From Polyangiaceae bacterium (GTDB taxonomy: Bacteria; Myxococcota_A; Polyangia; Polyangiales; Polyangiaceae): a stretch of 64,000 nucleotides of DNA. This document shows, in pieces, positions 1-64,000 of the stretch. Numbering within the stretch: position 1 is the stretch's first letter; every line of letters starts with the position of its first letter. The stretch is taken from the NCBI GenBank assembly GCA_009781005.1, contig WQYX01000010.1, positions 1 through 64,000 of the forward strand, read 5' to 3'. Both the position numbers and the translations under genes were made by a program. Below the pieces are notes generated by a model, which worked only from the letters and a program-made list of their open reading frames with translations, did no database searches and was not told where the DNA came from.

Positions 1-7
1 GGCATGG

Positions 8-229
8 GTGTGGGCGGTGGTGGGGGTAGGAGCGTTGATATTGGGGGTGGGAGCGTGGTGGAAGCTGTCGAAGGGGGAGAAGGGGGAAGGCAAGGGGCAG
101 CCGGTGGCGAGTCGTGTGGAGGCAGGGAGTGGGGAGGAGGGTGTGATTCCGCCGCCGCCGGAGTCTGAGCATTGGGTCGATCGGAGAGGTGGAGGGCAGA
201 AAGAGGATGAATTTCCGGAGGTTGGCTGA
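8..229 (+). CDS. Hypothetical short membrane protein, possibly 5'-truncated by the window edge
   Basis: A 73-codon reading frame starting with GTG. It encodes one hydrophobic segment (about residues 2-18) followed by a Gly/Lys/Glu-rich tail and a PPPPES stretch. The frame stays open to the left edge, so the true start may lie outside the window. I recognise no family. It lies 12 bp upstream of a transposase remnant, so it could be the end of a real gene or junk beside the insertion sequence. The strong purine bias of the strand makes the frame weak evidence on its own. Confidence 0.25.
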   Translation: MWAVVGVGALILGVGAWWKLSKGEKGEGKGQPVASRVEAGSGEEGVIPPPPESEHWVDRRGGGQKEDEFPEVG

Positions 230-241
230 CGTCCACCGGGG

Positions 242-1444
242 ATGGGAAGACGGTCGGAAGCAGAGATTTGGTCGGAGGAGCAATTTGGCCAGGTGGAGTT
301 GGGGGATGCGCGGCGCACGGCGCGCCTGGTTCGGATGGGGACACGAGCAGCGGAAAACCCATCGGGGAAGCTGTCGGAGGTGTTCACGTGCGCGAAAGAA
401 TTGGACGCCGCGTACGACTTTGTCGAACGCGCGCAGACGAGCCTCGAGGCGTTGGATAGGGGAATCGGACGTGCCACGGCTCGCCAATGCATCGGGCCGT
501 CACGCATCCGAGTGGCCGTCGATGGCTCGAGCACCCACCTGACGGACGAGACGGGGAACAAGGGGTTTGGTCGCATCGGAGCGGACGGCAGGGGAGCCAA
601 AGGACTGAAGGTGATGACGGCACTGGCCGTGGACTCCGACGGCATGCCGCTCGGTCTGCTGGGGCAAACGTGGTGGGCGCGCCCTGTGGCTCTGAAACGC
701 TCAAGAAAACAGAAAACAGGGGAGCGGCGCAAGAAGCGACCGAGCGAGAAGGAGACTCGCTATTGGTTGGAGACCCTCGAGCGCGCGGCCGAGCGCCTCG
801 AAGAGGTGGGAGCGCGAGGTTGGTTTCCACTCGACCGGGAAGGCGATGCGTGGCCGACCCTGCTCGCTCTTTCGCAGAGCGGACATGTGTTCACCGTCCG
901 TTCGGCCTGGGACCGCGTCGTGCAGACGACCGGGCGGGACAAGCAGTACTTCCGCAGATGGGTGGCGGCCAGTCCATCCGTTGGCTCGTACGAGCTGGAC
1001 GTGCCCGGTCACGGCGGTCGCACGGCACGACGCGCCCACATGGTGTTGCGCGCGACGCAGGCAACCTTAAGGTTGCGCGACAAGAGAACGGGGAGGATTC
1101 ACCCGTTGACGGTTCACGCGGTTTGGGTGCATGAGCAGGGCACCACTCCGGTAGGGGAAAAGCCGCTGGACTGGATGCTCTTGACCAATGCCCCCATCGA
1201 GAGCTTCGAGGCTGCGTGCGAAGTGGTGCGCGGCTATGCGATGCGGTGGAGAATCGAGGACTTCCCGCGAGTGGCGGATGGCCTCGATGAGGAACCATCA
1301 GTCGCTCGAGACTCTCGCGCGTCTGGTCAACCCGGTGGCGCAAGGCTGGATGAATTACTACGGCCGGTTCTACCGGTCGAAGTGCATCCAAGTCTTGCAG
1401 CACATCAACGGGGCTCTTGCAAAGTGGGTGAGACGGAAGTTTAA
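242..1444 (+). pseudogene. IS4-family (Tn5-like) transposase, 3'-truncated and fused out of frame to intron sequence
   Basis: A DDE transposase of the Tn5 type. The N-terminal region (about residues 12-75) matches the Tn5-like DNA-binding domain, with an ELGDxRRxxRLV-like start and an AENPSGKL segment. The catalytic triad is visible as D94 (AVDGSS), D198 (LDREGD) and E339 in the Y-x2-R-x3-E motif (YAMRWRIE), spaced like D97, D188 and E326 of Tn5. Homology stops at about position 1264, immediately after WRIEDF. The conserved Lys of the YREK motif and the rest of the C-terminal domain are missing. The remaining codons to 1444 are group II intron sequence read in the wrong frame. It is therefore probably inactive. 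Confidence 0.85.
1040..1084 (+). repeat. 45-nt repeat shared with 45975-46019
   Basis: Lies inside the IS4-type transposase frame and encodes LRATQATLRLRDK. It matches 45975-46019 at 43 of 45 positions. It contains the perfect 16-bp palindrome GCAACCTTAAGGTTGC. The second copy lies at the 3' end of coaBC. Confidence 0.85.
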
Positions 1445-1571
1445 GAGGTTTCAGCGACGAAAGCGAGAATCCGTGCACTGGTTGGGAGGGATTGCGCGGC
1501 GCAATCCCTCCCTCTTTGCGCACTGGCGCCTCGGTGCGAAACCTGCGGCTGGGATTGGAGGAGCCGGATGA
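1265..1571 (+). pseudogene. C-terminal fragment of a group II intron reverse transcriptase/maturase
   Basis: In the frame ending at the TGA of 1569-1571, the translation from EWRMASMRN onward matches the maturase-specific domain of group II intron proteins. Diagnostic segments are SLETLARLVNPV, GWMNYYGRFYRS, VRRKFKRFQRRK and LFAHWRLG. Only about 100 residues remain; the reverse transcriptase domain is absent, replaced upstream by the truncated IS4 transposase. The fragment runs directly into the intron RNA domain V, the normal arrangement for a group II intron 3' end. It cannot be functional alone. Confidence 0.85.
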
Positions 1572-1634
1572 GGCGAGAGTCTCACGTCCGGTTCTGGGAG
1601 GGCCCGAGGGTGCAATTCCCTCGGGCTACTCGAC
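1561..1634 (+). ncRNA. Group II intron domains V and VI (3' end of a truncated intron)
   Basis: Positions 1561-1594 form a 34-nt domain V hairpin: it opens with GAGCCGGATGAGG, has a short GAGA-type loop and closes with CTCACGTCCGGTTC. Positions 1603-1627 form a second stem (CCCGAGGG paired with CCCTCGGG), followed by CTACTCGAC, which fits domain VI with a bulged branch-point A near the 3' end. The intron probably ends at about 1634, with an AC terminus. The 5' domains are missing, so it should not splice. Confidence 0.8.
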
Positions 1635-1860
1635 TTATCCATCGTGCGACCCAAGAGACCGGGATAGGTGTTGAAGTGGTCAAGCGTCCGGACATCAAAG
1701 GATTTGTTGTTGTTCCCAAACGATGGGTTGTGGAACGATCGTTTGGAGGATGAATCGGGACCGACGTCTCTCGAAGGATTATGAACGGTTGATATCAAGT
1801 TCCGAAACTTGGATTCGATGGAGTTTTGTTCACCTCATGACCCGCCAACTCGCCTCATGA
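1635..1860 (+). pseudogene. 3' fragment of an IS5-family transposase, frameshifted
   Basis: Directly after the intron end, the frame reads VEVVKRPDIKGFVVVPKRW then VVERSFG, typical of the C-terminal DDE region of IS5-family (DDE_Tnp_1) transposases. It then hits a stop at about 1751. Restoring one missing base near 1747 gives a continuous NRDRRLSKDYERL followed by a helix ending at the TGA of 1858-1860, the usual C-terminus. So this is a decayed IS5-type gene with a one-base deletion. Its abrupt start at the intron boundary suggests the intron had inserted into this transposase gene. Confidence 0.75.
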
Positions 1861-1873
1861 AATGACGTGTATT

Positions 1874-1890
1874 GCTGTCGAACACGCTCT
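1874..1890. repeat. Terminal fragment of palindromic repeat family A
   Basis: The 17 bases GCTGTCGAACACGCTCT are identical to the right end of the 145-bp family A repeat at 22228-22372. The fragment ends within the stop codon of the FG-GAP gene, the position occupied by intact repeats elsewhere. The rest of the element is missing; the transposon/intron remnants begin just to the left. This suggests that mobile DNA inserted into, or replaced part of, a family A copy. Confidence 0.65.
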
Positions 1891-3610
1891 AAGGCACGCT
1901 TCCCGTTCGCATGTACGAGCCTCGCGCAGTGGGCCAGAGCACGCAGGAGGTGCCCGAGCCCGGGACGGTGAAGACGTCGATGCCATGGTCGAACGTCTGC
2001 GCGAGGATTTCGAGCTGGCCGTCGCCATCGATATCCGCGATGGTTGGCGCGGCAGGGACGCCAATCCCGTTGCCGTCGATGCCTTGGTTCGGGAGCGTGA
2101 TGTCGAAGAGAAGCTCGCCGGTGTTCTTCAGCACCACGAGCCGCCCGCCGTTTTTGGCGAGCGAATAGACGCCAAAGACGATTTCCGGGACGCCGTCCTT
2201 GTTCAAATCGGCAACGGTGACCTCGGAGGCGAACGTCTTGGCCGCACCTTTCGCGAAGTCGTAACGCCATAGCCGCGAGCCATCCGCGCCCATTGCGTAG
2301 ATGTAGCCATCATTGATTGGCGCGAGGATTTCGGGCCGCGGGTCGCCGACGATGTTCACCGTCGTCGGCGCGGGGATGCCGTCCGGCGGATACCAATCCC
2401 CGGCGTCACGGACAGGCGGTTGGTCGCTCATCGGGAGTGTTTCAAATCCGGCTTTTCGCCGCGCCGATCGCGAGCCGTCGCCGTACGCGCCTTCGAGGAC
2501 CATGAACGCATAGCCTTGCGTCACGTACGGATCGTGGAGCTCGGCGTTCGGGATCCCGACGATCTCGTTCTTCCCGTCGCCGTCGAGATCGACGACGTTC
2601 GGTGGCGACGCGGTCCATTGCAGCCACATGGTCGTGTTCACGTCGGGCCAAGCACCAACGTGCGCGTGATAGTGATTGTCCTCGATCGTCGGGTCGAACC
2701 AGCGAATGAATTGCCGCCAACCCATGCGCTGCCCGAGGTACGGATCGTCCGGATTCGTGTACCAATCGGACGCAAGGATGCTCGAGCCGTCGGCCTTGAA
2801 CGCGTTGATATAGTGGTTGTCGTACGTGATGATGATCTCGAGATCGTCGTCGTCATCGATGTTGCCGATGCCGACGTTCTCGCCGTCACAGGCGTAGCCG
2901 TGGTTACCCTGGCCGTTGAAGTCTAAGTCGTCGGTTTGGTTGTAACGGGGCCAGCCCGGGCGGGCTTTCCCTTTCGAATCGAAGACGAAGACCTGCGAGC
3001 CCGTGTCCGACGTGTTGTCCGTCGTGACCACGACTTCGATCTGGCCGTCGTGATCGAGATCCGCCGCCGCCATGCCGCTCGCGTTGGGGCTCTGTCCACC
3101 GCTCGTCGTGCTCGCCGTCCACTTCGTGGTGAGTTTGCCGTTCGCGTAGTTGTACGCCGCGACGGTGCCGCCGCTGCCGCCAACGACGATCTCGGGTTTT
3201 CCGTCGCCGTCGAGATCGGCGACGACGTGCGGCGCGTAGATGCGGTCTTGCGTCAACGTACCCTTCGCAAGCTGCTTTCCGTCGGCAGAAAAGACGAAGG
3301 TGCTGTAGAGCGCGGCGACGATCTCGTTCTTCCCGTCGCCATCGAGATCGACGACGGCGGGTGAGGCAAGCCAGCCTGTTTCGTCCGTCTCGATGTTGCG
3401 CACGAACACTGGCTGCACGACCGGTGCGGTGCCGTTCTCGTTCACGCAAGCGGCGGTGGCCGCGATGGCGCCGTCCTGGAGGACGCTTCCTTGGCGATCG
3501 CTCGTGCCGTTACCGTTCGAACCGCACGCCGACCCGGCCAACGCGCCCATGGCAGTTGCGATCGACGCGGAGATCACGACGCCCGCCCACGAAGCGGAGG
3601 TTTTGCGCAT
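1889..3610 (-). CDS. Secreted FG-GAP/VCBS repeat protein
   Basis: A 573-aa protein with an N-terminal signal sequence (hydrophobic residues about 9-28, then ACGSNGNG). The Cys could be a lipidation site, although the preceding residues GSA are a poor lipobox. The body has repeated calcium-binding-like FG-GAP motifs such as DLDGDGKNEIV, DLDGDGKPEIV, DLDHDGQIEVV, DLNKDGVPEIV and DIDGDGQLEIL, consistent with a seven-bladed integrin-alpha-like propeller. It is probably exported; ligand unknown. It is divergent from pelA, separated by 152 bp. The stop codon falls in a family A repeat fragment. Confidence 0.85.
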   Translation of the reverse strand: MRKTSASWAGVVISASIATAMGALAGSACGSNGNGTSDRQGSVLQDGAIAATAACVNENGTAPVVQPVFVRNIETDETGWLASPAVVDLDGDGKNEIVAALYSTFVFSADGKQLAKGTLTQDRIYAPHVVADLDGDGKPEIVVGGSGGTVAAYNYANGKLTTKWTASTTSGGQSPNASGMAAADLDHDGQIEVVVTTDNTSDTGSQVFVFDSKGKARPGWPRYNQTDDLDFNGQGNHGYACDGENVGIGNIDDDDDLEIIITYDNHYINAFKADGSSILASDWYTNPDDPYLGQRMGWRQFIRWFDPTIEDNHYHAHVGAWPDVNTTMWLQWTASPPNVVDLDGDGKNEIVGIPNAELHDPYVTQGYAFMVLEGAYGDGSRSARRKAGFETLPMSDQPPVRDAGDWYPPDGIPAPTTVNIVGDPRPEILAPINDGYIYAMGADGSRLWRYDFAKGAAKTFASEVTVADLNKDGVPEIVFGVYSLAKNGGRLVVLKNTGELLFDITLPNQGIDGNGIGVPAAPTIADIDGDGQLEILAQTFDHGIDVFTVPGSGTSCVLWPTARGSYMRTGSVP

Positions 3611-3762
3611 GTCAGTGAGGATAACGCCTCTCGCTTCGCTTTAGGAAGGAAGCGAAGGAAGAGGAAGACAGGCGCGGCCTTTTTCGTTTACGTGACGCAG
3701 CGATAAGAGTACTATTCAAAGTTTAAAGGGCGCCTCAATCCGTTGTCGTCGCTCTCTTAAAT

Positions 3763-6561
3763 ATGACTTGCCGAATCACAAATATCCATCTGGCCGTCAT
3801 GCTGGGTGCACGGGCCGTTCGGTGGGCGGGGATCCTCGTCGTCACCTTGCTTTTCGCGTTTCCATCCATGGCAAGCGCCGAGGTCCCGCGCACGGCATTC
3901 TTCTATGGAAAGCCCGTTCCGCCTGAGCTTTTTGCACAATACGACCGCGTCGTCGTGGAGCCGGAGAACCTCCCGGCGCCTCCGTCCGGGGTGCGAGCGG
4001 AGACGTTCGCTTACGTGAGCGTGGGTGAAATGGCCGACACGAATGCGCTTCAAAAAGAGGCGCCTCGCGGGTGCTTCGTTGCGCGCAACGCCGATTGGCG
4101 TGCAGAAGTCGCCAATCTGACGTGTCCCGCTTGGCACGCGTTCGTCCTCGAGCGACTCATCGAACCGCTTTGGGCTCGAGGTTATCGCGGGTTTTTCCTC
4201 GATACGCTCGACAGCTTCGAGCTCGTGGCAAAGACGCCGGACGCGAGAAAGACCCAAATAGCCGGCCTCGCGACTCTCTTGAAGAAGGTCATCCAACGTC
4301 ATCCGAACGTGAAGTTCATTTTGAATCGAGGCTTCGACGTCATCGGTCGCGTGCGCGCCAATGTCGTTGGAATCGCAGCCGAATCGTTATTTGCCGAATG
4401 GAATTCAAAAGCAAAGAAGTACGGGCCCGTTTCCGAAAGCGACAGGCAGTGGCTGACCGCGCGCCTTCAGAAGGTCACGAACGAGCACAAACTCCCGATT
4501 ACCGTCATCGATTATGTCCCGCGTGAAAAGCTGGAAGAGCGTCGCGAGGTAGCGCGGAAGATCCTTGCGCTCGGCTACGACGCTTGGGTAACGAACGCTG
4601 CGCTCGACGATCTCGGCGTTGGGCAGACGGAGATGGTGCGACGGCGCGTCCTCGTCGTTCACGGCGGCGAGCAGTACCTCGGCATCAATGACGCGCACGT
4701 CGTCGCTGCGGCCATTCTGGAGCGCCTGGGCTACGCCGTCGACTACGTCAGCCGAAAAGGCCCGCTTCCAACGGGTCACCTCGCGGCGCGGTACGCCGGC
4801 GTCGTGACGTTCTTGACCAGTGAGGATCCCCAGCATTCGGCCGCCTATCGCGCGTGGCTCCTCGATCGTATTCACGAACGACTACCGGTCGTCATGCTCG
4901 AGGGCTTCGGATTCCCCCCCGACGCCGAATTTCTGCGCGAGCTGGGGCTCGAACCGGCCGACGGCGAAAGGTCCGTCCGCGTGGTGAACGCGGCTCCGTG
5001 GATTGGTTACGAGACGAAGCGCATCGATATCGGAAAGAGGATCCCCGACGTGCGAACCGTGGGAGTCCAAAATACGTCATTTCTTCGAATCGAGGATGCG
5101 AAAGGCAAGGATGGTGATGCCGTCGTCATCGGTCCGTGGGGCGGGATCGTGATTCCCCCCTATTTCATGAGTGGAGGAGATTCGTCGACACGGCGGTTCG
5201 TCGTCGATCCGTGGACGTTTTTCGAAAAAGCGCTCGGCGGCGAGCCTGCGCCCATCCTCGACGTCACGACCGAAGGCGGACAGCGCATTCTCACGGTGCA
5301 CATCGACGGCGACGGCTTTGCGAGCCGCTCGGAGATCCCGGGAACGCCGTACGCAGGACAGGTCGTCCACGACCAGATCCTGACGCGATTTCGCATTCCA
5401 ACGACCGTATCGATCATCGAGGGAGAGCTGAGTCGCGAGGGAATGACGCCTGCCGAATCGCCGGTGCTCGAGGCGGCTGCCCGGGCAACGTTCCGGCTCC
5501 CCTTCGTGGAGATCGCGAGTCACTCGCTCAGTCATCCCTTCTTCTGGGCCGATACGGAGGCCGGGAAGCTTCACAACGGAAAAGTCCCCTATCTTCCGAT
5601 TCCGAATTATCGTTTCGATCTTCATCGTGAAATCGTCGGGTCCATCGATTACGTCAACCGGCGACTCGCTCCTGATGGCAAGCGCGTCATGGCGTTTCTC
5701 TGGACGGGCGACTGTTCTCCGAGCGGAGAAGCCGTCGCCATGGCAACGGCCGCTGGCGTCGACAACTTGAACGGTGGCGGAGCAACGCAAACGTTGGGCA
5801 GTCCGTCACTCACGCAGCTCCAGCCTATGATGCTCCCGTTCGACAACGGCGCGCTGCAGATCTACGCGCCCATTCAGAACGACAACGTTTTTACCAATCA
5901 TTGGACCGTGTATCACGGATTCCGGCGCGTCATCGAAACCCTGAAACTTACGGAATCTCCGCGCCGCGTAACCCCTCTTTCGATTTATTATCATTATTTC
6001 AGCGCGACGAAGGCTGCTGGGATCAAGGCGCTCCTCGATGTCTACGAGTGGGCAGAGGCGCAGGAGCCCCATCCGCTCTATGCAACGCAGTACATCCATC
6101 GCGTCAAAGCGTTCGCGTCGGCGTCGGTTTCGCGCCACCCCGACGGCATCTGGGAGTTTTCCGGCCTCGGACCGATACGGACGCTGCGGATCGATCCCGC
6201 GCTCGGATATCCCGATCTCGCGCGGTCGAAGGGCGTTGCCGGTATGAGGGATACGCCGGTCGGACGATACGCGACGCTCATGAGCGATCACGTCGAGATT
6301 GCGTTCGCAAAGGCACCCCCGTCCGGTCCGTACGTCGAGCGATCCAACGCCGAAGTACTGTCCTTTCGCTCGGACGGGCATGGCGGAACGAGCCTTCGTC
6401 TCCGCGGGAACGTCCCCGTCGTATTCGCCGTAGGCGGTGTGACGAGCACGTGCAGCCTGCGCATCGGCAAACGCAACGTTTCGGGCGTGACCTCTGGATC
6501 GACGTCCGTATTCACGCTCTCGGAAACCGACACCGGGGAGGCCTCGCTTGTCTGTCGCTAA
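3763..6561 (+). CDS. pelA: PelA, periplasmic glycoside hydrolase and polysaccharide deacetylase for Pel
   Basis: 932 aa. A signal peptide is visible at about residues 13-40 (hydrophobic GILVVTLLFAF, then SMASAE); translation could instead begin at the ATG at 3799, which gives a more typical signal. Residues about 42-280 match the GH114/GH166-type TIM barrel of PelA (YGKPVP, ETFAYVSVGE, GYRGFFLDTLDSF). The later region carries a CE-type deacetylase. Its candidate metal ligands are D515 in HIDGDG and H587/H591 in SHSLSH, spaced as in Pseudomonas PelA (D528, H600, H604). PelA deacetylates the GalNAc-rich Pel polymer and can hydrolyse it. It overlaps pelB by 14 nt. Confidence 0.9.
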   Translation: MTCRITNIHLAVMLGARAVRWAGILVVTLLFAFPSMASAEVPRTAFFYGKPVPPELFAQYDRVVVEPENLPAPPSGVRAETFAYVSVGEMADTNALQKEAPRGCFVARNADWRAEVANLTCPAWHAFVLERLIEPLWARGYRGFFLDTLDSFELVAKTPDARKTQIAGLATLLKKVIQRHPNVKFILNRGFDVIGRVRANVVGIAAESLFAEWNSKAKKYGPVSESDRQWLTARLQKVTNEHKLPITVIDYVPREKLEERREVARKILALGYDAWVTNAALDDLGVGQTEMVRRRVLVVHGGEQYLGINDAHVVAAAILERLGYAVDYVSRKGPLPTGHLAARYAGVVTFLTSEDPQHSAAYRAWLLDRIHERLPVVMLEGFGFPPDAEFLRELGLEPADGERSVRVVNAAPWIGYETKRIDIGKRIPDVRTVGVQNTSFLRIEDAKGKDGDAVVIGPWGGIVIPPYFMSGGDSSTRRFVVDPWTFFEKALGGEPAPILDVTTEGGQRILTVHIDGDGFASRSEIPGTPYAGQVVHDQILTRFRIPTTVSIIEGELSREGMTPAESPVLEAAARATFRLPFVEIASHSLSHPFFWADTEAGKLHNGKVPYLPIPNYRFDLHREIVGSIDYVNRRLAPDGKRVMAFLWTGDCSPSGEAVAMATAAGVDNLNGGGATQTLGSPSLTQLQPMMLPFDNGALQIYAPIQNDNVFTNHWTVYHGFRRVIETLKLTESPRRVTPLSIYYHYFSATKAAGIKALLDVYEWAEAQEPHPLYATQYIHRVKAFASASVSRHPDGIWEFSGLGPIRTLRIDPALGYPDLARSKGVAGMRDTPVGRYATLMSDHVEIAFAKAPPSGPYVERSNAEVLSFRSDGHGGTSLRLRGNVPVVFAVGGVTSTCSLRIGKRNVSGVTSGSTSVFTLSETDTGEASLVCR

Positions 6562-9500
6562 TCGTGTGCGGCTCATGAACAACATGGCCGTCAGCGTGTT
6601 CGTGGTGACGCTCGGCGTAGCGCTCTTCCGGCTGCTTCCATCCGAACACGAACTCGAAAAACTTAGCTCGACGGGGCAGCCGAGCGCGCTGTCGCTCCGA
6701 TATCTGCAGGCGCTCGTTGCAGCGAATCCAGAGGACGAGCACCTTCGGCTCCTTCTCGCGCGCGATCTGCTCGCGTCCGGAGATCTCGACGGCGCGCAAG
6801 AGAGCCTGAGCCACGTCGTCGATGAAAAGGGGCCCGCTTTCCACGAGACGAAGAAGCTCCGGATGAGCATCGCGCTACTCCGCTTTCGCGCGAAGAACGC
6901 GGGCGTCACCGAAGAGATCAGCGAGCACGCCATCCGCGATGTGCTCGCCGGGTCTTGCGAGAAGGAGACGCTCGAGGCGGCAGCAACGTTTGCGCTCGAA
7001 ATCGGCCGTCCAGGGCTCGCCGCCGACACTTACGAGCGCCTCGCCCGACAAGACGCATCCGCGCGGGCGGCGTGGCTCGTGGAGGCCGCGCGCTGGCGGC
7101 GCGCGTCAGGCGATGACGCGCATGCGGCGAGCCTCTACGCCGAGGCCGCCGACGCAGCACCCGAGGCTCCGGCGAAGCGTGAACGCGCGGTCCCGGGCCC
7201 GGTGCCCGTCGATCTACCCAACCAGAAAGATTCGCGCCTCGTCGACAAACAGGTCGATCTCGATCGCGCGATCGCTCTGGCCCGAACGACGTATCAGGCC
7301 CAGACCGTGCTCGAATTGCGCCTGCGCTGCGCCGAGCAGCCCGACCCCACGGATTCGTGCATTCTCGAACTCACCCAGGCTTACGAAGACGTGGGCGATC
7401 CGGACGCGGCATCGGCGGTGCTCTCCGCGCACGTGAAGCGTCGCGGATCGCGCGCGCTCTGGAAGAGGCTTGCGATCCTCGATGAGAATCGCGGCGCGCC
7501 TCGAGAGGCGATCGACGCATGGCAGCAGGTCGCGAGCCTTGCCCCGCTCGACGGGACGGAGGCGCAACTCGCAGCCGGTCTCCAATGGCGTATGGACGCT
7601 CCGCGGGAGGCGCTCGATGCGCTCGTCTCCGTGCCCGAGAGCGCACCGGGGCGTGACGTAGCGTACTGGTCGATGGTCTCCGACCTCGCCTGGGAGATCA
7701 ACGATGCTGCCGCCGCTCTCCGTGCGCTCGCCGAGCTCCGCGCGCGAGGGGATACGTCCGACGACATTTTCGATCGGATCATCTCCATCGAAGAAAACAG
7801 AGAAAACGACTCCGGTGCGGCGACCGCTGCGCTGGAGGCGTATCGATTGCGTTTCGAGCCGAAGATGCTCTTTACGGCAGCGTCGCTCCTCGACAGGCAA
7901 AAAAAGGATCGTGAGGTGGTGACGATCCTCGCGAGTGCGTCGTCGCACGACGATAAGCTCTTCGAGCTGCCCGAGTATTGGACGCGGCGTGCGACGGCAT
8001 TGGAGCACCTCGGCGAGACGGCAGAAGCGTGCCGTGCATACGAGGGTGCGCTGCGCCTCGAGCCAGACTCTCCCGAGCACATGCACGCTGTCTTCACGTG
8101 CGCGATGGAGGTTGCCGACGTTGCGGAGCAACGTGGTGACTCGGCAGAAGCGTTGCGTGTCCGGCGCGAGGCCCTCGCCATGCTCTCTCCGCGCATGGCA
8201 GAAGCCATCAAGGCCCCGCGCGCAAACCGTCACACGCGGGACGCCATCCTCGCGCGAGCCATCCTGGCGCGCCGGCTCGAAGGGCCCGGCGCCGCGTACC
8301 CGTGGCTCGATTACCTCATTCCGGCAGGTGATGAGCCTATCGACGACTCCGACGTAGCAGCGCTCGCGATATCGTATTACCTCGCGGATGGAAATGCCAA
8401 ATTGGCAAAGCACACGCTGAGGCGCGCGCACGGGCTCACGCCGGAGACCGTTCGAAATACGCGGCTCGCGCTCGCGCTGATGGCGAACGATATCGACGAA
8501 CTCGAGCGCCTGCTCCCGGAGATCCCTGCGTCGGACAGCTCGCGCATCGACGCGCTCATTCGAACGGGACGCGATTCCGAGGCCATGGGCGCGATCGACG
8601 CGGAAATCAAGTCGGCGAACGCCGCGGTCGAACGCGATCGGATAAGAGAACTGAGGCTCGATCGCGCCGACTTGGCCGAGCAAGCGTCTTCGAGCGGACG
8701 CACGTCGTACGGACTCGACGCGCTCGGCTCGCTCCTCATCCACGGTCCGCGGCTCGAAGTGGCAGCTCCCTACGACCGGGTGCGGTTCGAGGGAGACGCG
8801 CGATGGAACCAGATCTCGTCGAACGCCGTGCCTCTCCCGATTGGTTCTTTCGACGAGAAGCAAGGGAGTCTGGCCTTCGGGTATCGGACGCTCCGAACGA
8901 ATTCTCGTTTGGCGCTCGGAGCCAATCTGCGCGCAGGGATCGCCATGCCGCAGGCTACGGCGAGCTTCATGCAACAGGCTCTCGGTCGGCTCACTCTTCG
9001 CGAAGAGATCACGTTCCAGGACGCTCCGATCGACACCCCGCTCATTCGCGCGGTCGGCGTGCGTGATGCGGGCAAAGTGGAGTTCGCCCTCGACGTCACT
9101 TCGCGGGATCGGATCGAGCTCGACGGCATGGTGTTTCAGGAGCGAACGATCCATCAGGACGCGCTCGGCATCGGAGGGAGAGGCTCGCTCACCGTTGCGC
9201 ACCGGCTGCTCGACGGCGCTCCGGATTGGAACGTTTATGCGACCGGAATCGTGATGGGTCGCAGGCTATCCTTGGAGGCCGGCGCGTCGCTCGCTGGCGT
9301 CGGCATTCCGGCGAGTACGTCTCCGAACGAGCTCCTTCCCGAGATGGCCGTCATGGCCGCGATAGGAACGCAGCTCGAACACGGAGATCCGATGAGCCCG
9401 TGGGGACGCACGTCGTTTCCACGCTATTCGATAGGGATCAGCGCTGGACGACGCTGGCCAGACGATATGTGGAATTTCGAAGCTCGCGCTGGCATCGGCA

Positions 9501-9616
9501 CGCGCGTTTTCGGCGACGACGTCTTCGGTCTCGCCGCATACTACGGGCGCGGCCTCGTCGGGTCGGGGGCGGACGCGTTTCGCGGAGGGATACTCTACTA
9601 CTCACACGGCCTTTGA
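6548..9616 (+). CDS. pelB: PelB, TPR scaffold and outer-membrane Pel export porin
   Basis: 1022 aa from a TTG start overlapping the end of pelA; an ATG at 6575 is an alternative. One N-terminal membrane helix (VSVFVVTLGVALF) is followed by a long alanine-rich helical region with TPR-like repeats to about residue 710. The C-terminal ~300 residues alternate like beta strands and end in YYGRGLVGSG...YYSHGL, fitting the 16-strand porin of PelB. It is somewhat shorter than the ~1190-aa Pseudomonas protein. In the known system PelB guides polymer and PelA to the outer membrane, helped by PelC, which is absent here. A family A repeat follows the stop codon. Confidence 0.85.
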   Translation: MSVANRVRLMNNMAVSVFVVTLGVALFRLLPSEHELEKLSSTGQPSALSLRYLQALVAANPEDEHLRLLLARDLLASGDLDGAQESLSHVVDEKGPAFHETKKLRMSIALLRFRAKNAGVTEEISEHAIRDVLAGSCEKETLEAAATFALEIGRPGLAADTYERLARQDASARAAWLVEAARWRRASGDDAHAASLYAEAADAAPEAPAKRERAVPGPVPVDLPNQKDSRLVDKQVDLDRAIALARTTYQAQTVLELRLRCAEQPDPTDSCILELTQAYEDVGDPDAASAVLSAHVKRRGSRALWKRLAILDENRGAPREAIDAWQQVASLAPLDGTEAQLAAGLQWRMDAPREALDALVSVPESAPGRDVAYWSMVSDLAWEINDAAAALRALAELRARGDTSDDIFDRIISIEENRENDSGAATAALEAYRLRFEPKMLFTAASLLDRQKKDREVVTILASASSHDDKLFELPEYWTRRATALEHLGETAEACRAYEGALRLEPDSPEHMHAVFTCAMEVADVAEQRGDSAEALRVRREALAMLSPRMAEAIKAPRANRHTRDAILARAILARRLEGPGAAYPWLDYLIPAGDEPIDDSDVAALAISYYLADGNAKLAKHTLRRAHGLTPETVRNTRLALALMANDIDELERLLPEIPASDSSRIDALIRTGRDSEAMGAIDAEIKSANAAVERDRIRELRLDRADLAEQASSSGRTSYGLDALGSLLIHGPRLEVAAPYDRVRFEGDARWNQISSNAVPLPIGSFDEKQGSLAFGYRTLRTNSRLALGANLRAGIAMPQATASFMQQALGRLTLREEITFQDAPIDTPLIRAVGVRDAGKVEFALDVTSRDRIELDGMVFQERTIHQDALGIGGRGSLTVAHRLLDGAPDWNVYATGIVMGRRLSLEAGASLAGVGIPASTSPNELLPEMAVMAAIGTQLEHGDPMSPWGRTSFPRYSIGISAGRRWPDDMWNFEARAGIGTRVFGDDVFGLAAYYGRGLVGSGADAFRGGILYYSHGL

Positions 9617-9621
9617 CTCTC

Positions 9622-9766
9622 AGAGCGTGTTCGCCAGCCTGCTGCGCGAATCGATACGTCGGTTGGGCGCTGCGGTGCCTGCGCACGTACGACAAGTACG
9701 TTTACGCGGGCTCCTCGCGCTCCGCCCTAGCCTCGATTCGCTCGCGACGGCTGCCCTACACGCTCT
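9622..9766. repeat. Palindromic repeat family A, copy between convergent pelB and pelG
   Basis: A 145-bp element filling the gap between the two convergent pel operons. Its left end AGAGCGTGTTCGCCAGCC is nearly the inverse of its right end GGCTGCCCTACACGCTCT. An equally long relative (inverted) is at 22228-22372; ends and flanking arms match, while the central ~45 bp differ. The last base coincides with the end of the pelG stop codon. It probably acts as a two-way transcription terminator, with mobility suggested by the second copy. Confidence 0.85.
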
Positions 9767-11130
9767 CAGCGCATGAACGTTTCGTACTCGATCCGATCGA
9801 GCTTTCGGGTCAGGATGGCGAGCCCCACGGCCGTGGCGACGAGCAGCGAGCACGCGAAACCATATCCATAAAAGCGCGATCCGAGGTGAATCGTAAGCAT
9901 GGTAAGCGAGAGGTTTGCGATGCAGAAGAGAACGTTGAGCCCGAACGAGAGCGCTCGGTAATCGAGATAAAAAAGAACCGTCAAGACTCCCAAAAAGACG
10001 ACCTGAATTCCCGTGCCCATGACATCGATATTGAAGAGTGGAACGTAGAGGAGCGGAATCCCGATCGCTGCAAGGACCCTCGGGCCGATCAAGATGACGA
10101 AGAGGACGGTCAGCCCTTGGACGCGGAAGATGTCGTAGAGACCGTCGCGCGCGGCGGAGACCAGTTGATTGCGCAATCTCTCGATCATCGATAGCGACGC
10201 GCCTTCGCGCACGGCCCGGAAGAAGGCGTCGTAAGCATCGGCGAAGTCGGTTTCGATGCGGACGAGGAAGACCGCCATGCCCGGAACAATCGAAAAATAT
10301 GCCAGGAAGATAGGGACGTCGTAGATGATCGACAGACGAATGGGCCCCAATACTTGCGATGACGTCTGCGGCGTCCACCAGAAGATGAATTTATCGATCC
10401 AGATCCCGAGGTTATAGAGGGCGCCCGTTCCGGCGAGGACCGGGAAAACGAGCCGTCGATTGAGAAAATCGAACGCAACGCGAATGTCGCTCGGGTATTG
10501 CCGAACCACGAGGACGAGCATCGAAAGAAGAAGAAGCGCCTGGCCCACGAAGAACGCCAAGAGGAGTCCTTCGGCGCCGAACCGGGCGAGGGCGAGGGCG
10601 AGCAGGAGGCACGCGGAATAGCCCGAAAGAAAGAGAAGGACGACCATCCGGTACGCCTTCATTCCGGTAAGGAATACCGAAAGGATCCAGACATCGTTCA
10701 GCGTGACGAAATTGACGATGAAAAGGAGCCGATATCCATAAAGCCCGCGGAAGGCGAACAGGACGAAGAGGGTGGCGAGGAGACCGCTCACGAGGGTCGT
10801 GAGGAGAAGTGCGCCGAACAGGTTCGGCACGACGAGCTCGCGCTTCTTCTCGAACAATCTGTCGGCCACGAAGCGCGTGAAGAGGAGCTGGAGCATCCCG
10901 GACGTGATGAGCGACGCGGCCGTGACGTGCGTAATCGTGGCAAAGAAGACGGCGACGTGGGCCCCCGATACTTGAACGGCGAGCGCCACGAGGCCCGTCA
11001 GGATCGTTCCGACGATCGAGATGACCCACGGCCCCGAACCGATGATCGCAGCGATCGAGTAGGCCGTGATGAGGCCCGCGTACGTCTCCTTCTGGAGGTG
11101 CTGCCGGAGCTCGAAACCGATACCCGCCAT
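9766..11130 (-). CDS. pelG: PelG, polytopic inner-membrane Pel export protein
   Basis: 454 aa beginning MAGIGFELRQHLQKETYAG, the characteristic PelG start. The reading frame extends further upstream, but this ATG overlaps the pelF stop as TAATG, which fixes the start. It has about 12 hydrophobic segments and resembles MOP/MATE-type polysaccharide flippases. With PelD and PelE it should form the inner-membrane complex that moves polymer made by PelF across the membrane. It is the last gene of pelDEFG and is convergent with pelB. Confidence 0.92.
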   Translation of the reverse strand: MAGIGFELRQHLQKETYAGLITAYSIAAIIGSGPWVISIVGTILTGLVALAVQVSGAHVAVFFATITHVTAASLITSGMLQLLFTRFVADRLFEKKRELVVPNLFGALLLTTLVSGLLATLFVLFAFRGLYGYRLLFIVNFVTLNDVWILSVFLTGMKAYRMVVLLFLSGYSACLLLALALARFGAEGLLLAFFVGQALLLLSMLVLVVRQYPSDIRVAFDFLNRRLVFPVLAGTGALYNLGIWIDKFIFWWTPQTSSQVLGPIRLSIIYDVPIFLAYFSIVPGMAVFLVRIETDFADAYDAFFRAVREGASLSMIERLRNQLVSAARDGLYDIFRVQGLTVLFVILIGPRVLAAIGIPLLYVPLFNIDVMGTGIQVVFLGVLTVLFYLDYRALSFGLNVLFCIANLSLTMLTIHLGSRFYGYGFACSLLVATAVGLAILTRKLDRIEYETFMR

Positions 11131-12671
11131 TATCGACCCATCGCTTCCGTATATACGTTTCTGTAATTGCCAATCATCTTCTCGAGCGTGTAATACCGCT
11201 CCACGCGCTCGATTCCCGCCCGCTGAGCGGCGCGCCACGCGGATTCATCGAGCAGCAGCTCCTTGATGGCGGTCGCCGTGGCCTCGGGATTCGCGATGGG
11301 AACGATGCGCCCTGCGGCTCCGAGCGCCTGATCTTCTGGCGTCGCGCCGTATACGAGCTCACGGCAGCAGCCGACGTCGCTCGATACGCATGGAACGCCG
11401 GCCGAAAAGCCCTCGAGGAGCGAGAGCGGCTGCGCCTCGCTGATCGACGTGAGGACCATGAGTCCGAGCTTCGGTAAAACGGCTTCGGGTCTCTGAAATC
11501 CCAAGAATTTGATGTGCCTCTCGACGCCGAGGTTCTTGACGAGGCTGTGGCACTCGCTCGCGTACGCCTTGTCTTCGTCCTCCGGACCGATGAGCCAGCC
11601 TTCGATGTCGTCGATCTCGTTCGCCAGGATACGCACCATTCGCACGAAGGTCTTGACGTCCTTGATGGGGACGATGCGTCCGAGCAGCCCGACCACGCGC
11701 GGGATCTTCGCCGGGCGATTCGCTCGGAGCGGGGCGAAGCGTTCGAGCTCGATCCCGTTTGGGATGACGCCCGTTCGCTCGGCCGTCGCTCCGTCCGCTA
11801 CTTGGCGCTGCCGGTTGCCTTCGTAGAGTGCGATGATCGGGTCCGCGACGGAATACGTGATACGCCCGATTCCTTCGAAAAAGCGAATCCATAATTGGCG
11901 GATATATCCGATCTCCGAATGGGATATCTCCCCGCTGTCGGAGCTCGCTTCCTTGAGCCAATCTGCCTGGAGTAGTTCGATTCGCCGCTCTTTCGTGTAA
12001 ATGCCATGTTCCGTTAAAATGAGCGGACGCCCGGATGCCTGACTGAGAATCGTCCCAAAGAAGCCTGCAAACCCCGTTGAGACCGTGTGGTATGCGCGGG
12101 CTTTCGGCGCGTTCTTGGCTGCGAGTGCGAGCATGAAGAGCGGCGCGTGCACCGAACGCACGGTCCAGAAATAGTCGACGAACGACAGCTCACTGCAATT
12201 GGCACGGTAGCGACTCGTGATTTCGTCCCAAGAGAGCTCGCTGTGAAGGAAATCCTTGAGGATCGAGCCGGGGCGCTCCGCGAGCGGAGTCGCCAGGTTT
12301 CGAAGCAAATTGGAAGGGAAAGACTCCTTGGATGTTTTGAGCGCGTCGTGGACCTGCGCTGCAATATCGAAAAAAGTAGGATCCCCGCGCCGCTCCCCCG
12401 AATGGTCGTGGACTGCGATGGACGACAGGTAGTGTTCCTCGAGATGGACCACGTTGGGCGGCATGTCGTATTTCATGCCCTGATAGTGGGACGGATCGCC
12501 GCCGATGAAGAAGATGCCGAACCTGATCTCGGCAAGCCCCCGAATGATCTGATGAACCCAGCTCGAGACGCCGCCGCTGACGTACGGATACGTACCTTCG
12601 AGGACCAGCGCGACGTCGAGTGTCTCCCCGCGCGAGAGTGTCCGTTTTGTCTTTTCGGTGTTTGTCTTCAT
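11130..12671 (-). CDS. pelF: PelF, cytoplasmic GT4 glycosyltransferase that polymerises Pel
   Basis: 513 aa from the ATG of MKTNTEK; it overlaps the pelE stop as ATGA and the pelG start as TAATG. The N-terminal half has the family signature LEGTYPYVSGGVSSWVHQII and the C-terminal half the GT-B donor domain. The E-x7-E motif typical of GT4 enzymes is at E412 and E420 (SEAQPLSLLEGFSAGVP). In the known pathway PelF uses UDP-GalNAc/GlcNAc-type donors and is recruited by the PelD-E-G complex. Length is close to Pseudomonas PelF (~507 aa). Confidence 0.93.
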   Translation of the reverse strand: MKTNTEKTKRTLSRGETLDVALVLEGTYPYVSGGVSSWVHQIIRGLAEIRFGIFFIGGDPSHYQGMKYDMPPNVVHLEEHYLSSIAVHDHSGERRGDPTFFDIAAQVHDALKTSKESFPSNLLRNLATPLAERPGSILKDFLHSELSWDEITSRYRANCSELSFVDYFWTVRSVHAPLFMLALAAKNAPKARAYHTVSTGFAGFFGTILSQASGRPLILTEHGIYTKERRIELLQADWLKEASSDSGEISHSEIGYIRQLWIRFFEGIGRITYSVADPIIALYEGNRQRQVADGATAERTGVIPNGIELERFAPLRANRPAKIPRVVGLLGRIVPIKDVKTFVRMVRILANEIDDIEGWLIGPEDEDKAYASECHSLVKNLGVERHIKFLGFQRPEAVLPKLGLMVLTSISEAQPLSLLEGFSAGVPCVSSDVGCCRELVYGATPEDQALGAAGRIVPIANPEATATAIKELLLDESAWRAAQRAGIERVERYYTLEKMIGNYRNVYTEAMGR

Positions 12672-13684
12672 CGCCAAAGTTCCTGGATCTCCGCGACGAG
12701 GACGTGGTCGGTCGGCAGTCCGTCGATGGTCGAGAGGCCGTTGCGAGCTTCCTCGAAGGCGCGCCGCCGGAACGCCTCTTCGGCGCCTTCGACGGCGAGT
12801 TCCGTTTGCACGATCCCCGCAAGGATGGCTTGGTCGAACACCTCGCGCGCGTCGACTGCCGGCTCCCCTGCCGGCGATTGCTTCAGCAAGATACGTCCGA
12901 CGAGGCGCAGCACCGCGGCGTCGTCCGGTACGATGGCGAGCGCTTCGCGTGCATGGGTCAGCGCGGACTTCAGCACGTGCTTGTAGAGTTCGCCCTCCGC
13001 GAGCCCGAGGTAGGCGACCTCGTGATAATTCTCCGCCAGGGTCACGTGGAGCTCCCACGCCCGTCTTGGGGTGGGTCCCTCTTTCAATACTTCGAGGGCG
13101 TGCTCGATCTGGAGATCGATCGTTCGCCGAATCTTCTCGAGCTGACTGAACGCCAGGAGGCGAACCTCTTCGGCCTTGTCGGCGAGCGCCGTTTTGAGCA
13201 CCTGCACCGCGATGCCGCGCGGCACGTCGTTCGTCTGGAGGACGGCCCGAAAGCGCGCCTCGACCGAACCCCCGTAGCGCACGAGGTGGAGGAGCCGATC
13301 GGCGAGTACGGCTCCACGAAGCTCTCTGGTCGGTTGCCGATCGAACGGATTCGATGGCGCGTAACGTTGAAACGAAATTGTCTGCTCTTTCGGTTTCGCA
13401 GAGACGATGACGTAAATCGCCGCCATGAGCGCCGCTCCGCCAAAGACGGGAATGAAGAACGCCGTGGCCGTGGCGAGCGCGCCAATCCGCCCGCAGGCAG
13501 CTCTCCCCATCTCGCGAAGAGCTCTCCTCAGGAAGAATCCAAACGCAAATGCCATGACGCCGTGCGCGAGGATTCCGAGAACGATAGTCCGGGGCTCACG
13601 CAGGAGGGCGATTCCGACGAGCGCGAGGACTGTGTCCCCGAGGACCGCGCTACTCGGCAGAGTGAGCCAGAACCGCGTTTTCAT
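12668..13684 (-). CDS. pelE: PelE, inner-membrane TPR scaffold of the Pel synthase complex
   Basis: 338 aa from ATG 13684 (MKTRFWLTLPSSA). Two N-terminal membrane helices (about residues 10-47 and 60-85) precede an alpha-helical domain with TPR-like pairs (RAWELHVTLAENYHEVAYLG, ALAIVPDDAAVLRLVGRILL). PelE bridges PelD and PelF. The start lies 35 nt inside the 3' end of pelD and the stop overlaps pelF as ATGA, so the four genes are translationally coupled. The call rests on architecture and synteny; sequence conservation of PelE is low. Confidence 0.85.
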   Translation of the reverse strand: MKTRFWLTLPSSAVLGDTVLALVGIALLREPRTIVLGILAHGVMAFAFGFFLRRALREMGRAACGRIGALATATAFFIPVFGGAALMAAIYVIVSAKPKEQTISFQRYAPSNPFDRQPTRELRGAVLADRLLHLVRYGGSVEARFRAVLQTNDVPRGIAVQVLKTALADKAEEVRLLAFSQLEKIRRTIDLQIEHALEVLKEGPTPRRAWELHVTLAENYHEVAYLGLAEGELYKHVLKSALTHAREALAIVPDDAAVLRLVGRILLKQSPAGEPAVDAREVFDQAILAGIVQTELAVEGAEEAFRRRAFEEARNGLSTIDGLPTDHVLVAEIQELWR

Positions 13685-15182
13685 GTGCCTCCCTCGTTGT
13701 GTCGACCTTGGCAAGGAGCGCTTCGACCTCGGCGAGGATCGTGTTGCTCTTCGCACCTTTGAGGAGCCATATCCGGAAAGACACGCCGAGAGATGCCATG
13801 TCCGCGCCGTTGCGTTCGCGGCTGAGGCGATCGATTCGGGCCCGGAAGGTGAATGCTCCATCGGCGTCGGTGAGGGGCATGACGACGAGGACCACCGGAT
13901 TGTCGCTCCGGTCCCTCCTCATGATCGGCCAATCGGTCGTGCGAAGATCTCTCGCGATCAAATCCTCGAGGACGATCGTTCCGCGCGATCCCTTCTTGCA
14001 TGAGAACGCCGCGAGCACGCTCGGCAGATGGTTGTCGCGTGCATCGATCCCGGCGCGTTCGAGTCGTTCGACGAACTGACTCCATCGATCGGTCTCTCTT
14101 GCATCCTCTCCCGCGGCTCCCGCGACCGATCGCATCGAGACGACGGTGTATCCGGCGATGACGTACAGGAGCCTCAGATTCGATGCCTCGAACGCGACGA
14201 ACGGAAGCGACTGAATAGCGACCACGCCAATTCGCTTTTGGGACACGTCGAGGAGCGGAATGGCGGCAAGGAGCGTCGTTGAAGCGGACAATTCGTGATA
14301 CTTCGCGGCGTGAACGACTTCCCCGCTGTCGAGCGCTTCCTTCACCAAAACGTCGTCCTTCGGAAAAGGACGCATCGCTCCGATCGACGCGATGGGCGAG
14401 CTCTCGAGTCGTCCCTCTCCGTCGACGAGATGAACGCACGCCGCCTGCACGCGCCCGTAGCTCGCCATGATCCCGAGCATTTTCGTGAACCCCGCGGCGA
14501 GATCGTCCTCCCGTGTCGCCTTGGCGTCGATGAGCGCGTGGAGCGCTCCACGAAGCGACGTGAGTCGCGCCGCCGCACGCTGCTCGAGACGTTCGTGGGA
14601 GAGCTCCAGCAGCATGTAGCTCCGGGAGAAACCATCGAACTGGGTTCGCAAGTGGCGATAGTCGGTTTCGAGCTTGTTGGATTTGCGTCGTATCGAGGCC
14701 GACACCTGACCGACGATCATCGTGAGAAGCATGACGCCATAAGCAAGTTCCGCCGGCAGCGTCCGCGTGAACGCCACGAGCGAGAGAAGAAGGATCGCGC
14801 TCGTCACCCCTGCACCAAACCCGTGCCGGAGTGCGACGAGCACGGGCGGAACTGCGAGCCATGAGAATCCGTGGCTGAGAAAGAGCGGATCTTTGCGCTC
14901 CACCACCATGCCGATAGCCGGCATGAGCAACGTGATCACGATGGCCTCGGCGTAGGCCCGCAGCTTTTGTTTTTTGAGCAGTGCCCGCGTGCGCGTGCGC
15001 GTGCCGACCCGAGGCGGCGTGTCCTCGATTCGTCGCCGTACGGCCGATGCGGGCCCTTGTGAGGTCGATATGGGCCCTTGTGTGGGGGCTTTCGAGTCTT
15101 TCTTGGGGATGGGTCTCATGGGCGAAGCTCTTAAGAGTCCTGGAAACGAGAAAAGAGCGACACGTGGAGGTTTCCCCGTCAT
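13650..15182 (-). CDS. pelD: PelD, membrane c-di-GMP receptor with GAF and degenerate GGDEF domains
   Basis: 510 aa. A charged N-terminal tail is followed by about four membrane helices (residues ~75-165), a GAF-like domain (~215-340) and a C-terminal GGDEF-like domain without the catalytic GGDEF motif. R414-T-T-D417 in DLRTTDWP sits where the inhibitory RxxD site of diguanylate cyclases and PelD would be, and is a candidate c-di-GMP-binding site. Binding should switch on Pel synthesis post-translationally. The start is uncertain: ATG 15182 or 15119; neither has a clear ribosome site. It is first in pelDEFG and divergent from the VWA gene. Confidence 0.88.
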   Translation of the reverse strand: MTGKPPRVALFSFPGLLRASPMRPIPKKDSKAPTQGPISTSQGPASAVRRRIEDTPPRVGTRTRTRALLKKQKLRAYAEAIVITLLMPAIGMVVERKDPLFLSHGFSWLAVPPVLVALRHGFGAGVTSAILLLSLVAFTRTLPAELAYGVMLLTMIVGQVSASIRRKSNKLETDYRHLRTQFDGFSRSYMLLELSHERLEQRAAARLTSLRGALHALIDAKATREDDLAAGFTKMLGIMASYGRVQAACVHLVDGEGRLESSPIASIGAMRPFPKDDVLVKEALDSGEVVHAAKYHELSASTTLLAAIPLLDVSQKRIGVVAIQSLPFVAFEASNLRLLYVIAGYTVVSMRSVAGAAGEDARETDRWSQFVERLERAGIDARDNHLPSVLAAFSCKKGSRGTIVLEDLIARDLRTTDWPIMRRDRSDNPVVLVVMPLTDADGAFTFRARIDRLSRERNGADMASLGVSFRIWLLKGAKSNTILAEVEALLAKVDTTREAHENAVLAHSAE

Positions 15183-15325
15183 TCGGAGTTAACCGAATGA
15201 CGAAGAGACTCCGCGGCATGACGACACATGCACCAGGTGCGAGGAAAGCGCAAATGATTGAAGACCTGTCACGACGCGAGTCCGAATACCGAATGGCATG
15301 ACTCCGGAGATCGATTGGCGCGCTC

Positions 15326-16789
15326 GTGCGTACGGCGCGCATGGCACTCTCATTTTGGTTTCGTTCCCCCGCGCTCCGCCGTGGCGTTGCTGTTTCCGCT
15401 GTCGTCCTCGCAGCGGGCGGTCTCATTCTCCACAAGTCATCGGCCGCCGGTCACGCGTCGGTCATGCCTTCCTCCATCCTCGCGTCGGGTTCGAACTCGG
15501 CGTCGTTCTCGGGACCGGGCGCGCACGGCATGGTGTCGCTCAGTCACTCGCGCGTCTTGCGCGGATCGCAGACGCGTCTCTTCGCCGAAGTGCGCATGAT
15601 CGCCGACGCAGCAGAAGGCAACGCGAAAGAACGCGCACCGATCTCCCTCGCCGTCGTGCTCGACACGTCGGGTTCGATGAGCGGCGACAAGATCAATGAA
15701 GCAAAGCGCTCGGCGCTCGAGTTGCTCGCGCAGATGCGCGATGACGATGAGATCGCATTCGTTCGCTATTCGGATTCGAGCGAACTTCTGCAACCTCTTT
15801 CGCGCGTGAGCAACGTCCGCTCCCAGCTCGCCTCACGCATTCGCGAGCTCTCTGCGGGCGGCGGCACGAACATCCCGCGCGGACTGTCCGAGGGGCTCGC
15901 CGCGCTCGGCGCTGCAGATCGCGATCGCGTGCGCCGCGTCGTCCTCGTCAGCGACGGACTCGACGGCACTCGCGTACGGGCCGAACAGCTCGCAGAAAAC
16001 GCTTCCCGCGACGGCGTGGTCGTCTCGTCGCTCGGCATCGGCCTCGACTTCGACGAAGCGTACATGGGCTCGGTCGCACAACGCGGGCACGGAAACTTCG
16101 CGTTCGTCAAGGACGGCGCAAGCCTCGCGAAATTTCTCTCGCGAGAGCTCGTCGAGACGGCATCGACGACGATCGAAAACGCCGTCGTGACGTTGACCTT
16201 GCCGGAAGGGATCACGTTCGTGTCGGCCACGGGCGCCGACGCCGGCACGACGGGGCGCGGCGGCCGAACGATCGAGCTATCGCTCGGCTCGCTCTTCGCA
16301 GGCGACGATCGCCGCGGGATCGTGGAGCTCGCATCGGATGGCGACGTAGATGGCCATCTCGACGTCGTCACGCATGCACGATGGAGCCGCGTGGGCGCGA
16401 AGGGCGCCGTCGACATCGACGTGCCGAGTCTCACGCTCGTGGCGAGCCGCGATCCGGATGAAGTCGTGCGCGGACGCGACGGCGCCGTCCTCGCAAGCGC
16501 CGCGAGTGTCGTCGCATCGAAGCGTCAAGTCGAAGCGGCGAATGCGTACGCCCAGGGAGATGTGGCGCGCGCAACGAAGCTCGTCGAAGCCAACGAAACG
16601 GAGCTCACCGCGGCGCTTGCCGCAGCGCCTGCACCAGCGGCCACCGCGGTCCAAGCGCAGCTCGATAGCTATCGCGAAGCCAAGAAAACGTTCACGTACG
16701 TCCCGCCCGCAACGACCGCCGGCCGTGCCGCCGCGAAAGTCACGACGGAAAAAGAGATGAGCAACTTCAAACGAAAGGCTTGGAAATGA
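15326..16789 (+). CDS. Membrane-anchored VWA-domain protein with intact MIDAS
   Basis: 487 aa from GTG 15326, or 482 aa from ATG 15341. A single N-terminal membrane helix (GVAVSAVVLAAGGLIL) is followed by a von Willebrand A domain at about residues 108-280. Its complete metal site is DTSGSMSG, GGGTNI and a later SDGLDG. A beta-rich domain follows, then a C-terminal helical region. The gene overlaps the next by ATGA, and that one overlaps the third by ATGA, so the three are coupled. The VWA domain likely mediates metal-dependent protein binding in the periplasm. Function is unknown. Confidence 0.8.
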   Translation: MRTARMALSFWFRSPALRRGVAVSAVVLAAGGLILHKSSAAGHASVMPSSILASGSNSASFSGPGAHGMVSLSHSRVLRGSQTRLFAEVRMIADAAEGNAKERAPISLAVVLDTSGSMSGDKINEAKRSALELLAQMRDDDEIAFVRYSDSSELLQPLSRVSNVRSQLASRIRELSAGGGTNIPRGLSEGLAALGAADRDRVRRVVLVSDGLDGTRVRAEQLAENASRDGVVVSSLGIGLDFDEAYMGSVAQRGHGNFAFVKDGASLAKFLSRELVETASTTIENAVVTLTLPEGITFVSATGADAGTTGRGGRTIELSLGSLFAGDDRRGIVELASDGDVDGHLDVVTHARWSRVGAKGAVDIDVPSLTLVASRDPDEVVRGRDGAVLASAASVVASKRQVEAANAYAQGDVARATKLVEANETELTAALAAAPAPAATAVQAQLDSYREAKKTFTYVPPATTAGRAAAKVTTEKEMSNFKRKAWK

Positions 16790-17688
16790 GCCGCAAGATC
16801 GCTTTCGTCGTCGCCGCCGCTTGCCTCTTTGCACTCGCCCCGATCACCGGAAGATTCGGGCTGATTGTGGCGTCGGTGTCGCTCGTCTGGCTCTCGGTGC
16901 TCGTCGCCGTCGCGGCAAGCGGCAGCGTTTCGGCGCTCGCCGTAGCCTCGGGCGCCGCCGGCGCACTGGCCGGCGGCTTGCTCGCGTCCTTGTTGCCTGC
17001 GGCCGCGGGCGCGGCTCTCGTCGCATGCGCGTTCGTCGAGCGCACCACCCGGATCCGCACGCCGGCGATGCGTGCGTTGCACGTGCTCTTCGCGTGCGCC
17101 GCCGGTGCCTTGGCTGGATTTCTGTCAGCGGCGTTTGCGTCTTCGTCGTTCGCCATCACGGCCGTCGCCGTCGTCGTGGCGGCTGTCGTTTGCGCTCTGC
17201 CGCTGCTCGTCCCCGCGGATGATCCGGTGGCTCACGCGCTCGATCTCGCGTCGCGATCGCTGTCGGGTTCGGCGCGCGAGTACCTTGCGAATGGCGCCAA
17301 GCTCCGTCGCTTCGCATCCGACGTCACGCTCGATCGCAACATCGACACCAGCGTGACCGCGACTTGGCGCTCGCTTCTTCGCCTCGCGGAGGCACGCGTC
17401 CGCCTCGAGCACACCCTGGGGCAGCTCCCGTCCGGCGAGATGGACGTGCTCGGCATGGTCGACCAACGCATCGAAGAACATGTGCGCGCGTTGATGCGCG
17501 CTTATGCGGCCGTTGACACGGCGTCGGCCGCGTCCGTTGCGCTCGACGACGTCGCAAAGAAGGACGTGGAGGCCACGGCGGATTCGCTCGAAGAGGTAGG
17601 CCGCGCCCTCGTCGAGGTCCGCGACGCATGTACGACCCCGGCTTTGCGAGGCACGCTGCCGCGCGTACCCTCGAGGATCGGACCATGA
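16786..17688 (+). CDS. Polytopic membrane protein with helical C-terminal domain, VWA operon
   Basis: 300 aa starting MSRKIAFVV at an ATG that overlaps the previous stop (ATGA). Residues 1-150 hold about five hydrophobic, Ala/Val/Leu-rich helices. The C-terminal half is soluble and helical, with the amphipathic stretches LLRLAEARVRLEHTLGQL and EEVGRALVEVRDACTTP resembling coiled coils. I do not recognise a family. Its position between two VWA proteins suggests it anchors or organises them. The stop overlaps the next start as ATGA. Confidence 0.7.
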   Translation: MSRKIAFVVAAACLFALAPITGRFGLIVASVSLVWLSVLVAVAASGSVSALAVASGAAGALAGGLLASLLPAAAGAALVACAFVERTTRIRTPAMRALHVLFACAAGALAGFLSAAFASSSFAITAVAVVVAAVVCALPLLVPADDPVAHALDLASRSLSGSAREYLANGAKLRRFASDVTLDRNIDTSVTATWRSLLRLAEARVRLEHTLGQLPSGEMDVLGMVDQRIEEHVRALMRAYAAVDTASAASVALDDVAKKDVEATADSLEEVGRALVEVRDACTTPALRGTLPRVPSRIGP

Positions 17689-20600
17689 ACGACCCGAACA
17701 CCCCGTCCAAGCCACCCTTGCCTCCCGCTGCCGCACCTGTGCAGCCGCCGTCGCCACCGAGCGCACCGAGCGCACCGAGTGCGCGGCCGCCTGGCGCTCC
17801 GTTCGCGCCGTACCGGCTGCCTGCCGTCGGTCCGGCGCCCGTGCCGCCGGAAAAGCGGATCCCGCTGCGCACGATCCTCCTCGGGATCTTGAGCGTGGTC
17901 GCGTTGTTGTCCGTCATCGCCGCCGTCGTCTTCAGACCTCCGCCGCCGAAGAAAGCGCAGAAGCTCGGTGCGCGCCTCGATCTTGCGGCCGGCGAAGTCA
18001 CGGTCGAGGGGACGGGAGCCAAAGCGATCTCCGGAACCCCGCTTGCGGAGGATGCAACGATCAAAACGGGCAAGGGCGCGCGCGCCCTCGTGCGCACGGG
18101 CGACGGCGCGGGGATTTTTCTCCGCGGGGATACGGCGCTCGCCCTTCGCCAACGTGGCGTGTCGGTCGACGGCGAGATCTGGCTCGAGGTGCCGCGCGTC
18201 GATGGAGATGCGCTCGAGGTGAGAGCGGGCAACTGCACGATCACGGCGACCGATGCCGGCGTGGACGTTCGGCACGATGGCAACGACGTCGTCGTTTACG
18301 TCTCGCGCGGTCTCGCGGTGCTCACTGCTCCTGGCGGGCGCGTGGAGATCAACGCGGGTGAGCAAGGCGTCGTGAAATCCGACGCCAAGCCGAACGTGTC
18401 GCCCGTCGCGTTTTGGGAAGATTGGACCGGCGGAATGGGCGATCAGCGTGGCGCGCGCCTCGCCGGCAGCGGCACGGGAAGGCTCTACGGGCTCGATCCG
18501 ACCGTGTCGAAGGGCGCTCCTGCGAAGAAGCTCGGCATCGCAAAACAGGTCGTGCGCGCGGTCATTCGCGATGGCGTTGCCGAAACCGAAGTGGATCAGA
18601 CGTTCTCGAACCCGGGAGGAGAGCCCATCGAAGGCTGGTACTGGTTTACCGTGCCCACGTCGGCGACCGTGACGGGGTTCGCGCTCGAGACGAACGGGCA
18701 GCTCGTCGAGGGCGAGGTCATCGAGAAGCGCGAAGCCGCTGCGCGCTACGAGCAGGCGGTACGCGCGTCGACCGATCCCGCGCTGCTCGAATGGGTCGAC
18801 GGCCGCACGTACCGCGCGCGCGTCTTTCCCATCCCGGCGAGCGGCACCCGGCGCGTCGTTCTCCGTTACATCGAGATGTTGCCGGCGGTCTCGGGCAAGA
18901 CGCAATACGTGTATCCTCTCCGTTCTGAGGATCCGGTGAGGTTCGACGAGTTCGCGCTCTCGGTCGACATCGGCGCATCCGATCAAGAAGTCGACGTCGC
19001 GTCGTCGCTCGATGCGCGCGTCGAGCCGAGCGGTCGGATCGTGTCCATGCGCCGGAGCGGTTACGTTCCGCAGGCCGATTTCCAACTCGAACTGACCGCG
19101 AAAAAGAAGAGTCCTCCCGTTGGCGCGTGGCGTTTCTCGGCAGGCGCCGATCAGGCTGATTATGTGATGTTCCGCTATGTTCCAGATGCAGATTTCGCGA
19201 AGCTGCCTGCATCGGACGCGGACGTGGTGCTCGTCGTGGACACCTCTGCGGGCGGTGATCAGCAAGCGCGCCAGCTTCGCGTCGCCGCGGCGGAAGCATC
19301 GCTTCGTGCGCTGTCCGACAAGGATCACTTCGCGCTCGTCACGCTCGACGTCGCGTCCGCCGTCATCTATCCGCCCGAGGGACTTGCACCAGCAACGGAG
19401 AGCGACATCGCCAAGGCTCTCGAGAGACTCGCCAATCGCGCGATGGGCGGCGCGACCGATCTCGGCGCGATGTTCGAGCCCGCGCTCGCGCGCCTTCACG
19501 GCAAAGATCAAGCGGCGCTCGTCTACATCGGCGACGGCGCTCCGACCTCCGGAGAAATTTCGGAAGAGGAGCTCCTCGAGCGGCTTCGTCGATCGCTCTC
19601 CGGCTCTCGCGCGCGCTTCTTCGCGCTCGGAACGGGCGCCGACGCGCGCCATGCGCTCCTCACGCAGCTCACGCGCGCAGGCGGCGGGCAGTACGTGCGC
19701 ATCGATGAGCCGGGGCAGACGACGGGCAACGCGCTCCGCTTGATGAGCGCCATCAAGACCGCGACGATCACGGACGTCGGCATCGACATCGGCGCCGGGC
19801 TCGATCAGCCGCTCTACTCGGCCACGGGAAAACTTTCGCGCGGCGAGGAGCTCGTGCTCCTGGCGCGCACGCATCATCCGTTGCCCAAGAGTGTGTCCGT
19901 GCGTGGTCGGCTTGGCGGCAAAGACTTCAATGAGAAGTACGAATTGAATGTCGCCACGGACACGATCACGTCGTCGATGGTGCCGCGGCTCTGGGCAGCC
20001 GAATACGCGCGCCGGCTCATGGGCGAGATGACCGATGAGAACCGATCTCAGATCCTTCAGCTCGGCGTCGAATACGGACTCGTTACGCCGTACACGAGCT
20101 CGCTCGCGCTCGAGAACGAAGCCGCGTATGCGCGCATGGGCATCGTGCGAAAGCACTCGCGCGTGCGCGGCGTGAGACTCACGTCGATCGAGCGGCCGTC
20201 GGACGAAGAAAATCTTCTTCGCGGCCTCGGCATCTTCGCAACGCCTCCAACGATGATGGGGTGTGACAGGCGCGCACCGTCGGAGGAACGGAGCGCGCCT
20301 ATGCCTATGGAGCGGAGCGGCACAGAAAATTCGGCGGGCGCCCCGATCCCCCCCGAGCAACTGAGCTACGCTCAAGACTCGGACCGTTTACCCGCAGCCC
20401 AAGCGACGGCTGTAACGGCAAAAGCGTCCTCGCCGCCACAGGCAGCAGGGGCTGCACCGAACGATCCGCACTTGGCACGCGGCAACATGTGGGGGCAAGG
20501 TATTGGTGATGCCTTCGGCAACGGCCAAGGCGGTGGCGCCAGTTTCGGCATGATTGGCAAGTCGCCGTCGATTCGTCCGGGTGCCGTGCAGGTCACGGGT

Positions 20601-22229
20601 CGTCTACCGCAGGAAGTCATCCAGCGTGTCGTTCGTCAGAACTTCGGGCGCTTCCGTACCTGTTACGAAAATGGCCTGCGCACGAATCCGAATTTGCAGG
20701 GTCGCGTCGCTGTGAAGTTCGTGATCGATCGCTCGGGTGGCGTTTCCACTGCGCAAGAGGGCGGATCGGACCTGCCGGATCAGGGCGTCGTGTCGTGCGT
20801 CGTTCGCTCGTTCACCAATCTCTCGTTCCCGCAGCCTGAGGGCGGCATCGTCACGGTCGTCTTTCCGATCAACTTCAGCCCCGGAGAGGGTGATGCTTCC
20901 GCGAAGCCGGCTGCCCCGAAGCCCGCTCCAACTCCTGTCGCTCGCATGGTTCGCGCGCTCGGCCGGTGCAGCGATGTCGCGAGCCGTCCTCTCGCCGAGC
21001 GCATCGTTCTCTGGCAGAAGCGCGCGAAGAAGACGGAGAACGCGAGCGAGCTCGCCGAGCTTTACGACAAGGCCTACGCCGCATGCGAGTTGCCTGATTG
21101 GCGCGATGAAGCGGCGCTCCTCGATATCCTCCAACGTCGGATCGACACCGAGCAAGCTGCCGAGATCGTGCTCGCGCACTTTGCCGACAGCTCTGTTCAC
21201 CAGCAATTCATTGCGAAAAACCTTCTTCGCCGGACCGTCGATCTCCGCGTCGCCGCCGTGGTTTCGCGACTGCTCTATGGTGGCATCGATTGGACGAAGA
21301 TCGATCGCGAGATCGACGACACGGACCGGCCGGAAAAGCAGCTCGCGCTGCTCAAGGCGGCCATGCTCGTCGCACCGGGCGATCCGCAAGGCGACGTCCG
21401 ACTCGTGAAGCTCCTCGCGCGGAGCGGCGAGCGCGAGAACGCGCTCGCGTACGGGCGGCGTCTGCGTGATCGCGGCATTGTCACGCCGTCCCTCGCGCAG
21501 CAGCTCGGCGACGTGCTCGCTGATGCGGGCGAGCGCGATGAAGCACTCCGAACGTACTCCGAGATCGTCGAGTTCGATGGACAGAATCCGCTGTCGCGGC
21601 GCGTGCTCGGCGATGTGTTCCTTCGTCAGGGTTGGTACGCGGCCGCTTATCGGCAGTACAAAACGCTGACGGACATCGACGGAAAGGATCCGCTCGCGTG
21701 GCTACGGCTCGCGAACGCGGCGGCCGGTGCGGGACGTGTCGACGAAGCGCTCCGCATCGATCGCGAAGTCGCGAGCAGGGAAGGGACGCCGGGACCGAAT
21801 GATCCGCGCATGTTCGCGCGTCTCTTATCGGCCGCGCGGCTCGGCATCTTGCTCGACAAACCCGATTCGGGTGTCACGCGCGAAGCGGTTTCGCGCAAAC
21901 TGAAAGAGCTCTCGCTCTTCAGCGGTCCGGGAGTGCTCGCGCTCCTCACGTGGGACGATCTCGACGCAAAGCTCGTCATCGGCGCGCTCGACGAGAAGAA
22001 AGAGACTCTCGAGGGCGAGTCGACCGATGCAGGCGTCGTCGGGCTCTACTCCGTGCTCGGTTCTGCGGCGTCATGGGAGCACGCGCTACGCGCAGCGCGA
22101 TACAGAAGCGAGATCCTCGCGCGCAAAGTCCCGTACAAGCTCGTCGTGCTCACCTGGGACGGCAAAGACTTCGGCGTCACGACGAAGTCAGGCGCACTCG
22201 AACCAAAAGCCAAGCAAGCGTCGCTTTAG
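17685..22229 (+). CDS. 1514-aa FecR-VIT-VWA-AgmX/PglI-TPR protein
   Basis: Starts at MNDPNTPSK (ATG 17685), overlapping the previous stop. A Pro-rich cytoplasmic tail (1-60) and one membrane helix (about 62-84) precede a FecR-like domain (~90-250). A VIT domain begins at about 283 (VVRAVIRDGVAETEVDQTF). A VWA domain follows near 512, but its metal motif is DTSAGGD rather than DxSxS, so metal binding is doubtful. An AgmX/PglI C-terminal-type domain lies near 971-1065 (RFRTCYENGLRTNP, GRVAVKFVIDRSG). TPR-like helices fill 1090-1514. AgmX-type domains occur in myxobacterial gliding proteins, but a motility role is only a possibility. A family A repeat begins at the stop codon. Confidence 0.85.
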   Translation: MNDPNTPSKPPLPPAAAPVQPPSPPSAPSAPSARPPGAPFAPYRLPAVGPAPVPPEKRIPLRTILLGILSVVALLSVIAAVVFRPPPPKKAQKLGARLDLAAGEVTVEGTGAKAISGTPLAEDATIKTGKGARALVRTGDGAGIFLRGDTALALRQRGVSVDGEIWLEVPRVDGDALEVRAGNCTITATDAGVDVRHDGNDVVVYVSRGLAVLTAPGGRVEINAGEQGVVKSDAKPNVSPVAFWEDWTGGMGDQRGARLAGSGTGRLYGLDPTVSKGAPAKKLGIAKQVVRAVIRDGVAETEVDQTFSNPGGEPIEGWYWFTVPTSATVTGFALETNGQLVEGEVIEKREAAARYEQAVRASTDPALLEWVDGRTYRARVFPIPASGTRRVVLRYIEMLPAVSGKTQYVYPLRSEDPVRFDEFALSVDIGASDQEVDVASSLDARVEPSGRIVSMRRSGYVPQADFQLELTAKKKSPPVGAWRFSAGADQADYVMFRYVPDADFAKLPASDADVVLVVDTSAGGDQQARQLRVAAAEASLRALSDKDHFALVTLDVASAVIYPPEGLAPATESDIAKALERLANRAMGGATDLGAMFEPALARLHGKDQAALVYIGDGAPTSGEISEEELLERLRRSLSGSRARFFALGTGADARHALLTQLTRAGGGQYVRIDEPGQTTGNALRLMSAIKTATITDVGIDIGAGLDQPLYSATGKLSRGEELVLLARTHHPLPKSVSVRGRLGGKDFNEKYELNVATDTITSSMVPRLWAAEYARRLMGEMTDENRSQILQLGVEYGLVTPYTSSLALENEAAYARMGIVRKHSRVRGVRLTSIERPSDEENLLRGLGIFATPPTMMGCDRRAPSEERSAPMPMERSGTENSAGAPIPPEQLSYAQDSDRLPAAQATAVTAKASSPPQAAGAAPNDPHLARGNMWGQGIGDAFGNGQGGGASFGMIGKSPSIRPGAVQVTGRLPQEVIQRVVRQNFGRFRTCYENGLRTNPNLQGRVAVKFVIDRSGGVSTAQEGGSDLPDQGVVSCVVRSFTNLSFPQPEGGIVTVVFPINFSPGEGDASAKPAAPKPAPTPVARMVRALGRCSDVASRPLAERIVLWQKRAKKTENASELAELYDKAYAACELPDWRDEAALLDILQRRIDTEQAAEIVLAHFADSSVHQQFIAKNLLRRTVDLRVAAVVSRLLYGGIDWTKIDREIDDTDRPEKQLALLKAAMLVAPGDPQGDVRLVKLLARSGERENALAYGRRLRDRGIVTPSLAQQLGDVLADAGERDEALRTYSEIVEFDGQNPLSRRVLGDVFLRQGWYAAAYRQYKTLTDIDGKDPLAWLRLANAAAGAGRVDEALRIDREVASREGTPGPNDPRMFARLLSAARLGILLDKPDSGVTREAVSRKLKELSLFSGPGVLALLTWDDLDAKLVIGALDEKKETLEGESTDAGVVGLYSVLGSAASWEHALRAARYRSEILARKVPYKLVVLTWDGKDFGVTTKSGALEPKAKQASL

Positions 22230-22372
22230 AGCGAGTTCGACAGCCGTCGCGAGCGAATCGAGGCTAGGGCGGAGCGCGAGCACCGGGCGGAACAGGCTTA
22301 AGGCCTTTGAGCACGGAGCGCAGCGCCCAACCGACGCATCGATTTCGCGCAGCAGGCTGTCGAACACGCTCT
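22228..22372. repeat. Palindromic repeat family A, second full copy
   Basis: 145 bp, inverted relative to 9622-9766. The ends AGAGCGAGTTCGACAGCC and GGCTGTCGAACACGCTCT are inverted repeats matching at 17 of 18 positions. The left end begins in the stop codon of the preceding gene. The centre carries a module (CTTAAGGCCTTTGAG) related to the centre of family B repeats. Confidence 0.85.
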
Positions 22373-22398
22373 TAGTTAGGTAGACCCCACCGCGCGGG
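22373..22398. repeat. Family C repeat segment
   Basis: The segment TAGTTAGGTAGACCCCACCG (22373-22392), continuing as CGCGG, matches 31974-31998 with a one-base difference in the A/G run. It directly abuts the family A repeat. The homology to the 31974 copy does not continue downstream, so it marks a shared boundary rather than a complete element. Confidence 0.6.
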
Positions 22399-22513
22399 CA
22401 ATCGTTGACGTGGTCTTTGACGGCGACGGCGACGTGAACGAATTGCGTGTGCATCATGCACTCATCGGCTAACCACAAAGGCGCGGGCCTTCTCCGCCCA
22501 CGCCTTCAAGCGG

Positions 22514-22544
22514 CGTAGGTTGGGGTGAGCTTGCGAACCCCAAC
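22514..22544. repeat. REP-like hairpin, family F
   Basis: GTTGGGGT and ACCCCAAC arms around a short loop, preceded by CGTAG. The same sequence with three changes occurs at 53335-53365. The GTAGGTTGGG...CCCAAC pattern resembles REP-type intergenic repeats that spread with RAYT transposases; that link is from general knowledge, and no RAYT gene is in this window. Confidence 0.7.
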
Positions 22545-22583
22545 ACTGAAGCTGGCGCGACGCTCTACGTGGAGGCGGACGTC

Positions 22584-22684
22584 CTAGCCCGGATCATTCA
22601 TGACGCGATTGCGATACGGCGTGCGCCCTTTTCGCTGCGGTCTCGGTCTTCTACCGCAATCGCGTCATGAATGATTCGGGCTAG
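22584..22684. repeat. Family E palindromic element with 30-bp inverted ends
   Basis: A 101-bp element. Left arm 22584-22613 (starting CTAGCCCGGATCATTC) and right arm 22655-22684 (ending GAATGATTCGGGCTAG) are inverted repeats matching at 29 of 30 bases. The size and structure fit a MITE or a strong hairpin. It abuts a vgrG-like remnant at 22685, so it may have inserted into or truncated that gene. Confidence 0.8.
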
Positions 22685-22855
22685 GCCCTCCGCCGTTTTG
22701 CTACTGCTTGCAACGGTGACTGAATATTCAAAGAGACTGGATACGGTCTCCGTACCCTGAAAGGAAAGGACAACAAGGGCATCGTCTTCCTGTCCGTCGA
22801 TGTGCAGTGTGGTTCGGATTTCATCAATGCGACCAAAGGCGGATTTTGCTGTATT
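22685..22855 (-). pseudogene. N-terminal fragment resembling type VI secretion tip protein VgrG
   Basis: Read leftward from 22855, the frame gives GRIDEIRTTLHIDGQEDDAL and then VVLSFQGTETVSSLFEYSVT, the pattern of the VgrG/gpD N-terminal domain (a hydrophobic beta strand, an F-x-G-x-E turn, then the LFEY strand). There is no start codon: a TAG lies directly upstream. After about 57 codons the frame enters the family E palindrome and stops about 30 codons later. No other type VI genes are in the window. It is a decayed relic, recognised from motif similarity alone. Confidence 0.55.
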
Positions 22856-23143
22856 CTAGGGAGGATCCTGGTGAGGTGAGCAGACGCACGATGGACTGAT
22901 TTGGCGCGTCGCGCACTGAACATCCAATCAAGCTGCCTTATCCTTATGTAAATCGCCCGCCCGCGTCCGTGGGCGACGCCAGTTCACTATGCCAAGAGCG
23001 CGCGGCGGCGAGCGAGGCGAACCTCGCGTGGGGCGCGAGGTTCTCGCGAGGACGCGAAAGACAAAGTCCTGTAGGATCCCTTTTCTCGCAGCCTTGGGAA
23101 GGACATCCCGGTGGGTGTCAACGTTCGGTAACGGAGGCTTACG
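22856..23143. other. Gene-free stretch upstream of the delta-60 repeat gene, with one hairpin
   Basis: I see no supportable gene here. A perfect 10-bp stem (GAACCTCGCG at 23019-23028, CGCGAGGTTC at 23034-23043, 5-nt loop) lies about 100 bp upstream of the next start. It could terminate upstream transcription or sit in the 5' leader. A ribosome site (GGAGG) lies at about 23133. Together with repeats A, C, F and E and the vgrG relic, this accounts for the gap from 22230. Confidence 0.5.
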
Positions 23144-24766
23144 ATGAAACGTGTCGATCGAAACGGGATCGTTCTTGTTGCGCTGCTCGCCATGGGGTGC
23201 GCGAAGTTCACAGCCGTCGACAATTTGGACGCGGGTGATGGCGGCGGGCAGATCACCGTCAGCCCCTGGCCCGGACAGTTCTCGATCGCGGCGTCGACAG
23301 AGCAGCGCGTCGTGCAAGGGGCAACAACGAAGATCCCCGTGTCGATCACTCGAGTGGGGGCGCCCTTCACGGACATCCAGATCTCTCTGAAGGACGCCCC
23401 ATCGGGGATCGCCACTTCTCCGCTGACCATCCCGGTCGGCGAAAGCACCGGAATGCTTGAGGTTACAGTGGCGGATTCAGTTGCTCAGGGACCTGTCCCG
23501 AACGTGAAGTTTGCAGGGCGGACGGTGGACGGGCAAGCCTCGGCAACTGCAGCTTTGCCTCTTTTCGTGCGCGGTCCCTCGGGAAGCCTTGACACGACTT
23601 TTGCGAACGGCGGGCGGCTCGTAGGTTTTTGTGGACAGATAGACATGCCACCTTCTGAGGTCTTGATATCGGACGACGATCACATTTTCGTGGTGGGGAA
23701 TTGTCGTACCGCCGTAGGTGCTTCAATGACAACTTCCGTCGCACGACTTACCGCGGACGGCGCGTTCGATGGCTACGGCGGTCGTGGCATCATCTCGCTG
23801 AGTGTGAATCAACAAACTGCGCTACTTCTTGCAGATGGCAGCGTCATCGTTGGGGGGATGCACACTGGGAGTATGTCGGAGGCTACGTATGAAAAGCTCG
23901 CGACAGACGGAAGTCTGGTCGCGGCTCCACTTTTAATGAACATTCCAATTGGAAGAGCGGGTAGCTTCGTCCGGTCCATGGCGCTTGGACCGGACGGCGG
24001 CATTTTCATGGCTCTCGATGTTCAGGTTCCGGATTCTATGGGCCCTTATGTGATGGGGATCGCGAAAATCACAAGCGACGGAGCCCCCGACACGAATTTT
24101 GGCTCTAGCGGGTTTGCAAGCACAAATTTTGAGGGTACGGCGGATTCCTCGTTCGGCAAGGCCATCGCTGTGAGGTCGAACGGCAAGATTGTGATTGCGG
24201 GGAGTTGGACGCGTAACGATCCTGCCAGCACGGGCTACGGTATCTTGCAGCTCCAGAACGCTGCCCTCGATCAATCCTTTGGAGCAGGCGGGCAGGTGGT
24301 GTTCGAGGACCCAAACATCAATAATCTTTTGGGGCTCGTGCTGCTCCCTGATGATCGAGTCATCGTGCCGCTTCAGGATTGCTTCACCGCCCCCTCCACC
24401 TATTGCTCGTACTCGCTCAACGCTTTTGACTCACAAGGGAACGTCGACACGACATTTGGCAATGGCGGCCAAGTCTATCTGAGCAGTTTCGGGGGTCTCT
24501 TTCTCGACAATCAAAACCGCCTTCTCGTGACCACGAGTACTGCCGGTGCACTTGAATCCATTTCACGCCTCACGGACGATGGCAAACCCGACACCTCGTT
24601 CGGTACGAATGGAAAAGGGACCGTGACCCTCCCGCTTCCGGCGAACTCCCCTCCTTCTGGAGGTTCTGTAGCTGCAGGCGTGCAGAAGGACGGGCGAATT
24701 GTCGTTCTCTCAATGGAGTCCATTACGGGTGGGGATATCTTGGTAGTCTCTCGCATCTGGGACTGA
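23144..24766 (+). CDS. Delta-60 repeat lipoprotein
   Basis: 540 aa. A signal peptide with a good lipobox (LLAMGC, Cys about residue 19) predicts lipidation. After a ~150-residue beta-rich region come repeats of the delta-60 type, ending in LDTTFANGG, PDTNFGSSG, LDQSFGAGG, VDTTFGNGG and PDTSFGTNG, spaced about 50-60 residues. These build a propeller-like fold common in myxobacterial secreted proteins. GGAGG stands about 6 nt before the ATG. It is convergent with the cysteine-rich lipoprotein gene. Function unknown. Confidence 0.85.
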   Translation: MKRVDRNGIVLVALLAMGCAKFTAVDNLDAGDGGGQITVSPWPGQFSIAASTEQRVVQGATTKIPVSITRVGAPFTDIQISLKDAPSGIATSPLTIPVGESTGMLEVTVADSVAQGPVPNVKFAGRTVDGQASATAALPLFVRGPSGSLDTTFANGGRLVGFCGQIDMPPSEVLISDDDHIFVVGNCRTAVGASMTTSVARLTADGAFDGYGGRGIISLSVNQQTALLLADGSVIVGGMHTGSMSEATYEKLATDGSLVAAPLLMNIPIGRAGSFVRSMALGPDGGIFMALDVQVPDSMGPYVMGIAKITSDGAPDTNFGSSGFASTNFEGTADSSFGKAIAVRSNGKIVIAGSWTRNDPASTGYGILQLQNAALDQSFGAGGQVVFEDPNINNLLGLVLLPDDRVIVPLQDCFTAPSTYCSYSLNAFDSQGNVDTTFGNGGQVYLSSFGGLFLDNQNRLLVTTSTAGALESISRLTDDGKPDTSFGTNGKGTVTLPLPANSPPSGGSVAAGVQKDGRIVVLSMESITGGDILVVSRIWD

Positions 24767-24783
24767 CCCGCGCTCATGCAGTC

Positions 24784-24824
24784 ACGTCGACGTGCGCTTC
24801 CTATAGGGAAGCGCACGTCGGCGT
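24784..24824. terminator. Two-way hairpin between convergent lipoprotein genes
   Basis: Arms ACGTCGACGTGCGCTTCC (24784-24801) and GGGAAGCGCACGTCGGCGT (24806-24824) pair at 17 of 18 positions around a TATA loop. It occupies most of the 71-bp gap between two tail-to-tail genes, so it likely terminates transcription from both sides. There is no U-run, as is common in high-GC bacteria. Confidence 0.75.
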
Positions 24825-24837
24825 GGAAACTCAATGC

Positions 24838-26955
24838 CTAGAAATGGATGCAGCGACCGCCCATTGCTATGTACTTATACCGGGCCGGGCGTTCGTAACC
24901 ATACCCAACAGGGTGTCCCTGCCATGATCCGCTGCGTGACCAGACCACGTAGGGGACCTTATAATCATCAATGGTGCCCGAGCTTCCGTAAGTTGCGGTG
25001 ATCACGTTGCCTCCGAGGTCGGCGTGTCCCTTTGGCCCGTTGCCTAGTGGGAAACGCCCTGGTGGTGCAACGAAGATCGAGTAGTCGGCCCATTTAGGAC
25101 CTGTTACTCGATCTGGATTTGGGTCTGATATTAGGGTGGCGCCACCCCAGTAGTTTACATTGTAGTTTGCGAAGAAGTTCCCCGTTGGGGCTGGACGTGT
25201 GGGGTTCTCAATGGGATTGCCATACCCATCCGTACCTGCATAATTCATGAAGCAGCCATCTCCGTTGGCTCCCGGGTCGGTATCGTACTCCGTGCAATAG
25301 CCGGCCGGCCTGTGCGCGTCGTCCCCTGGACCCCATGGGTACGTTTGAGGGCCCCATGCGGTGTCGAGCTCACTCTGCTTTGCGAGCCTGCCCCCGTCCC
25401 ACGCGCAGAACGCAGCGAGCATGGGAGCGGTCGTGCAGTTGAGGGAGCGCTCATCGAGCATGTCCTGCGAATACTGCTGCATATCTCCAAAGCGCGCGTT
25501 GATGTTGTCAGGTAGGCGGTACGTGCGTGCACCAAAGCCGTAAATGTTGCAGCCCCCATTCCCGGAATACGGGTCACCACTGTCAATAAAGGATTGGTCA
25601 GACCTGTGACCGTACGGACCGAGCTCCTGGTAGATGCCCGTGAAATCAGTATCTAGCGTCCCATTGCCGACCCACCCCTGCCCATTGTCGAGCATCGTTG
25701 GAAGCATGTCCGCCCAGTACGCGGGCCAATCCGCAGGCTTGTTCGCATTGAGCCATGCGCGCATGTTGCCATTCCACCCGTTGGCGGGATCCGTGAGGTA
25801 AGTGACGAACTGACGGAAACGCCCCGCCGTAATATTGTATTTGTCGAGGTTCACGGAGCCCGCACCGGCGATGGGCAGGCTCGTGCAGCAGTCCTCGTTG
25901 CCATTCGGTCCGCACGTGGTGCCACCGTGGAGCATGTTGCAGCTCCGAGAAGCGACACAAATCCCTCCGTTGCACATCCCGCTCAGGCAATCCACGTTAT
26001 TCAGGCACGTCTTCCCAGATCCGCAAGCCGGCGCGCCCGTGTTTATGCCATCGCCCGAGGACCCGCAGTCGACATCGGTCTCATTGCCATTCTTGATTTT
26101 GTCATTGGCACTTGGTGCGGCGCATTTCGAATTGGTGCAAACACCGTCGGCGCAGTCGCCCCCGCTATTGCACGCCCCGCCCGTTGCACACCCGCTGCAA
26201 GATCCACCGCAATCGACGCCGGTCTCGTCGCCATTCTTCTCGTTGTCATTGCATGTTGGCGCCGCGCAAGTCCCGCCCGCGCCCGTGCACACGAGATTCA
26301 CGCAGTCGGATCCTTCGTTGCACCCATCGCCATCGCCGCAAGGCGGTGCAAACGTGTTCGTGCCATCGCCCGAGGATCCGCAGTCGACGCCGGTCTCATT
26401 GCCGTTCTTCACCTGGTCGCTGTTGGTTGGCTTGGCGCATCGATGGTTGCTCGTCGCGCAGACGCCATCCGCGCAATCGCTATTCGTCGCGCACTTTTGG
26501 CTCATCGCGCACGGTGCGCAACTGCCGCCACAATCAACGTCGGTCTCGTCGCCGTTCTTCACGCCATCGCTGCACGTCTCTGCCACGCATCGCGCTTGGT
26601 CGCAGTGCTGGCTTATGCAGTCGGAGTTCTTCGTGCACGCTTCGCCATCGGCGCATGGCGGCTCCGCACACGTTGCCGCCACGCATCGCGCTTGGTCGCA
26701 GTGCTGGCTTATGCAGTCGGAGTTCTTCGCGCATGCGCTTCCGTCGTCACACGGCGGATTCGCACATAACGTTGGCGTGACGCCGCTGTCACCGTCATTG
26801 ACGTTGCCGTCACTGCCGTCGACTCCCGCGTCGTCGCCCGTGGTTCCAGTTTCATCTCCCGAAAGTCCGGAAGGGTTGTCGGTGCCCGAGCTGCCCGAGC
26901 ACCCGACAAGGATCAATGCTGTAGCAATTAAGATTGAATTTGGTGTTCGGTACAT
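24838..26955 (-). CDS. Cysteine-rich repeat lipoprotein with C-terminal FGE-sulfatase-type domain
   Basis: 705 aa. Signal peptide with lipobox LVGC (Cys about 19) and a Ser/Gly/Asp linker. Residues about 60-345 hold repeats of the form CxDxxKNGDETDVDCGGxCxxC and CxxNSDCxxxxC, a cysteine-rich array typical of myxobacterial cell-surface proteins. Residues ~360-705 match the formylglycine-generating-enzyme/sulfatase-modifying-factor fold (ITAGRFRQFV, WDGGRLAKQSE, PWGPGDD, APPGRFPLGNGPKGHADLGG), probably used as a C-type-lectin-like binding fold; catalytic Cys residues were not checked. A paralogue is at 42806. DNA repeats inside the gene indicate recent internal duplication. Confidence 0.88.
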   Translation of the reverse strand: MYRTPNSILIATALILVGCSGSSGTDNPSGLSGDETGTTGDDAGVDGSDGNVNDGDSGVTPTLCANPPCDDGSACAKNSDCISQHCDQARCVAATCAEPPCADGEACTKNSDCISQHCDQARCVAETCSDGVKNGDETDVDCGGSCAPCAMSQKCATNSDCADGVCATSNHRCAKPTNSDQVKNGNETGVDCGSSGDGTNTFAPPCGDGDGCNEGSDCVNLVCTGAGGTCAAPTCNDNEKNGDETGVDCGGSCSGCATGGACNSGGDCADGVCTNSKCAAPSANDKIKNGNETDVDCGSSGDGINTGAPACGSGKTCLNNVDCLSGMCNGGICVASRSCNMLHGGTTCGPNGNEDCCTSLPIAGAGSVNLDKYNITAGRFRQFVTYLTDPANGWNGNMRAWLNANKPADWPAYWADMLPTMLDNGQGWVGNGTLDTDFTGIYQELGPYGHRSDQSFIDSGDPYSGNGGCNIYGFGARTYRLPDNINARFGDMQQYSQDMLDERSLNCTTAPMLAAFCAWDGGRLAKQSELDTAWGPQTYPWGPGDDAHRPAGYCTEYDTDPGANGDGCFMNYAGTDGYGNPIENPTRPAPTGNFFANYNVNYWGGATLISDPNPDRVTGPKWADYSIFVAPPGRFPLGNGPKGHADLGGNVITATYGSSGTIDDYKVPYVVWSRSGSWQGHPVGYGYERPARYKYIAMGGRCIHF
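26582..26729 (-). repeat. Direct 52-bp identical repeat inside the cysteine-rich gene
   Basis: 26582-26633 and 26678-26729 are identical over 52 bp, offset by 96 bp (32 codons). They encode NSDCISQHCDQARCVA twice. The identity at synonymous sites suggests recent tandem duplication or gene conversion. Confidence 0.9.
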
Positions 26956-27158
26956 ACTTCCAGATGAGCGCTCGCCGCGCCTCCGGTCAAGACGCTCAAC
27001 ACCATGAAAATGCGGTTTGAAAGTCTGCCTTTACTGCCGCAAAAAGGCTGCAATAAAACCTCGATGATTCCCCCGGTGATGCGAGAACGCGGCGCACTCT
27101 GGATCGATGTGGAACCAGCCCGCTTCCCAGTCACTCTGACGTCATTAGCTTGGCTCGC

Positions 27159-27857
27159 ATGATCACCATCCGACGCGCAGAAGACCGCGGGCACGCTGAC
27201 CATGGCTGGCTCGACACCCGTCACACCTTCTCGTTCGCGGACTACTACGACCCCGCGCACATGGGATTTCGCACGCTGCGTGTCATCAACGATGATCGCG
27301 TCGTGGCTGGCGCCGGCTTCGGCACGCATCCCCATCGCGACATGGAGATCCTCTCATACGTGCTCGAAGGTGCACTCGAGCACAAAGACTCCATGGGTCA
27401 CGGAGCGGTGCTGCATTATGGCGATATCCAGCACATGAGCGCGGGCAGCGGCGTGCGTCACAGCGAGTTCAACTCATCGAAGACCGATCCTCTGCACTTT
27501 CTCCAGATCTGGATCATGCCCACCAAGCTCGGGATAAAACCGGGCTACTCGGAGAAAACCTTCAGCGAGAGCGAGAAGCGAGGAAAGCTTCGTCTCATCG
27601 CATCACCGGACGGCACAGACGGATCGTTCGCCATCAACGCCAGTGCGTGCGTCCATGCAACCCTTCTCGAGAAGGGCGAGAGGATCGAGTATGTCGTTCC
27701 GCCGGGGCGTCACGCATGGATTCACGTTGCCACCGGCGATGCGCGTGTCGACGGGCAGGATCTTCATGCTGGCGACGGCGCATCCACCAGCGACGCGGGA
27801 CCTCTCGCGATCGAAGGCGCAAGTCGCGTAGAGGTCCTAGTCTTCGACCTCTCCTAA
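27159..27857 (+). CDS. Pirin-family bicupin protein
   Basis: 232 aa starting MITIRRAEDRGHADHGWLD, the standard pirin start; an upstream in-frame TTG at 27150 is less likely. The N-terminal cupin carries the full metal set H57, H59, H101 and E103 (THPHRDME and RHSEFN), as in YhhW and human pirin. YhhW-type members have quercetin 2,3-dioxygenase activity in vitro; the physiological role here is unknown. It stands alone, and its TAA stop touches a family B palindrome shared with the convergent transglutaminase gene. Confidence 0.92.
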   Translation: MITIRRAEDRGHADHGWLDTRHTFSFADYYDPAHMGFRTLRVINDDRVVAGAGFGTHPHRDMEILSYVLEGALEHKDSMGHGAVLHYGDIQHMSAGSGVRHSEFNSSKTDPLHFLQIWIMPTKLGIKPGYSEKTFSESEKRGKLRLIASPDGTDGSFAINASACVHATLLEKGERIEYVVPPGRHAWIHVATGDARVDGQDLHAGDGASTSDAGPLAIEGASRVEVLVFDLS

Positions 27858-27979
27858 GACCGCTTTCAAGTTGACGCGAGGTCGAGGCGGGGCCGAGCAG
27901 CGGACCGGAACAGCCTTGAAGGGCTTTGAGGACCGCAGCGCAGGCCCCAACGAGGAGATCGCGGCAAATCGAAAGCGGT
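27858..27979. repeat. Palindromic repeat family B between pirin and transglutaminase genes
   Basis: 122 bp filling the whole convergent gap. The ends GACCGCTTTCAAGTTGACGC and (inverted) AACCGCTTTCGATTTGCCGC form inverted repeats. A second copy at 49043-49210 shares long identical tracts. The right end is part of the TAA stop codon of the opposing gene. Likely a two-way terminator. Confidence 0.85.
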
Positions 27980-29586
27980 TACCATAGCTGGCCGCTGCCG
28001 CAGCGGGCGTTGCCCAACGTTCGCGCACCGAGATCGTAGTCGCCGAGTTGCACGCGGGTTGGAATGACGAGCGCGCCGTCGTAAGCGCCGTGTTCATCCG
28101 TCGCGAGTTCACCGATCGGGATCTCCTCGACGCGTCCGCGCGAGTCGTGTCGGCGCAAGTAGATCTGAATCGCAAGATGATCGCAGAATTCGCCGTTCGC
28201 GCTGACCTGTCCGCGCATGCGCAGCGGAGTCCCTCGCTTGGCCTCGAAGCTTTCGAGCGTCATCGTGATCGTCGAAGTAGGTCGCTCATCGCCGGGCTCC
28301 GGATCACGCGATGTGCGAGCATCGTCGATGCTGTTCGGAGATGCAGCGTCGGCCGTGGACGTTGCATCCGGCCCGTTGCTGGGCGCACCAGCATCGTTTT
28401 GCTGCGCGCGCCGTGCCCGGTCGCCGAGATCTTGGCCGCGCGTGGAGCCCTGCGGCCACGCGAACGGATCTTGCGGCGGATCGTAGGGCACGTTCGACGC
28501 CAAGGGTTCGTCCAGCATGCGGCCTGCGCCGCCGAGATCGATCCGCTGCCACAAGCGGCCGTTATGGACTTCGACCCACGCGTGCGCCTCGTTGACGATC
28601 ATGCGCGTTGGAATGCCGAGCGAGAGCGCCGTGACCATGAATGCGAAAGAGCGATGACGGCACACGCCCTTCTTCGACAACGCGAGATCGAGATAGATGT
28701 CACGCGCCACGGGCGGCGGCTCGTCTGAATCGGTGAAGCCACGGAAGTACTCGACGAGCTTCGTGACGTTGTCGTGCGGACTCATTTTTCGCGACACGCC
28801 GATCTTCTGCGCGACCTCCTTGGCGGCGAGGCGAACCGGAGTTGGCAGCGCCGCGGTTATCGGAAGTTCGCTCCAGGAGGGGTTGCCGAAGTCGCCACCG
28901 AAAGCAGCGCGCGCAATGGCGAGCTCGACAACGAACCGAACGCGCGCGGCGCGATCGCCCTCGATAAACCAGTTGTCTGCGCCGTCATGAAAGAGCCGGA
29001 AGCCAACGTCTTGGGCACCGATACCTGCCCGGGCACGGAGCACGCGCGCACCTGGGCCGACCGACGGAATGCGAACTTTCGACTTGGGCGCGACCTCGAC
29101 CACCATGTCGCCGAAGAAATGCTCGTCGTCGGCTCCTGGGGATGGCAATCCCGACACGGCAAGCGGGACGAGGCGCGAGTCGCTGACCTTGAGCGTGTAA
29201 GATGCATCAATCGTGTCGAACGCGCTCAGCCGCTTGAACGGTGCCGTGGATGGCGAGAACGGGTCGTCGTACGGCAGAACGTCCGGTCTCCGCGTGTCAC
29301 GATCTGGACGAAACGTGCTATCGGGCACGTCCCCGCGCGGCGTCGACTCATACGAACGCTCGCTGTTGGAGATCTCGCGATTCGGATCGGGTGCCGGTAC
29401 GAGCCCGTGCTGCGTTTTGATAGCGGGGGGCAAATCCCCACCGAGCAATGCGGACAGCTCCAGGTCTTCGCGCGGATCGGCGGGGATGGGCTCGTGGACG
29501 ATGGGTCCAGATGCAGGGCGCTCGGCCGCGACCGGCGAGGCCGCGGCGAGCGTGAAGAGCAGGATCAAGATGGGCCAACGCCGCAT
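27979..29586 (-). CDS. Secreted transglutaminase-like (papain-fold) protein
   Basis: 535 aa with a signal peptide (hydrophobic ILILLFTLAAAS, then AAERP). Residues ~30-110 are Pro/Asp-rich. A transglutaminase-core domain spans about 255-360, with the triad C309 (KKGVCRHRSFAF), H335 (NEAHAWVEV) and D350 (RIDLGG). After a low-complexity Asp/Ser/Pro linker comes a C-terminal Ig-like beta domain (about 435-535). Such proteins act as proteases, amidases or crosslinkers; the substrate is unknown. A WGXW-type lipoprotein gene lies just upstream (26 bp), possibly in one operon. Confidence 0.85.
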   Translation of the reverse strand: MRRWPILILLFTLAAASPVAAERPASGPIVHEPIPADPREDLELSALLGGDLPPAIKTQHGLVPAPDPNREISNSERSYESTPRGDVPDSTFRPDRDTRRPDVLPYDDPFSPSTAPFKRLSAFDTIDASYTLKVSDSRLVPLAVSGLPSPGADDEHFFGDMVVEVAPKSKVRIPSVGPGARVLRARAGIGAQDVGFRLFHDGADNWFIEGDRAARVRFVVELAIARAAFGGDFGNPSWSELPITAALPTPVRLAAKEVAQKIGVSRKMSPHDNVTKLVEYFRGFTDSDEPPPVARDIYLDLALSKKGVCRHRSFAFMVTALSLGIPTRMIVNEAHAWVEVHNGRLWQRIDLGGAGRMLDEPLASNVPYDPPQDPFAWPQGSTRGQDLGDRARRAQQNDAGAPSNGPDATSTADAASPNSIDDARTSRDPEPGDERPTSTITMTLESFEAKRGTPLRMRGQVSANGEFCDHLAIQIYLRRHDSRGRVEEIPIGELATDEHGAYDGALVIPTRVQLGDYDLGARTLGNARCGSGQLW

Positions 29587-29612
29587 AGCAACGCCGTGGC
29601 CCGCCCGCTTGC

Positions 29613-30008
29613 TCAGCGCCGGTTGTTGTTTCTGTTGTTGCTCGGCTGCGATCTATTATTTTGCGGCGACGACCAGCGGCCAGCTTGGTAATACGTCCTG
29701 CCGCCGCGGTTCGTATACGTTGGTCCGACCCACGTGGCGCCCGCGTGCGGCGGGTTCGTGTAGTGGCCAGGAACCCACGTATATCGCCCCCCGTTCCAGT
29801 GTTGGTAACCACCAATCCACACGGACGTCGTGGTTGGGGGTGCCGGCCGAACCTCATATACCGGCGGGGGCGGCGGGCTGCTAACGACGACAGCGTCAGG
29901 GTAATCTACGTCGTAGCCTGCCTGGCCTCGGACGGTACACCCGCCTGCCATGAGCGGTACGACGGAGATAAATGCGAGGACGCGTGCTCGAGTCGACTTG
30001 TGCAACAT
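29613..30008 (-). CDS. YXWGXW-type repeat lipoprotein
   Basis: 131 aa. Signal peptide ending in a lipobox (LMAGGC, Cys about 24). A PPPPP stretch is followed by aromatic-Gly repeats (VWIGGYQHWNGGRYTWVPGH, ATWVGPTY, YYQAGRW) typical of the YXWGXW repeat family, and the protein ends in an Asn/Arg-rich tail. Probably a lipidated surface or periplasmic protein. Function unknown. It is divergent from the UDP-sugar pyrophosphorylase gene across a 248-bp gap. Confidence 0.75.
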   Translation of the reverse strand: MLHKSTRARVLAFISVVPLMAGGCTVRGQAGYDVDYPDAVVVSSPPPPPVYEVRPAPPTTTSVWIGGYQHWNGGRYTWVPGHYTNPPHAGATWVGPTYTNRGGRTYYQAGRWSSPQNNRSQPSNNRNNNRR

Positions 30009-30256
30009 TCGAAGGACTCCCGGTAGTACGAAATTGATGGCGCTTCGGTCACATTTCGAGGCGCCCGGCTGCGGTTGCAGCTTACGCCAATCCTTCCAAA
30101 AGTCTCCCAGGATCGACGCTCTGCCACCGCATGCCGTGTTAGACGGCGAGTCCTAAGGGATAAAGGGGCAATTCACACTTCGTTACACGCGTCTGCCGTC
30201 GCATGCCGCGGCGAAAGTCTTCTTCGCCCGGTTCAACGCCGTGTAATCTGCACGTG

Positions 30257-31405
30257 ATGGCTGCTCTTGCGGACGAGTTGAAGTCGTTGCCTCCGGCTCT
30301 GGTTTCGCAGCTGAAGGAGGCCGGGTTCGATGAAGAGGCATTCCTTGCTCTCGCGGCAACGTTGAACGAAGGAGACCCGGTCACGCGCCGGCGCACGCGC
30401 AACGTCGTTGGGGGCAAGGTCGCGCCGCCACCGCCGGGGTCGGTCGTGAAGCTCCCCACGGAAGGCTCACCCGAGCACGCCCGCATGCGAGCGCGAGGGC
30501 AAGCTGCCATGCAAAATGGAGAGCTTGCATCCTGCACAATGGCCGGTGGCATGGCAACGCGCATGGGCGGCATCGTCAAGGCGCTCGCAGAAGTGTGGGA
30601 CGGCCACACGTTCCTCGAGCTTCGGCTGAACGAAAAGCGATCGATCGACGAGCGTACCGGCCGCTCCATTCCGCTTTGGTTCATGACGAGCGAAGCCACG
30701 CACGACGCGATCGTTCATGCGCTCGAGGCAGTAGCGGGGCACGAGCAGTTGGGCGTCTTCATGCAGAACCTGTCGATGCGTCTGACGAAGGACGGTTCGC
30801 TCTTCCGCGGTAGCGACGGTGTGCCGAGCCTCTACGCAACGGGCCACGGCGATCTCGTCGATGCGTTGCGCAGAAGCGGCTTGCTCCATCGGTTCGTTGC
30901 GGCGGGCGGCAAATGGGTGTGGATTACAAACATCGACAACCTCGGTGCGTCGGTCGATCCGGTCGTTCTCGGGCACTTCATCGAGGCCGCAGAGAAAGGG
31001 GCTGCGGTGCAGTGTGAGGTATGCCGCAAGGAGGGCGACAAGGGCGGCATTCCGGTGTTCGCCGAAGGCAGAGTGCAGGTCCTCGAGGAGTTCCGCCTCC
31101 CGCCCGATTTCGATCCGAAGTCCGTCGACGTCTTCAACACGAACACGTTTCTCGTGCGCGCCGAACCGCTCGCAACGACGCCGTTTCATTGGACGTACTT
31201 CGAAGTCGAAAAGACGGTCGAGGGTCGTCCGGCCGTGCAATTCGAGCGGCTCCTGCAGGAGATCACCGCGCAGCTTCTGTCGATCTACGTCGAGGTGCCG
31301 CGCGACGGAGTCGCATCGCGCTTTCTGCCGGTCAAAGATTTCGACGAACTCGCTCGTCGGCGCACGACCATCGAGGTCGTCGCAAAAGATCGTGGCATGG
31401 TATAG
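30257..31405 (+). CDS. UTP-glucose-1-phosphate uridylyltransferase-type (UDPGP) nucleotidyltransferase
   Basis: 382 aa from ATG 30257 (MAALADELKSLP); an upstream ATG at 30203 lacks support. It belongs to the eukaryotic-type UDP-sugar pyrophosphorylase family, not the bacterial GalU family: the nucleotide-binding loop is MAGGMATRMGG, and later motifs are VWITNIDNLGA, KGGIPVFAEG and NTNTFLVRAEPL. It should make UDP-glucose or UDP-GlcNAc from UTP and sugar-1-phosphate. It could supply precursors for surface polysaccharides, including Pel, but it is 15 kb away. The DUF2505-like gene follows closely. Confidence 0.85.
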   Translation: MAALADELKSLPPALVSQLKEAGFDEEAFLALAATLNEGDPVTRRRTRNVVGGKVAPPPPGSVVKLPTEGSPEHARMRARGQAAMQNGELASCTMAGGMATRMGGIVKALAEVWDGHTFLELRLNEKRSIDERTGRSIPLWFMTSEATHDAIVHALEAVAGHEQLGVFMQNLSMRLTKDGSLFRGSDGVPSLYATGHGDLVDALRRSGLLHRFVAAGGKWVWITNIDNLGASVDPVVLGHFIEAAEKGAAVQCEVCRKEGDKGGIPVFAEGRVQVLEEFRLPPDFDPKSVDVFNTNTFLVRAEPLATTPFHWTYFEVEKTVEGRPAVQFERLLQEITAQLLSIYVEVPRDGVASRFLPVKDFDELARRRTTIEVVAKDRGMV

Positions 31406-31469
31406 CGAAGAGCGAGGGGGCGCTTCGCCCGCAAAGTTTCTCACACGCATCTCGCAGGTCGGCCTGTCC

Positions 31470-31976
31470 GTGCAGTTCGAGATCAATCACGACTTCGACA
31501 TTCCGCTCGATGCATTGGAGCTTGCGGCGATATCCCCGCATCTCGCGCACACGCTTGCGCGCCGCTTGCCGAACGTCGAGAACGTCGAGGTGCGTGAACA
31601 CGTCCTCGAGGGCGCGTTGCTCGATCGCGTGTGGAGTTACCATGCGAACGTTCGGCTCCCTGCGTTTGCGAAGAAGCACGTGACGCCGGACATGACGGCG
31701 TGGGACGAGACATTCACGTACGACATCGCGAAGCACGCGGCGCATTGGTCGGTCGTCCCGCACGGCAAGCCCGAGTGGCGCAAGTACTTCGAGGCCTCCG
31801 GCACGTACGTGCTCTTGCAGATGGAGCACGGAAAAGCGCGCCGCACCGTCGCGGGGAATCTCGAGCTTCGCGTGCCCATCCTGCGTCGCACGGCCGAGAA
31901 ACTCATTGTCGCGGAGGTGAAAAAGATGTTCGACGCGGAGGCGGAGACGCTCCGAGATCTCGCAACGTTGGGGTAG
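31470..31976 (+). CDS. DUF2505-like (START/SRPBCC-fold) protein
   Basis: 168 aa if translated from GTG 31470 (VQFEINHDFDIPLDALELA). The frame is open further upstream, and GTG 31392, overlapping the pyrophosphorylase stop, is an alternative. The N-terminal FEINHDFDIPLDAL, a middle TWDE-like strand and the C-terminal amphipathic helix ending RTAEKLIVAEVKKMFDAEAE fit the helix-grip fold of DUF2505 proteins, possibly binding a hydrophobic ligand. Probably cotranscribed with the upstream gene. The TAG stop lies in a family C repeat. Confidence 0.6.
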   Translation: MQFEINHDFDIPLDALELAAISPHLAHTLARRLPNVENVEVREHVLEGALLDRVWSYHANVRLPAFAKKHVTPDMTAWDETFTYDIAKHAAHWSVVPHGKPEWRKYFEASGTYVLLQMEHGKARRTVAGNLELRVPILRRTAEKLIVAEVKKMFDAEAETLRDLATLG

Positions 31977-32110
31977 TTAAGTAGACCCCACCGCGCGGTC
32001 TCGCCTTCGGCTCGCCGCGCGTGCTCCCCTTGGGCTGGTGCTCGTCAGGCGGACCGAAGCGGTCCGCCTTCCTGCGCGCCGCCAGGGGAGCCCGCAGCTG
32101 CGGCAGCAAG
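31974..32110. repeat. Family C repeat with internal terminator-like hairpin
   Basis: Begins at the TAG stop of the preceding gene with TAGTTAAGTAGACCCCACCG, shared with 22373-22398. A perfect 9-bp stem lies inside (AGGCGGACC at 32047-32055, GGTCCGCCT at 32061-32069). GTCGCTCGCGACGG at 32126-32139, just downstream, is a sub-motif also found in families A and D. It likely ends transcription before the SppA-fusion gene. Confidence 0.6.
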
Positions 32111-32171
32111 ATTGTTCGGGCTGTGCGTCGCTCGCGACGGTTATGAAATGCGTTTTCGAGGAGAGGTGAAC

Positions 32172-34733
32172 GTGAACGAAGAGAGTAAGACGCAGCACGC
32201 TATCCGTACGGCCGCGTGCGCGATTGGTTTCGCGGCGTCCATCGCGATGGCGCCGAGCGAGGCGCGCGCTGACGAGCCGTTCCCCGGGCGCGCCGAACGC
32301 ATCCTCTCTCCTGGTCGAAGCACGGCGAGCGAAGATTCGGCCGAGGCACTCGTGCTCAATCCCGCGAACCTCGCGTTCATGCCTGGCTACGAATTGAGGT
32401 GGACGGGCGTGCGTTGTCCGGACACGGCGCGCGTTGCGTGCGGCCACGCGGTGGATCTCGCTGCGCCTCTTTTCTGGGATCTCGCGTCCGGGCTGCGTGT
32501 CGATTACGTGATGCCGCCCGGCGGTCCGCGGGGCGCCGGCTTCCCCTACAACGGTATCAATTACACCTGGCTTACTTGGGGTGTAGGTTACAAGCTTTCG
32601 GATCGGTGGAGCGTGGGCGCGTCGATCGAGTGGTCGTACTCGTCGAATCCGTACACCGATCATCTCTTCGGCATGACGGTGGGTGCGTCGTACCGGCCGA
32701 ACAACTACGTAGGTTTTTCCCTCGTCGCCCAAGACTTCAACGGTCCGTCGGAGCGGTCGCTACCGCCGAACGGATATCCGGTCATGGACCGACTCTTCGT
32801 CGGTGCGTTGGCGGTGCGTCCCACAGGCACGCGCGCTCTCGAGATCGGCGCCGAGTTGAAGTACTTCGATGGACCGAACCAGTGGCGCCCGCGCGCTCTC
32901 CTCGGCCTCGACGTTCCAGGTGTTGGGCGGATTCGTGGTGACGTCGAGGTAGCAAACCTCGGAAGCGACACGCGGATGGGCGTTCAGGCAACCGCGGGTG
33001 CGGAGATTTATTTCAATGCCTTCTCTGCAGGCGGCGGGGCCATTTTCGGCAGTGCGCTCGGTCGGGGCACGTCCGTGGGCGAATACGCTACGGCATCGAT
33101 CAGCGGGTACGTGAGCCCCGGGATCCCGCGTGGGGATCGCGCCGTCTACGTGCGGATGGAGGCAACGCCCGGCACGCGGAGTCACGTTCACCTGCTACGC
33201 CGTCTCTGGAAGCTCGCCGAAGATCCGCGGACTGTATCGGTTACGATGGTGATCCGCTCGGAGATCGCCACGACCTATGCACACGCCGAAGAGGTTGCCG
33301 ACGCATTCCGCGTTTTGCGCGCTCATGGCAAAAAGGTGATTTGCAGTTTCGAGGATGCGGGCGCCAAATCTCTTTACGCCTGCGCGAGCGCCAATCGTAT
33401 TGTCATTAACCCGGCAGGTGGTGTGCGCTTTTCCGGTCTTCGAACCACGCATATGTATCTTGCTTCCATGCTCGACAAGATAGGAGTCAAAGCCGAGTTC
33501 GTGCGCATCGGCGCACACAAGAGCGCGCCCGAACAATTTATGAACGAGCGCGCCAGCGAAACCGCGAAAGCCGACCAGGAAGATCTTCTCCGCAATTACG
33601 AAGCCGTCTATGCGCGCAACATGGCGCTCTACCGCGCCATTCCTGAGGACAGGTTCCGCGCCCTCTCTGCGAAGGGGCCATTCATTGCGAGCGAGGCCCG
33701 CGAGGCGGGGCTCGTCGACGGTTTCGCCTTCGATGACGAGCTCGAGCGAGTGACGGAGGAAGTGGTTGGTCACAAGGTGAATTACCAGAGCCTCCACGAA
33801 GACAAACGTGCACCGTTGCATTTCGGACCGCGCGCCAAGATCGGTCTTTTGTATATCGACGGCGATATCATTGACGGGCGTTCACGCGATGTGCCCATTG
33901 TCAACATGAAGATGGTCGGCTCTTATACGATCGCCGATTCCGTCAAGGCGTTGCGCGACGACCAGGACGTCAAGGCCGTGGTCGTGCGTATTGAAAGCCC
34001 CGGGGGTTCGTCGCTCGCGTCCGACGTCATGTGGCGCGAGTTCCAAAAACTCGCGGAGAAAAAGCCCCTCATCGTCAGCATGGGTTCCGTGGCAGCAAGC
34101 GGCGGTTATTATATCGCAACGCCGGCACATAAAATTTTCGCGCTGCCGCTTACGATTACGGGATCCATTGGAATCTATTATGGCAAGGCCGACCTCCGCG
34201 GGCTGCTCGGCAAACTCGGTATCAATATCGAAGTTCGAAAAACCACGGAGCGCGCGGATGCCGAATCGCTCTACCGCGGCTTTACTCCCGACGAACGCGT
34301 CGAGCTCGACCACAAGGTGCACCAGTTCTACGACGTGTTTCTCGATCGCGTTGCCACGGGCAGGCACATGTCGAAGGAAGCCGTGGATGCGGTTGGGCAA
34401 GGGCGCGTTTGGGCGGGGCAGCAAGCTATCGATATCAAACTCATCGACGAACTCGGAGGTCTGCGGCACGCGCTCGATGCGGCGCGGAAAGCGGCCCATC
34501 TGCCGGTGGACGCGCCGATTGACGAATATCCGATCATCCAGACTTCGCTGCTCGACTATGCCCTCAGTATGGCCGGGGGAAAGATGGGGGCATCCGTCAA
34601 CGTGGCCGGGTTGCCCTTGCAGATCCAAGAGGTCCTGCGCGGGGTCGCCCCGCTCGCCATCTACGGCGATGCGCAGGCGCTTGCTCGCATGGAGTGGGTG
34701 TCGATGGATGACGTGACGGGCACCGAGGATTAG
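32172..34733 (+). CDS. sppA: Signal peptide peptidase SppA (S49) fused to an outer-membrane-like beta barrel
   Basis: 853 aa from GTG 32172, chosen because GAGGAGAG lies 7 nt upstream; GTG 32166 and ATG 32148 are alternatives. A signal peptide (AACAIGFAASIAM, ending EARADEP) precedes residues ~35-340, which alternate in strand pattern with Tyr/Trp-rich motifs like an outer-membrane barrel (NGINYTWLTWGVGYKLSDRW). From ~350 it is a full-length tandem SppA of the 67-kDa type. The catalytic dyad is K450 (GAHKSAPEQF) and S643 (GSVAASGGYY), 193 residues apart versus 200 in E. coli (K209, S409). It should cleave signal peptides or membrane-associated peptides, here perhaps tethered at the outer membrane. 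Confidence 0.85.
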   Translation: MNEESKTQHAIRTAACAIGFAASIAMAPSEARADEPFPGRAERILSPGRSTASEDSAEALVLNPANLAFMPGYELRWTGVRCPDTARVACGHAVDLAAPLFWDLASGLRVDYVMPPGGPRGAGFPYNGINYTWLTWGVGYKLSDRWSVGASIEWSYSSNPYTDHLFGMTVGASYRPNNYVGFSLVAQDFNGPSERSLPPNGYPVMDRLFVGALAVRPTGTRALEIGAELKYFDGPNQWRPRALLGLDVPGVGRIRGDVEVANLGSDTRMGVQATAGAEIYFNAFSAGGGAIFGSALGRGTSVGEYATASISGYVSPGIPRGDRAVYVRMEATPGTRSHVHLLRRLWKLAEDPRTVSVTMVIRSEIATTYAHAEEVADAFRVLRAHGKKVICSFEDAGAKSLYACASANRIVINPAGGVRFSGLRTTHMYLASMLDKIGVKAEFVRIGAHKSAPEQFMNERASETAKADQEDLLRNYEAVYARNMALYRAIPEDRFRALSAKGPFIASEAREAGLVDGFAFDDELERVTEEVVGHKVNYQSLHEDKRAPLHFGPRAKIGLLYIDGDIIDGRSRDVPIVNMKMVGSYTIADSVKALRDDQDVKAVVVRIESPGGSSLASDVMWREFQKLAEKKPLIVSMGSVAASGGYYIATPAHKIFALPLTITGSIGIYYGKADLRGLLGKLGINIEVRKTTERADAESLYRGFTPDERVELDHKVHQFYDVFLDRVATGRHMSKEAVDAVGQGRVWAGQQAIDIKLIDELGGLRHALDAARKAAHLPVDAPIDEYPIIQTSLLDYALSMAGGKMGASVNVAGLPLQIQEVLRGVAPLAIYGDAQALARMEWVSMDDVTGTED

Positions 34734-34855
34734 TTTCCATCCGAAAACTGCTGCGCGCCGCAAATCGTCGTTCGGCCTCCCTCAAAATACTCCGAGTATT
34801 CCTCGGTCGGCCTCGCTAGCTTTGCGTCGCTCGCGACGTTTTCGGATGGAAACTA
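34731..34855. repeat. Family D palindrome containing both stop codons of a convergent pair
   Basis: 125 bp with perfect 18-bp inverted ends: TAGTTTCCATCCGAAAAC at 34731-34748 and its inverse at 34838-34855. Each end starts with TAG, which is the stop codon of the SppA-fusion gene on + and of the PD40/TPR gene on -. Inside are an ACTCCGAGT palindrome and the recurring GCGTCGCTCGCGACG motif. Confidence 0.9.
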
Positions 34856-37800
34856 GTTCGTAGGCTCTTTTGCCAGTGGCCCGGTGAGCGTCACGTAGAT
34901 CTCGAACCACCGCTGATAGCTGCGAAAGGCAAGCGGCGAGCCCTGCGCGATCATCGCGTCGATCGCCTCTGCGAGTCGCTTCGGCAGGTCGATGGTCTTC
35001 GGCGCGTGCGCGTTCATCTGCGCGGCGAGCCAGAGAATGTCGAGTTGGTTGGTGTCGAGCTTGCCCTTTGCACGCTCGCGCATGTTGTCGGCGTGCGCGA
35101 GCGCCTTCTCGATGGCGGTCGCGGCGCGAGCACCGTCATGGCGATCGAGTGCGTTGTCCGCGATTTGCGCTTCGACCAGCGCGAGCATCTGCACGTACTC
35201 ACCCCGATCGGCCTTGGCGGCCACCTCTTCGAGCAGTGCGCGCCGCGTTTCGAGCGCGCGCGCAACGGCGTCGAGCTGCCCGAGCTTCTGCGCAACCCGC
35301 GCGCGGAGGCCTGCAGCGAGCATGCGGTACGAGAGCACGACTTGCTCGTTCTTCGCGTGCGTCCACGTGAGCGACTTCGCGAACGCCGAATCGGCCAGGG
35401 CGCGGTCGACTTCATCGAGATCCTTTCCTACTCGCGCGGGCTGATCCGCTCCGAGCGCCGCTGCCGCACGCGCCAAACGCACGACGAAGCGATTGCGCGG
35501 CGCCTCCGCGCTCCGATCCTGCTCCAGCATCGCGAGCTCCTCGTCGTAGAGCGAGAGCGCGCGCGTGAACCTGTCCGCTGCCAGGTTGTAGAGCGCCGCT
35601 CGATCGAGCGCCAAAATGCGATATTTCGCGAGCCTCGGCGTCTTGTCGAGCATCGCGAGCGCTTCGTCTGCCTGCGTTGCCGCTTCTTTCTCTTTTCCAA
35701 CGTGCAAGAGCGCCCGCGCCCGCGCCATCAGGACCGCGAACCCACCGGAATTTTCGGCATACGGGAGGCGATCGCGATCTTCGAGATACCCGAGCGCGAT
35801 GCGGTAATTGCCTACTTGCGTATGCAAAATACCGAGCTGGCCGAGGACCATCGCCTTGTATCGAAGGTTGTTGTTCACGAGTTCGAGCGCGACGAGATAA
35901 TGGGTATTCGCGCGTTCGGCCGATGCGAGCTGTCCGGTGCGGAGGAACTCTTCGTGCACGATGGCGCCGTAGAGCGCCTGGGGCATGCATTGCTTCCTGA
36001 GCTCGGACCAAGAGGACTTCAGCGCCCCGAGCGCGCGTGCGACCGCCTCCGCGTGGGCATCGCCTTCGAGCGTCTGGAGCTGCCGCGCGATCAGATATGC
36101 GGTGACGAAATCGGAGATCGCCGCGCCGCCGTCAGCACGCCGTGCCTCGTATTCCGCCCGAATGATCTCTGATTTATCGTCCTTGCGGAGCCGCAGATCG
36201 ATGGATGCGACGACTGCTTCCAAGGATCCCGTGCGCTTGGCCACTGCCTCGAAATCTGCGAGGGCTTCGTCCAATCTGCCCGCGTCTCGTCGCCGAAACG
36301 CGCGCCCGATGATCACTTGCGTATAGAGGCGTTCGGCGCGCCGCCGCTCCTGGTTCGCGGCTCCGACGCTGTCGACGTAGCGCTCCGCCAACCCCTCGAC
36401 GATCGGATCGGCACCGTACTGCGTCGCGCGCGCGACGGCGTCGAGCATGATCGCGCGACGGCGGTCCGTGCGCGTTTGCTTGTCGTACATGTCGATGAGA
36501 GCGGTGCGGACCGCAGGGCCCGGCTTGGAATCTTTGATGGTGAGCAGGACGCGACCGAGATCGATCGCGAACGCCATCTCCGAATCATCGGACGTTGCGG
36601 CGCGCTCGCGTTCGAGGCGAGCGCCGGCATCGGCGAACGGCAGGCCTCGGACCATCGCGCGCACCGCGGCTCGCGCGTACTGGAGGCGATCCTCTACGAC
36701 GAGCTCTGGATGCTCGGCAAGGCGCCGACACGCTGCCACGAGCGCCTCACGGTCGTCGAGGCTGCGGTAGAGCGCGTCGGCCCGCTCGTAATAGGCTTCG
36801 AGCACGGAACGGGGTGTTTTCCCGGCGATCGGCGCGGCCTCGAGCTCCGTGCGCGCGAGCGTCTTGTCGCCGATCGAGTCGGCGATCTCGCTGCGGACGA
36901 TCCGCGCGAACGTCGCCGCGGCAGACGTGCCCTTCGCCGTTTGATCGAGCGCGGTGATGTGTGCGCGGGCTTGCTCGTCGAAGCTCTCCACGATCCGCCC
37001 TTGCTCGCGTTGGCGCACCGCTTTGCGATGATCGATGAGAACGAGCAGAGGCTTCGAGAGCGCGGCGCTCTCCGGATCGTCGAGTGCGGCGATGTGCTGG
37101 GCGTAAAACTCGGCGGCGGCAAACTCTTCGAGCGCGAGGTGTAGGCGGATGAGGCGCACCATGGCGAAACGCCGGCTTGCGACGGCCGTGGCGCGCGTAA
37201 AGCGCTCGTAATAGAGGAGCTGGAGCTTCGCGCGCGTGGTGGCGAGATCAATCTCGAGACCGATGCGATCGTTGCTCCATTCGGCCGGAATTTGACCGTC
37301 GAGCGGAAGTGAATACAAATCCAGGTGTTGTCCGCGCGAGCACGTGATGATCAATCGATCCGCGGCCGGCGCGGGATATTGGCAATTCCACGATTCGTCG
37401 GTCACCTGCTTCGGCGCGCCCGTCACCGGTGACGGCCCGGCGCCCAGCACAATCGGCACGCGGAACACGACGGCGTTGTCGCCTGCGTCGACGACGCCGT
37501 CGTGGTTCGAGTCGCTGAAGAATTGGACGAAATAGAGCCATTTGCCATCGCGCGAGAACGCTGGCTGGCCGGTGAGCCCGGGGACGTCGAGCTCGATCTT
37601 GATCGGCGTTCCGGGGTGCGCGATCTCCACGGCCTCGAGGTATTGCGCCGCGCGCGCCGCAAACGCCGAGCCGATGCGCTTGCTCGATCGCTCGAGCGGC
37701 ACATAAACGAGCCATTTTCCGTCCGGTGAGACCGCCGGACTCGTCACGTCGCGCTCGAAGAACGGCTTCGGCGCGAGGCGAGAGCCGACGTTTATCGTGA

Positions 37801-38308
37801 GGACGTGCAGGCTGCCGTCGATCGTTGCGCGCACGACGGCGACGAACTGCTTGCCGTCGATCCATTCGGCCAAGAGCGGCGCGGCGGGCCCGCCGAGGCA
37901 GCGGCGATCGTCGCCCAAAGGCAAATTGCGCACGCAGAGTTGCCCCGTCGCCCGTTCGCTATACGAAATATAAAGTATGGATTTGCCGTCTGGGCTGACG
38001 CGCGGCCACGTCACCTCCGCCCCTTCGTCGAACAAGACGCGCGCGCGCCCGTCGTCGATGTTCTGGGTATAAATCTCGTTCGTCGTATTTCGATTCGATA
38101 GGAAATAGAGATTTTTCAAATCCGGCGCGAGCTGCCCCAAAAACTGATCGGCCACGCCCACGGTGAGGCGCTCGGGGCGCCGGAGCGCGTCTTTTTCTTC
38201 GTCTTGCGCGTGTGCGTGCGTCGATCCCGTCAGGACGAGCGCGCCGACCAAGAACAGAAGGAAGCGCCGACCAGCCGTCGCGAGCGAACCGAGGCGCGCT
38301 CTCAACAT
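34853..38308 (-). CDS. Secreted PD40 beta-propeller and TPR repeat protein
   Basis: 1151 aa from ATG 38308 (MLRARLGSLATAG); its start overlaps the stop of the upstream lipoprotein gene. Signal peptide: FLLFLVGALVL, then THAHAQDE. Residues ~40-340 contain PD40/TolB-like propeller blades (PRVSPDGKSILYIS, PAVSPDGKWLVYVP, PAFSRDGKWLYFVQ). Residues ~350-1150 are long helical TPR-like repeats. The arrangement suggests a periplasmic scaffold. It is the last gene of the AsmA-like operon. Part of the signal-sequence DNA (38272-38295) matches family A repeat sequence. Confidence 0.8.
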   Translation of the reverse strand: MLRARLGSLATAGRRFLLFLVGALVLTGSTHAHAQDEEKDALRRPERLTVGVADQFLGQLAPDLKNLYFLSNRNTTNEIYTQNIDDGRARVLFDEGAEVTWPRVSPDGKSILYISYSERATGQLCVRNLPLGDDRRCLGGPAAPLLAEWIDGKQFVAVVRATIDGSLHVLTINVGSRLAPKPFFERDVTSPAVSPDGKWLVYVPLERSSKRIGSAFAARAAQYLEAVEIAHPGTPIKIELDVPGLTGQPAFSRDGKWLYFVQFFSDSNHDGVVDAGDNAVVFRVPIVLGAGPSPVTGAPKQVTDESWNCQYPAPAADRLIITCSRGQHLDLYSLPLDGQIPAEWSNDRIGLEIDLATTRAKLQLLYYERFTRATAVASRRFAMVRLIRLHLALEEFAAAEFYAQHIAALDDPESAALSKPLLVLIDHRKAVRQREQGRIVESFDEQARAHITALDQTAKGTSAAATFARIVRSEIADSIGDKTLARTELEAAPIAGKTPRSVLEAYYERADALYRSLDDREALVAACRRLAEHPELVVEDRLQYARAAVRAMVRGLPFADAGARLERERAATSDDSEMAFAIDLGRVLLTIKDSKPGPAVRTALIDMYDKQTRTDRRRAIMLDAVARATQYGADPIVEGLAERYVDSVGAANQERRRAERLYTQVIIGRAFRRRDAGRLDEALADFEAVAKRTGSLEAVVASIDLRLRKDDKSEIIRAEYEARRADGGAAISDFVTAYLIARQLQTLEGDAHAEAVARALGALKSSWSELRKQCMPQALYGAIVHEEFLRTGQLASAERANTHYLVALELVNNNLRYKAMVLGQLGILHTQVGNYRIALGYLEDRDRLPYAENSGGFAVLMARARALLHVGKEKEAATQADEALAMLDKTPRLAKYRILALDRAALYNLAADRFTRALSLYDEELAMLEQDRSAEAPRNRFVVRLARAAAALGADQPARVGKDLDEVDRALADSAFAKSLTWTHAKNEQVVLSYRMLAAGLRARVAQKLGQLDAVARALETRRALLEEVAAKADRGEYVQMLALVEAQIADNALDRHDGARAATAIEKALAHADNMRERAKGKLDTNQLDILWLAAQMNAHAPKTIDLPKRLAEAIDAMIAQGSPLAFRSYQRWFEIYVTLTGPLAKEPTN

Positions 38309-38838
38309 GTCTTGCTCTCCCACTTGCCCGGCTCCCTCTCGATCCATCCGCCGCACACGACGCTGCGCACGTGCACCTCGCGCCACGTTCTCCGGAGCTC
38401 GTCGACCGACGCGCTTCGGCGCTGCTCGTGCATCCATCGCCACAGTTGCCGGCGCGCCTGGTTCACGCGCCCGATGAGATCGCGCGCCTCGGCGCGATCG
38501 GCCACGCCGACGCACGCCGCGTGCGTCTCGACGAGCAAGCCATCGTGCCCCTCTCCGATGCAGTGCTGCATGAGCAGCGCGTCCACGCGATCGGCGTCCG
38601 TGAGCTCGGTCGTGTTTTGGAGCGGCAGCGGCTTGATCCCGAGCGCTTCGAACTGCTTCGGCGTTAGCGGCACGGGCCGCGCCTCGATGCTCGTTCGGCT
38701 CAATTTTCGCTCCAAATCATTGAACGAGCCGCCCGCTTGTTGCTCGAGCGCCGTTGCTCTGTCGACCATCACGATGTCGGGAGCGCCGATGCATCCGGCA
38801 GTGAGGAGCGCCGCGAAGAGGAGAAGCACGCGAATCAT
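38302..38838 (-). CDS. DUF1318/YdbL-like lipoprotein
   Basis: 178 aa. Signal peptide with lipobox LTAGC (Cys 16). After APDIVMVDRATALEQQAGGS comes a helical body, ending GGWIEREPGKWESKTC, which recalls the C-terminal signature of DUF1318/YdbL proteins. The start overlaps the AsmA-like stop (ATGA), and its end overlaps the start of the PD40/TPR gene. In E. coli the ydbH-ynbE-ydbL operon links an AsmA-like protein with small envelope proteins, which supports this reading. The family call rests on weak motif similarity plus context. Confidence 0.6.
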   Translation of the reverse strand: MIRVLLLFAALLTAGCIGAPDIVMVDRATALEQQAGGSFNDLERKLSRTSIEARPVPLTPKQFEALGIKPLPLQNTTELTDADRVDALLMQHCIGEGHDGLLVETHAACVGVADRAEARDLIGRVNQARRQLWRWMHEQRRSASVDELRRTWREVHVRSVVCGGWIEREPGKWESKTC

Positions 38839-41800
38839 GGGTCGTCTTTCGAGGGAACGAAGGGAGGGATGTACTGGTCGAGAATAGGACCTATCGGGAT
38901 GCCGCGCAGATCGCCGATGCGGATGAAGCGCGCGAGCCCGCCGAGCGTTACGTGCACGCTTGCGAAGCCGTGATTGAAGCTCACACGGAGCCTGTCCGGA
39001 TAGCCGAAGCGGAGGGCGCTGCGCAGTTTGTTCATCGAGGCGTCGGCGTGGAAGGGATCCTGGAGATCGAGCAGATCGAGCAGGTGGCGCTTTCCGATCT
39101 GGAGGATGTCCGCGCGCCCTTCGATGTTGTGGTCAGCGGCGGAGACGACGATCGCGGCGCTGCCGGTGAACGGTTCGCCGTGCGACGACTGCACGCCGTC
39201 CGCGCGGACGTGCATGGTGAGCGTGGATTTGGCGCCGTTCCAATCGAGCTCGCACTGCCCGGTCACGCGCCCACCGCGGATCCCCATCTCGAGTTGGTGG
39301 AGTGAAAAGAAATTTTGGTCAATTTGCAAGTTGCCGACGAGCGGCGATATCGAGACTTGTGGCGTCGTCAGTTTGCGGATCGAGAGGAAGCTGCTCAGGC
39401 TGAGGAGCGGGTGCTGATCGGTGAACCGGAGCGACGAATACGGGTTGTCTTGGTCTCCGCGCATCATCCGAATTCCGCGCGGGGTCACGCGGACGGAAAT
39501 CGTAATTGGCACTTCGCCGTCCGCGTCTTCGACGGCAATCCCAGACGCGGGAAGCTGGATGTCGGCGCCCTCGAAGCGGATGTTCGCGGCGGTGCGGAAG
39601 ATGACGAAATCAGGGGATTCGACGTGGAGATTGACGTTCGCGTTGCCGCGAGCCGACAGGAGCTTGGGCGCCGTCGACAAGCGAGCGAGATCTTGATGGA
39701 GCTCGCCGCGGAGCGACAGCCGGCGGCGGTCCTCGGTCAGATCCATTGCGCCTTTGAGCGCAAACGACGTCCCGCCAAGGCCGTTTTTGATCTCGAAATT
39801 CGATACGTGGACGATGCCGTCGCGGCTGCGCCGGAGCGCGAGCGCCATGGTGGCGTCGCCCACCGGATACGTCGGCGCGATGTCCTGTTTGACGAGACGA
39901 ACGGCGAGCATCTGTTGCGACGAGATCTCCGGATCCGAGAGATCGCCCTCGAGCGTGATCGATGCCGTGTCGTTCAGGCCCGCGATCTCGTAACTGTGGA
40001 CGCCGCTGGCGAACCGGATCTCGTCGGCGAGCACGTGGCTCTCTATCGTGCGCTTCGGTCCGTCTCCGTGGAGCTGCGCTTCGATGGCGATCGATGGCGT
40101 GGAGAACTTGGCGTTTTCGCCATTCCAAGCCACCTGCTTGGCACGCAGACGGATCTGCCCCTCGCCCCCTGCGGTGCGCGCGGGCGCCGGCTCGAAGCGT
40201 ACGCTCCCGCCGCGATCGACTCCTGCGACGACGCCGGTGAGCGCGCCGTGGGCCGAGAGCGCCACCTCGAGCTGCGAGAGACGGACGCCGTCGAGGCCCT
40301 GAATTTTCTTCGCGAGAGGCGCGAGAGGCGCGAGTTGGTCGACGTTGCCGTCGACGTCGTACGTCAGCGCGCGGCGTGCGCCATCGAACCCGAACGCCGC
40401 GGAGAGCTTCGCGCGGAGCCGGCCGGTTGCGTCGACGTGCACCAACACCTTTGGCGCGCCGCGATCGAGCGTGACGCCGAACGCAACGCGATCGTCGCTC
40501 GGGCTCACGCCAAGGGCTGCGAGCCCGTCGAGCCGGAGATCGCCCGTAACCTCGTGATGCATCGCCGTGCCGTTCGAGCTCACGACGAGCGCGATCGCGC
40601 GCGCCGAAACGTCCTCGTATTCAGGACGCTCGAGACGCACTTCGGTGCGATGTTCGATAGAAGGCGCAGGCGATGCGATGCCGGAAGCTCGCCCGCGCGA
40701 CTGAATCGCGAGCGCCATTTTCTCAGTCGGGAGCTTCTGCGCGACGTCCTTCGGGAGAAACGGCCGCGCCGCCGAGAGCGTGCGCGCGTTTGCGTCGAGC
40801 GCGTAATCGAGCGCGTCGGCACTCTTCGTCGCGTCGAGCTGAATTTGCGCGTCACCTGCTGAAATGACGACTTTCGCCTTGCCGCGGCTCGCGTTCGGGG
40901 TCGCCTTGTCGGGGAAGACGTCGGCGAGCTTCGCGTCGACATGAAGCGGCATATTCACGAGCGCTCGGCCTGCGCCATCGATCAAACGCACGCGGGCTGC
41001 GCGAACGTCGGTGTCGAGCGACCATGGCGCAGAGCCCTTCAGCGGAGCGTACGCCCGCGCCGCAAGGCCTTCGAGGATCGCGCGGGCCCCGCCGGATCGG
41101 AGATCGATCGACCCGATCGCGCTCGTCAGCGTCACTTCGCCGCGCGTGGCGAGCGGATCGCCTTTGTCCACCAGGAGATCGCGCGCAACAAGCTCTATTT
41201 TCCCCTTCTTCGCAGCCACTCTTCCCGTTGCCGCAGCCACTCTTCCCGTTGCCGCGCCGCTCGTCGCGTCCACGGCGTCGAACGCGAGCGTAACGTTTCC
41301 GGATAGCGCACCGCTCGTCGCTTGCGTCACGTCCGCTCCGAGCGACAGCTTCTCGACGCGCGCGCCGTCTCGCTCGGTCTCGACTTCTGCCCCGTCGACC
41401 GCGATCGTCGCGTGCGCAGCAAGTCCGCCGTCCGCTGCCGGCTCCAGGTGGGCCGCGATCTTCAACGCCGGGACGATTGCGCCAACGCCGACATCCGCGT
41501 CGCGGACGACCTTCACGCCCTCGAGATCTCCGTCGATCGCGAGCTTCGCCCCTTCGTTCCATCGAGGCAGCGCATCCACCGCGATCTCGTCGGCGCGAAC
41601 TTGGAGATGACCCTGCGCGAGGCTCGCGTGACCCGGCACGAACTCCGGCGGCACGACCGCCAAGAGGCGGGCGAGATCAACCTTGCCCTCGGCATGATGA
41701 AGGACCGGTCCACCGTGATCGGGTAGATCGAGCGACGCCGTTGCCGTCGCGATCCCGTCCGCCACGCGCATCTTGTCGAGCGTGATGTTTGTCTTCTCTG

Positions 41801-42695
41801 CGGCGGGATCGAAGTGCGCGCGCGCCTCGGCGTGGAGCGTGTGCGGCACGTCGATCTCGGGGCCAAACGTTTGATGGTTCACATCGACGTCGAACGCGGC
41901 GATCGCGTCGTGCGCGGTCGCGTCTGCCGTCAGCCACAGTTTTGCGTGAAGCTCCGCGCTTTTGCCGCCGTCGATCGTGTGCGCGACGCTCAGATCGAGC
42001 GGGGTGCTCTCTGTTCCGAGGTTCGCGCGAAGGTGCCACTCACCGGTCGCATCGGTCGCTTTGGCGGGCTCGACGTGCAGCGCGAGGCCCTGGAGCGACG
42101 CGTGCTCGGTGACCACCCCGTGATCCGTCGGCAGCGCGCGAACGAGCGTGAGCGAGATCCCCCGAACGTCGGCGGTCGGAAGTGCGGGCGCGAGCGCCAG
42201 GACGTCTGCCGGCTGACGAGAGAGGGGGGCTTTGGCGGGCGGAGGATTCGGGCTCGGAGCAATGAGCGCGTCGAAGGACGTCTTTCCGTTGTCGTCGATC
42301 GCGACGGTCACCGCCACGTCGGAGATCGCCACGCGATCGACGCGCCGCGCCGAGCCCGTGAAGAGCGCCGATGACCACGCGGCTTCGATCCGTCCGACGC
42401 GCGCGAGCTCCGGTGCGACGCTCTGAAAGGCTGGCGGGGATCGAACGACCACACCCTCGATCGTGACGCCGCTCAAGATGCGCAAGCGGATCGACTGGTA
42501 ATCGATGTCGATCCCGGCGTTCGACCGCACGAGCGATCGAATGCGCGCTTTGATCCACGGTTGGTCCAGGTTGTAGGCAACGAAGAAGAGGAGGGCCGTC
42601 GCAGCAGCGACGATGATGCCCATCGATACCAGCGCACGACATGCCCATCGCCGGGCCGTCGAGACGTTCGTGCGTGTGCGTTTTCGCCCAAGCAT
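38835..42695 (-). CDS. AsmA-like (YdbH/DUF748-type) inner-membrane-anchored envelope protein
   Basis: 1286 aa. One N-terminal membrane helix (about residues 23-46, ALVSMGIIVAAATALLFFVA) is followed by the AsmA start IRSLVRSNAGIDIDYQSIRL and SGVTIEGVVVRSPP. The rest is a very long beta-rich rod with repeated strand-turn units, as in AsmA, TamB and YdbH proteins that carry phospholipids between membranes through a hydrophobic groove. It ends at FIRIGDLRGIPIGPILDQY. It heads a coupled operon with a lipoprotein and a PD40/TPR protein. Lipid transport is inferred from the fold family. Confidence 0.75.
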   Translation of the reverse strand: MLGRKRTRTNVSTARRWACRALVSMGIIVAAATALLFFVAYNLDQPWIKARIRSLVRSNAGIDIDYQSIRLRILSGVTIEGVVVRSPPAFQSVAPELARVGRIEAAWSSALFTGSARRVDRVAISDVAVTVAIDDNGKTSFDALIAPSPNPPPAKAPLSRQPADVLALAPALPTADVRGISLTLVRALPTDHGVVTEHASLQGLALHVEPAKATDATGEWHLRANLGTESTPLDLSVAHTIDGGKSAELHAKLWLTADATAHDAIAAFDVDVNHQTFGPEIDVPHTLHAEARAHFDPAAEKTNITLDKMRVADGIATATASLDLPDHGGPVLHHAEGKVDLARLLAVVPPEFVPGHASLAQGHLQVRADEIAVDALPRWNEGAKLAIDGDLEGVKVVRDADVGVGAIVPALKIAAHLEPAADGGLAAHATIAVDGAEVETERDGARVEKLSLGADVTQATSGALSGNVTLAFDAVDATSGAATGRVAAATGRVAAKKGKIELVARDLLVDKGDPLATRGEVTLTSAIGSIDLRSGGARAILEGLAARAYAPLKGSAPWSLDTDVRAARVRLIDGAGRALVNMPLHVDAKLADVFPDKATPNASRGKAKVVISAGDAQIQLDATKSADALDYALDANARTLSAARPFLPKDVAQKLPTEKMALAIQSRGRASGIASPAPSIEHRTEVRLERPEYEDVSARAIALVVSSNGTAMHHEVTGDLRLDGLAALGVSPSDDRVAFGVTLDRGAPKVLVHVDATGRLRAKLSAAFGFDGARRALTYDVDGNVDQLAPLAPLAKKIQGLDGVRLSQLEVALSAHGALTGVVAGVDRGGSVRFEPAPARTAGGEGQIRLRAKQVAWNGENAKFSTPSIAIEAQLHGDGPKRTIESHVLADEIRFASGVHSYEIAGLNDTASITLEGDLSDPEISSQQMLAVRLVKQDIAPTYPVGDATMALALRRSRDGIVHVSNFEIKNGLGGTSFALKGAMDLTEDRRRLSLRGELHQDLARLSTAPKLLSARGNANVNLHVESPDFVIFRTAANIRFEGADIQLPASGIAVEDADGEVPITISVRVTPRGIRMMRGDQDNPYSSLRFTDQHPLLSLSSFLSIRKLTTPQVSISPLVGNLQIDQNFFSLHQLEMGIRGGRVTGQCELDWNGAKSTLTMHVRADGVQSSHGEPFTGSAAIVVSAADHNIEGRADILQIGKRHLLDLLDLQDPFHADASMNKLRSALRFGYPDRLRVSFNHGFASVHVTLGGLARFIRIGDLRGIPIGPILDQYIPPFVPSKDDP
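41212..41253 (-). repeat. Two perfect 21-bp tandem repeats inside the AsmA-like gene
   Basis: The 21-bp unit starting GCAGCCACTCTTCCCGTTG (41212-41232) is repeated exactly at 41233-41253. It encodes AATGRVAAATGRVAA, an in-frame 7-residue duplication probably made by replication slippage. Confidence 0.9.
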
Positions 42696-42805
42696 GGAAC
42701 TGCGATATTACTCGGGCCTTAGAAACTAGGTCATTGGCATGACGACATGCTATGGGTAAAAAATCTCATGAGGGGGAGGCTTAAAGTTGCAATGGGAGGA
42801 TATCA

Positions 42806-44743
42806 ATGACGCGGTTGGCTGCGTGGACGGGGGTGAGCGCGCTCGCCATCTCCGTGGTTGTTGCGTGCGGCACGAGCAACACGAGCACGGAGACGGACAT
42901 CGGCTCGATCGATGGCGGAGTTCCCCCCATCGTCGAGTGTACGAAGAACGCCGATTGCAAATCGAAGATCTGCGGATCCGACGGACTGTGTGCGGCGCCG
43001 ACCTGCCGTGACGGCGCGCAGAACGGCGACGAGACGGACATCGACTGTGGCGGCTCTTGCGCGCCCTGCGATCTCTCTAAAACGTGCAACATCGGAGCAG
43101 ACTGCGCGAGTGATTCGTGCCGTGACGTCGGCCAAGGCATGCAGTGCCAGGCCCCTGCTTGCGATGACGGGGTGAAGAACGGCGATGAGACTGACGCGGA
43201 CTGTGGCGGTTCTTGCGCGCCCTGCGATCTCGGCGAGGCATGCGCGCAGCGGTCGGACTGTGCTACCGACGTGTGCACGGGCGGCGCGTGCGTCGAGCCG
43301 CGGTGCGACGACGGGCTCCTCTCCGGCACGAAAACCGACGTGGATTGCGGCGGCCCCGACTGTCCGCGCTGCGCCGATGGCGAGAGCTGCAAGACGGCCG
43401 ATGACTGCGCGAGCGGCGTCTGCGAGGATGTGGGGCTAGGTCTCAAGTGCCAGCCGCCGTCGTGCACCGATGGGGTGTTGAACGGCGATGAGACCGCCAA
43501 GGACTGCGGCGGATCATGTCCGCCGTGCGCAACCGGGCAAACGTGCAAAGTACACGCAGACTGCGCGAGCGACGGTTGCGACTACAATGGCAAGTGCGCG
43601 CTTCGGCGGAGCTGCACTGCCCACTACGGTGGCGACACGTGCGGTGCGGGCGGCGAAGGTGGTCAGGGCGCTGCCGCGTGGGAGAGCTGCTGCACTACTG
43701 CCCCTGCCGGTGACGGAGAAGACGCCGTCCAGATGGACAAGTACAAGATCACCGCTGGCCGCATCCGCGTTTTCATGGAGCGCACGAACGGCGATGTTCG
43801 CGCGGCGGTGCGCGAGCTTCGCGCTGCCGGCAAGATCGGGACGATCCCTGGAGATCCCAACCACTCGCTCATGGATCCGGGGTGGGATCTCTATCTCCCG
43901 ACCGCCATGGACGGCTGCGACCAGAAGGGCACTTGCGACCAGCACCCGGACGGCGCTGGCGGCAAGGACATCGAGCTCTCTGATCACTTTTATGGCGATG
44001 GGAGCAATGACGACTTCAAGGGGATCTACTCGAGCGCGTACCGCCACGTCGGCGGCTCGATCTGGGTTGCGCAGGACCAGGATCTGCAAGGCTGCAGCGT
44101 CAGCTCCCCGGGCACGCACTCGTATTGGATGGATGCGGCCACGCAGAATGAATACTTCGGCGACATTCCGGCAAAGCAGTCGCAGACCGTCTACGACACC
44201 AAACCTATCAACTGCACCTCGTACCTCATCATGCAGGCCTTCTGCCTCTGGGATGGTGGTCGTCTCGAGACCGTTGACGAGTGGTTGGCGGCGATCGGAA
44301 CAACAAGCTATTTTCCGTGGGGCGATTCACCGTCGGCGTACGGGGGGATCGGGTCCGACAGTTATTACACGAATCGCTTTCCCACTGCGACGGATGCCAC
44401 ATTATTTGATCCCCCGAACCCGGCAGTGTCCATCGAGTACGCGAACTACAGCTACAGCTACGAGTACCCACCCCTCGACGATGACAATACTGATTACATC
44501 GTTTTCTTGAGCGCGCCGGGTCGCCTTCCCAAGGGCAATGGCCCGTGGGGCCATGCCGATCTCGCCTATTCGATGTTCGAGACCACGTCCAACGTAGCTT
44601 GGAATGCGAGCCCGAAGAGCGCGAGAATGAACTGGGCGAACAACGGATCGTGGGAAGGCCATGATTACGGCAAGGGTGCCTGGGGTAGTAACTACCTCCT
44701 TGACAAGTACGGCAAGACGAGCGGCCGCTGCGTCTATCCGTGA
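42806..44743 (+). CDS. Cysteine-rich repeat lipoprotein with FGE-type domain (paralogue of 24838-26955)
   Basis: 645 aa. Signal peptide with lipobox VVAC (Cys about 21). Residues ~45-275 contain CxDGxxNGDETDxDCGGSCxPC and CxxxxDCxSxxC units, as in the paralogue. The C-terminal ~370 residues match the same FGE/sulfatase-modifying-factor fold (DKYKITAGRIRVFMERTNGD, LWDGGRLETVDEW, APGRLPKGNGPWGHADL). A strong ribosome site (GGGAGG) lies about 6 nt before the ATG. Likely a surface-displayed, disulfide-rich lipoprotein. It is divergent from the AsmA-like operon and convergent with the RsiV-like lipoprotein. Confidence 0.88.
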   Translation: MTRLAAWTGVSALAISVVVACGTSNTSTETDIGSIDGGVPPIVECTKNADCKSKICGSDGLCAAPTCRDGAQNGDETDIDCGGSCAPCDLSKTCNIGADCASDSCRDVGQGMQCQAPACDDGVKNGDETDADCGGSCAPCDLGEACAQRSDCATDVCTGGACVEPRCDDGLLSGTKTDVDCGGPDCPRCADGESCKTADDCASGVCEDVGLGLKCQPPSCTDGVLNGDETAKDCGGSCPPCATGQTCKVHADCASDGCDYNGKCALRRSCTAHYGGDTCGAGGEGGQGAAAWESCCTTAPAGDGEDAVQMDKYKITAGRIRVFMERTNGDVRAAVRELRAAGKIGTIPGDPNHSLMDPGWDLYLPTAMDGCDQKGTCDQHPDGAGGKDIELSDHFYGDGSNDDFKGIYSSAYRHVGGSIWVAQDQDLQGCSVSSPGTHSYWMDAATQNEYFGDIPAKQSQTVYDTKPINCTSYLIMQAFCLWDGGRLETVDEWLAAIGTTSYFPWGDSPSAYGGIGSDSYYTNRFPTATDATLFDPPNPAVSIEYANYSYSYEYPPLDDDNTDYIVFLSAPGRLPKGNGPWGHADLAYSMFETTSNVAWNASPKSARMNWANNGSWEGHDYGKGAWGSNYLLDKYGKTSGRCVYP

Positions 44744-44752
44744 TCCCCGCCC

Positions 44753-44770
44753 TCGGCGAAATTTCGCCGA
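44753..44770. terminator. 18-bp perfect palindrome in a convergent gap
   Basis: TCGGCGAAATTTCGCCGA spans nearly the whole 27-bp gap between two tail-to-tail genes and ends immediately before the stop codon of the - strand gene. It can form a hairpin on either transcript. Confidence 0.65.
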
Positions 44771-45877
44771 TCAGCGCGGCGCGGCAAGCTTGGCGAGCGG
44801 GCCCGGGTTTTTGATGGCGCCCCGCAACTCATAAAAGGAAATGACGATCTCCTGCATCAGAGTCGGGAATGCATAGGGCACACGATTGGCCGAAAAGAGG
44901 CGGATGCCCTCGGATTCAATGACGAACTCTTCGTTGTCGAGCGAAAGCGCAGATGAAATATATTCTTCCGCATCCGAATTCGTCCCATCTTCAGTCGTTT
45001 CCTTTTCAATCATTTCCTTGGCATGTTTTTTGAGAATGGCTTCTGCTGCAGGCGTGAGCGCATCACGCAAAGTGAAATTGCGCTCTTCATCCAACCAGTA
45101 ATTCACGTAATCATGCGATGAGAACTCGTGCGCGCCGCCCGGGACAAGCCAGTCGGCGTGAATGATGATACTGAGCACGCCACTATCGTTCACAGACACG
45201 GTCGACTCAGAACGGGCGAAGTAGCCTTCTCCCTCGTGCCCCGTACAGATATCGTCGTCATTCTTATTATTTTCGCTGTACCCGCCGGGATTGAGTGCCT
45301 GGTTCAAGTCGGCCGCGTGCGAGGCATCGAGTCCAGCCAGCACATCGAGCCCGGCCGGCACTTCGTACCAATTCGCTTTATGGCAATCCCCCTCATCGAT
45401 CGTCCGCTCGCGGAGGAAAACCATCCGCCCCCGAGCCATATCCAGCTGGAAGGGGAGAGTCCGCTTTCCCGAAGGACCACTCCACTGGCCCACGAATTGA
45501 TGGGCATCCATGTGGCCATGGAAGTGCCCCGTTACTTTGCCTTTCACCCTTTCTTCGAGCTCGATATCACCCCCAGGCTTCATCGTACCTTCAAGCTCGA
45601 TCAGCAAAGGGTTCTTCTCATAAACATACTTGCCAGCCAGCTTTGTTTCCGTGCGAAAAAGCACCATGCGGATTGGCAACTTCTCATCGATGCTGCCGGT
45701 AAACCATGATTCCGAGGGCACTTCTTCTTGATGTGCAGCCGTCGTGGCCGGGGGCTTGTCAACAACCACGTTCACAACGGAGGGTGCCGCAGGCTTTGAC
45801 TCAGGAGAATGCCCACAACCGCCGAGAACCGTCAGCCACGGCAAAACGAATAGATAGGACTTCATTCGTCGACCCAT
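44771..45877 (-). CDS. Lipoprotein with RsiV-like/DUF3298 C-terminal domain
   Basis: 368 aa, or 364 if started at the second Met. The lipobox is VLGGC (Cys about 21). The N-terminal third has a beta-strand region (GSIDEKLPIRMVLFRTETKL, GKYVYEK). The C-terminal part (LSIIIHADWLVPGGAHEF, NFTLRDALTPAAEAILKK, EFVIESEGIRLF, PYAFPTLMQEIVISFYEL) matches the layout of RsiV/PdaC-type DUF3298 domains, which bind ligands such as lysozyme in RsiV. The role here is unknown. AT content is slightly higher than in its neighbours. Confidence 0.65.
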   Translation of the reverse strand: MGRRMKSYLFVLPWLTVLGGCGHSPESKPAAPSVVNVVVDKPPATTAAHQEEVPSESWFTGSIDEKLPIRMVLFRTETKLAGKYVYEKNPLLIELEGTMKPGGDIELEERVKGKVTGHFHGHMDAHQFVGQWSGPSGKRTLPFQLDMARGRMVFLRERTIDEGDCHKANWYEVPAGLDVLAGLDASHAADLNQALNPGGYSENNKNDDDICTGHEGEGYFARSESTVSVNDSGVLSIIIHADWLVPGGAHEFSSHDYVNYWLDEERNFTLRDALTPAAEAILKKHAKEMIEKETTEDGTNSDAEEYISSALSLDNEEFVIESEGIRLFSANRVPYAFPTLMQEIVISFYELRGAIKNPGPLAKLAAPR

Positions 45878-45974
45878 GATGGACGTATTGCATCCATCAT
45901 GGCACGGCCGCGCCTACTTTGACAACGGCCCGCTGCGCCGCCTCGAAAGTACGAGCCGCGCGCCGTGAGCCCGG

Positions 45975-46019
45975 ATGGCGTTGCGCGCGGCGCAGGCAAC
46001 CTTAAGGTTGCGCGACAAG
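45975..46019. repeat. 45-nt copy of a segment of the IS4-type transposase at the end of coaBC
   Basis: Matches 1040-1084 at 43 of 45 positions. It includes the palindrome GCAACCTTAAGGTTGC. The coaBC stop codon (TAA on -) lies within the palindrome, so the last six codons of coaBC, reading LVAQP before the stop, come from this sequence. No other transposase sequence is recognisable around it. Confidence 0.85.
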
Positions 46020-47255
46020 TCTCTCTGCGATCTGATCCAAGATTCGATCGGCGAGATCTTCTTTGCTTGCGAGCTCGAAGGGCGAGGCGCTGTCGGCGGA
46101 CACGATCGCGACGCGATTCGTGTGCCTGCCAAGAGATTCGTGCGCGGCGTTGGCGACGACGAAATCAACCTTCTTCGCGGCAAGCTTCTTCTTCGCGTAG
46201 TCGATGACGTGCGCGTCGTCTCCGGTCTCGAGCGCGAATGCGACGAGCACGGGGCGCGCGGATGATCGACGCGCGCCGATCTCGGCGATGAGATCGGGAT
46301 TGTGTGTGAGCGCGAGCGGCATCACGTCACCTTCCGTCTTCTTGATCTTCTCCGTGCTGCATACGACGGGTCGATAATCCGCGACGGCCGCGGCCATCAC
46401 GATTGCATCTGCGCCACTGAGATCGTCACGGAGGATTGCCGAGAGCACGTTCTTCATGTCTTCGGCCGTCTCGACGTCGTGGCGGACGACGCCGCCGGGA
46501 GTCTCTTGCGCAACCGGTCCGCTGACGAGATCCACGCGTGCCCCGCGTGCGCGTGCTCGCGCCGCGATTGCGAAACCCATCTTGCCGCTCGAGCGATTTC
46601 CGATGTAGCGCACCGGATCGATCGGCTCGTGCGTTGGCCCCGCGGTCACGACGATGCGCACGCCCTCGAGATCGCGCGGAGGAGCAAGGAGCGCGGCGAT
46701 GGCCTGCACGATCACGGACGGCTCCTGCATGCGCCCCATCCCGTTCTCGCCGGAAGCCACGGGGCCCACCACGGGTCCGCAGAACGCAATGCGTCCTTGC
46801 TGCCGAAGCTCTGCGACGTTGCGCTGCGTTGCCGGATGGTCCCACATGCGCGGGTGCATGGCGGGCGCGACCAGCACGGGACCGCGCGCACAGAGCGCCG
46901 TGGCAGTGACGAGATCGTCGGCGCGACCCTGCGCCAGCCGCGCGATCAGATCGGCCGTTGCCGGAACGATGGCGAGCACGTCGGCTCGTGCGGCGATCGA
47001 TACGTGCATCTCGCCGGAGAACGACGCGTCCCACATATCCATGGCCACGGCCTGCCCGCAGATCCCGGCGAGCGTGATGGGCCCAACGAAGCGTGTGGAC
47101 GATGTTGTCATCAACGGCAAAACCGTGGCGCCAGCCTTGATGCAGAGTCGCGCGACCTCCACGGCTTTGTAGGCCGCAATGCTGCCCGTGACGGCGAGCG
47201 CTACGCACTTGCCGGAGAGCGCCGAAGACTCCACGCTCGTCGTCATCGTGATCAT
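46002..47255 (-). CDS. coaBC: Bifunctional phosphopantothenoylcysteine decarboxylase / phosphopantothenate-cysteine ligase
   Basis: 417 aa. The N-terminal CoaC flavoprotein domain (~15-190) has VTGSIAAYKAVEVARL, the active-site His in GEMHVSIA, PAMHPRMWDHPA and the flap SGENGMGRM. The C-terminal CoaB domain (~195-415) has VTAGPTHEPIDPVRYIGNRS, AAAVADYRP and STEKIKK. It catalyses two consecutive steps of coenzyme A synthesis in the cytoplasm, using CTP. The flap has Ser where E. coli has Cys158. The extreme C-terminus is encoded by a repeat. A small conserved-looking gene lies 10 bp upstream. Confidence 0.95.
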   Translation of the reverse strand: MITMTTSVESSALSGKCVALAVTGSIAAYKAVEVARLCIKAGATVLPLMTTSSTRFVGPITLAGICGQAVAMDMWDASFSGEMHVSIAARADVLAIVPATADLIARLAQGRADDLVTATALCARGPVLVAPAMHPRMWDHPATQRNVAELRQQGRIAFCGPVVGPVASGENGMGRMQEPSVIVQAIAALLAPPRDLEGVRIVVTAGPTHEPIDPVRYIGNRSSGKMGFAIAARARARGARVDLVSGPVAQETPGGVVRHDVETAEDMKNVLSAILRDDLSGADAIVMAAAVADYRPVVCSTEKIKKTEGDVMPLALTHNPDLIAEIGARRSSARPVLVAFALETGDDAHVIDYAKKKLAAKKVDFVVANAAHESLGRHTNRVAIVSADSASPFELASKEDLADRILDQIAERLVAQP

Positions 47256-47265
47256 CCTCGTGCTC

Positions 47266-47826
47266 TCACTCGATCGCGATCACTCCGCGCGCTTCGAGTT
47301 TGAGGAACACCGTGATGGCTTCTTCGACGGTTATCGCGCATAGCTCGATGATCTGCTCAATCGTGTGGACGTTGTCGATGTGCGCGAGGAGGAGACGCGT
47401 CTGCTGATCCAACGTGAGCCTTTGGAGTTCGGCGGGCGACAACAAGAGGCGCGGCACGCGCGGTCTGCGGGAACTTCGCGGACCGGCGGAGACGGGCGGA
47501 GCGCTCCGTACTGGGACATTCATGACGTCCGTCGGTTCATCATCGTCCACGACGTCCTCGAACGTCTCTGCAACCGAAGGCCGCGTGGATGTCCGTACGA
47601 TCTCGGAGGCCAAGACGAGCGCAGCGTTGACATCGCCATTCGTGTAGAGCTCACGGAGTGTGTCGATGCGCGTGTCTTGGATGGGACGCGCCACGACGTC
47701 GTTGGTCAGCGCCGACGCCGAGAGCGCTGATGGATCCGTCCACGTGATGGGCGTTGGCTCGTGCCACCTCGCCGGATTCGTCTCGTTGTGCCCAGGACTC
47801 GCCCCACGCCGACCGGACTCTGGCAT
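47266..47826 (-). CDS. Uncharacterised protein with a C-terminal winged-helix-like domain
   Basis: 186 aa. The N-terminal ~115 residues are low-complexity (Pro/Ser/Arg/Asp) with one helical segment, RIDTLRELYTNGDVNAALVL. The C-terminal ~65 residues (VPRLLLSPAELQRLTLDQQT, NVHTIEQIIELCAITVEEAI, VFLKLEARGVIAIE) resemble a small domain seen in myxobacterial regulatory proteins that ends in a 'bulk helix then GVI' element. I cannot name a family with confidence. It is likely cotranscribed with coaBC (10-bp gap) and divergent from ychF. Confidence 0.6.
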   Translation of the reverse strand: MPESGRRGASPGHNETNPARWHEPTPITWTDPSALSASALTNDVVARPIQDTRIDTLRELYTNGDVNAALVLASEIVRTSTRPSVAETFEDVVDDDEPTDVMNVPVRSAPPVSAGPRSSRRPRVPRLLLSPAELQRLTLDQQTRLLLAHIDNVHTIEQIIELCAITVEEAITVFLKLEARGVIAIE

Positions 47827-47937
47827 CTTGGACTTCTCAATAGCAGTCTTTTCTTCAGAATTGAGGCGCCAAGCGTATGCGTGCCAAGCGCACGGTTTGC
47901 AGGAGCCCGGGCGTCCGTGCTAGCCGGGGCCGTTCCC

Positions 47938-49044
47938 ATGGCCCTTTCCATCGGTATCGTCGGGCTTCCCAACGTCGGAAAATCCACGCTCTTCAACGCA
48001 CTTTCCTCGGCCAAAGCGGAGGCCAAAAATTTCCCGTTTTGCACGATCGAGCCGAACGTCGGTGTGGTTGCCGTCCCCGACGACCGTCTCGAAAAGATTG
48101 ACTCGGTCATTCACGCGGAGCGCATCGTCCCCACCGCCATCAACTTCGTCGACATCGCTGGCCTCGTGCGCGGTGCATCCAAAGGCGAGGGCTTGGGCAA
48201 CCAGTTTTTGAGCCACATCCGCGAAGCCGACGCGATTGTCCAGGTTGCGCGCTCCTTCGACGATCCGAACGTCATCCACGTCGAGAACCGAGTCGATCCG
48301 GTGGCCGACGTTGCGACGGTCACGATGGAGCTTTGCTTGAAGGATCTCGACACGGTGCAGAAGCGACTCGATCGGGCACGCAAGATGGCCAAGGGCAATG
48401 ATCCGAAAGAGAAGCTTGCCTGCGAGATCTGCGAGATGCTCACGAGACATCTCGACGACGGCAAACCCGCACGCACCGCCGTATTGCCGGATTCCGTCGA
48501 TGCGATGACCCTCGTTCGCGAGATGCATCTTTTGACCGCGAAACCTGCATTTTACGTCGCGAATATCGATGAAGCATCCATTTCGAATCTTGACGCGAAT
48601 AAGTATTTCCTGGCGCTAAAGCAGCTTGCAGAATCCGAATCAACATTCGTGGTCCCCGTGTGTGCCGCACTCGAGTCCCAGATCGCCGAGCTCGATCCAA
48701 AGGATCGCCCCGAATTTCTCGAGAGCGCGGGGTTGAAAGAACCGGGCCTGAACGCGGTCGTCCGCGCGGGCTACAAGCTGCTCGGGCTACTGACATTCTT
48801 TACGGCAGGAAAGCCGGAGGTCCGCGCATGGACAACCAAGGTTGGCGCGAAAGCACCTCAGGCAGCCGGGGTCATTCATACGGACTTCGAAAAGGGTTTC
48901 ATCAAGGCCGAAGTCATGTGGTGGGAAGATCTCGTCGCGCTTGGCAGTGAGGCCAAGTGCCGTGACGCCGGTAAGCTTGCCATCGAAGGCAAGGACTACG
49001 TCATGCGCGACGGGGACGTCGTGCACTTCCGATTTAATGTGTGA
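47938..49044 (+). CDS. ychF: Ribosome-binding ATPase YchF (OLA1 family)
   Basis: 368 aa from ATG 47938 (MALSIGIVGLPNVGKSTLF); upstream in-frame codons lack conserved sequence. Motifs: P-loop GLPNVGKS, switch region NFPFCTIEPNVGVV, DIAGLVRGASKGEGLGNQFL and the atypical NxxE motif (NIDE) that favours ATP over GTP. A coiled coil (~115-205) and a C-terminal TGS domain (FFTAGKPEVRAWT, HTDFEKGFIKAEV, HFRFNV) are present. It interacts with ribosomes. The stop codon overlaps the start of a family B repeat. Confidence 0.96.
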   Translation: MALSIGIVGLPNVGKSTLFNALSSAKAEAKNFPFCTIEPNVGVVAVPDDRLEKIDSVIHAERIVPTAINFVDIAGLVRGASKGEGLGNQFLSHIREADAIVQVARSFDDPNVIHVENRVDPVADVATVTMELCLKDLDTVQKRLDRARKMAKGNDPKEKLACEICEMLTRHLDDGKPARTAVLPDSVDAMTLVREMHLLTAKPAFYVANIDEASISNLDANKYFLALKQLAESESTFVVPVCAALESQIAELDPKDRPEFLESAGLKEPGLNAVVRAGYKLLGLLTFFTAGKPEVRAWTTKVGAKAPQAAGVIHTDFEKGFIKAEVMWWEDLVALGSEAKCRDAGKLAIEGKDYVMRDGDVVHFRFNV

Positions 49045-49210
49045 CCGCTTTCGATTTGACGCGATCTCGGCATCGACGGCGCCTTCGGCGCTGTCGGCCC
49101 GCCTACGGCGGGACCTCAGGGGGCCTGCGGTGCGGTCCTCAAAGCCATACAAGGCTGTTCCGGTCCGCTCCTCGGCCCCGCCTCGACCTCGCGTCAACTT
49201 GAAAGCGGTC
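49043..49210. repeat. Palindromic repeat family B between ychF and pilP
   Basis: 168 bp. Inverted ends: GACCGCTTTCGATTTGACGC and, inverted, GACCGCTTTCAAGTTGACGC. Over the right ~90 bp it is almost identical to the inverse of 27858-27979. The longer left half has extra hairpins (GGCGCCTTCGGCGCT and GCCCGCCTACGGCGGG). It fills most of the convergent gap and overlaps the ychF stop. Confidence 0.85.
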
Positions 49211-49221
49211 AATCGGTAAGG

Positions 49222-49833
49222 TCAATCGGTAATAAGTTTGTCTTTGGTGAGCTCCTCGGGGCGGAGTGCGATGACGCGCGATGCGGGGGGCACCCCTGGC
49301 TGGGTGGGATCCTCGCGTGTGAACACCACGTCCCCATCCCGAACCCTGTCCACTCGCCAATTCACCTGATATTCAGCTCCATTTGCGCCGCCCGCGCGGA
49401 TGACGTCAGGTCGACCGACGAAGTCGCCGCGCTTGATGACCCAGCCTTTGCCGCCAGGATCGACCACCATGGCGCGTGGGGGGTTACTGCCAGTGACAAT
49501 GGCGACCAGTTTGAGTTCGTCGATGGAGAATTGGCCGAGCAGCACGTTCCGCTGGTTCTGTGCAACGTGCTTGTTTTCCTGCGGCGCGAAGGTGGATGCG
49601 TACGAACGAAACGGATCGCGGTTGCGATCGCTTTCGATGAAATCGTTTTCTGAAAATTCGACGCGCGAGATGGGAGGAGGGGAGAGCTCGGCGCCAGCGT
49701 CCGCAGCTTCCGGGCGAGCCGGCGCTGGGCCTTTCGGGCCAGTCGTTACCTGCTCGAGCACCTTGTCAGGACTGCACGCGAAGAGGAACGTTGCGAGGAG
49801 AGGAAGTGCTCGGACGACACTTTTGGTCTTCAT
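49222..49833 (-). CDS. pilP: Type IV pilus inner-membrane lipoprotein PilP
   Basis: 203 aa from ATG 49833 (MKTKSVVRALP); a GTG at 49845 is possible. Signal peptide with LFAC (Cys about 20) suggests a lipoprotein. A disordered Pro/Ala region is followed by RNRDPFRSY and the beta-sandwich LLGQFSIDELKLVAIVTGSN, PRAMVVDPGGKGWVIKRGDF typical of PilP. It links the PilMNO complex to the secretin PilQ. It is the last gene of pilMNOP; no pilQ follows, as the next gene is convergent ychF. Confidence 0.93.
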   Translation of the reverse strand: MKTKSVVRALPLLATFLFACSPDKVLEQVTTGPKGPAPARPEAADAGAELSPPPISRVEFSENDFIESDRNRDPFRSYASTFAPQENKHVAQNQRNVLLGQFSIDELKLVAIVTGSNPPRAMVVDPGGKGWVIKRGDFVGRPDVIRAGGANGAEYQVNWRVDRVRDGDVVFTREDPTQPGVPPASRVIALRPEELTKDKLITD

Positions 49834-49841
49834 CACTTGCC

Positions 49842-50456
49842 TCACTTGCCTCTCGGTGGGGGGGCGGCAGGCTGACCGGGCTTCGTGGGAGCGGATGGCT
49901 TGAGGAGGTGGAACGACGTAGCAAGGCAGGTTGCCTTGAGGATGACGTCCTCGCCTTCGATCTTCGGCTCGCTGAGATCCAGATTCTCCATATTGATGAT
50001 ACGGTCTTGTTTGCCAATCTCATAAATGAACTTCGCAATTTGATGAAAACGCCCGCTCATCTGAAGGCGCATGGGCACTTTCGCGAAGAACGTCTGCGGC
50101 ACCTCGTCCATGGGCGTCCAGGCCTTGAGATCGATGCCGCTAATGTTCGACACGGTCTGGATGGCCGAGAGGAAAGTGGCCGCTTCGGCTTCGGTTGGAA
50201 GAATCTTATTTAGCTCGCGCTGCTTCTGTTGGAGCTTCGTGAGCTCGTCTTTGTCGGCAAGATAGTTCGTTTGCGACGTGCGCTGGCGCCCGAGTTCCGT
50301 CTCGAGATCGTGCGCGGTTTTGTTTTCGCGATCGATACGTGTGGCAACGTCGGTATGCAAAACGACGTAATAGGCGACGCCAACGAGCGCGCAGAGAACG
50401 GCGCCGACGCCGATTTTTCCTGCGAGCGGGAGGTGGTTGAGGCTGAGCGATGCCAT
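49842..50456 (-). CDS. pilO: Type IV pilus inner-membrane protein PilO
   Basis: 204 aa. One N-terminal membrane helix (LAGKIGVGAVLCALVGVAYY), then a coiled coil (~40-85, RENKTAHDLETELGRQRT) and a ferredoxin-like domain with LPTEAEAATFLSAIQTVSNI, GIDLKAW and MRLQMSGRFHQIAKFIYEIG, matching PilO. It forms heterodimers with PilN in the periplasmic alignment ring. The spacing is 3 bp from pilN, and the stop lies 8 nt before the pilP start. Confidence 0.95.
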   Translation of the reverse strand: MASLSLNHLPLAGKIGVGAVLCALVGVAYYVVLHTDVATRIDRENKTAHDLETELGRQRTSQTNYLADKDELTKLQQKQRELNKILPTEAEAATFLSAIQTVSNISGIDLKAWTPMDEVPQTFFAKVPMRLQMSGRFHQIAKFIYEIGKQDRIINMENLDLSEPKIEGEDVILKATCLATSFHLLKPSAPTKPGQPAAPPPRGK

Positions 50457-50459
50457 GAC

Positions 50460-51125
50460 TTAGTACCTCACCTTCGCGCTCATCTCGAACTTTACCAGTT
50501 CAAGCTTGGTGTTCGGATCCACCGATTTCTGCGCCGGCAAGAGCTTCACTTCGTAAAAGTAGTCGCTGAGCGAGAGGCGCCGGAGAAACTCCGAGACATC
50601 TTCGCCGTCGCGCGCAAGCCCCGTGAGACGCACGGCGCGATCTTGCTCTTTGTAGGCCGTGAGCCAGAGGCGGCGAGGGTCCCAATTCGGATTCGGCACG
50701 GCCGTCGGATTGTCTCGCTTGAGTTGTTCGAGCTTGTCGCGATCGACCGTGGGTCCGCGCCCCGTCGTCATGACGCGGGAGAGTTCGAGCATCGTCGCCG
50801 TGGGCCCCGTGCGTGCACTCTGCAACTTTGCGATGGCTTCTTCGCGATCACGCAGCTCCTTCAACTGCGCCTTGACGTCCGCATGGTTTGCGATGTCGTG
50901 CTTGATGCCGTCGATGTTCGCCGTGATCTCTTGATTGTGCTTTTGAATCTTCGTCAGCTCGTCCTGCTTCGTCTTGTAGACGAAGAGCAAGAGGAGGATC
51001 TCGAGGAGCACGGCGCCGAGGACGAACCCGAGCCATGCTTGGCTCTCGCCGCCGGGAGATCCTGCCATGGCCTCCCCGCGGCCGCGGATCGCTTTTTTTT
51101 GCGGCAGCAAGTTGATGCGAATCAT
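50460..51125 (-). CDS. pilN: Type IV pilus inner-membrane protein PilN
   Basis: 221 aa. Begins MIRINLLPQKKAI, the cytoplasmic INLLP motif that binds PilM, followed by a membrane helix (LGFVLGAVLLEILLLLFVY), a coiled coil (~55-100) and a periplasmic ferredoxin-like domain (RLWLTAYKEQDRAVRLTGLA, FLRRLSLSDYFYEVKLLP). It lies between pilM and pilO with short gaps, indicating one operon. Confidence 0.95.
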   Translation of the reverse strand: MIRINLLPQKKAIRGRGEAMAGSPGGESQAWLGFVLGAVLLEILLLLFVYKTKQDELTKIQKHNQEITANIDGIKHDIANHADVKAQLKELRDREEAIAKLQSARTGPTATMLELSRVMTTGRGPTVDRDKLEQLKRDNPTAVPNPNWDPRRLWLTAYKEQDRAVRLTGLARDGEDVSEFLRRLSLSDYFYEVKLLPAQKSVDPNTKLELVKFEMSAKVRY

Positions 51126-51165
51126 GCGTGAACCCTCGCGTGCGCGGCTTGCGCCCTTGCTCCGA

Positions 51166-52224
51166 TCATGATCGACGCTCCTTGTCCTGACGCAAACTAA
51201 GGCCGACGGCGACGACGATCTGTGCGGCGCGAGCGCGCAAGTTCTGTTCGTTCACGTGCTTCGGGTCAACACCGATGTTTACGAGCGGATCGAAGACCTG
51301 CACCGGCACGTGAGCGCGCTTTTCGATCGACTGGCAGAGCGGCGCGAGATACGCGCTGCCGCCCGACACGAAGATGCGGCTGATCTCCGATTCGCCGCTC
51401 GTTGCAAGGTAGAAATCGAGGCTGCGTTGGATTTCACCAGCGAGACCGTCGCATGCCGATTGGATAATCTGGTGAACTTCCTGCGGAACGATGTCCGTTG
51501 GCCCGCCTCCGCACTTGTAGGCTTCGGCCTGCTCGAACGGAACGTTGCACTGCTTTTGGATCTCTTCGGTGATGGAGTTTCCGGCGTTCGTGATTTCGCG
51601 AGTAAAGGCGCTCACGCCTCTGGACACGATATTGAGGGATGAAACCGCAGCACCGACGTTGAGCAGTGCGATGGTGCCGTCCTGCGGCAAACCGTGCTGG
51701 ACTTCGAAGACATTTTGAATTGTGAACGCATTGATGTCGACGACGACGGGCTTCAATTTCGCTTCGCGGACGATGGCCGCGTAGTCGTTGATTTCATCCT
51801 TCTTTGCGGCGACGAGGAGCAGATCCATCTGCCCCGCTTCGGGACGGCGGCGCAAAACCTCATAGTCGATGGACATGACCTTGATGTCGAACGGAATGTG
51901 CTGTTCTGCCTCCCAACCGATCTGCTCTTCGAGTTCGGCATTCGTCATCATGGGAACCGTGATCTTGCGGACAATGACGGACTGGCCGTAAACGCCAATG
52001 GCGACATCCTTCGAAGAAATCTTGCTGTCGCGGAAGATCTTCGTCAGGCTCTCCACGACGACGCCGGAGTTCATGACGTGACCGTCAATGATGGCCTGCG
52101 GCGGCAACGGGGCGAAGCCGTAGCGCACCACCTCCAGGTTTTTTCGCGACTCTTTGAGCTGCACCACCTTGATGGCGCTCGCTCCAATGTCCACGCCAAC
52201 CAGGTTTTTTCCTTCGCCCAACAT
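51166..52224 (-). CDS. pilM: Type IV pilus assembly ATPase-like protein PilM
   Basis: 352 aa from ATG 52224 (MLGEGKNLVGVDIGASAIKV); a GTG at 52251 would add nine residues. Actin/FtsA-like fold: phosphate-1 motif GVDIGASAIKVVQLK, ALLNVGAAVSSLNIV, IFVSGGSAYLAPL. It binds ATP and the PilN N-terminal peptide on the cytoplasmic side. It is the first gene of pilMNOP and divergent from the LysM gene over about 120 bp. Confidence 0.95.
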   Translation of the reverse strand: MLGEGKNLVGVDIGASAIKVVQLKESRKNLEVVRYGFAPLPPQAIIDGHVMNSGVVVESLTKIFRDSKISSKDVAIGVYGQSVIVRKITVPMMTNAELEEQIGWEAEQHIPFDIKVMSIDYEVLRRRPEAGQMDLLLVAAKKDEINDYAAIVREAKLKPVVVDINAFTIQNVFEVQHGLPQDGTIALLNVGAAVSSLNIVSRGVSAFTREITNAGNSITEEIQKQCNVPFEQAEAYKCGGGPTDIVPQEVHQIIQSACDGLAGEIQRSLDFYLATSGESEISRIFVSGGSAYLAPLCQSIEKRAHVPVQVFDPLVNIGVDPKHVNEQNLRARAAQIVVAVGLSLRQDKERRS

Positions 52225-52344
52225 CTCAAAACAAAGTGTTGCAGCCTGCACCGGTCAACGTCAAAAAGTCGGTGAGAAGAGTCGGCCGTCACCCTCGTGC
52301 TCTCTCGCTGGCGCTCGTAGGGCGAAAGAGTATACGGAGGGGCC

Positions 52345-53331
52345 ATGCGTGCCGTGCGTCTCGTGGCTTCAGCTTTCGCCCTCGCGGGTGCGCTCGTGCT
52401 CCCTCTCGCCGCGGGCGCCGATGTCCAACACGTCGTCGGGCGCGGACAGACGATCGAAGCCATCGCGAATCGTTACCACGTGACGTCGAAGGCGATCATC
52501 GAGGCGAACCAGATCACGAACGTCAAGCGCGTTCACCCCGGTGACGTGCTCGTCATTCCGACGAAGAACGGATCGCCCAAAGGCGATGCGAAGAAGAACG
52601 ACAAGAAGCACGAGGGTGCGGTTGCGAACGTCGGCAAGCCGCAGAGCCGCGAGACGACCAATTATGCGATGAAGCCAAAGACGCCTGATGTCTTGCACAT
52701 TAGGCGCGTCGCCATGAACGAGGACTACGAGGTCCACGTGGGGCACGGACGCGTGTCGCCGGCCACGCTGAAGACGTTCGAGAAGATGATGCGATCACAG
52801 GACAACCTGGCGCATCCCATCGACCCGCGGCTCATCACGCTGCTCGGGATCGTGTCGAATCATTTTGGCAGCCGGAAAATCGAAATCATCAGCGGCTTCC
52901 GCCCCTTCACGCCAACGCAGTATAACCCGCACTCAAATCATATGCACGGCAAGGCCGTGGACTTCCGCATTGTCGGTGTGCCCAATGAGACTGTGCGCGA
53001 TTTCTGCCGCACGCTGAAGAATGTTGGTTGCGGGTATTATCCAAACAGCATTTTCGTCCATATGGACGTACGCGACAAAAGCACATTTTGGATCGATTAC
53101 TCGAAACCTGGCGAGCCACCACGTTACAACGCGCCAAACCTCGAAGCCGACGAGGGCACGAGCGATGTGCACGAGGAGGACACGACGCCGATGAAGGATG
53201 AGGATGTGCAGAACACCGGCGCAGAAGCAGCAGGCGCGATGGTTGCTCCAAGTGCCAGCGCAAGTTCTCAACCAGCAGCACCGCCCTCGGCAGCATCCTC
53301 GCCGGCCACCACGGGTTCGAGTGTTCCTTAA
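52345..53331 (+). CDS. Secreted LysM and DUF882 (M15-type) murein-associated protein
   Basis: 328 aa. Signal peptide (ASAFALAGALVLPLAAGAD). A LysM domain (~28-72: HVVGRGQTIEAIANRYHVTS, IIEANQI, VHPGDVLVIP) binds peptidoglycan. A DUF882/YcbK-type peptidase-like domain (~130-258) has SGFRPFTP, HSNHMHGKAVDFRI and FVHMDVRDKSTFWIDY, which carry the expected Zn ligands (His, Asp, His). It probably cleaves or edits peptidoglycan in the periplasm. The C-terminal ~70 residues are acidic then Ala/Ser/Pro-rich. Confidence 0.88.
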   Translation: MRAVRLVASAFALAGALVLPLAAGADVQHVVGRGQTIEAIANRYHVTSKAIIEANQITNVKRVHPGDVLVIPTKNGSPKGDAKKNDKKHEGAVANVGKPQSRETTNYAMKPKTPDVLHIRRVAMNEDYEVHVGHGRVSPATLKTFEKMMRSQDNLAHPIDPRLITLLGIVSNHFGSRKIEIISGFRPFTPTQYNPHSNHMHGKAVDFRIVGVPNETVRDFCRTLKNVGCGYYPNSIFVHMDVRDKSTFWIDYSKPGEPPRYNAPNLEADEGTSDVHEEDTTPMKDEDVQNTGAEAAGAMVAPSASASSQPAAPPSAASSPATTGSSVP

Positions 53332-53334
53332 ATA

Positions 53335-53365
53335 CGTAGGTTGGGGTGAGTTTACGAACCCCAAC
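53335..53365. terminator. REP-like hairpin (family F) between convergent genes
   Basis: GGTTGGGGT and AACCCCAAC arms around GAGTTTACG; same family as 22514-22544. It fills most of the 42-bp gap between the LysM gene and the convergent phosphodiester glycosidase-like gene, so it probably terminates both. Confidence 0.7.
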
Positions 53366-53373
53366 ATTCCAAG

Positions 53374-55974
53374 CTATTTCTTTTTCGGTGCTGGCGGCTC
53401 CACCGGATGCACGGGCTCGAAACGGAAACCGCGCGGCAAGAGCGGCTTGCCCATCGCATAGAGCGTCGTATCGAAGTTGCGCGATCGTGGGGGGGTTGCC
53501 GTTCCTGCCCGTGCCATGGCGCCGGGAGAACCTGCGCCGCGATCGAGCACGACGGCTTGCGTGCACCCTGCACGTAGGAGCGCCGTCGCGAATTCGCTCG
53601 TGGCAATGGCTGCCCCTGCGCGCACGACGAACACACGACCTTGCGGCGAAAGCCCGAGCGCCGCGAGCGCCTTGCCCTGCGACGGCAGTACTTCTTTGCC
53701 ATCGTCGACGAGCATGGGCAATTGAGCCATGTCCTCGTGCGCAGCGATGGCCGCGCTTCGGGACACCGTGTCTTGAGCCGACAATGCCGAGATGGAAAGC
53801 TTGCCATCTTCGGACGCCGCAAGCACGCCCGTGCGATCGGAGTTCGTCATTGGCAACACCACGCGTCCGTCAGTGACCAGGCCACGCGGGTGCTTCGGTG
53901 ATGACGCGCCGAGCGATAGCGCGAAGAGAACACGATGCGCATCGTCCGGTGAAAGATCGTAAGCCCGCGCCGTCCCCGTCTTCGCGTCCGGCTCGCTCGT
54001 TCCTGCTCGCAGGCGGAAACTCGCGCGCGAGGGTTCAATCTCGAGTACGTCGAGCGACGTGGTTTTCGCGCGCCACAGACCCGGCATCCACGCGGGTGCA
54101 GGTTGCACGCCCGCATCGACCTCCCACTTTGCGCCGTCCAGCGGAGGCGGCGTGGGATCATGCAAAGTTAGGTAAAAGAAGTCTTTGGGCGCATATTCGA
54201 TATAGCGCGCATTGTCGATCTCCATTTTGGCCGATAAAAGTTCGCTATTGTATTTCCTGCCCCGCAATTCGGTGATGTTCGTAAATAGGAATCCCGTATG
54301 GTGAGGATTCATGTCGAGATGCATGCCATAGATGCATCCTGCAAGCTTCATCGCCTTGCCGAGCGTCGTCGCGCTGACGTCGTCGCCCCACGCGTAAATC
54401 AAGTGTCCTGCGTCCGTGACACAGATGCCGGAGCGCTCGGTTTGCATGCTCGTGCCGGGGAGCGTGAAGCCCCACTGCGTGCGGCCGGCCGGATTGACTT
54501 TGTCGCCATCCAGAAGCGGATCGAGGTTCTGACGAAACGAGAGAATGTCGGCGTTCTCCACGCCCGCGATGCCTCCGGTCTCCTTGTTCGTGCCCCACGA
54601 TCCCATGCCAAAACGTGCGTCTTTCGTGAGGATGATCGTCGCGGCGCCGGGCACGGGCGGCAAGAGCACGCGCCTATTGAGCATCATGCCGTAGCTGCCG
54701 TGCTCGGTCTTGAAGCCGCCGTTGAAGGCCGCTGCAACGCGCGTAAAAATCGCTGGATCACGCGGGATGCGTCCTGCACCGGGCGGGCCCGTGAGAGGTT
54801 TCGGATCCTCGCTGCCCGCCTCCATCTCGAGATCGAATTGCCGCATGTCCATCGCCACCAGAAGGACGCGCGAGTACGGGCGCTCCTCGTCGGTGCGAAC
54901 GAAGGTGCGGTAGAAACCGGACGGCGGCGTCTCCCCCATGGTGGGAAGCTTTTTGATCCAAGGCTGCTTCGGCACCTCCCATTCGCCTTCGCCCGGTTCG
55001 GGTGTTTTCCACATCGAGCGGATGGGTGAAGGCGGCCAGTGACCGAGATCGGCGCTCGCTTGCGATGCGTCGAGCACGCTCGGTAGAGGCGCATCTTCTT
55101 CGCCGGCGAGCGCTTCACCGTTCGACGTGATCTTGAACGCTGTCTGCTTGATGGTGTCGCGAAGCGCGAACGTCTTCTCTTCGAGCCACGCGACGGGCAT
55201 GGGTCCAATCCACGCAACGGCGCGCACGGTGTCCACGCACCAGAAAATGAACCGCTTCGGCAGGTGCTGTCCCGCCTCTGCGTGCACACCGGATGGCGAG
55301 GGCGGCAGAAGTTCGCCCTTGTCGAGATCCAGCCGAAAGCTTCGCGTTTTGGTGCCGCGACGGGGATCGTCGTCGAGCGTCACGTCGAGCGACTTTTCTC
55401 CGAGCGCGAGACCCGCGCGCTCCGCCGGATCATCGAGCGTCACATCGACGCGACCGATACCGTCACCGCTGCCTGTTTGCTGGAGGTTCGTGATCCACGC
55501 CATCACGCGATCGGCGAAGCTGCGCGTGACGTTCTCTCCTCCTTCTCCATCGAGGTCGAGTGCGGTGATGCTTTGCTCTTGCCCGAATGCAGACGTCGCA
55601 AACGCCGCGTGCGATCCGCGAACGACGAGCGCATGATCATCGCCGAGCGGCGTCGACGTCAGATTGTGAGGTGCAGCAACGTCGAGCGGTGTGCCGTCCG
55701 GCGACAGGCGCACGCGTGCGCGGTAGACGTCGCGCGGGCCCGATGCGCGCTCGCTGCCGAGAAAAAGTACGAAGCGGCCCGCGAACAAATCGGCAAGGAG
55801 GCCACGCGATGGCTCCCAGCGAATGTCGTCGCTCTTGACGACCATGCCGCTCGCCTGGCCGAGTGCCGCCGCGAGTTCCTCGACATCCTTTGGAGGCGCG
55901 CCACTCGTTGAACACGCTGCGGCCGCGCCGAAGATGCCGACGAGCACGGCGATGAATATCAATCGACTTCGCAC
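53374..55974 (-). CDS. Large lipoprotein with phosphodiester-glycosidase-like (NAGPA/DUF2233) domain
   Basis: 866 aa. Signal peptide with a lipobox-like AAAC (Cys about 21). The N-terminal ~330 residues are beta-rich and resemble no family I know. Residues ~390-600 match the NAGPA/DUF2233 phosphodiester glycosidase fold (FTRVAAAFNGGFKTEHGSYG, RTQWGFTLPG, RSGICVTDAGHLIYAWGDDV, YGMHLDMNPHHTGF). The C-terminal region contains a second, partial copy-like element (ALRAGCTQAVVLDRGAGSPG). It may remove or modify phosphodiester-linked sugars on envelope polymers. It follows the pseudouridine synthase gene by 36 bp. Confidence 0.75.
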   Translation of the reverse strand: MRSRLIFIAVLVGIFGAAAACSTSGAPPKDVEELAAALGQASGMVVKSDDIRWEPSRGLLADLFAGRFVLFLGSERASGPRDVYRARVRLSPDGTPLDVAAPHNLTSTPLGDDHALVVRGSHAAFATSAFGQEQSITALDLDGEGGENVTRSFADRVMAWITNLQQTGSGDGIGRVDVTLDDPAERAGLALGEKSLDVTLDDDPRRGTKTRSFRLDLDKGELLPPSPSGVHAEAGQHLPKRFIFWCVDTVRAVAWIGPMPVAWLEEKTFALRDTIKQTAFKITSNGEALAGEEDAPLPSVLDASQASADLGHWPPSPIRSMWKTPEPGEGEWEVPKQPWIKKLPTMGETPPSGFYRTFVRTDEERPYSRVLLVAMDMRQFDLEMEAGSEDPKPLTGPPGAGRIPRDPAIFTRVAAAFNGGFKTEHGSYGMMLNRRVLLPPVPGAATIILTKDARFGMGSWGTNKETGGIAGVENADILSFRQNLDPLLDGDKVNPAGRTQWGFTLPGTSMQTERSGICVTDAGHLIYAWGDDVSATTLGKAMKLAGCIYGMHLDMNPHHTGFLFTNITELRGRKYNSELLSAKMEIDNARYIEYAPKDFFYLTLHDPTPPPLDGAKWEVDAGVQPAPAWMPGLWRAKTTSLDVLEIEPSRASFRLRAGTSEPDAKTGTARAYDLSPDDAHRVLFALSLGASSPKHPRGLVTDGRVVLPMTNSDRTGVLAASEDGKLSISALSAQDTVSRSAAIAAHEDMAQLPMLVDDGKEVLPSQGKALAALGLSPQGRVFVVRAGAAIATSEFATALLRAGCTQAVVLDRGAGSPGAMARAGTATPPRSRNFDTTLYAMGKPLLPRGFRFEPVHPVEPPAPKKK

Positions 55975-56010
55975 CGGTGCCGAACGAAATCGTGGTGCGT
56001 GCGCAAAAAG

Positions 56011-56955
56011 TCAAGCTCTCCGAACTAGCTGCGCGATGTCCTCCGGCATCGGCGAGACGACGTCGAACGCGATCCCTTTGTCGCTCTCTTCATCGCCATC
56101 GTATGCGACGCGCTCCGCATGCAATGCATGGCGCTCGAGGCCCGGCACTTCCTCGCCGCCGTAGAGCGTGTCGCCGGCGAGCGGATGCTCAATTGCTGCA
56201 AAGTGCACGCGAATTTGATGGCGGATCGCGCGCGGTGCCTCGGCGCGAACGAGCGCCCATTTCTCCGTGCGCTCTTCTACGCGGTAGCGTGTCGTCGCGG
56301 GGCGCGGCGCATAGCGAATGACGTCGCGCGGATGCATGCACGGGTAGACGCGCTTCTTGTCTTTTGGATGATTGGCGATCGGGTATTCGATCGTTCCTTC
56401 ATCGGGCAGATCCTCGGAGCGGCAGACGAGGAGGTATTCCTTGAGGATCTTTTTGTCCTTGAGAAGCTGGCGCAGCCTGTCGAACGCGTGTGCATTGCGG
56501 GCCACGACGACGAGGCCGGACGTCTCCGTGTCGAGACGATGAACGATGCCGGGCTCGCGCGCCGAGTAGCCAACGCCAAGGAGCTCTGGGAAGTGGCCAA
56601 GAATTGCGTTTGCGAGCGTCCCCGTCTCGCCGTCACGCAACGGCGCGGTTGGTTGCCCCGCGGGCTTGTCGACGATGAGGAGCTCACGCAATTCATAGCG
56701 AATCGACAGTGGCGCATCCGGTTCCGCGACGCACGGCGAAGTGCCACGTTGAGCAATGACTTCGTCCACGCTGATGACGTCGCCGGTTTTGACCACGCCG
56801 CCCTTTGGCAAGATCCGTCCGTTGACGCGCACCTCACCTGCTTCGATCGCCTTCTTCACGCGAGCGCGTGAAGCACCATTGCATAATGCAATGATGGTCT
56901 TGTCGAGACGCGCGCCGTCGTGAAGTTCGTCGACAACCAATTCAAGCTTTGTCAT
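56011..56955 (-). CDS. RluA/RluD-family pseudouridine synthase
   Basis: 314 aa. An N-terminal S4 RNA-binding domain (RLDKTIIALCNGASRARVKK, VRVNGRILPKGGVVKTGD) is followed by the catalytic domain. The active-site Asp lies in the RluA motif HRLDTETSGLVVVA, with later motifs KEYLLVCRS and RAIRHQIRVHFAAIEHPLAG. It converts uridines in rRNA or tRNA to pseudouridine; the exact target cannot be told. It lies between the pseudokinase gene (32-bp gap) and the NAGPA-type gene. Confidence 0.92.
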   Translation of the reverse strand: MTKLELVVDELHDGARLDKTIIALCNGASRARVKKAIEAGEVRVNGRILPKGGVVKTGDVISVDEVIAQRGTSPCVAEPDAPLSIRYELRELLIVDKPAGQPTAPLRDGETGTLANAILGHFPELLGVGYSAREPGIVHRLDTETSGLVVVARNAHAFDRLRQLLKDKKILKEYLLVCRSEDLPDEGTIEYPIANHPKDKKRVYPCMHPRDVIRYAPRPATTRYRVEERTEKWALVRAEAPRAIRHQIRVHFAAIEHPLAGDTLYGGEEVPGLERHALHAERVAYDGDEESDKGIAFDVVSPMPEDIAQLVRRA

Positions 56956-56987
56956 GAGGACAGCGCACGTCTACCAGCTCTCACGGG

Positions 56988-58187
56988 CTAACGGCGGGAT
57001 GGAGTTCGTGGCATTGCGGAGGGCGGAGCTTGGAGCGCGGCACGCTCTCGGGGCGGCGCAGCCGACGCGCTCCGCGTCTCGCTTGCGCGCATCGCGCGGC
57101 CAGTGACGGTCGCCGCGATGACCGCCGCGACCGCGGCCGCCACCGCGAGCACCTGTGCTCTGCGCGATGGATGCCCCTTGCGACGGTGGGTTTGCGGTGG
57201 CGGATCGGTCATCATGATCGGAACCTTGAGCTGATCGATCGACGCGGTGTCCACGGGAGTCATCTCCACGGGCACGATCTCCACGGGCGCTCTCGAGACG
57301 AGCGTGTGCCATCTTGCCGATCTCGTCCGCGCGGCAGCGACGGCTTGCGTGAAGGCGGTGTGCATCATCCGGACGTTTGGCCAGCGCGCGTCCTTCTCGA
57401 ATGCGAGTGCGCGATCGATGACATGGATGATCTCCGTGTCGAGATCGGGCATCACGGCAGCGAGCGAGCGCGCGCGTCCGGTCGATGCCGTCGAGAGTTC
57501 GCTCTCGGTGCTCGCGATGTGAACGTGCTCGCCTGATAACGCCGTAAAAAGAATGGCACCGAGCGACCAGATGTCCGTCCACGACCCCATCTCCTCGCGC
57601 GCGCCGCGCGCCGCTTCAGGGGACATGAACGCGGGCGTCTCATGCAGTGTGCCTCGAACCGTCGGAGGACCGCCGGCGTGGAGCGACTTCGCCGTACAGA
57701 AGCCGAGGAATTTGACTTCGCCGTCTGACGTCAAAAAGACGTTTCGCGGTTCGAGACTACGATGCACGATCGCACATTCGTGGATCGCCGTGAGTGCGCT
57801 CATGAGGACATCGGCGATGGGCGCGAGCACCTCGAGATCGATGTACCCTCCGAAGCGCGCGCAAAACGACTCGAGTGTTTGACCGTCGAGGTGCTCGAGC
57901 ACCAGGTAGAGGCAGCCGTCTTCGGTGATGCCGTCGTCGAGGACGCGCACGATGGCCGGGTGTGTGACCACGTTCGCGAGGCTTGCTTCGTAGAGCAGCC
58001 GCTCGCACGCATCCGCATTCGTGCGCAGTGATGCGTGCAGGATTTTGAGAGCCGCGCGAAATCCGTTCCGGTGCGTGGCCTCGTAGACAGCAGATGTTTT
58101 TCCCCAACCGAGCAGTCGGTCGAGTCGATAGCGTCCGTCAATGATCGTTCCGAGCCGTTGCTCGAATCGTTCGCGATCTCGCCTCAC
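56988..58187 (-). CDS. Membrane-anchored Ser/Thr protein kinase homologue, predicted pseudokinase
   Basis: 399 aa from GTG 58187, preceded by GGGGGAT; upstream codons overlap the divergent kinase gene. The N-lobe is intact: Gly-rich loop LGWGKTSAVYEA, Lys in AALKIL, Glu in LLYEASL. The catalytic loop reads HRSLEPRN instead of HRDxKxxN, with Ser144 at the catalytic Asp. The magnesium loop reads LGFCTAK instead of xDFGxAK, with Gly162 at the DFG Asp. FMSPEAARG (APE motif) and WSLGAILF remain. A membrane helix lies near residues 350-370 (LAVAAAVAAVIAATVTG) before a short periplasmic tail. It is likely inactive and regulatory. Confidence 0.85.
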   Translation of the reverse strand: MRRDRERFEQRLGTIIDGRYRLDRLLGWGKTSAVYEATHRNGFRAALKILHASLRTNADACERLLYEASLANVVTHPAIVRVLDDGITEDGCLYLVLEHLDGQTLESFCARFGGYIDLEVLAPIADVLMSALTAIHECAIVHRSLEPRNVFLTSDGEVKFLGFCTAKSLHAGGPPTVRGTLHETPAFMSPEAARGAREEMGSWTDIWSLGAILFTALSGEHVHIASTESELSTASTGRARSLAAVMPDLDTEIIHVIDRALAFEKDARWPNVRMMHTAFTQAVAAARTRSARWHTLVSRAPVEIVPVEMTPVDTASIDQLKVPIMMTDPPPQTHRRKGHPSRRAQVLAVAAAVAAVIAATVTGRAMRASETRSASAAPPRERAALQAPPSAMPRTPSRR

Positions 58188-58286
58188 GTGCGTATCCCCC
58201 AGCTCTTCTTTATGCACGCTCCGGCTTCTCGCCCATGGCGATCCAGCGACGCACGTTACGTCGATGAGAGCTAGGCTGGAGAGGTC

Positions 58287-59453
58287 GTGTCCGCCTGCGT
58301 CCAATGCAACTTCGTCATGCCCGACAGCACCGCGGTCTGCCCGCGGTGTCGCGCTCCTCAGCCTCTTCGGGCGCAAGATCGCACGCTCCAACCCGGTACA
58401 ACGATCGATCGCGGCTACGGACGGATCGTCGTCGATGCGTGCATTGGTTCGGGCACCATGGGCACCGTGTACCGCGCGTGGCTGTTCTGGGATCCGCAGG
58501 GCCCGCGAAGGCACGACAGACCGGCGCCGCTCGCGCTCAAACAGCTCAAGCCCCAAGCCAGCTTGCAGCCCGAGATCCGAGCATTCTTCCTAAACGAAGC
58601 GGAGGCCTTGCAACGCCTGAGTCACCCAAACGTCGTCGGCTTCCACGAGCTCTTTGCGTGGAGTCCGGAGCGCCCAACACTTGCAATGGAGTACGTCGAC
58701 GGGAGCACGCTCGAAGACGTCATCGCGCGCAACGTGGCGCGCTCGCAGCTTGCCGGTCCGAGCGGGCTGCCCGGACTGCCATTTCAACGCGCATGGTACT
58801 ACCTTCAGCAGCTCCTTGGCGGGCTCGCTGCGGCGCATTCGCTCGGCATCGTCCATCGCGACGTCAAGCCGTCGAACATCATGATCCGGCGCGACGGCAT
58901 CGTGAAGTTGACTGATTTCGGCATCGCGCACCTCGTCAATCCAACCCACGGACAACGCGTGCCTTCACCCGAGGAGCTCGCGCCAGGAACGGGCGCGTAC
59001 ATGGCACCAGAACAAGTCGTCGGCATGCCACTCGACGGTCGGAGCGACTTGTATTCTGCAGCCATCGTTTTGTACGAGGCGCTGGCGGGCCGTACGCCGT
59101 TTCTCTCTTCGGAGAAGACCGAGTTTTTGATCCGGATGGACCAAGTGGAAACAGCCCCGCCGCCGATCCGCTCATTTTTGCCGCAGGCACCGCCCATTCT
59201 CGACCAGCTCTTCTCTCGTGCGCTCGCGAAGGATCCGTCCGCGCGCTTCTCGAGCGCCATCGAGATGGGCGACGCATTCCGTTCCGCGTTTGGTCTACCG
59301 AGCACACCGGAATGGCGTGCACTCGGAGAGATTGCTCAGGTGGCGCGCGAAGCGCACGGCGATCCCGAGCGAATGCAGCGGCTCGCGACGATCCGGCAAG
59401 TCGTGCAGCATGCATTCACGGCAAAGATGGAGAATCGTCCCTCGCGCGCATAG
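58287..59453 (+). CDS. Canonical Ser/Thr protein kinase with N-terminal zinc ribbon
   Basis: 388 aa from GTG 58287. A zinc-ribbon-like start (CVQCNFVMPDSTAVCPRCRA) precedes a kinase domain (~45-325) with IGSGTMGTVYRA, Lys in LALKQL, Glu in FFLNEAEAL, H190-R-D192 VKPSN, LTDFGIAHL and MAPEQV, so it is probably active. The C-terminal ~60 residues are helical. No membrane helix, so it should be cytoplasmic. It is divergent from the predicted pseudokinase over 99 bp, suggesting shared control and perhaps interaction. Confidence 0.9.
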   Translation: MSACVQCNFVMPDSTAVCPRCRAPQPLRAQDRTLQPGTTIDRGYGRIVVDACIGSGTMGTVYRAWLFWDPQGPRRHDRPAPLALKQLKPQASLQPEIRAFFLNEAEALQRLSHPNVVGFHELFAWSPERPTLAMEYVDGSTLEDVIARNVARSQLAGPSGLPGLPFQRAWYYLQQLLGGLAAAHSLGIVHRDVKPSNIMIRRDGIVKLTDFGIAHLVNPTHGQRVPSPEELAPGTGAYMAPEQVVGMPLDGRSDLYSAAIVLYEALAGRTPFLSSEKTEFLIRMDQVETAPPPIRSFLPQAPPILDQLFSRALAKDPSARFSSAIEMGDAFRSAFGLPSTPEWRALGEIAQVAREAHGDPERMQRLATIRQVVQHAFTAKMENRPSRA

Positions 59454-59596
59454 AAAGCTGGCGACAGTGTCGGGGGCCACCCTGGTGTCCGTCGCCGACA
59501 GCGTCGTGACGTTGCGAACGCCGTGAAATCACGGGGTGCGGCGGTGGCGCGCCCCATGCTTGGGCCTCTACACAACCGATGCTAGGCTCTCCATCC

Positions 59597-60343
59597 ATGT
59601 ACGGCGCACGTCATCTCGCACGTCATCTCCGACTCGTTTCCCCGACGTCGCGAAGCCGGCGAGGCTGGGAGCTCCCCGAGGAAACCATGCCCCAGTCCAT
59701 CGTGCACAATGACTCCACAGGGTTGATAGAAGCAATTCTCTCCTTTCGGGCGCGCAGTTGGCCGAACACGCAAATTGTGCGCGATTTGGCCATTCGTTGG
59801 GATGAGAGCAATCCCAAAATTGGCGTTGATCCGGATGTCTGCGTGCTTTGTCCCGCGCCGCCTCTGGAAAATGGTGATTTGCGCAGCGTGCGCACGTGGG
59901 TACCGGGCCATAAGGCGCCGACTTTTGCCGTTGAAGTGGTGAGCAATACGAATCCGCGCAAGGATTATGAGATTGCGCCTGAGAAGTATGCGGAAAGCGG
60001 AACAGGGGAATTGTGCATCTTCGATCCCATGCTCGCGGGCCCCAAAAGCCTCGGCGGCCCGTATCGACTCCAGCTCTGGCGCCACGACGAAAGCGGGGAA
60101 TTCAGGCGAGTTCATGCGGGCAGTGGCCCGGTCTATTCACCTGCCATCGGGGGTTATCTCGTGCTCGTCGAGGGCGGTCGCAAGTTGCGAATCGCCGATG
60201 ATGAAGCAGGCATTCACTTGTGGCCTACCGCCGAAGAGGCGGAGCGTTCTGCGAAGGAGGTGGAGCGGAAGGCCAAAGAGGAGGCTCTTCTGCGCGTAGC
60301 GTTTCTTGAAGCGGCTCTCCACACGTCAACGAAGAAAGAGTAA
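59597..60343 (+). CDS. Uma2-family (DUF820) endonuclease-like protein
   Basis: 248 aa from ATG 59597; ATG 59579 adds six residues, and ATG 59687 has a better ribosome site but would remove GWELPEET, which belongs to the domain. Uma2/PD-(D/E)XK features: RDLAIRWDE, KIGVDPDVCVL (acidic residue), FAVEVVSNTNPRKDYEIAPE (E-x-V and K) and the tail IFDPMLAGPKSLGGPYRLQL. The C-terminus (AEEAERSAKEVERKAKEEAL) is a charged coiled coil. These proteins are widespread in multicellular bacteria with unclear roles. Only 6 bp separate it from the convergent next gene. Confidence 0.85.
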   Translation: MYGARHLARHLRLVSPTSRSRRGWELPEETMPQSIVHNDSTGLIEAILSFRARSWPNTQIVRDLAIRWDESNPKIGVDPDVCVLCPAPPLENGDLRSVRTWVPGHKAPTFAVEVVSNTNPRKDYEIAPEKYAESGTGELCIFDPMLAGPKSLGGPYRLQLWRHDESGEFRRVHAGSGPVYSPAIGGYLVLVEGGRKLRIADDEAGIHLWPTAEEAERSAKEVERKAKEEALLRVAFLEAALHTSTKKE

Positions 60344-60349
60344 ACTTCT

Positions 60350-63300
60350 CTATTTTCGCGACTTTAGGAGACGCACTTCCATGGCTGCTTCGCGGTGGTC
60401 CGGGTTGATGCTCAGGAGTTCGTTGAAGTCCGCAAGCGCAAGTTTCGGTTGCGCCGTGCGGACAAAGAGCTTGCCGCGGTAGAGGAGGGCATGTTCGTTG
60501 GATGGGTCTTCGGAGAGGATCCCACTCATCGTCGTGATGGCCTCATGGAGGACCGACGGATTGCCACCGAGTGAGCGCACCCACGCGAGCAAGGCGCGAT
60601 AGTCAGCCTGCGGATCGCCATCCACGGCCTCTTGCGCAAGCGTGAGCGCCGTTTCCGTCTCGCCGCGCATGAGCGCGGCTTGTGCAAGACGAAAATGCGT
60701 CATGGCTTCTAGGGCACCGGCTGCATCAACGGGGGGCTCGACGCGAACCTCCGACGGTGCTGCTGCTGGAGTCTTCAACGCAGAGGGCACGGGCACGGCG
60801 GGTCGAGGCTTCATCGGCGGCGGCGAGGCCGCGGGCGAAACCCGTGCGTCGGTTGAAGGTGAAGCCGTGTTCGAACGCGGGCGAGGAATGCGTCGCGCAG
60901 GCAATCGCTCGGTTGGCGGACCTTCTGCAAGCGACGGCGCAGGCGGACCCTTTGCAGGTCCCTCGGGTCTTCCAGCCGGCGTCTTCTTGACGACGATGGG
61001 GCGGACGCGCGGCGCGCCCGTGGCACCTTGGCCAGCCAGCGTTGGGGGACGCGCGGCTCGCACGTAGGGCGCCGCCGTGTGCAACGAAATGGATGGCGAC
61101 GACGTGCGCGATTGATCTGCGTGCGACGTAATGGATGGCGAGGAGGCGCGTGGTTGGTCGGCCTCGGCAGGCAACGCGACCGGCTCCACCAGCGAAGCCG
61201 TGGCGAGCACGCGCCCGCTCACCGATTTCCGCGGTACCGGTCCCTTCTTCTGACCGTTGAAGAGGAACTGTCGCGTCACGACGAGCATGTAGACGATGGC
61301 CGAGACCGTCTGATGGGGCGCGAGATTCATCGCCATCAGTTGGTCGAACGACGTGCTCCCGGCCCGGAGTGCGTCGATGATGGCCGCTTCTTCCGGCAGC
61401 ATCGCGAGGTCGTCGAGCTTCGCCTCCGGATGAAGTACGAGGGGGCGCGTGCCGAGCCGACGGAGCGTCTCAGAAATATGTGTAGGATTCATCCAACTGC
61501 GGATGCTCGCGAGGATCGGGCTGAGCGCGCCTCTGGTCACGATGCCGCTGCCTCCCCAATCCTCGAGCAAATCGACGTCGCGGTAGTACGCGTAATCGAT
61601 CGTGGGCGGCAGGTTCGCGAGGTGCGCAATCTTGTCGAGGAGCTGCTTCGAAAGCGCCCAGTCGACCGCCTCGCGCGTGACGAGATCGCGCTCAATGAGG
61701 TACTCGCCGAGCAAACTACCCGTGCGACGCGCCTCCACGATGGCTCTCTCGAGCGTCGGTCCGTCGATGGTGCCTGCATGCATGAGAACCTGACCGATGG
61801 GTGCAACGGGCTCGCGTAGGCGCACCTTCTTTGGCACGCCCGAAGAAAAAAAGACCGTGTCTCGCCCCGGACCACTATTGAAAATCACCGTGCCCGTGAG
61901 CGCGTGATCGAGCATGTAGATGAGCACGTGGGGCAGCGGCGTCGTGGAGAGATTGCCGCGTGCCGTGGGCTCGCGATCGGGCCTGAACTTCGCCTCTGCC
62001 GATCCTTCTGCGGCGTTCGACGTGAACATCTCGATCGACGGCAGCGCCGACTCGGTCAGCACCCGGCCTATCGGCTCGACAATCGTCTCCGGCCTCGAGT
62101 CACGTACGTTTGCGTCGCTGTCGCGGTCCTTTCGCCAGCGTTCGACGCTCACGACGCGCACGACCGAACGACGCGGATCCTCGGACAGTTCGACTTCGAT
62201 CCCCGGTGCCGTGCCGGTTGCGTCCGAAACGATGCGTACGCGCACCTTCTCCCCGATGGCGCGCGGTCCTCGGACGACCTCGGCGATCTCACCCGTTGCG
62301 AGCTGCACGACGGTTCCAATGGGCAGTAGGCCCAGCGCCGAAAGAAGCAGGCGGAGCACGAGCCGGTCGATCGGCTCTTTTAGTTCTTCAGCGAGCTCGG
62401 CAACCGCGAAGTCCGGCGTAGGCGGTAAAAGACCCGGATCTGGCGTGAGAAGATCGTTGTAGCGCCGTGCGATCGCGATGATCTTCGCGTGCAGTGTTGC
62501 CGGGCGTGTTCCCCAGTAGACAGGGCCGAGCCATGTCTGACGACGCAGCCAGAGTGCTTCGAACGCGAGCACGGTGCGCGTGATCGAAGGTTCGTTGACG
62601 CGACCGAGTGCGGTGAGGACTGCGGCGGCGCCGGCCGCCAGATGGTCTTCCTGATCTTCGGAGAGCGCGGACGGTCCCGCCATGCCCGCCATCGCAGGCT
62701 CGGTTGGTGCCGCGAGGGCCAGGGCGCGCGGGCGCGCCACGTCGTGCATCATGGCTGCCATCGCGATCTGCGAGAGCACGACGCGATCCGTCGTGATCTC
62801 GCGCGCCATCGAGACGGCGAGGATCGCTGTGTTCGCGGCTCGCCCTGCTTCGTCGAAGTTTGCATTGCGCACCTCGGTGACGCCGAGAAACGCTGGAGTC
62901 GAACCCTCCGACAGATCGACGAGGCTCTGTGCGATGCGCTTGATGCGCCGCGGAAGGATGTACTTGCTTGCCGACAAGTCTTCGAAGAACCGGCGCATGA
63001 TGACCACGGCCGACGCGTACGTGCGGACGATGCGCGCTTCGGGAGAGAGGTTCTCGAGCTCCAGGCCGCGCAAGCGTGCGGCATCGGCCACGGGGCGAAG
63101 GCGGATCTTCGGCGTGGGCGAGCGGAATGAGCCACGCGCCGATCGGTAACCGATCGAGATTTGTTCCGCGAACGCGTGGAGCTCCTCGCGCGTCACGTCG
63201 CGCTGGACGAAGAGCTCGGAGCCGCCAAGGCGTTCGAAGATCTCGCCCAGCTCGGAGGCGGCTTCATACGTTCCGCGCGAACCCTTGAGAAGCTGGCCGG

Positions 63301-63547
63301 CAACGAAGACAGCTTTGTGCGCGAAGAGGACGTTGACGTTCGTGCCCGCGCGAAGGCAGTAGTCGCCGATGATCTGATGCGTCTGTTCGAGCTGCCGCGT
63401 GAAGGCTTGGTTCGACAGATCGTGCATCTGCGCGAGCTTCGCGAGACGGTAGATGGCCACGACCACGCCTGCACCGAGTTCGCGTGCGTGCTCGCGCCGG
63501 ACGAGTTCGCCTGCGTCGTTCGTGACGATGTCGAGGCGCATCGTCAT
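60350..63547 (-). CDS. HD-domain, DUF4388 (PATAN) and TPR regulatory protein
   Basis: 1065 aa from ATG 63547 (MTMRLDIVTNDAG), overlapping the upstream stop as ATGA. The N-terminal ~430 residues resemble a degenerate HD-GYP domain: MAAMMHDVARP retains the HD pair and DHLAAGAAAV an HxxGA-like motif, but no GYP motif is visible. Residues ~550-650 are DUF4388-like (LSTTPLPHVLIYMLDHALTG, TVFFSSGVPKKVRL, GQVLMHAGTID). A long Pro/Arg/Ser-rich linker leads to C-terminal TPR-like repeats (~970-1060: AQAALMRGETETALTLAQEA). Probably a cytoplasmic signalling scaffold. Confidence 0.75.
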   Translation of the reverse strand: MTMRLDIVTNDAGELVRREHARELGAGVVVAIYRLAKLAQMHDLSNQAFTRQLEQTHQIIGDYCLRAGTNVNVLFAHKAVFVAGQLLKGSRGTYEAASELGEIFERLGGSELFVQRDVTREELHAFAEQISIGYRSARGSFRSPTPKIRLRPVADAARLRGLELENLSPEARIVRTYASAVVIMRRFFEDLSASKYILPRRIKRIAQSLVDLSEGSTPAFLGVTEVRNANFDEAGRAANTAILAVSMAREITTDRVVLSQIAMAAMMHDVARPRALALAAPTEPAMAGMAGPSALSEDQEDHLAAGAAAVLTALGRVNEPSITRTVLAFEALWLRRQTWLGPVYWGTRPATLHAKIIAIARRYNDLLTPDPGLLPPTPDFAVAELAEELKEPIDRLVLRLLLSALGLLPIGTVVQLATGEIAEVVRGPRAIGEKVRVRIVSDATGTAPGIEVELSEDPRRSVVRVVSVERWRKDRDSDANVRDSRPETIVEPIGRVLTESALPSIEMFTSNAAEGSAEAKFRPDREPTARGNLSTTPLPHVLIYMLDHALTGTVIFNSGPGRDTVFFSSGVPKKVRLREPVAPIGQVLMHAGTIDGPTLERAIVEARRTGSLLGEYLIERDLVTREAVDWALSKQLLDKIAHLANLPPTIDYAYYRDVDLLEDWGGSGIVTRGALSPILASIRSWMNPTHISETLRRLGTRPLVLHPEAKLDDLAMLPEEAAIIDALRAGSTSFDQLMAMNLAPHQTVSAIVYMLVVTRQFLFNGQKKGPVPRKSVSGRVLATASLVEPVALPAEADQPRASSPSITSHADQSRTSSPSISLHTAAPYVRAARPPTLAGQGATGAPRVRPIVVKKTPAGRPEGPAKGPPAPSLAEGPPTERLPARRIPRPRSNTASPSTDARVSPAASPPPMKPRPAVPVPSALKTPAAAPSEVRVEPPVDAAGALEAMTHFRLAQAALMRGETETALTLAQEAVDGDPQADYRALLAWVRSLGGNPSVLHEAITTMSGILSEDPSNEHALLYRGKLFVRTAQPKLALADFNELLSINPDHREAAMEVRLLKSRK

Positions 63548-63996
63548 GCGACGGATCCACGTTGCGGGACCGAGAGCCTCTGGGCGATGCGCTTGGCGGC
63601 GTCGCTCGCGGCGGCCCTGGTCTCGTCGGAGGTGCCCCAACGCGAATGCGCGAGATCCTCGAGGGCAGACGCGACCTTTTGCGAAAGTGACAGATCTCCG
63701 AGCAGCGATGCGGCAAGCGTGCGTGTTGCCTCACGGCTCTCGTTGACGAGCACTCCACCCTTCTTCGCGAGATCGAGCACGAGCGGCTCCCCGCGCTCGG
63801 GCGACAAGAGGATGCAGGCGCGCAGAAGCTCGTAGCGCTCGTCGTTGCCGAGATCGTTGAAGGTCTTGTTGTGGATGATGCGCGAGATGGAAACCCACGA
63901 ATTTCGCATCTGGTAGCGGGTGATCGCTCGGAGCGCTGCAAGCCGTACGGTGGCGGAGTCGTTCTCGAGCAGGTTCGTGATTTCGCCCTGGGCCAT
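63544..63996 (-). CDS. HEAT-like repeat protein, probably truncated by the window edge
   Basis: 150 codons visible to the right edge. MAQGEITNLLENDSATVRLA, AALRAITRYQ, LVLDLAKKGGVLVNESREAT and SALEDLAHSRWGTSDETRAA form helical pairs like HEAT/PBS repeats. The frame remains open beyond this Met up to the window edge (GAA just upstream), so the real start probably lies outside. The stop overlaps the start of the next gene by ATGA, so the two are coupled and possibly act together. Confidence 0.65.
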   Translation of the reverse strand: MAQGEITNLLENDSATVRLAALRAITRYQMRNSWVSISRIIHNKTFNDLGNDERYELLRACILLSPERGEPLVLDLAKKGGVLVNESREATRTLAASLLGDLSLSQKVASALEDLAHSRWGTSDETRAAASDAAKRIAQRLSVPQRGSVA

Positions 63997-64000
63997 TTCG

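Follow-up and report, generated by a model that had tools for sequence, protein, structure and literature searches.

The window analyzed here, a stretch of 64,000 nucleotides from the draft genome of a Polyangiaceae bacterium, carries bona fide genes, by profile, for the biofilm sugar Pel, with pelA-pelB on the + strand and pelG-pelF-pelE-pelD on the - strand. The two sets form convergent clusters that lie tail to tail in the stretch 3763-15182, and all six overlapping Pel reading frames are open over 11.4 kb. The features are as follows.

3763-6561, + strand: pelA, periplasmic hydrolase/deacetylase (GH114 PF03537, E=4e-15; solved PelA 9cgy, 3.6e-181)
6548-9616, + strand: pelB, inner-membrane helix, TPR superhelix, stalk helix and 16-strand outer-membrane barrel (PF24604, E=1.9e-34)
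9623-9765, no strand: MITE-like palindromic element of 143 bp (TCA target duplications at 9620-9622 and 9766-9768)
9766-11130, - strand: pelG, inner-membrane exporter (PF16933, E=4.7e-138)
11130-12671, - strand: pelF, GT4 glycosyltransferase (NF038011 PelF, E=1.2e-212)
12668-13861, - strand: pelE, inner-membrane protein PelE (homology to PelE of relatives, 5e-69 to that of G154)
13650-15182, - strand: pelD, predicted c-di-GMP receptor (PF16963 PelD_GGDEF, 3e-13; solved PelD 4dmz, 4.5e-25)
15183-15307, no strand: junction of the pelD 5' end and a genus-conserved VWA gene, on the side of pelD where pelC normally sits

Profiles and coordinates agree with the first-pass annotation, which had read a Pel locus split into these convergent halves from the sequence alone. 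Genes overlap within each half (pelA and pelB by 14 bases; pelD, pelE, pelF and pelG end on start), giving two convergent units that look like operons. Scans for sigma-70 promoters and terminators returned nothing beyond chance. Elsewhere in the window, at 242-1634, a transposase-like ORF (PF14706) precedes an ORF at 1188-1571 that is similar to the C-terminus of a group II intron maturase, and Rfam RF00029 marks a group II intron domain at 1559-1634; the arrangement suggests a piece of an intron lying within or next to an IS.

Pel proteins encoded at the locus

PelA aligns with the solved protein over nearly its whole length and keeps the DGD and SHxxSH motifs of the deacetylase as well as a Glu of the hydrolase. 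The pelB product combines TPRs with the PelB barrel domain, as expected from the porin domain first assigned to it, and matches solved PelB 9h80 at 2e-34. The pelE product has no Pfam match and was identified through its homologues in relatives. For pelD, the start is possibly an internal Met at about 15119. When PelD is aligned with 4dmz, the I-site RxxD (here RTTD) and a second Arg are kept, the latter at the position of R402, and the locus is probably c-di-GMP-controlled.

The marks of a Pel locus present in the window are thus the PelF GT4 synthase, the PelG exporter, the PelD I-site, the PelA catalytic residues and the PelB TPRs and 16-strand barrel; the mark absent, from both the window and the draft genome, is the PelC lipoprotein. 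Like the pelABCDEFG locus and PelBC complex of P. aeruginosa (PDB 9h80, PMC12141448), the window has homologues of PelA, PelB, PelD, PelE, PelF and PelG, with the TPR-stalk-barrel form of PelB and the PelD c-di-GMP site in common. It differs in its two convergent gene clusters and in having no PelC.

An AlphaFold2 model of PelB (mean pLDDT 82.6, pTM 0.47) starts with a helix at the N terminus and continues through TPRs and a stalk to 16 strands at 716-1021. The first-pass annotation had raised the prospect of an extra domain replacing the PelC ring, and the model adds none. Its best fold match in the PDB is 9h80_M, the PelB of the PelBC complex, followed by BcsC, and as modeled the protein retains the TPR-stalk-barrel layout that docks PelC. 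Among the arginines that contact PelC in 9h80, the equivalent of Arg-1018, the best conserved, is kept. We rejected a signal of PelB co-adaptation at these arginines: the other positions vary widely even in loci with PelC, and the contacts are therefore uninformative on PelC loss. A change at Tyr-1103 is common to the window and G154, which has PelC.

Search for PelC

We searched for PelC with a profile (A1) whose PelC sequences were taken from relatives and Burkholderiales plasmids. As controls, it found the solved P. aeruginosa PelC 9h80_C at 7.8e-54, the more distant solved PelC 5t0z at 4.2e-44 and the PelC of G476, a genome outside the training set, at 1.4e-54. Against the window's own genome, a 4.77-Mb draft of 199 contigs with a marker completeness of 100%, the same profile gave zero PelC matches at E<=10, and a wider 23-row PelC profile gave zero matches there too. 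With Caballeronia PelC as a single query, the top match in the genome (E=0.28) was at the level of chance.

A filter-free six-frame scan of the window with the PelC profile likewise found no PelC (best 5.6 bits), upholding the original observation that no PelC frame lies between or beside the halves and speaking against an adjacent homologue that was simply missed. Remnants of pelC were sought at 3600-3800, 9600-9800 and 15100-15420 and none was recognized; local alignment scores there were low, 40 at most, with uncalibrated significance. As the draft could be missing sequence, we class this as a rearranged Pel locus without detectable PelC and not as a complete PelBC system.

Junction, relatives and history of the locus

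The palindrome between the halves is a real inverted repeat (DNA fold z=-3.3), as first described, but a special role for it is not supported. The genome holds at least 40 near-full copies of the 143-bp element at 92-99% identity (40 scored of 427 first-look candidates). Copies have ends of the GAGCGTGTT type and are flanked by a target duplication of three bases, TNA; its two sides are identical in 26 of the 29 copies examined, against 0.29 expected if sides were paired at random. The junction repeat has the properties of a MITE, being multi-copy and short, with terminal inverted repeats, a short target duplication and no transposase gene; it is not part of the Pel system. A further copy lies in the window at 22228-22375 (81%) and others on many contigs, one of which (C108) begins inside a copy. 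The family is young and also occurs in the related genome G119 at 82%.

The right-hand TCA at the element is the pelG stop codon, and the reconstructed empty site reads pelB stop, three bases, pelG stop. Native C-termini are retained by pelB and pelG on both sides of the junction, that of PelG, YETFMR, being common to the window and G154. Because the TCA/TCA duplication flanks the element, it was most likely inserted into an already joined pelB-pelG junction, after the halves faced each other. The target duplication implies later insertion, and the palindrome was therefore rejected as the cause of the inversion. The matching duplications also make a genuine junction about three times as likely as a misjoin driven by the repeat; this is support and not proof. 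At the far end of the locus, the VWA gene beside pelD is syntenic with that of G119, which is pel-less, and homology to G119 begins at 15308.

An order-wide search of 184 genomes found PelB in 8 and PelG in the same 8. In all seven of the other pel-bearing genomes, pelC is flanked by pelB and pelD, on one strand. These loci (G154, G121, G123, G145-147 and G112) are the closest homologues; they differ from the window in keeping pelC, and none is convergent. Two-unit pel loci as such have other examples: the halves are head to head in G121 and G123, which belong to the same genus. In a Methylococcaceae locus, B-C is reversed behind D-G, and pel rearrangements and a Nitrosospira multiformis duplication have already been published (PMC7112194). 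The convergent layout itself is known from one draft genome, with no second example among those surveyed.

A phylum sample of 379 genomes added one PelB-bearing genome above the cut-off, G476. Besides a normal pel operon, it has an orphan PelC on a separate contig, beside an ABC permease (L166, 9220-9855), and, on a different contig, an orphan PelB-like barrel with a poly-Asp linker, adjoining an NRPS-like synthase that resembles poly-lysine synthase (L165, 8049-10490).

The survey was widened by 80 further pel loci from GTDB genomes, the best 80 by PelF similarity and thus no census. Taken together, the surveyed loci include 65 (one contig counted twice) in which a barrel and PelC were both detected. 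In another six, PelC is present but the barrel diverges too far for our own barrel profile (PF24604 positive in 3/3 checked). Seven Nitrosospira loci (L070, L081, L083, L092, L093, L105 and L106) resemble the window in having no PelC between pelB and pelD. They differ from it in being colinear and in their PelB, a protein of about 910-930 aa that consists of TPRs only; the three that were tested lack the PF24604 barrel. These loci retain pelA and pelDEFG. The window is the only surveyed locus with a PelB barrel and no PelC. In five other loci (L023, L024, L025, L026 and L027) PelB is apparently made as two pieces, one a short TPR protein and the other carrying TPRs and the barrel, and in L023 and L024 the two parts sit in head-to-head units.

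PelB, PelD, PelE, PelF and PelG of the window each group with G154 with a support of 1.0 (five trees), which indicates that both halves come from one ancestral locus. Accelerated evolution of PelB was not seen: its branch is 0.80 of that of G154, against 0.73 for PelF, 0.51 for PelG and 1.12 for PelD. The simplest course consistent with these sequences would start from an ordinary colinear pelABCDEFG operon, in which the pelDEFG block was inverted, leaving the pelB and pelG ends three bases apart and tail to tail. The loss of pelC would have come with the inversion as one event or separately, and the mobile palindrome would have been inserted later at the pelG stop codon.

Pel export and the fate of pelC

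The reading we prefer, at roughly even odds, is that this is a genuine Pel exopolysaccharide locus, rearranged from a colinear operon, that has lost pelC and would still be working without the canonical ring. It is favored because the key residues of PelA and PelD are kept, the frames are open and PelB is not evolving faster. The loss of pelC would then be real in the cell, with export continuing. PelF, PelD, PelE and PelG would synthesize the polymer, which in the case of Pel is cationic and rich in GalNAc, and move it through the inner membrane, PelA would trim and deacetylate it, and PelB would thread it along the TPR scaffold and through the 16-strand barrel, without a canonical PelC ring or with an unrelated lipoprotein. 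By analogy, ringless export through PelB would resemble that by BcsC and PgaA, which share its TPRs and 16-strand barrel but handle other polymers and have no lipoprotein ring to lose. The strictest form of this idea, a full TPR-barrel PelB secreting Pel without any PelC-type ring, is doubtful, and we advance it tentatively.

Against the preferred reading stand the single draft genome, in 199 contigs, and the need for PelC in Pel transport by P. aeruginosa (PMC12141448). In all other surveyed loci the barrel either comes with PelC or is missing along with it, and PelB here has held on to the TPR/stalk that docks PelC and to the counterpart of Arg-1018, as would suit a protein that still has a partner. 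The proposal in the first-pass annotation that this PelB works without PelC is possible; the protein has gained no extra domain, and its layout is still the PelC-docking one.

The same docking parts would be expected if the organism does have pelC and the draft fails to show it, the gene having fallen into an assembly gap or lying between two 143-bp repeat copies that were collapsed into one at 9623-9765. This is the most serious of the alternatives, although we consider it unlikely. With 199 contigs, at least 40 near-full repeat copies and a contig that starts inside one, there are places where a gene could be hidden, and the orphan PelC of G476 sits on a contig of its own. Against this, marker completeness is full, most copies were assembled through, the matching TCA duplications weigh about 3:1 against a collapse of two copies, and pelC is missing also upstream of pelD, its usual place. 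The earlier suggestion that PelC is encoded elsewhere survives to this extent, having found no match in the draft with either profile.

It is less probable still that the loss of pelC is recent and Pel export has ceased, the remaining genes being intact as decay has not begun or as they serve another use. The Gram-negative system that has been studied cannot do without PelC (PMC12141448), and the junction repeat shares as much as 99% identity with other copies, which makes its insertion, at least, look recent. Six intact overlapping frames, the retained PelA catalytic and PelD c-di-GMP residues and a PelB that has not changed in excess relative to G154 all argue the other way.

That an unrelated lipoprotein forms a ring in place of PelC, as also proposed at first, is very improbable. 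One candidate is an LpoB homologue (contig C27, 44475-44909), the only PF13036 match in the genome; LpoB and PelC are weakly similar, Caballeronia PelC matching PF13036 at E=0.02 and being annotated as LpoB in its record, but against the PelC profile the C27 frame reaches no more than 3.9 bits. Counterparts occur in 9 of 10 relatives, including the pel-less G119 and six of the seven with their own PelC, so that we rejected it as a hidden PelC and regard it as a generic lipoprotein, not a dedicated replacement.

Should the preferred reading of a working Pel locus without the canonical ring be correct, it would bear on how Pel export is understood. PelC is required for Pel transport in P. aeruginosa, and the exact role of its ring has been described as unclear (PMC12141448). 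The survey gives a rule, PelC kept with the barrel and both gone in Nitrosospira, to which this window is the single exception. If true, the PelC ring, held to be essential and a hallmark of Gram-negative Pel export, would be dispensable, and a natural barrel-bearing PelB without PelC would offer a direct test of the purpose of the ring.
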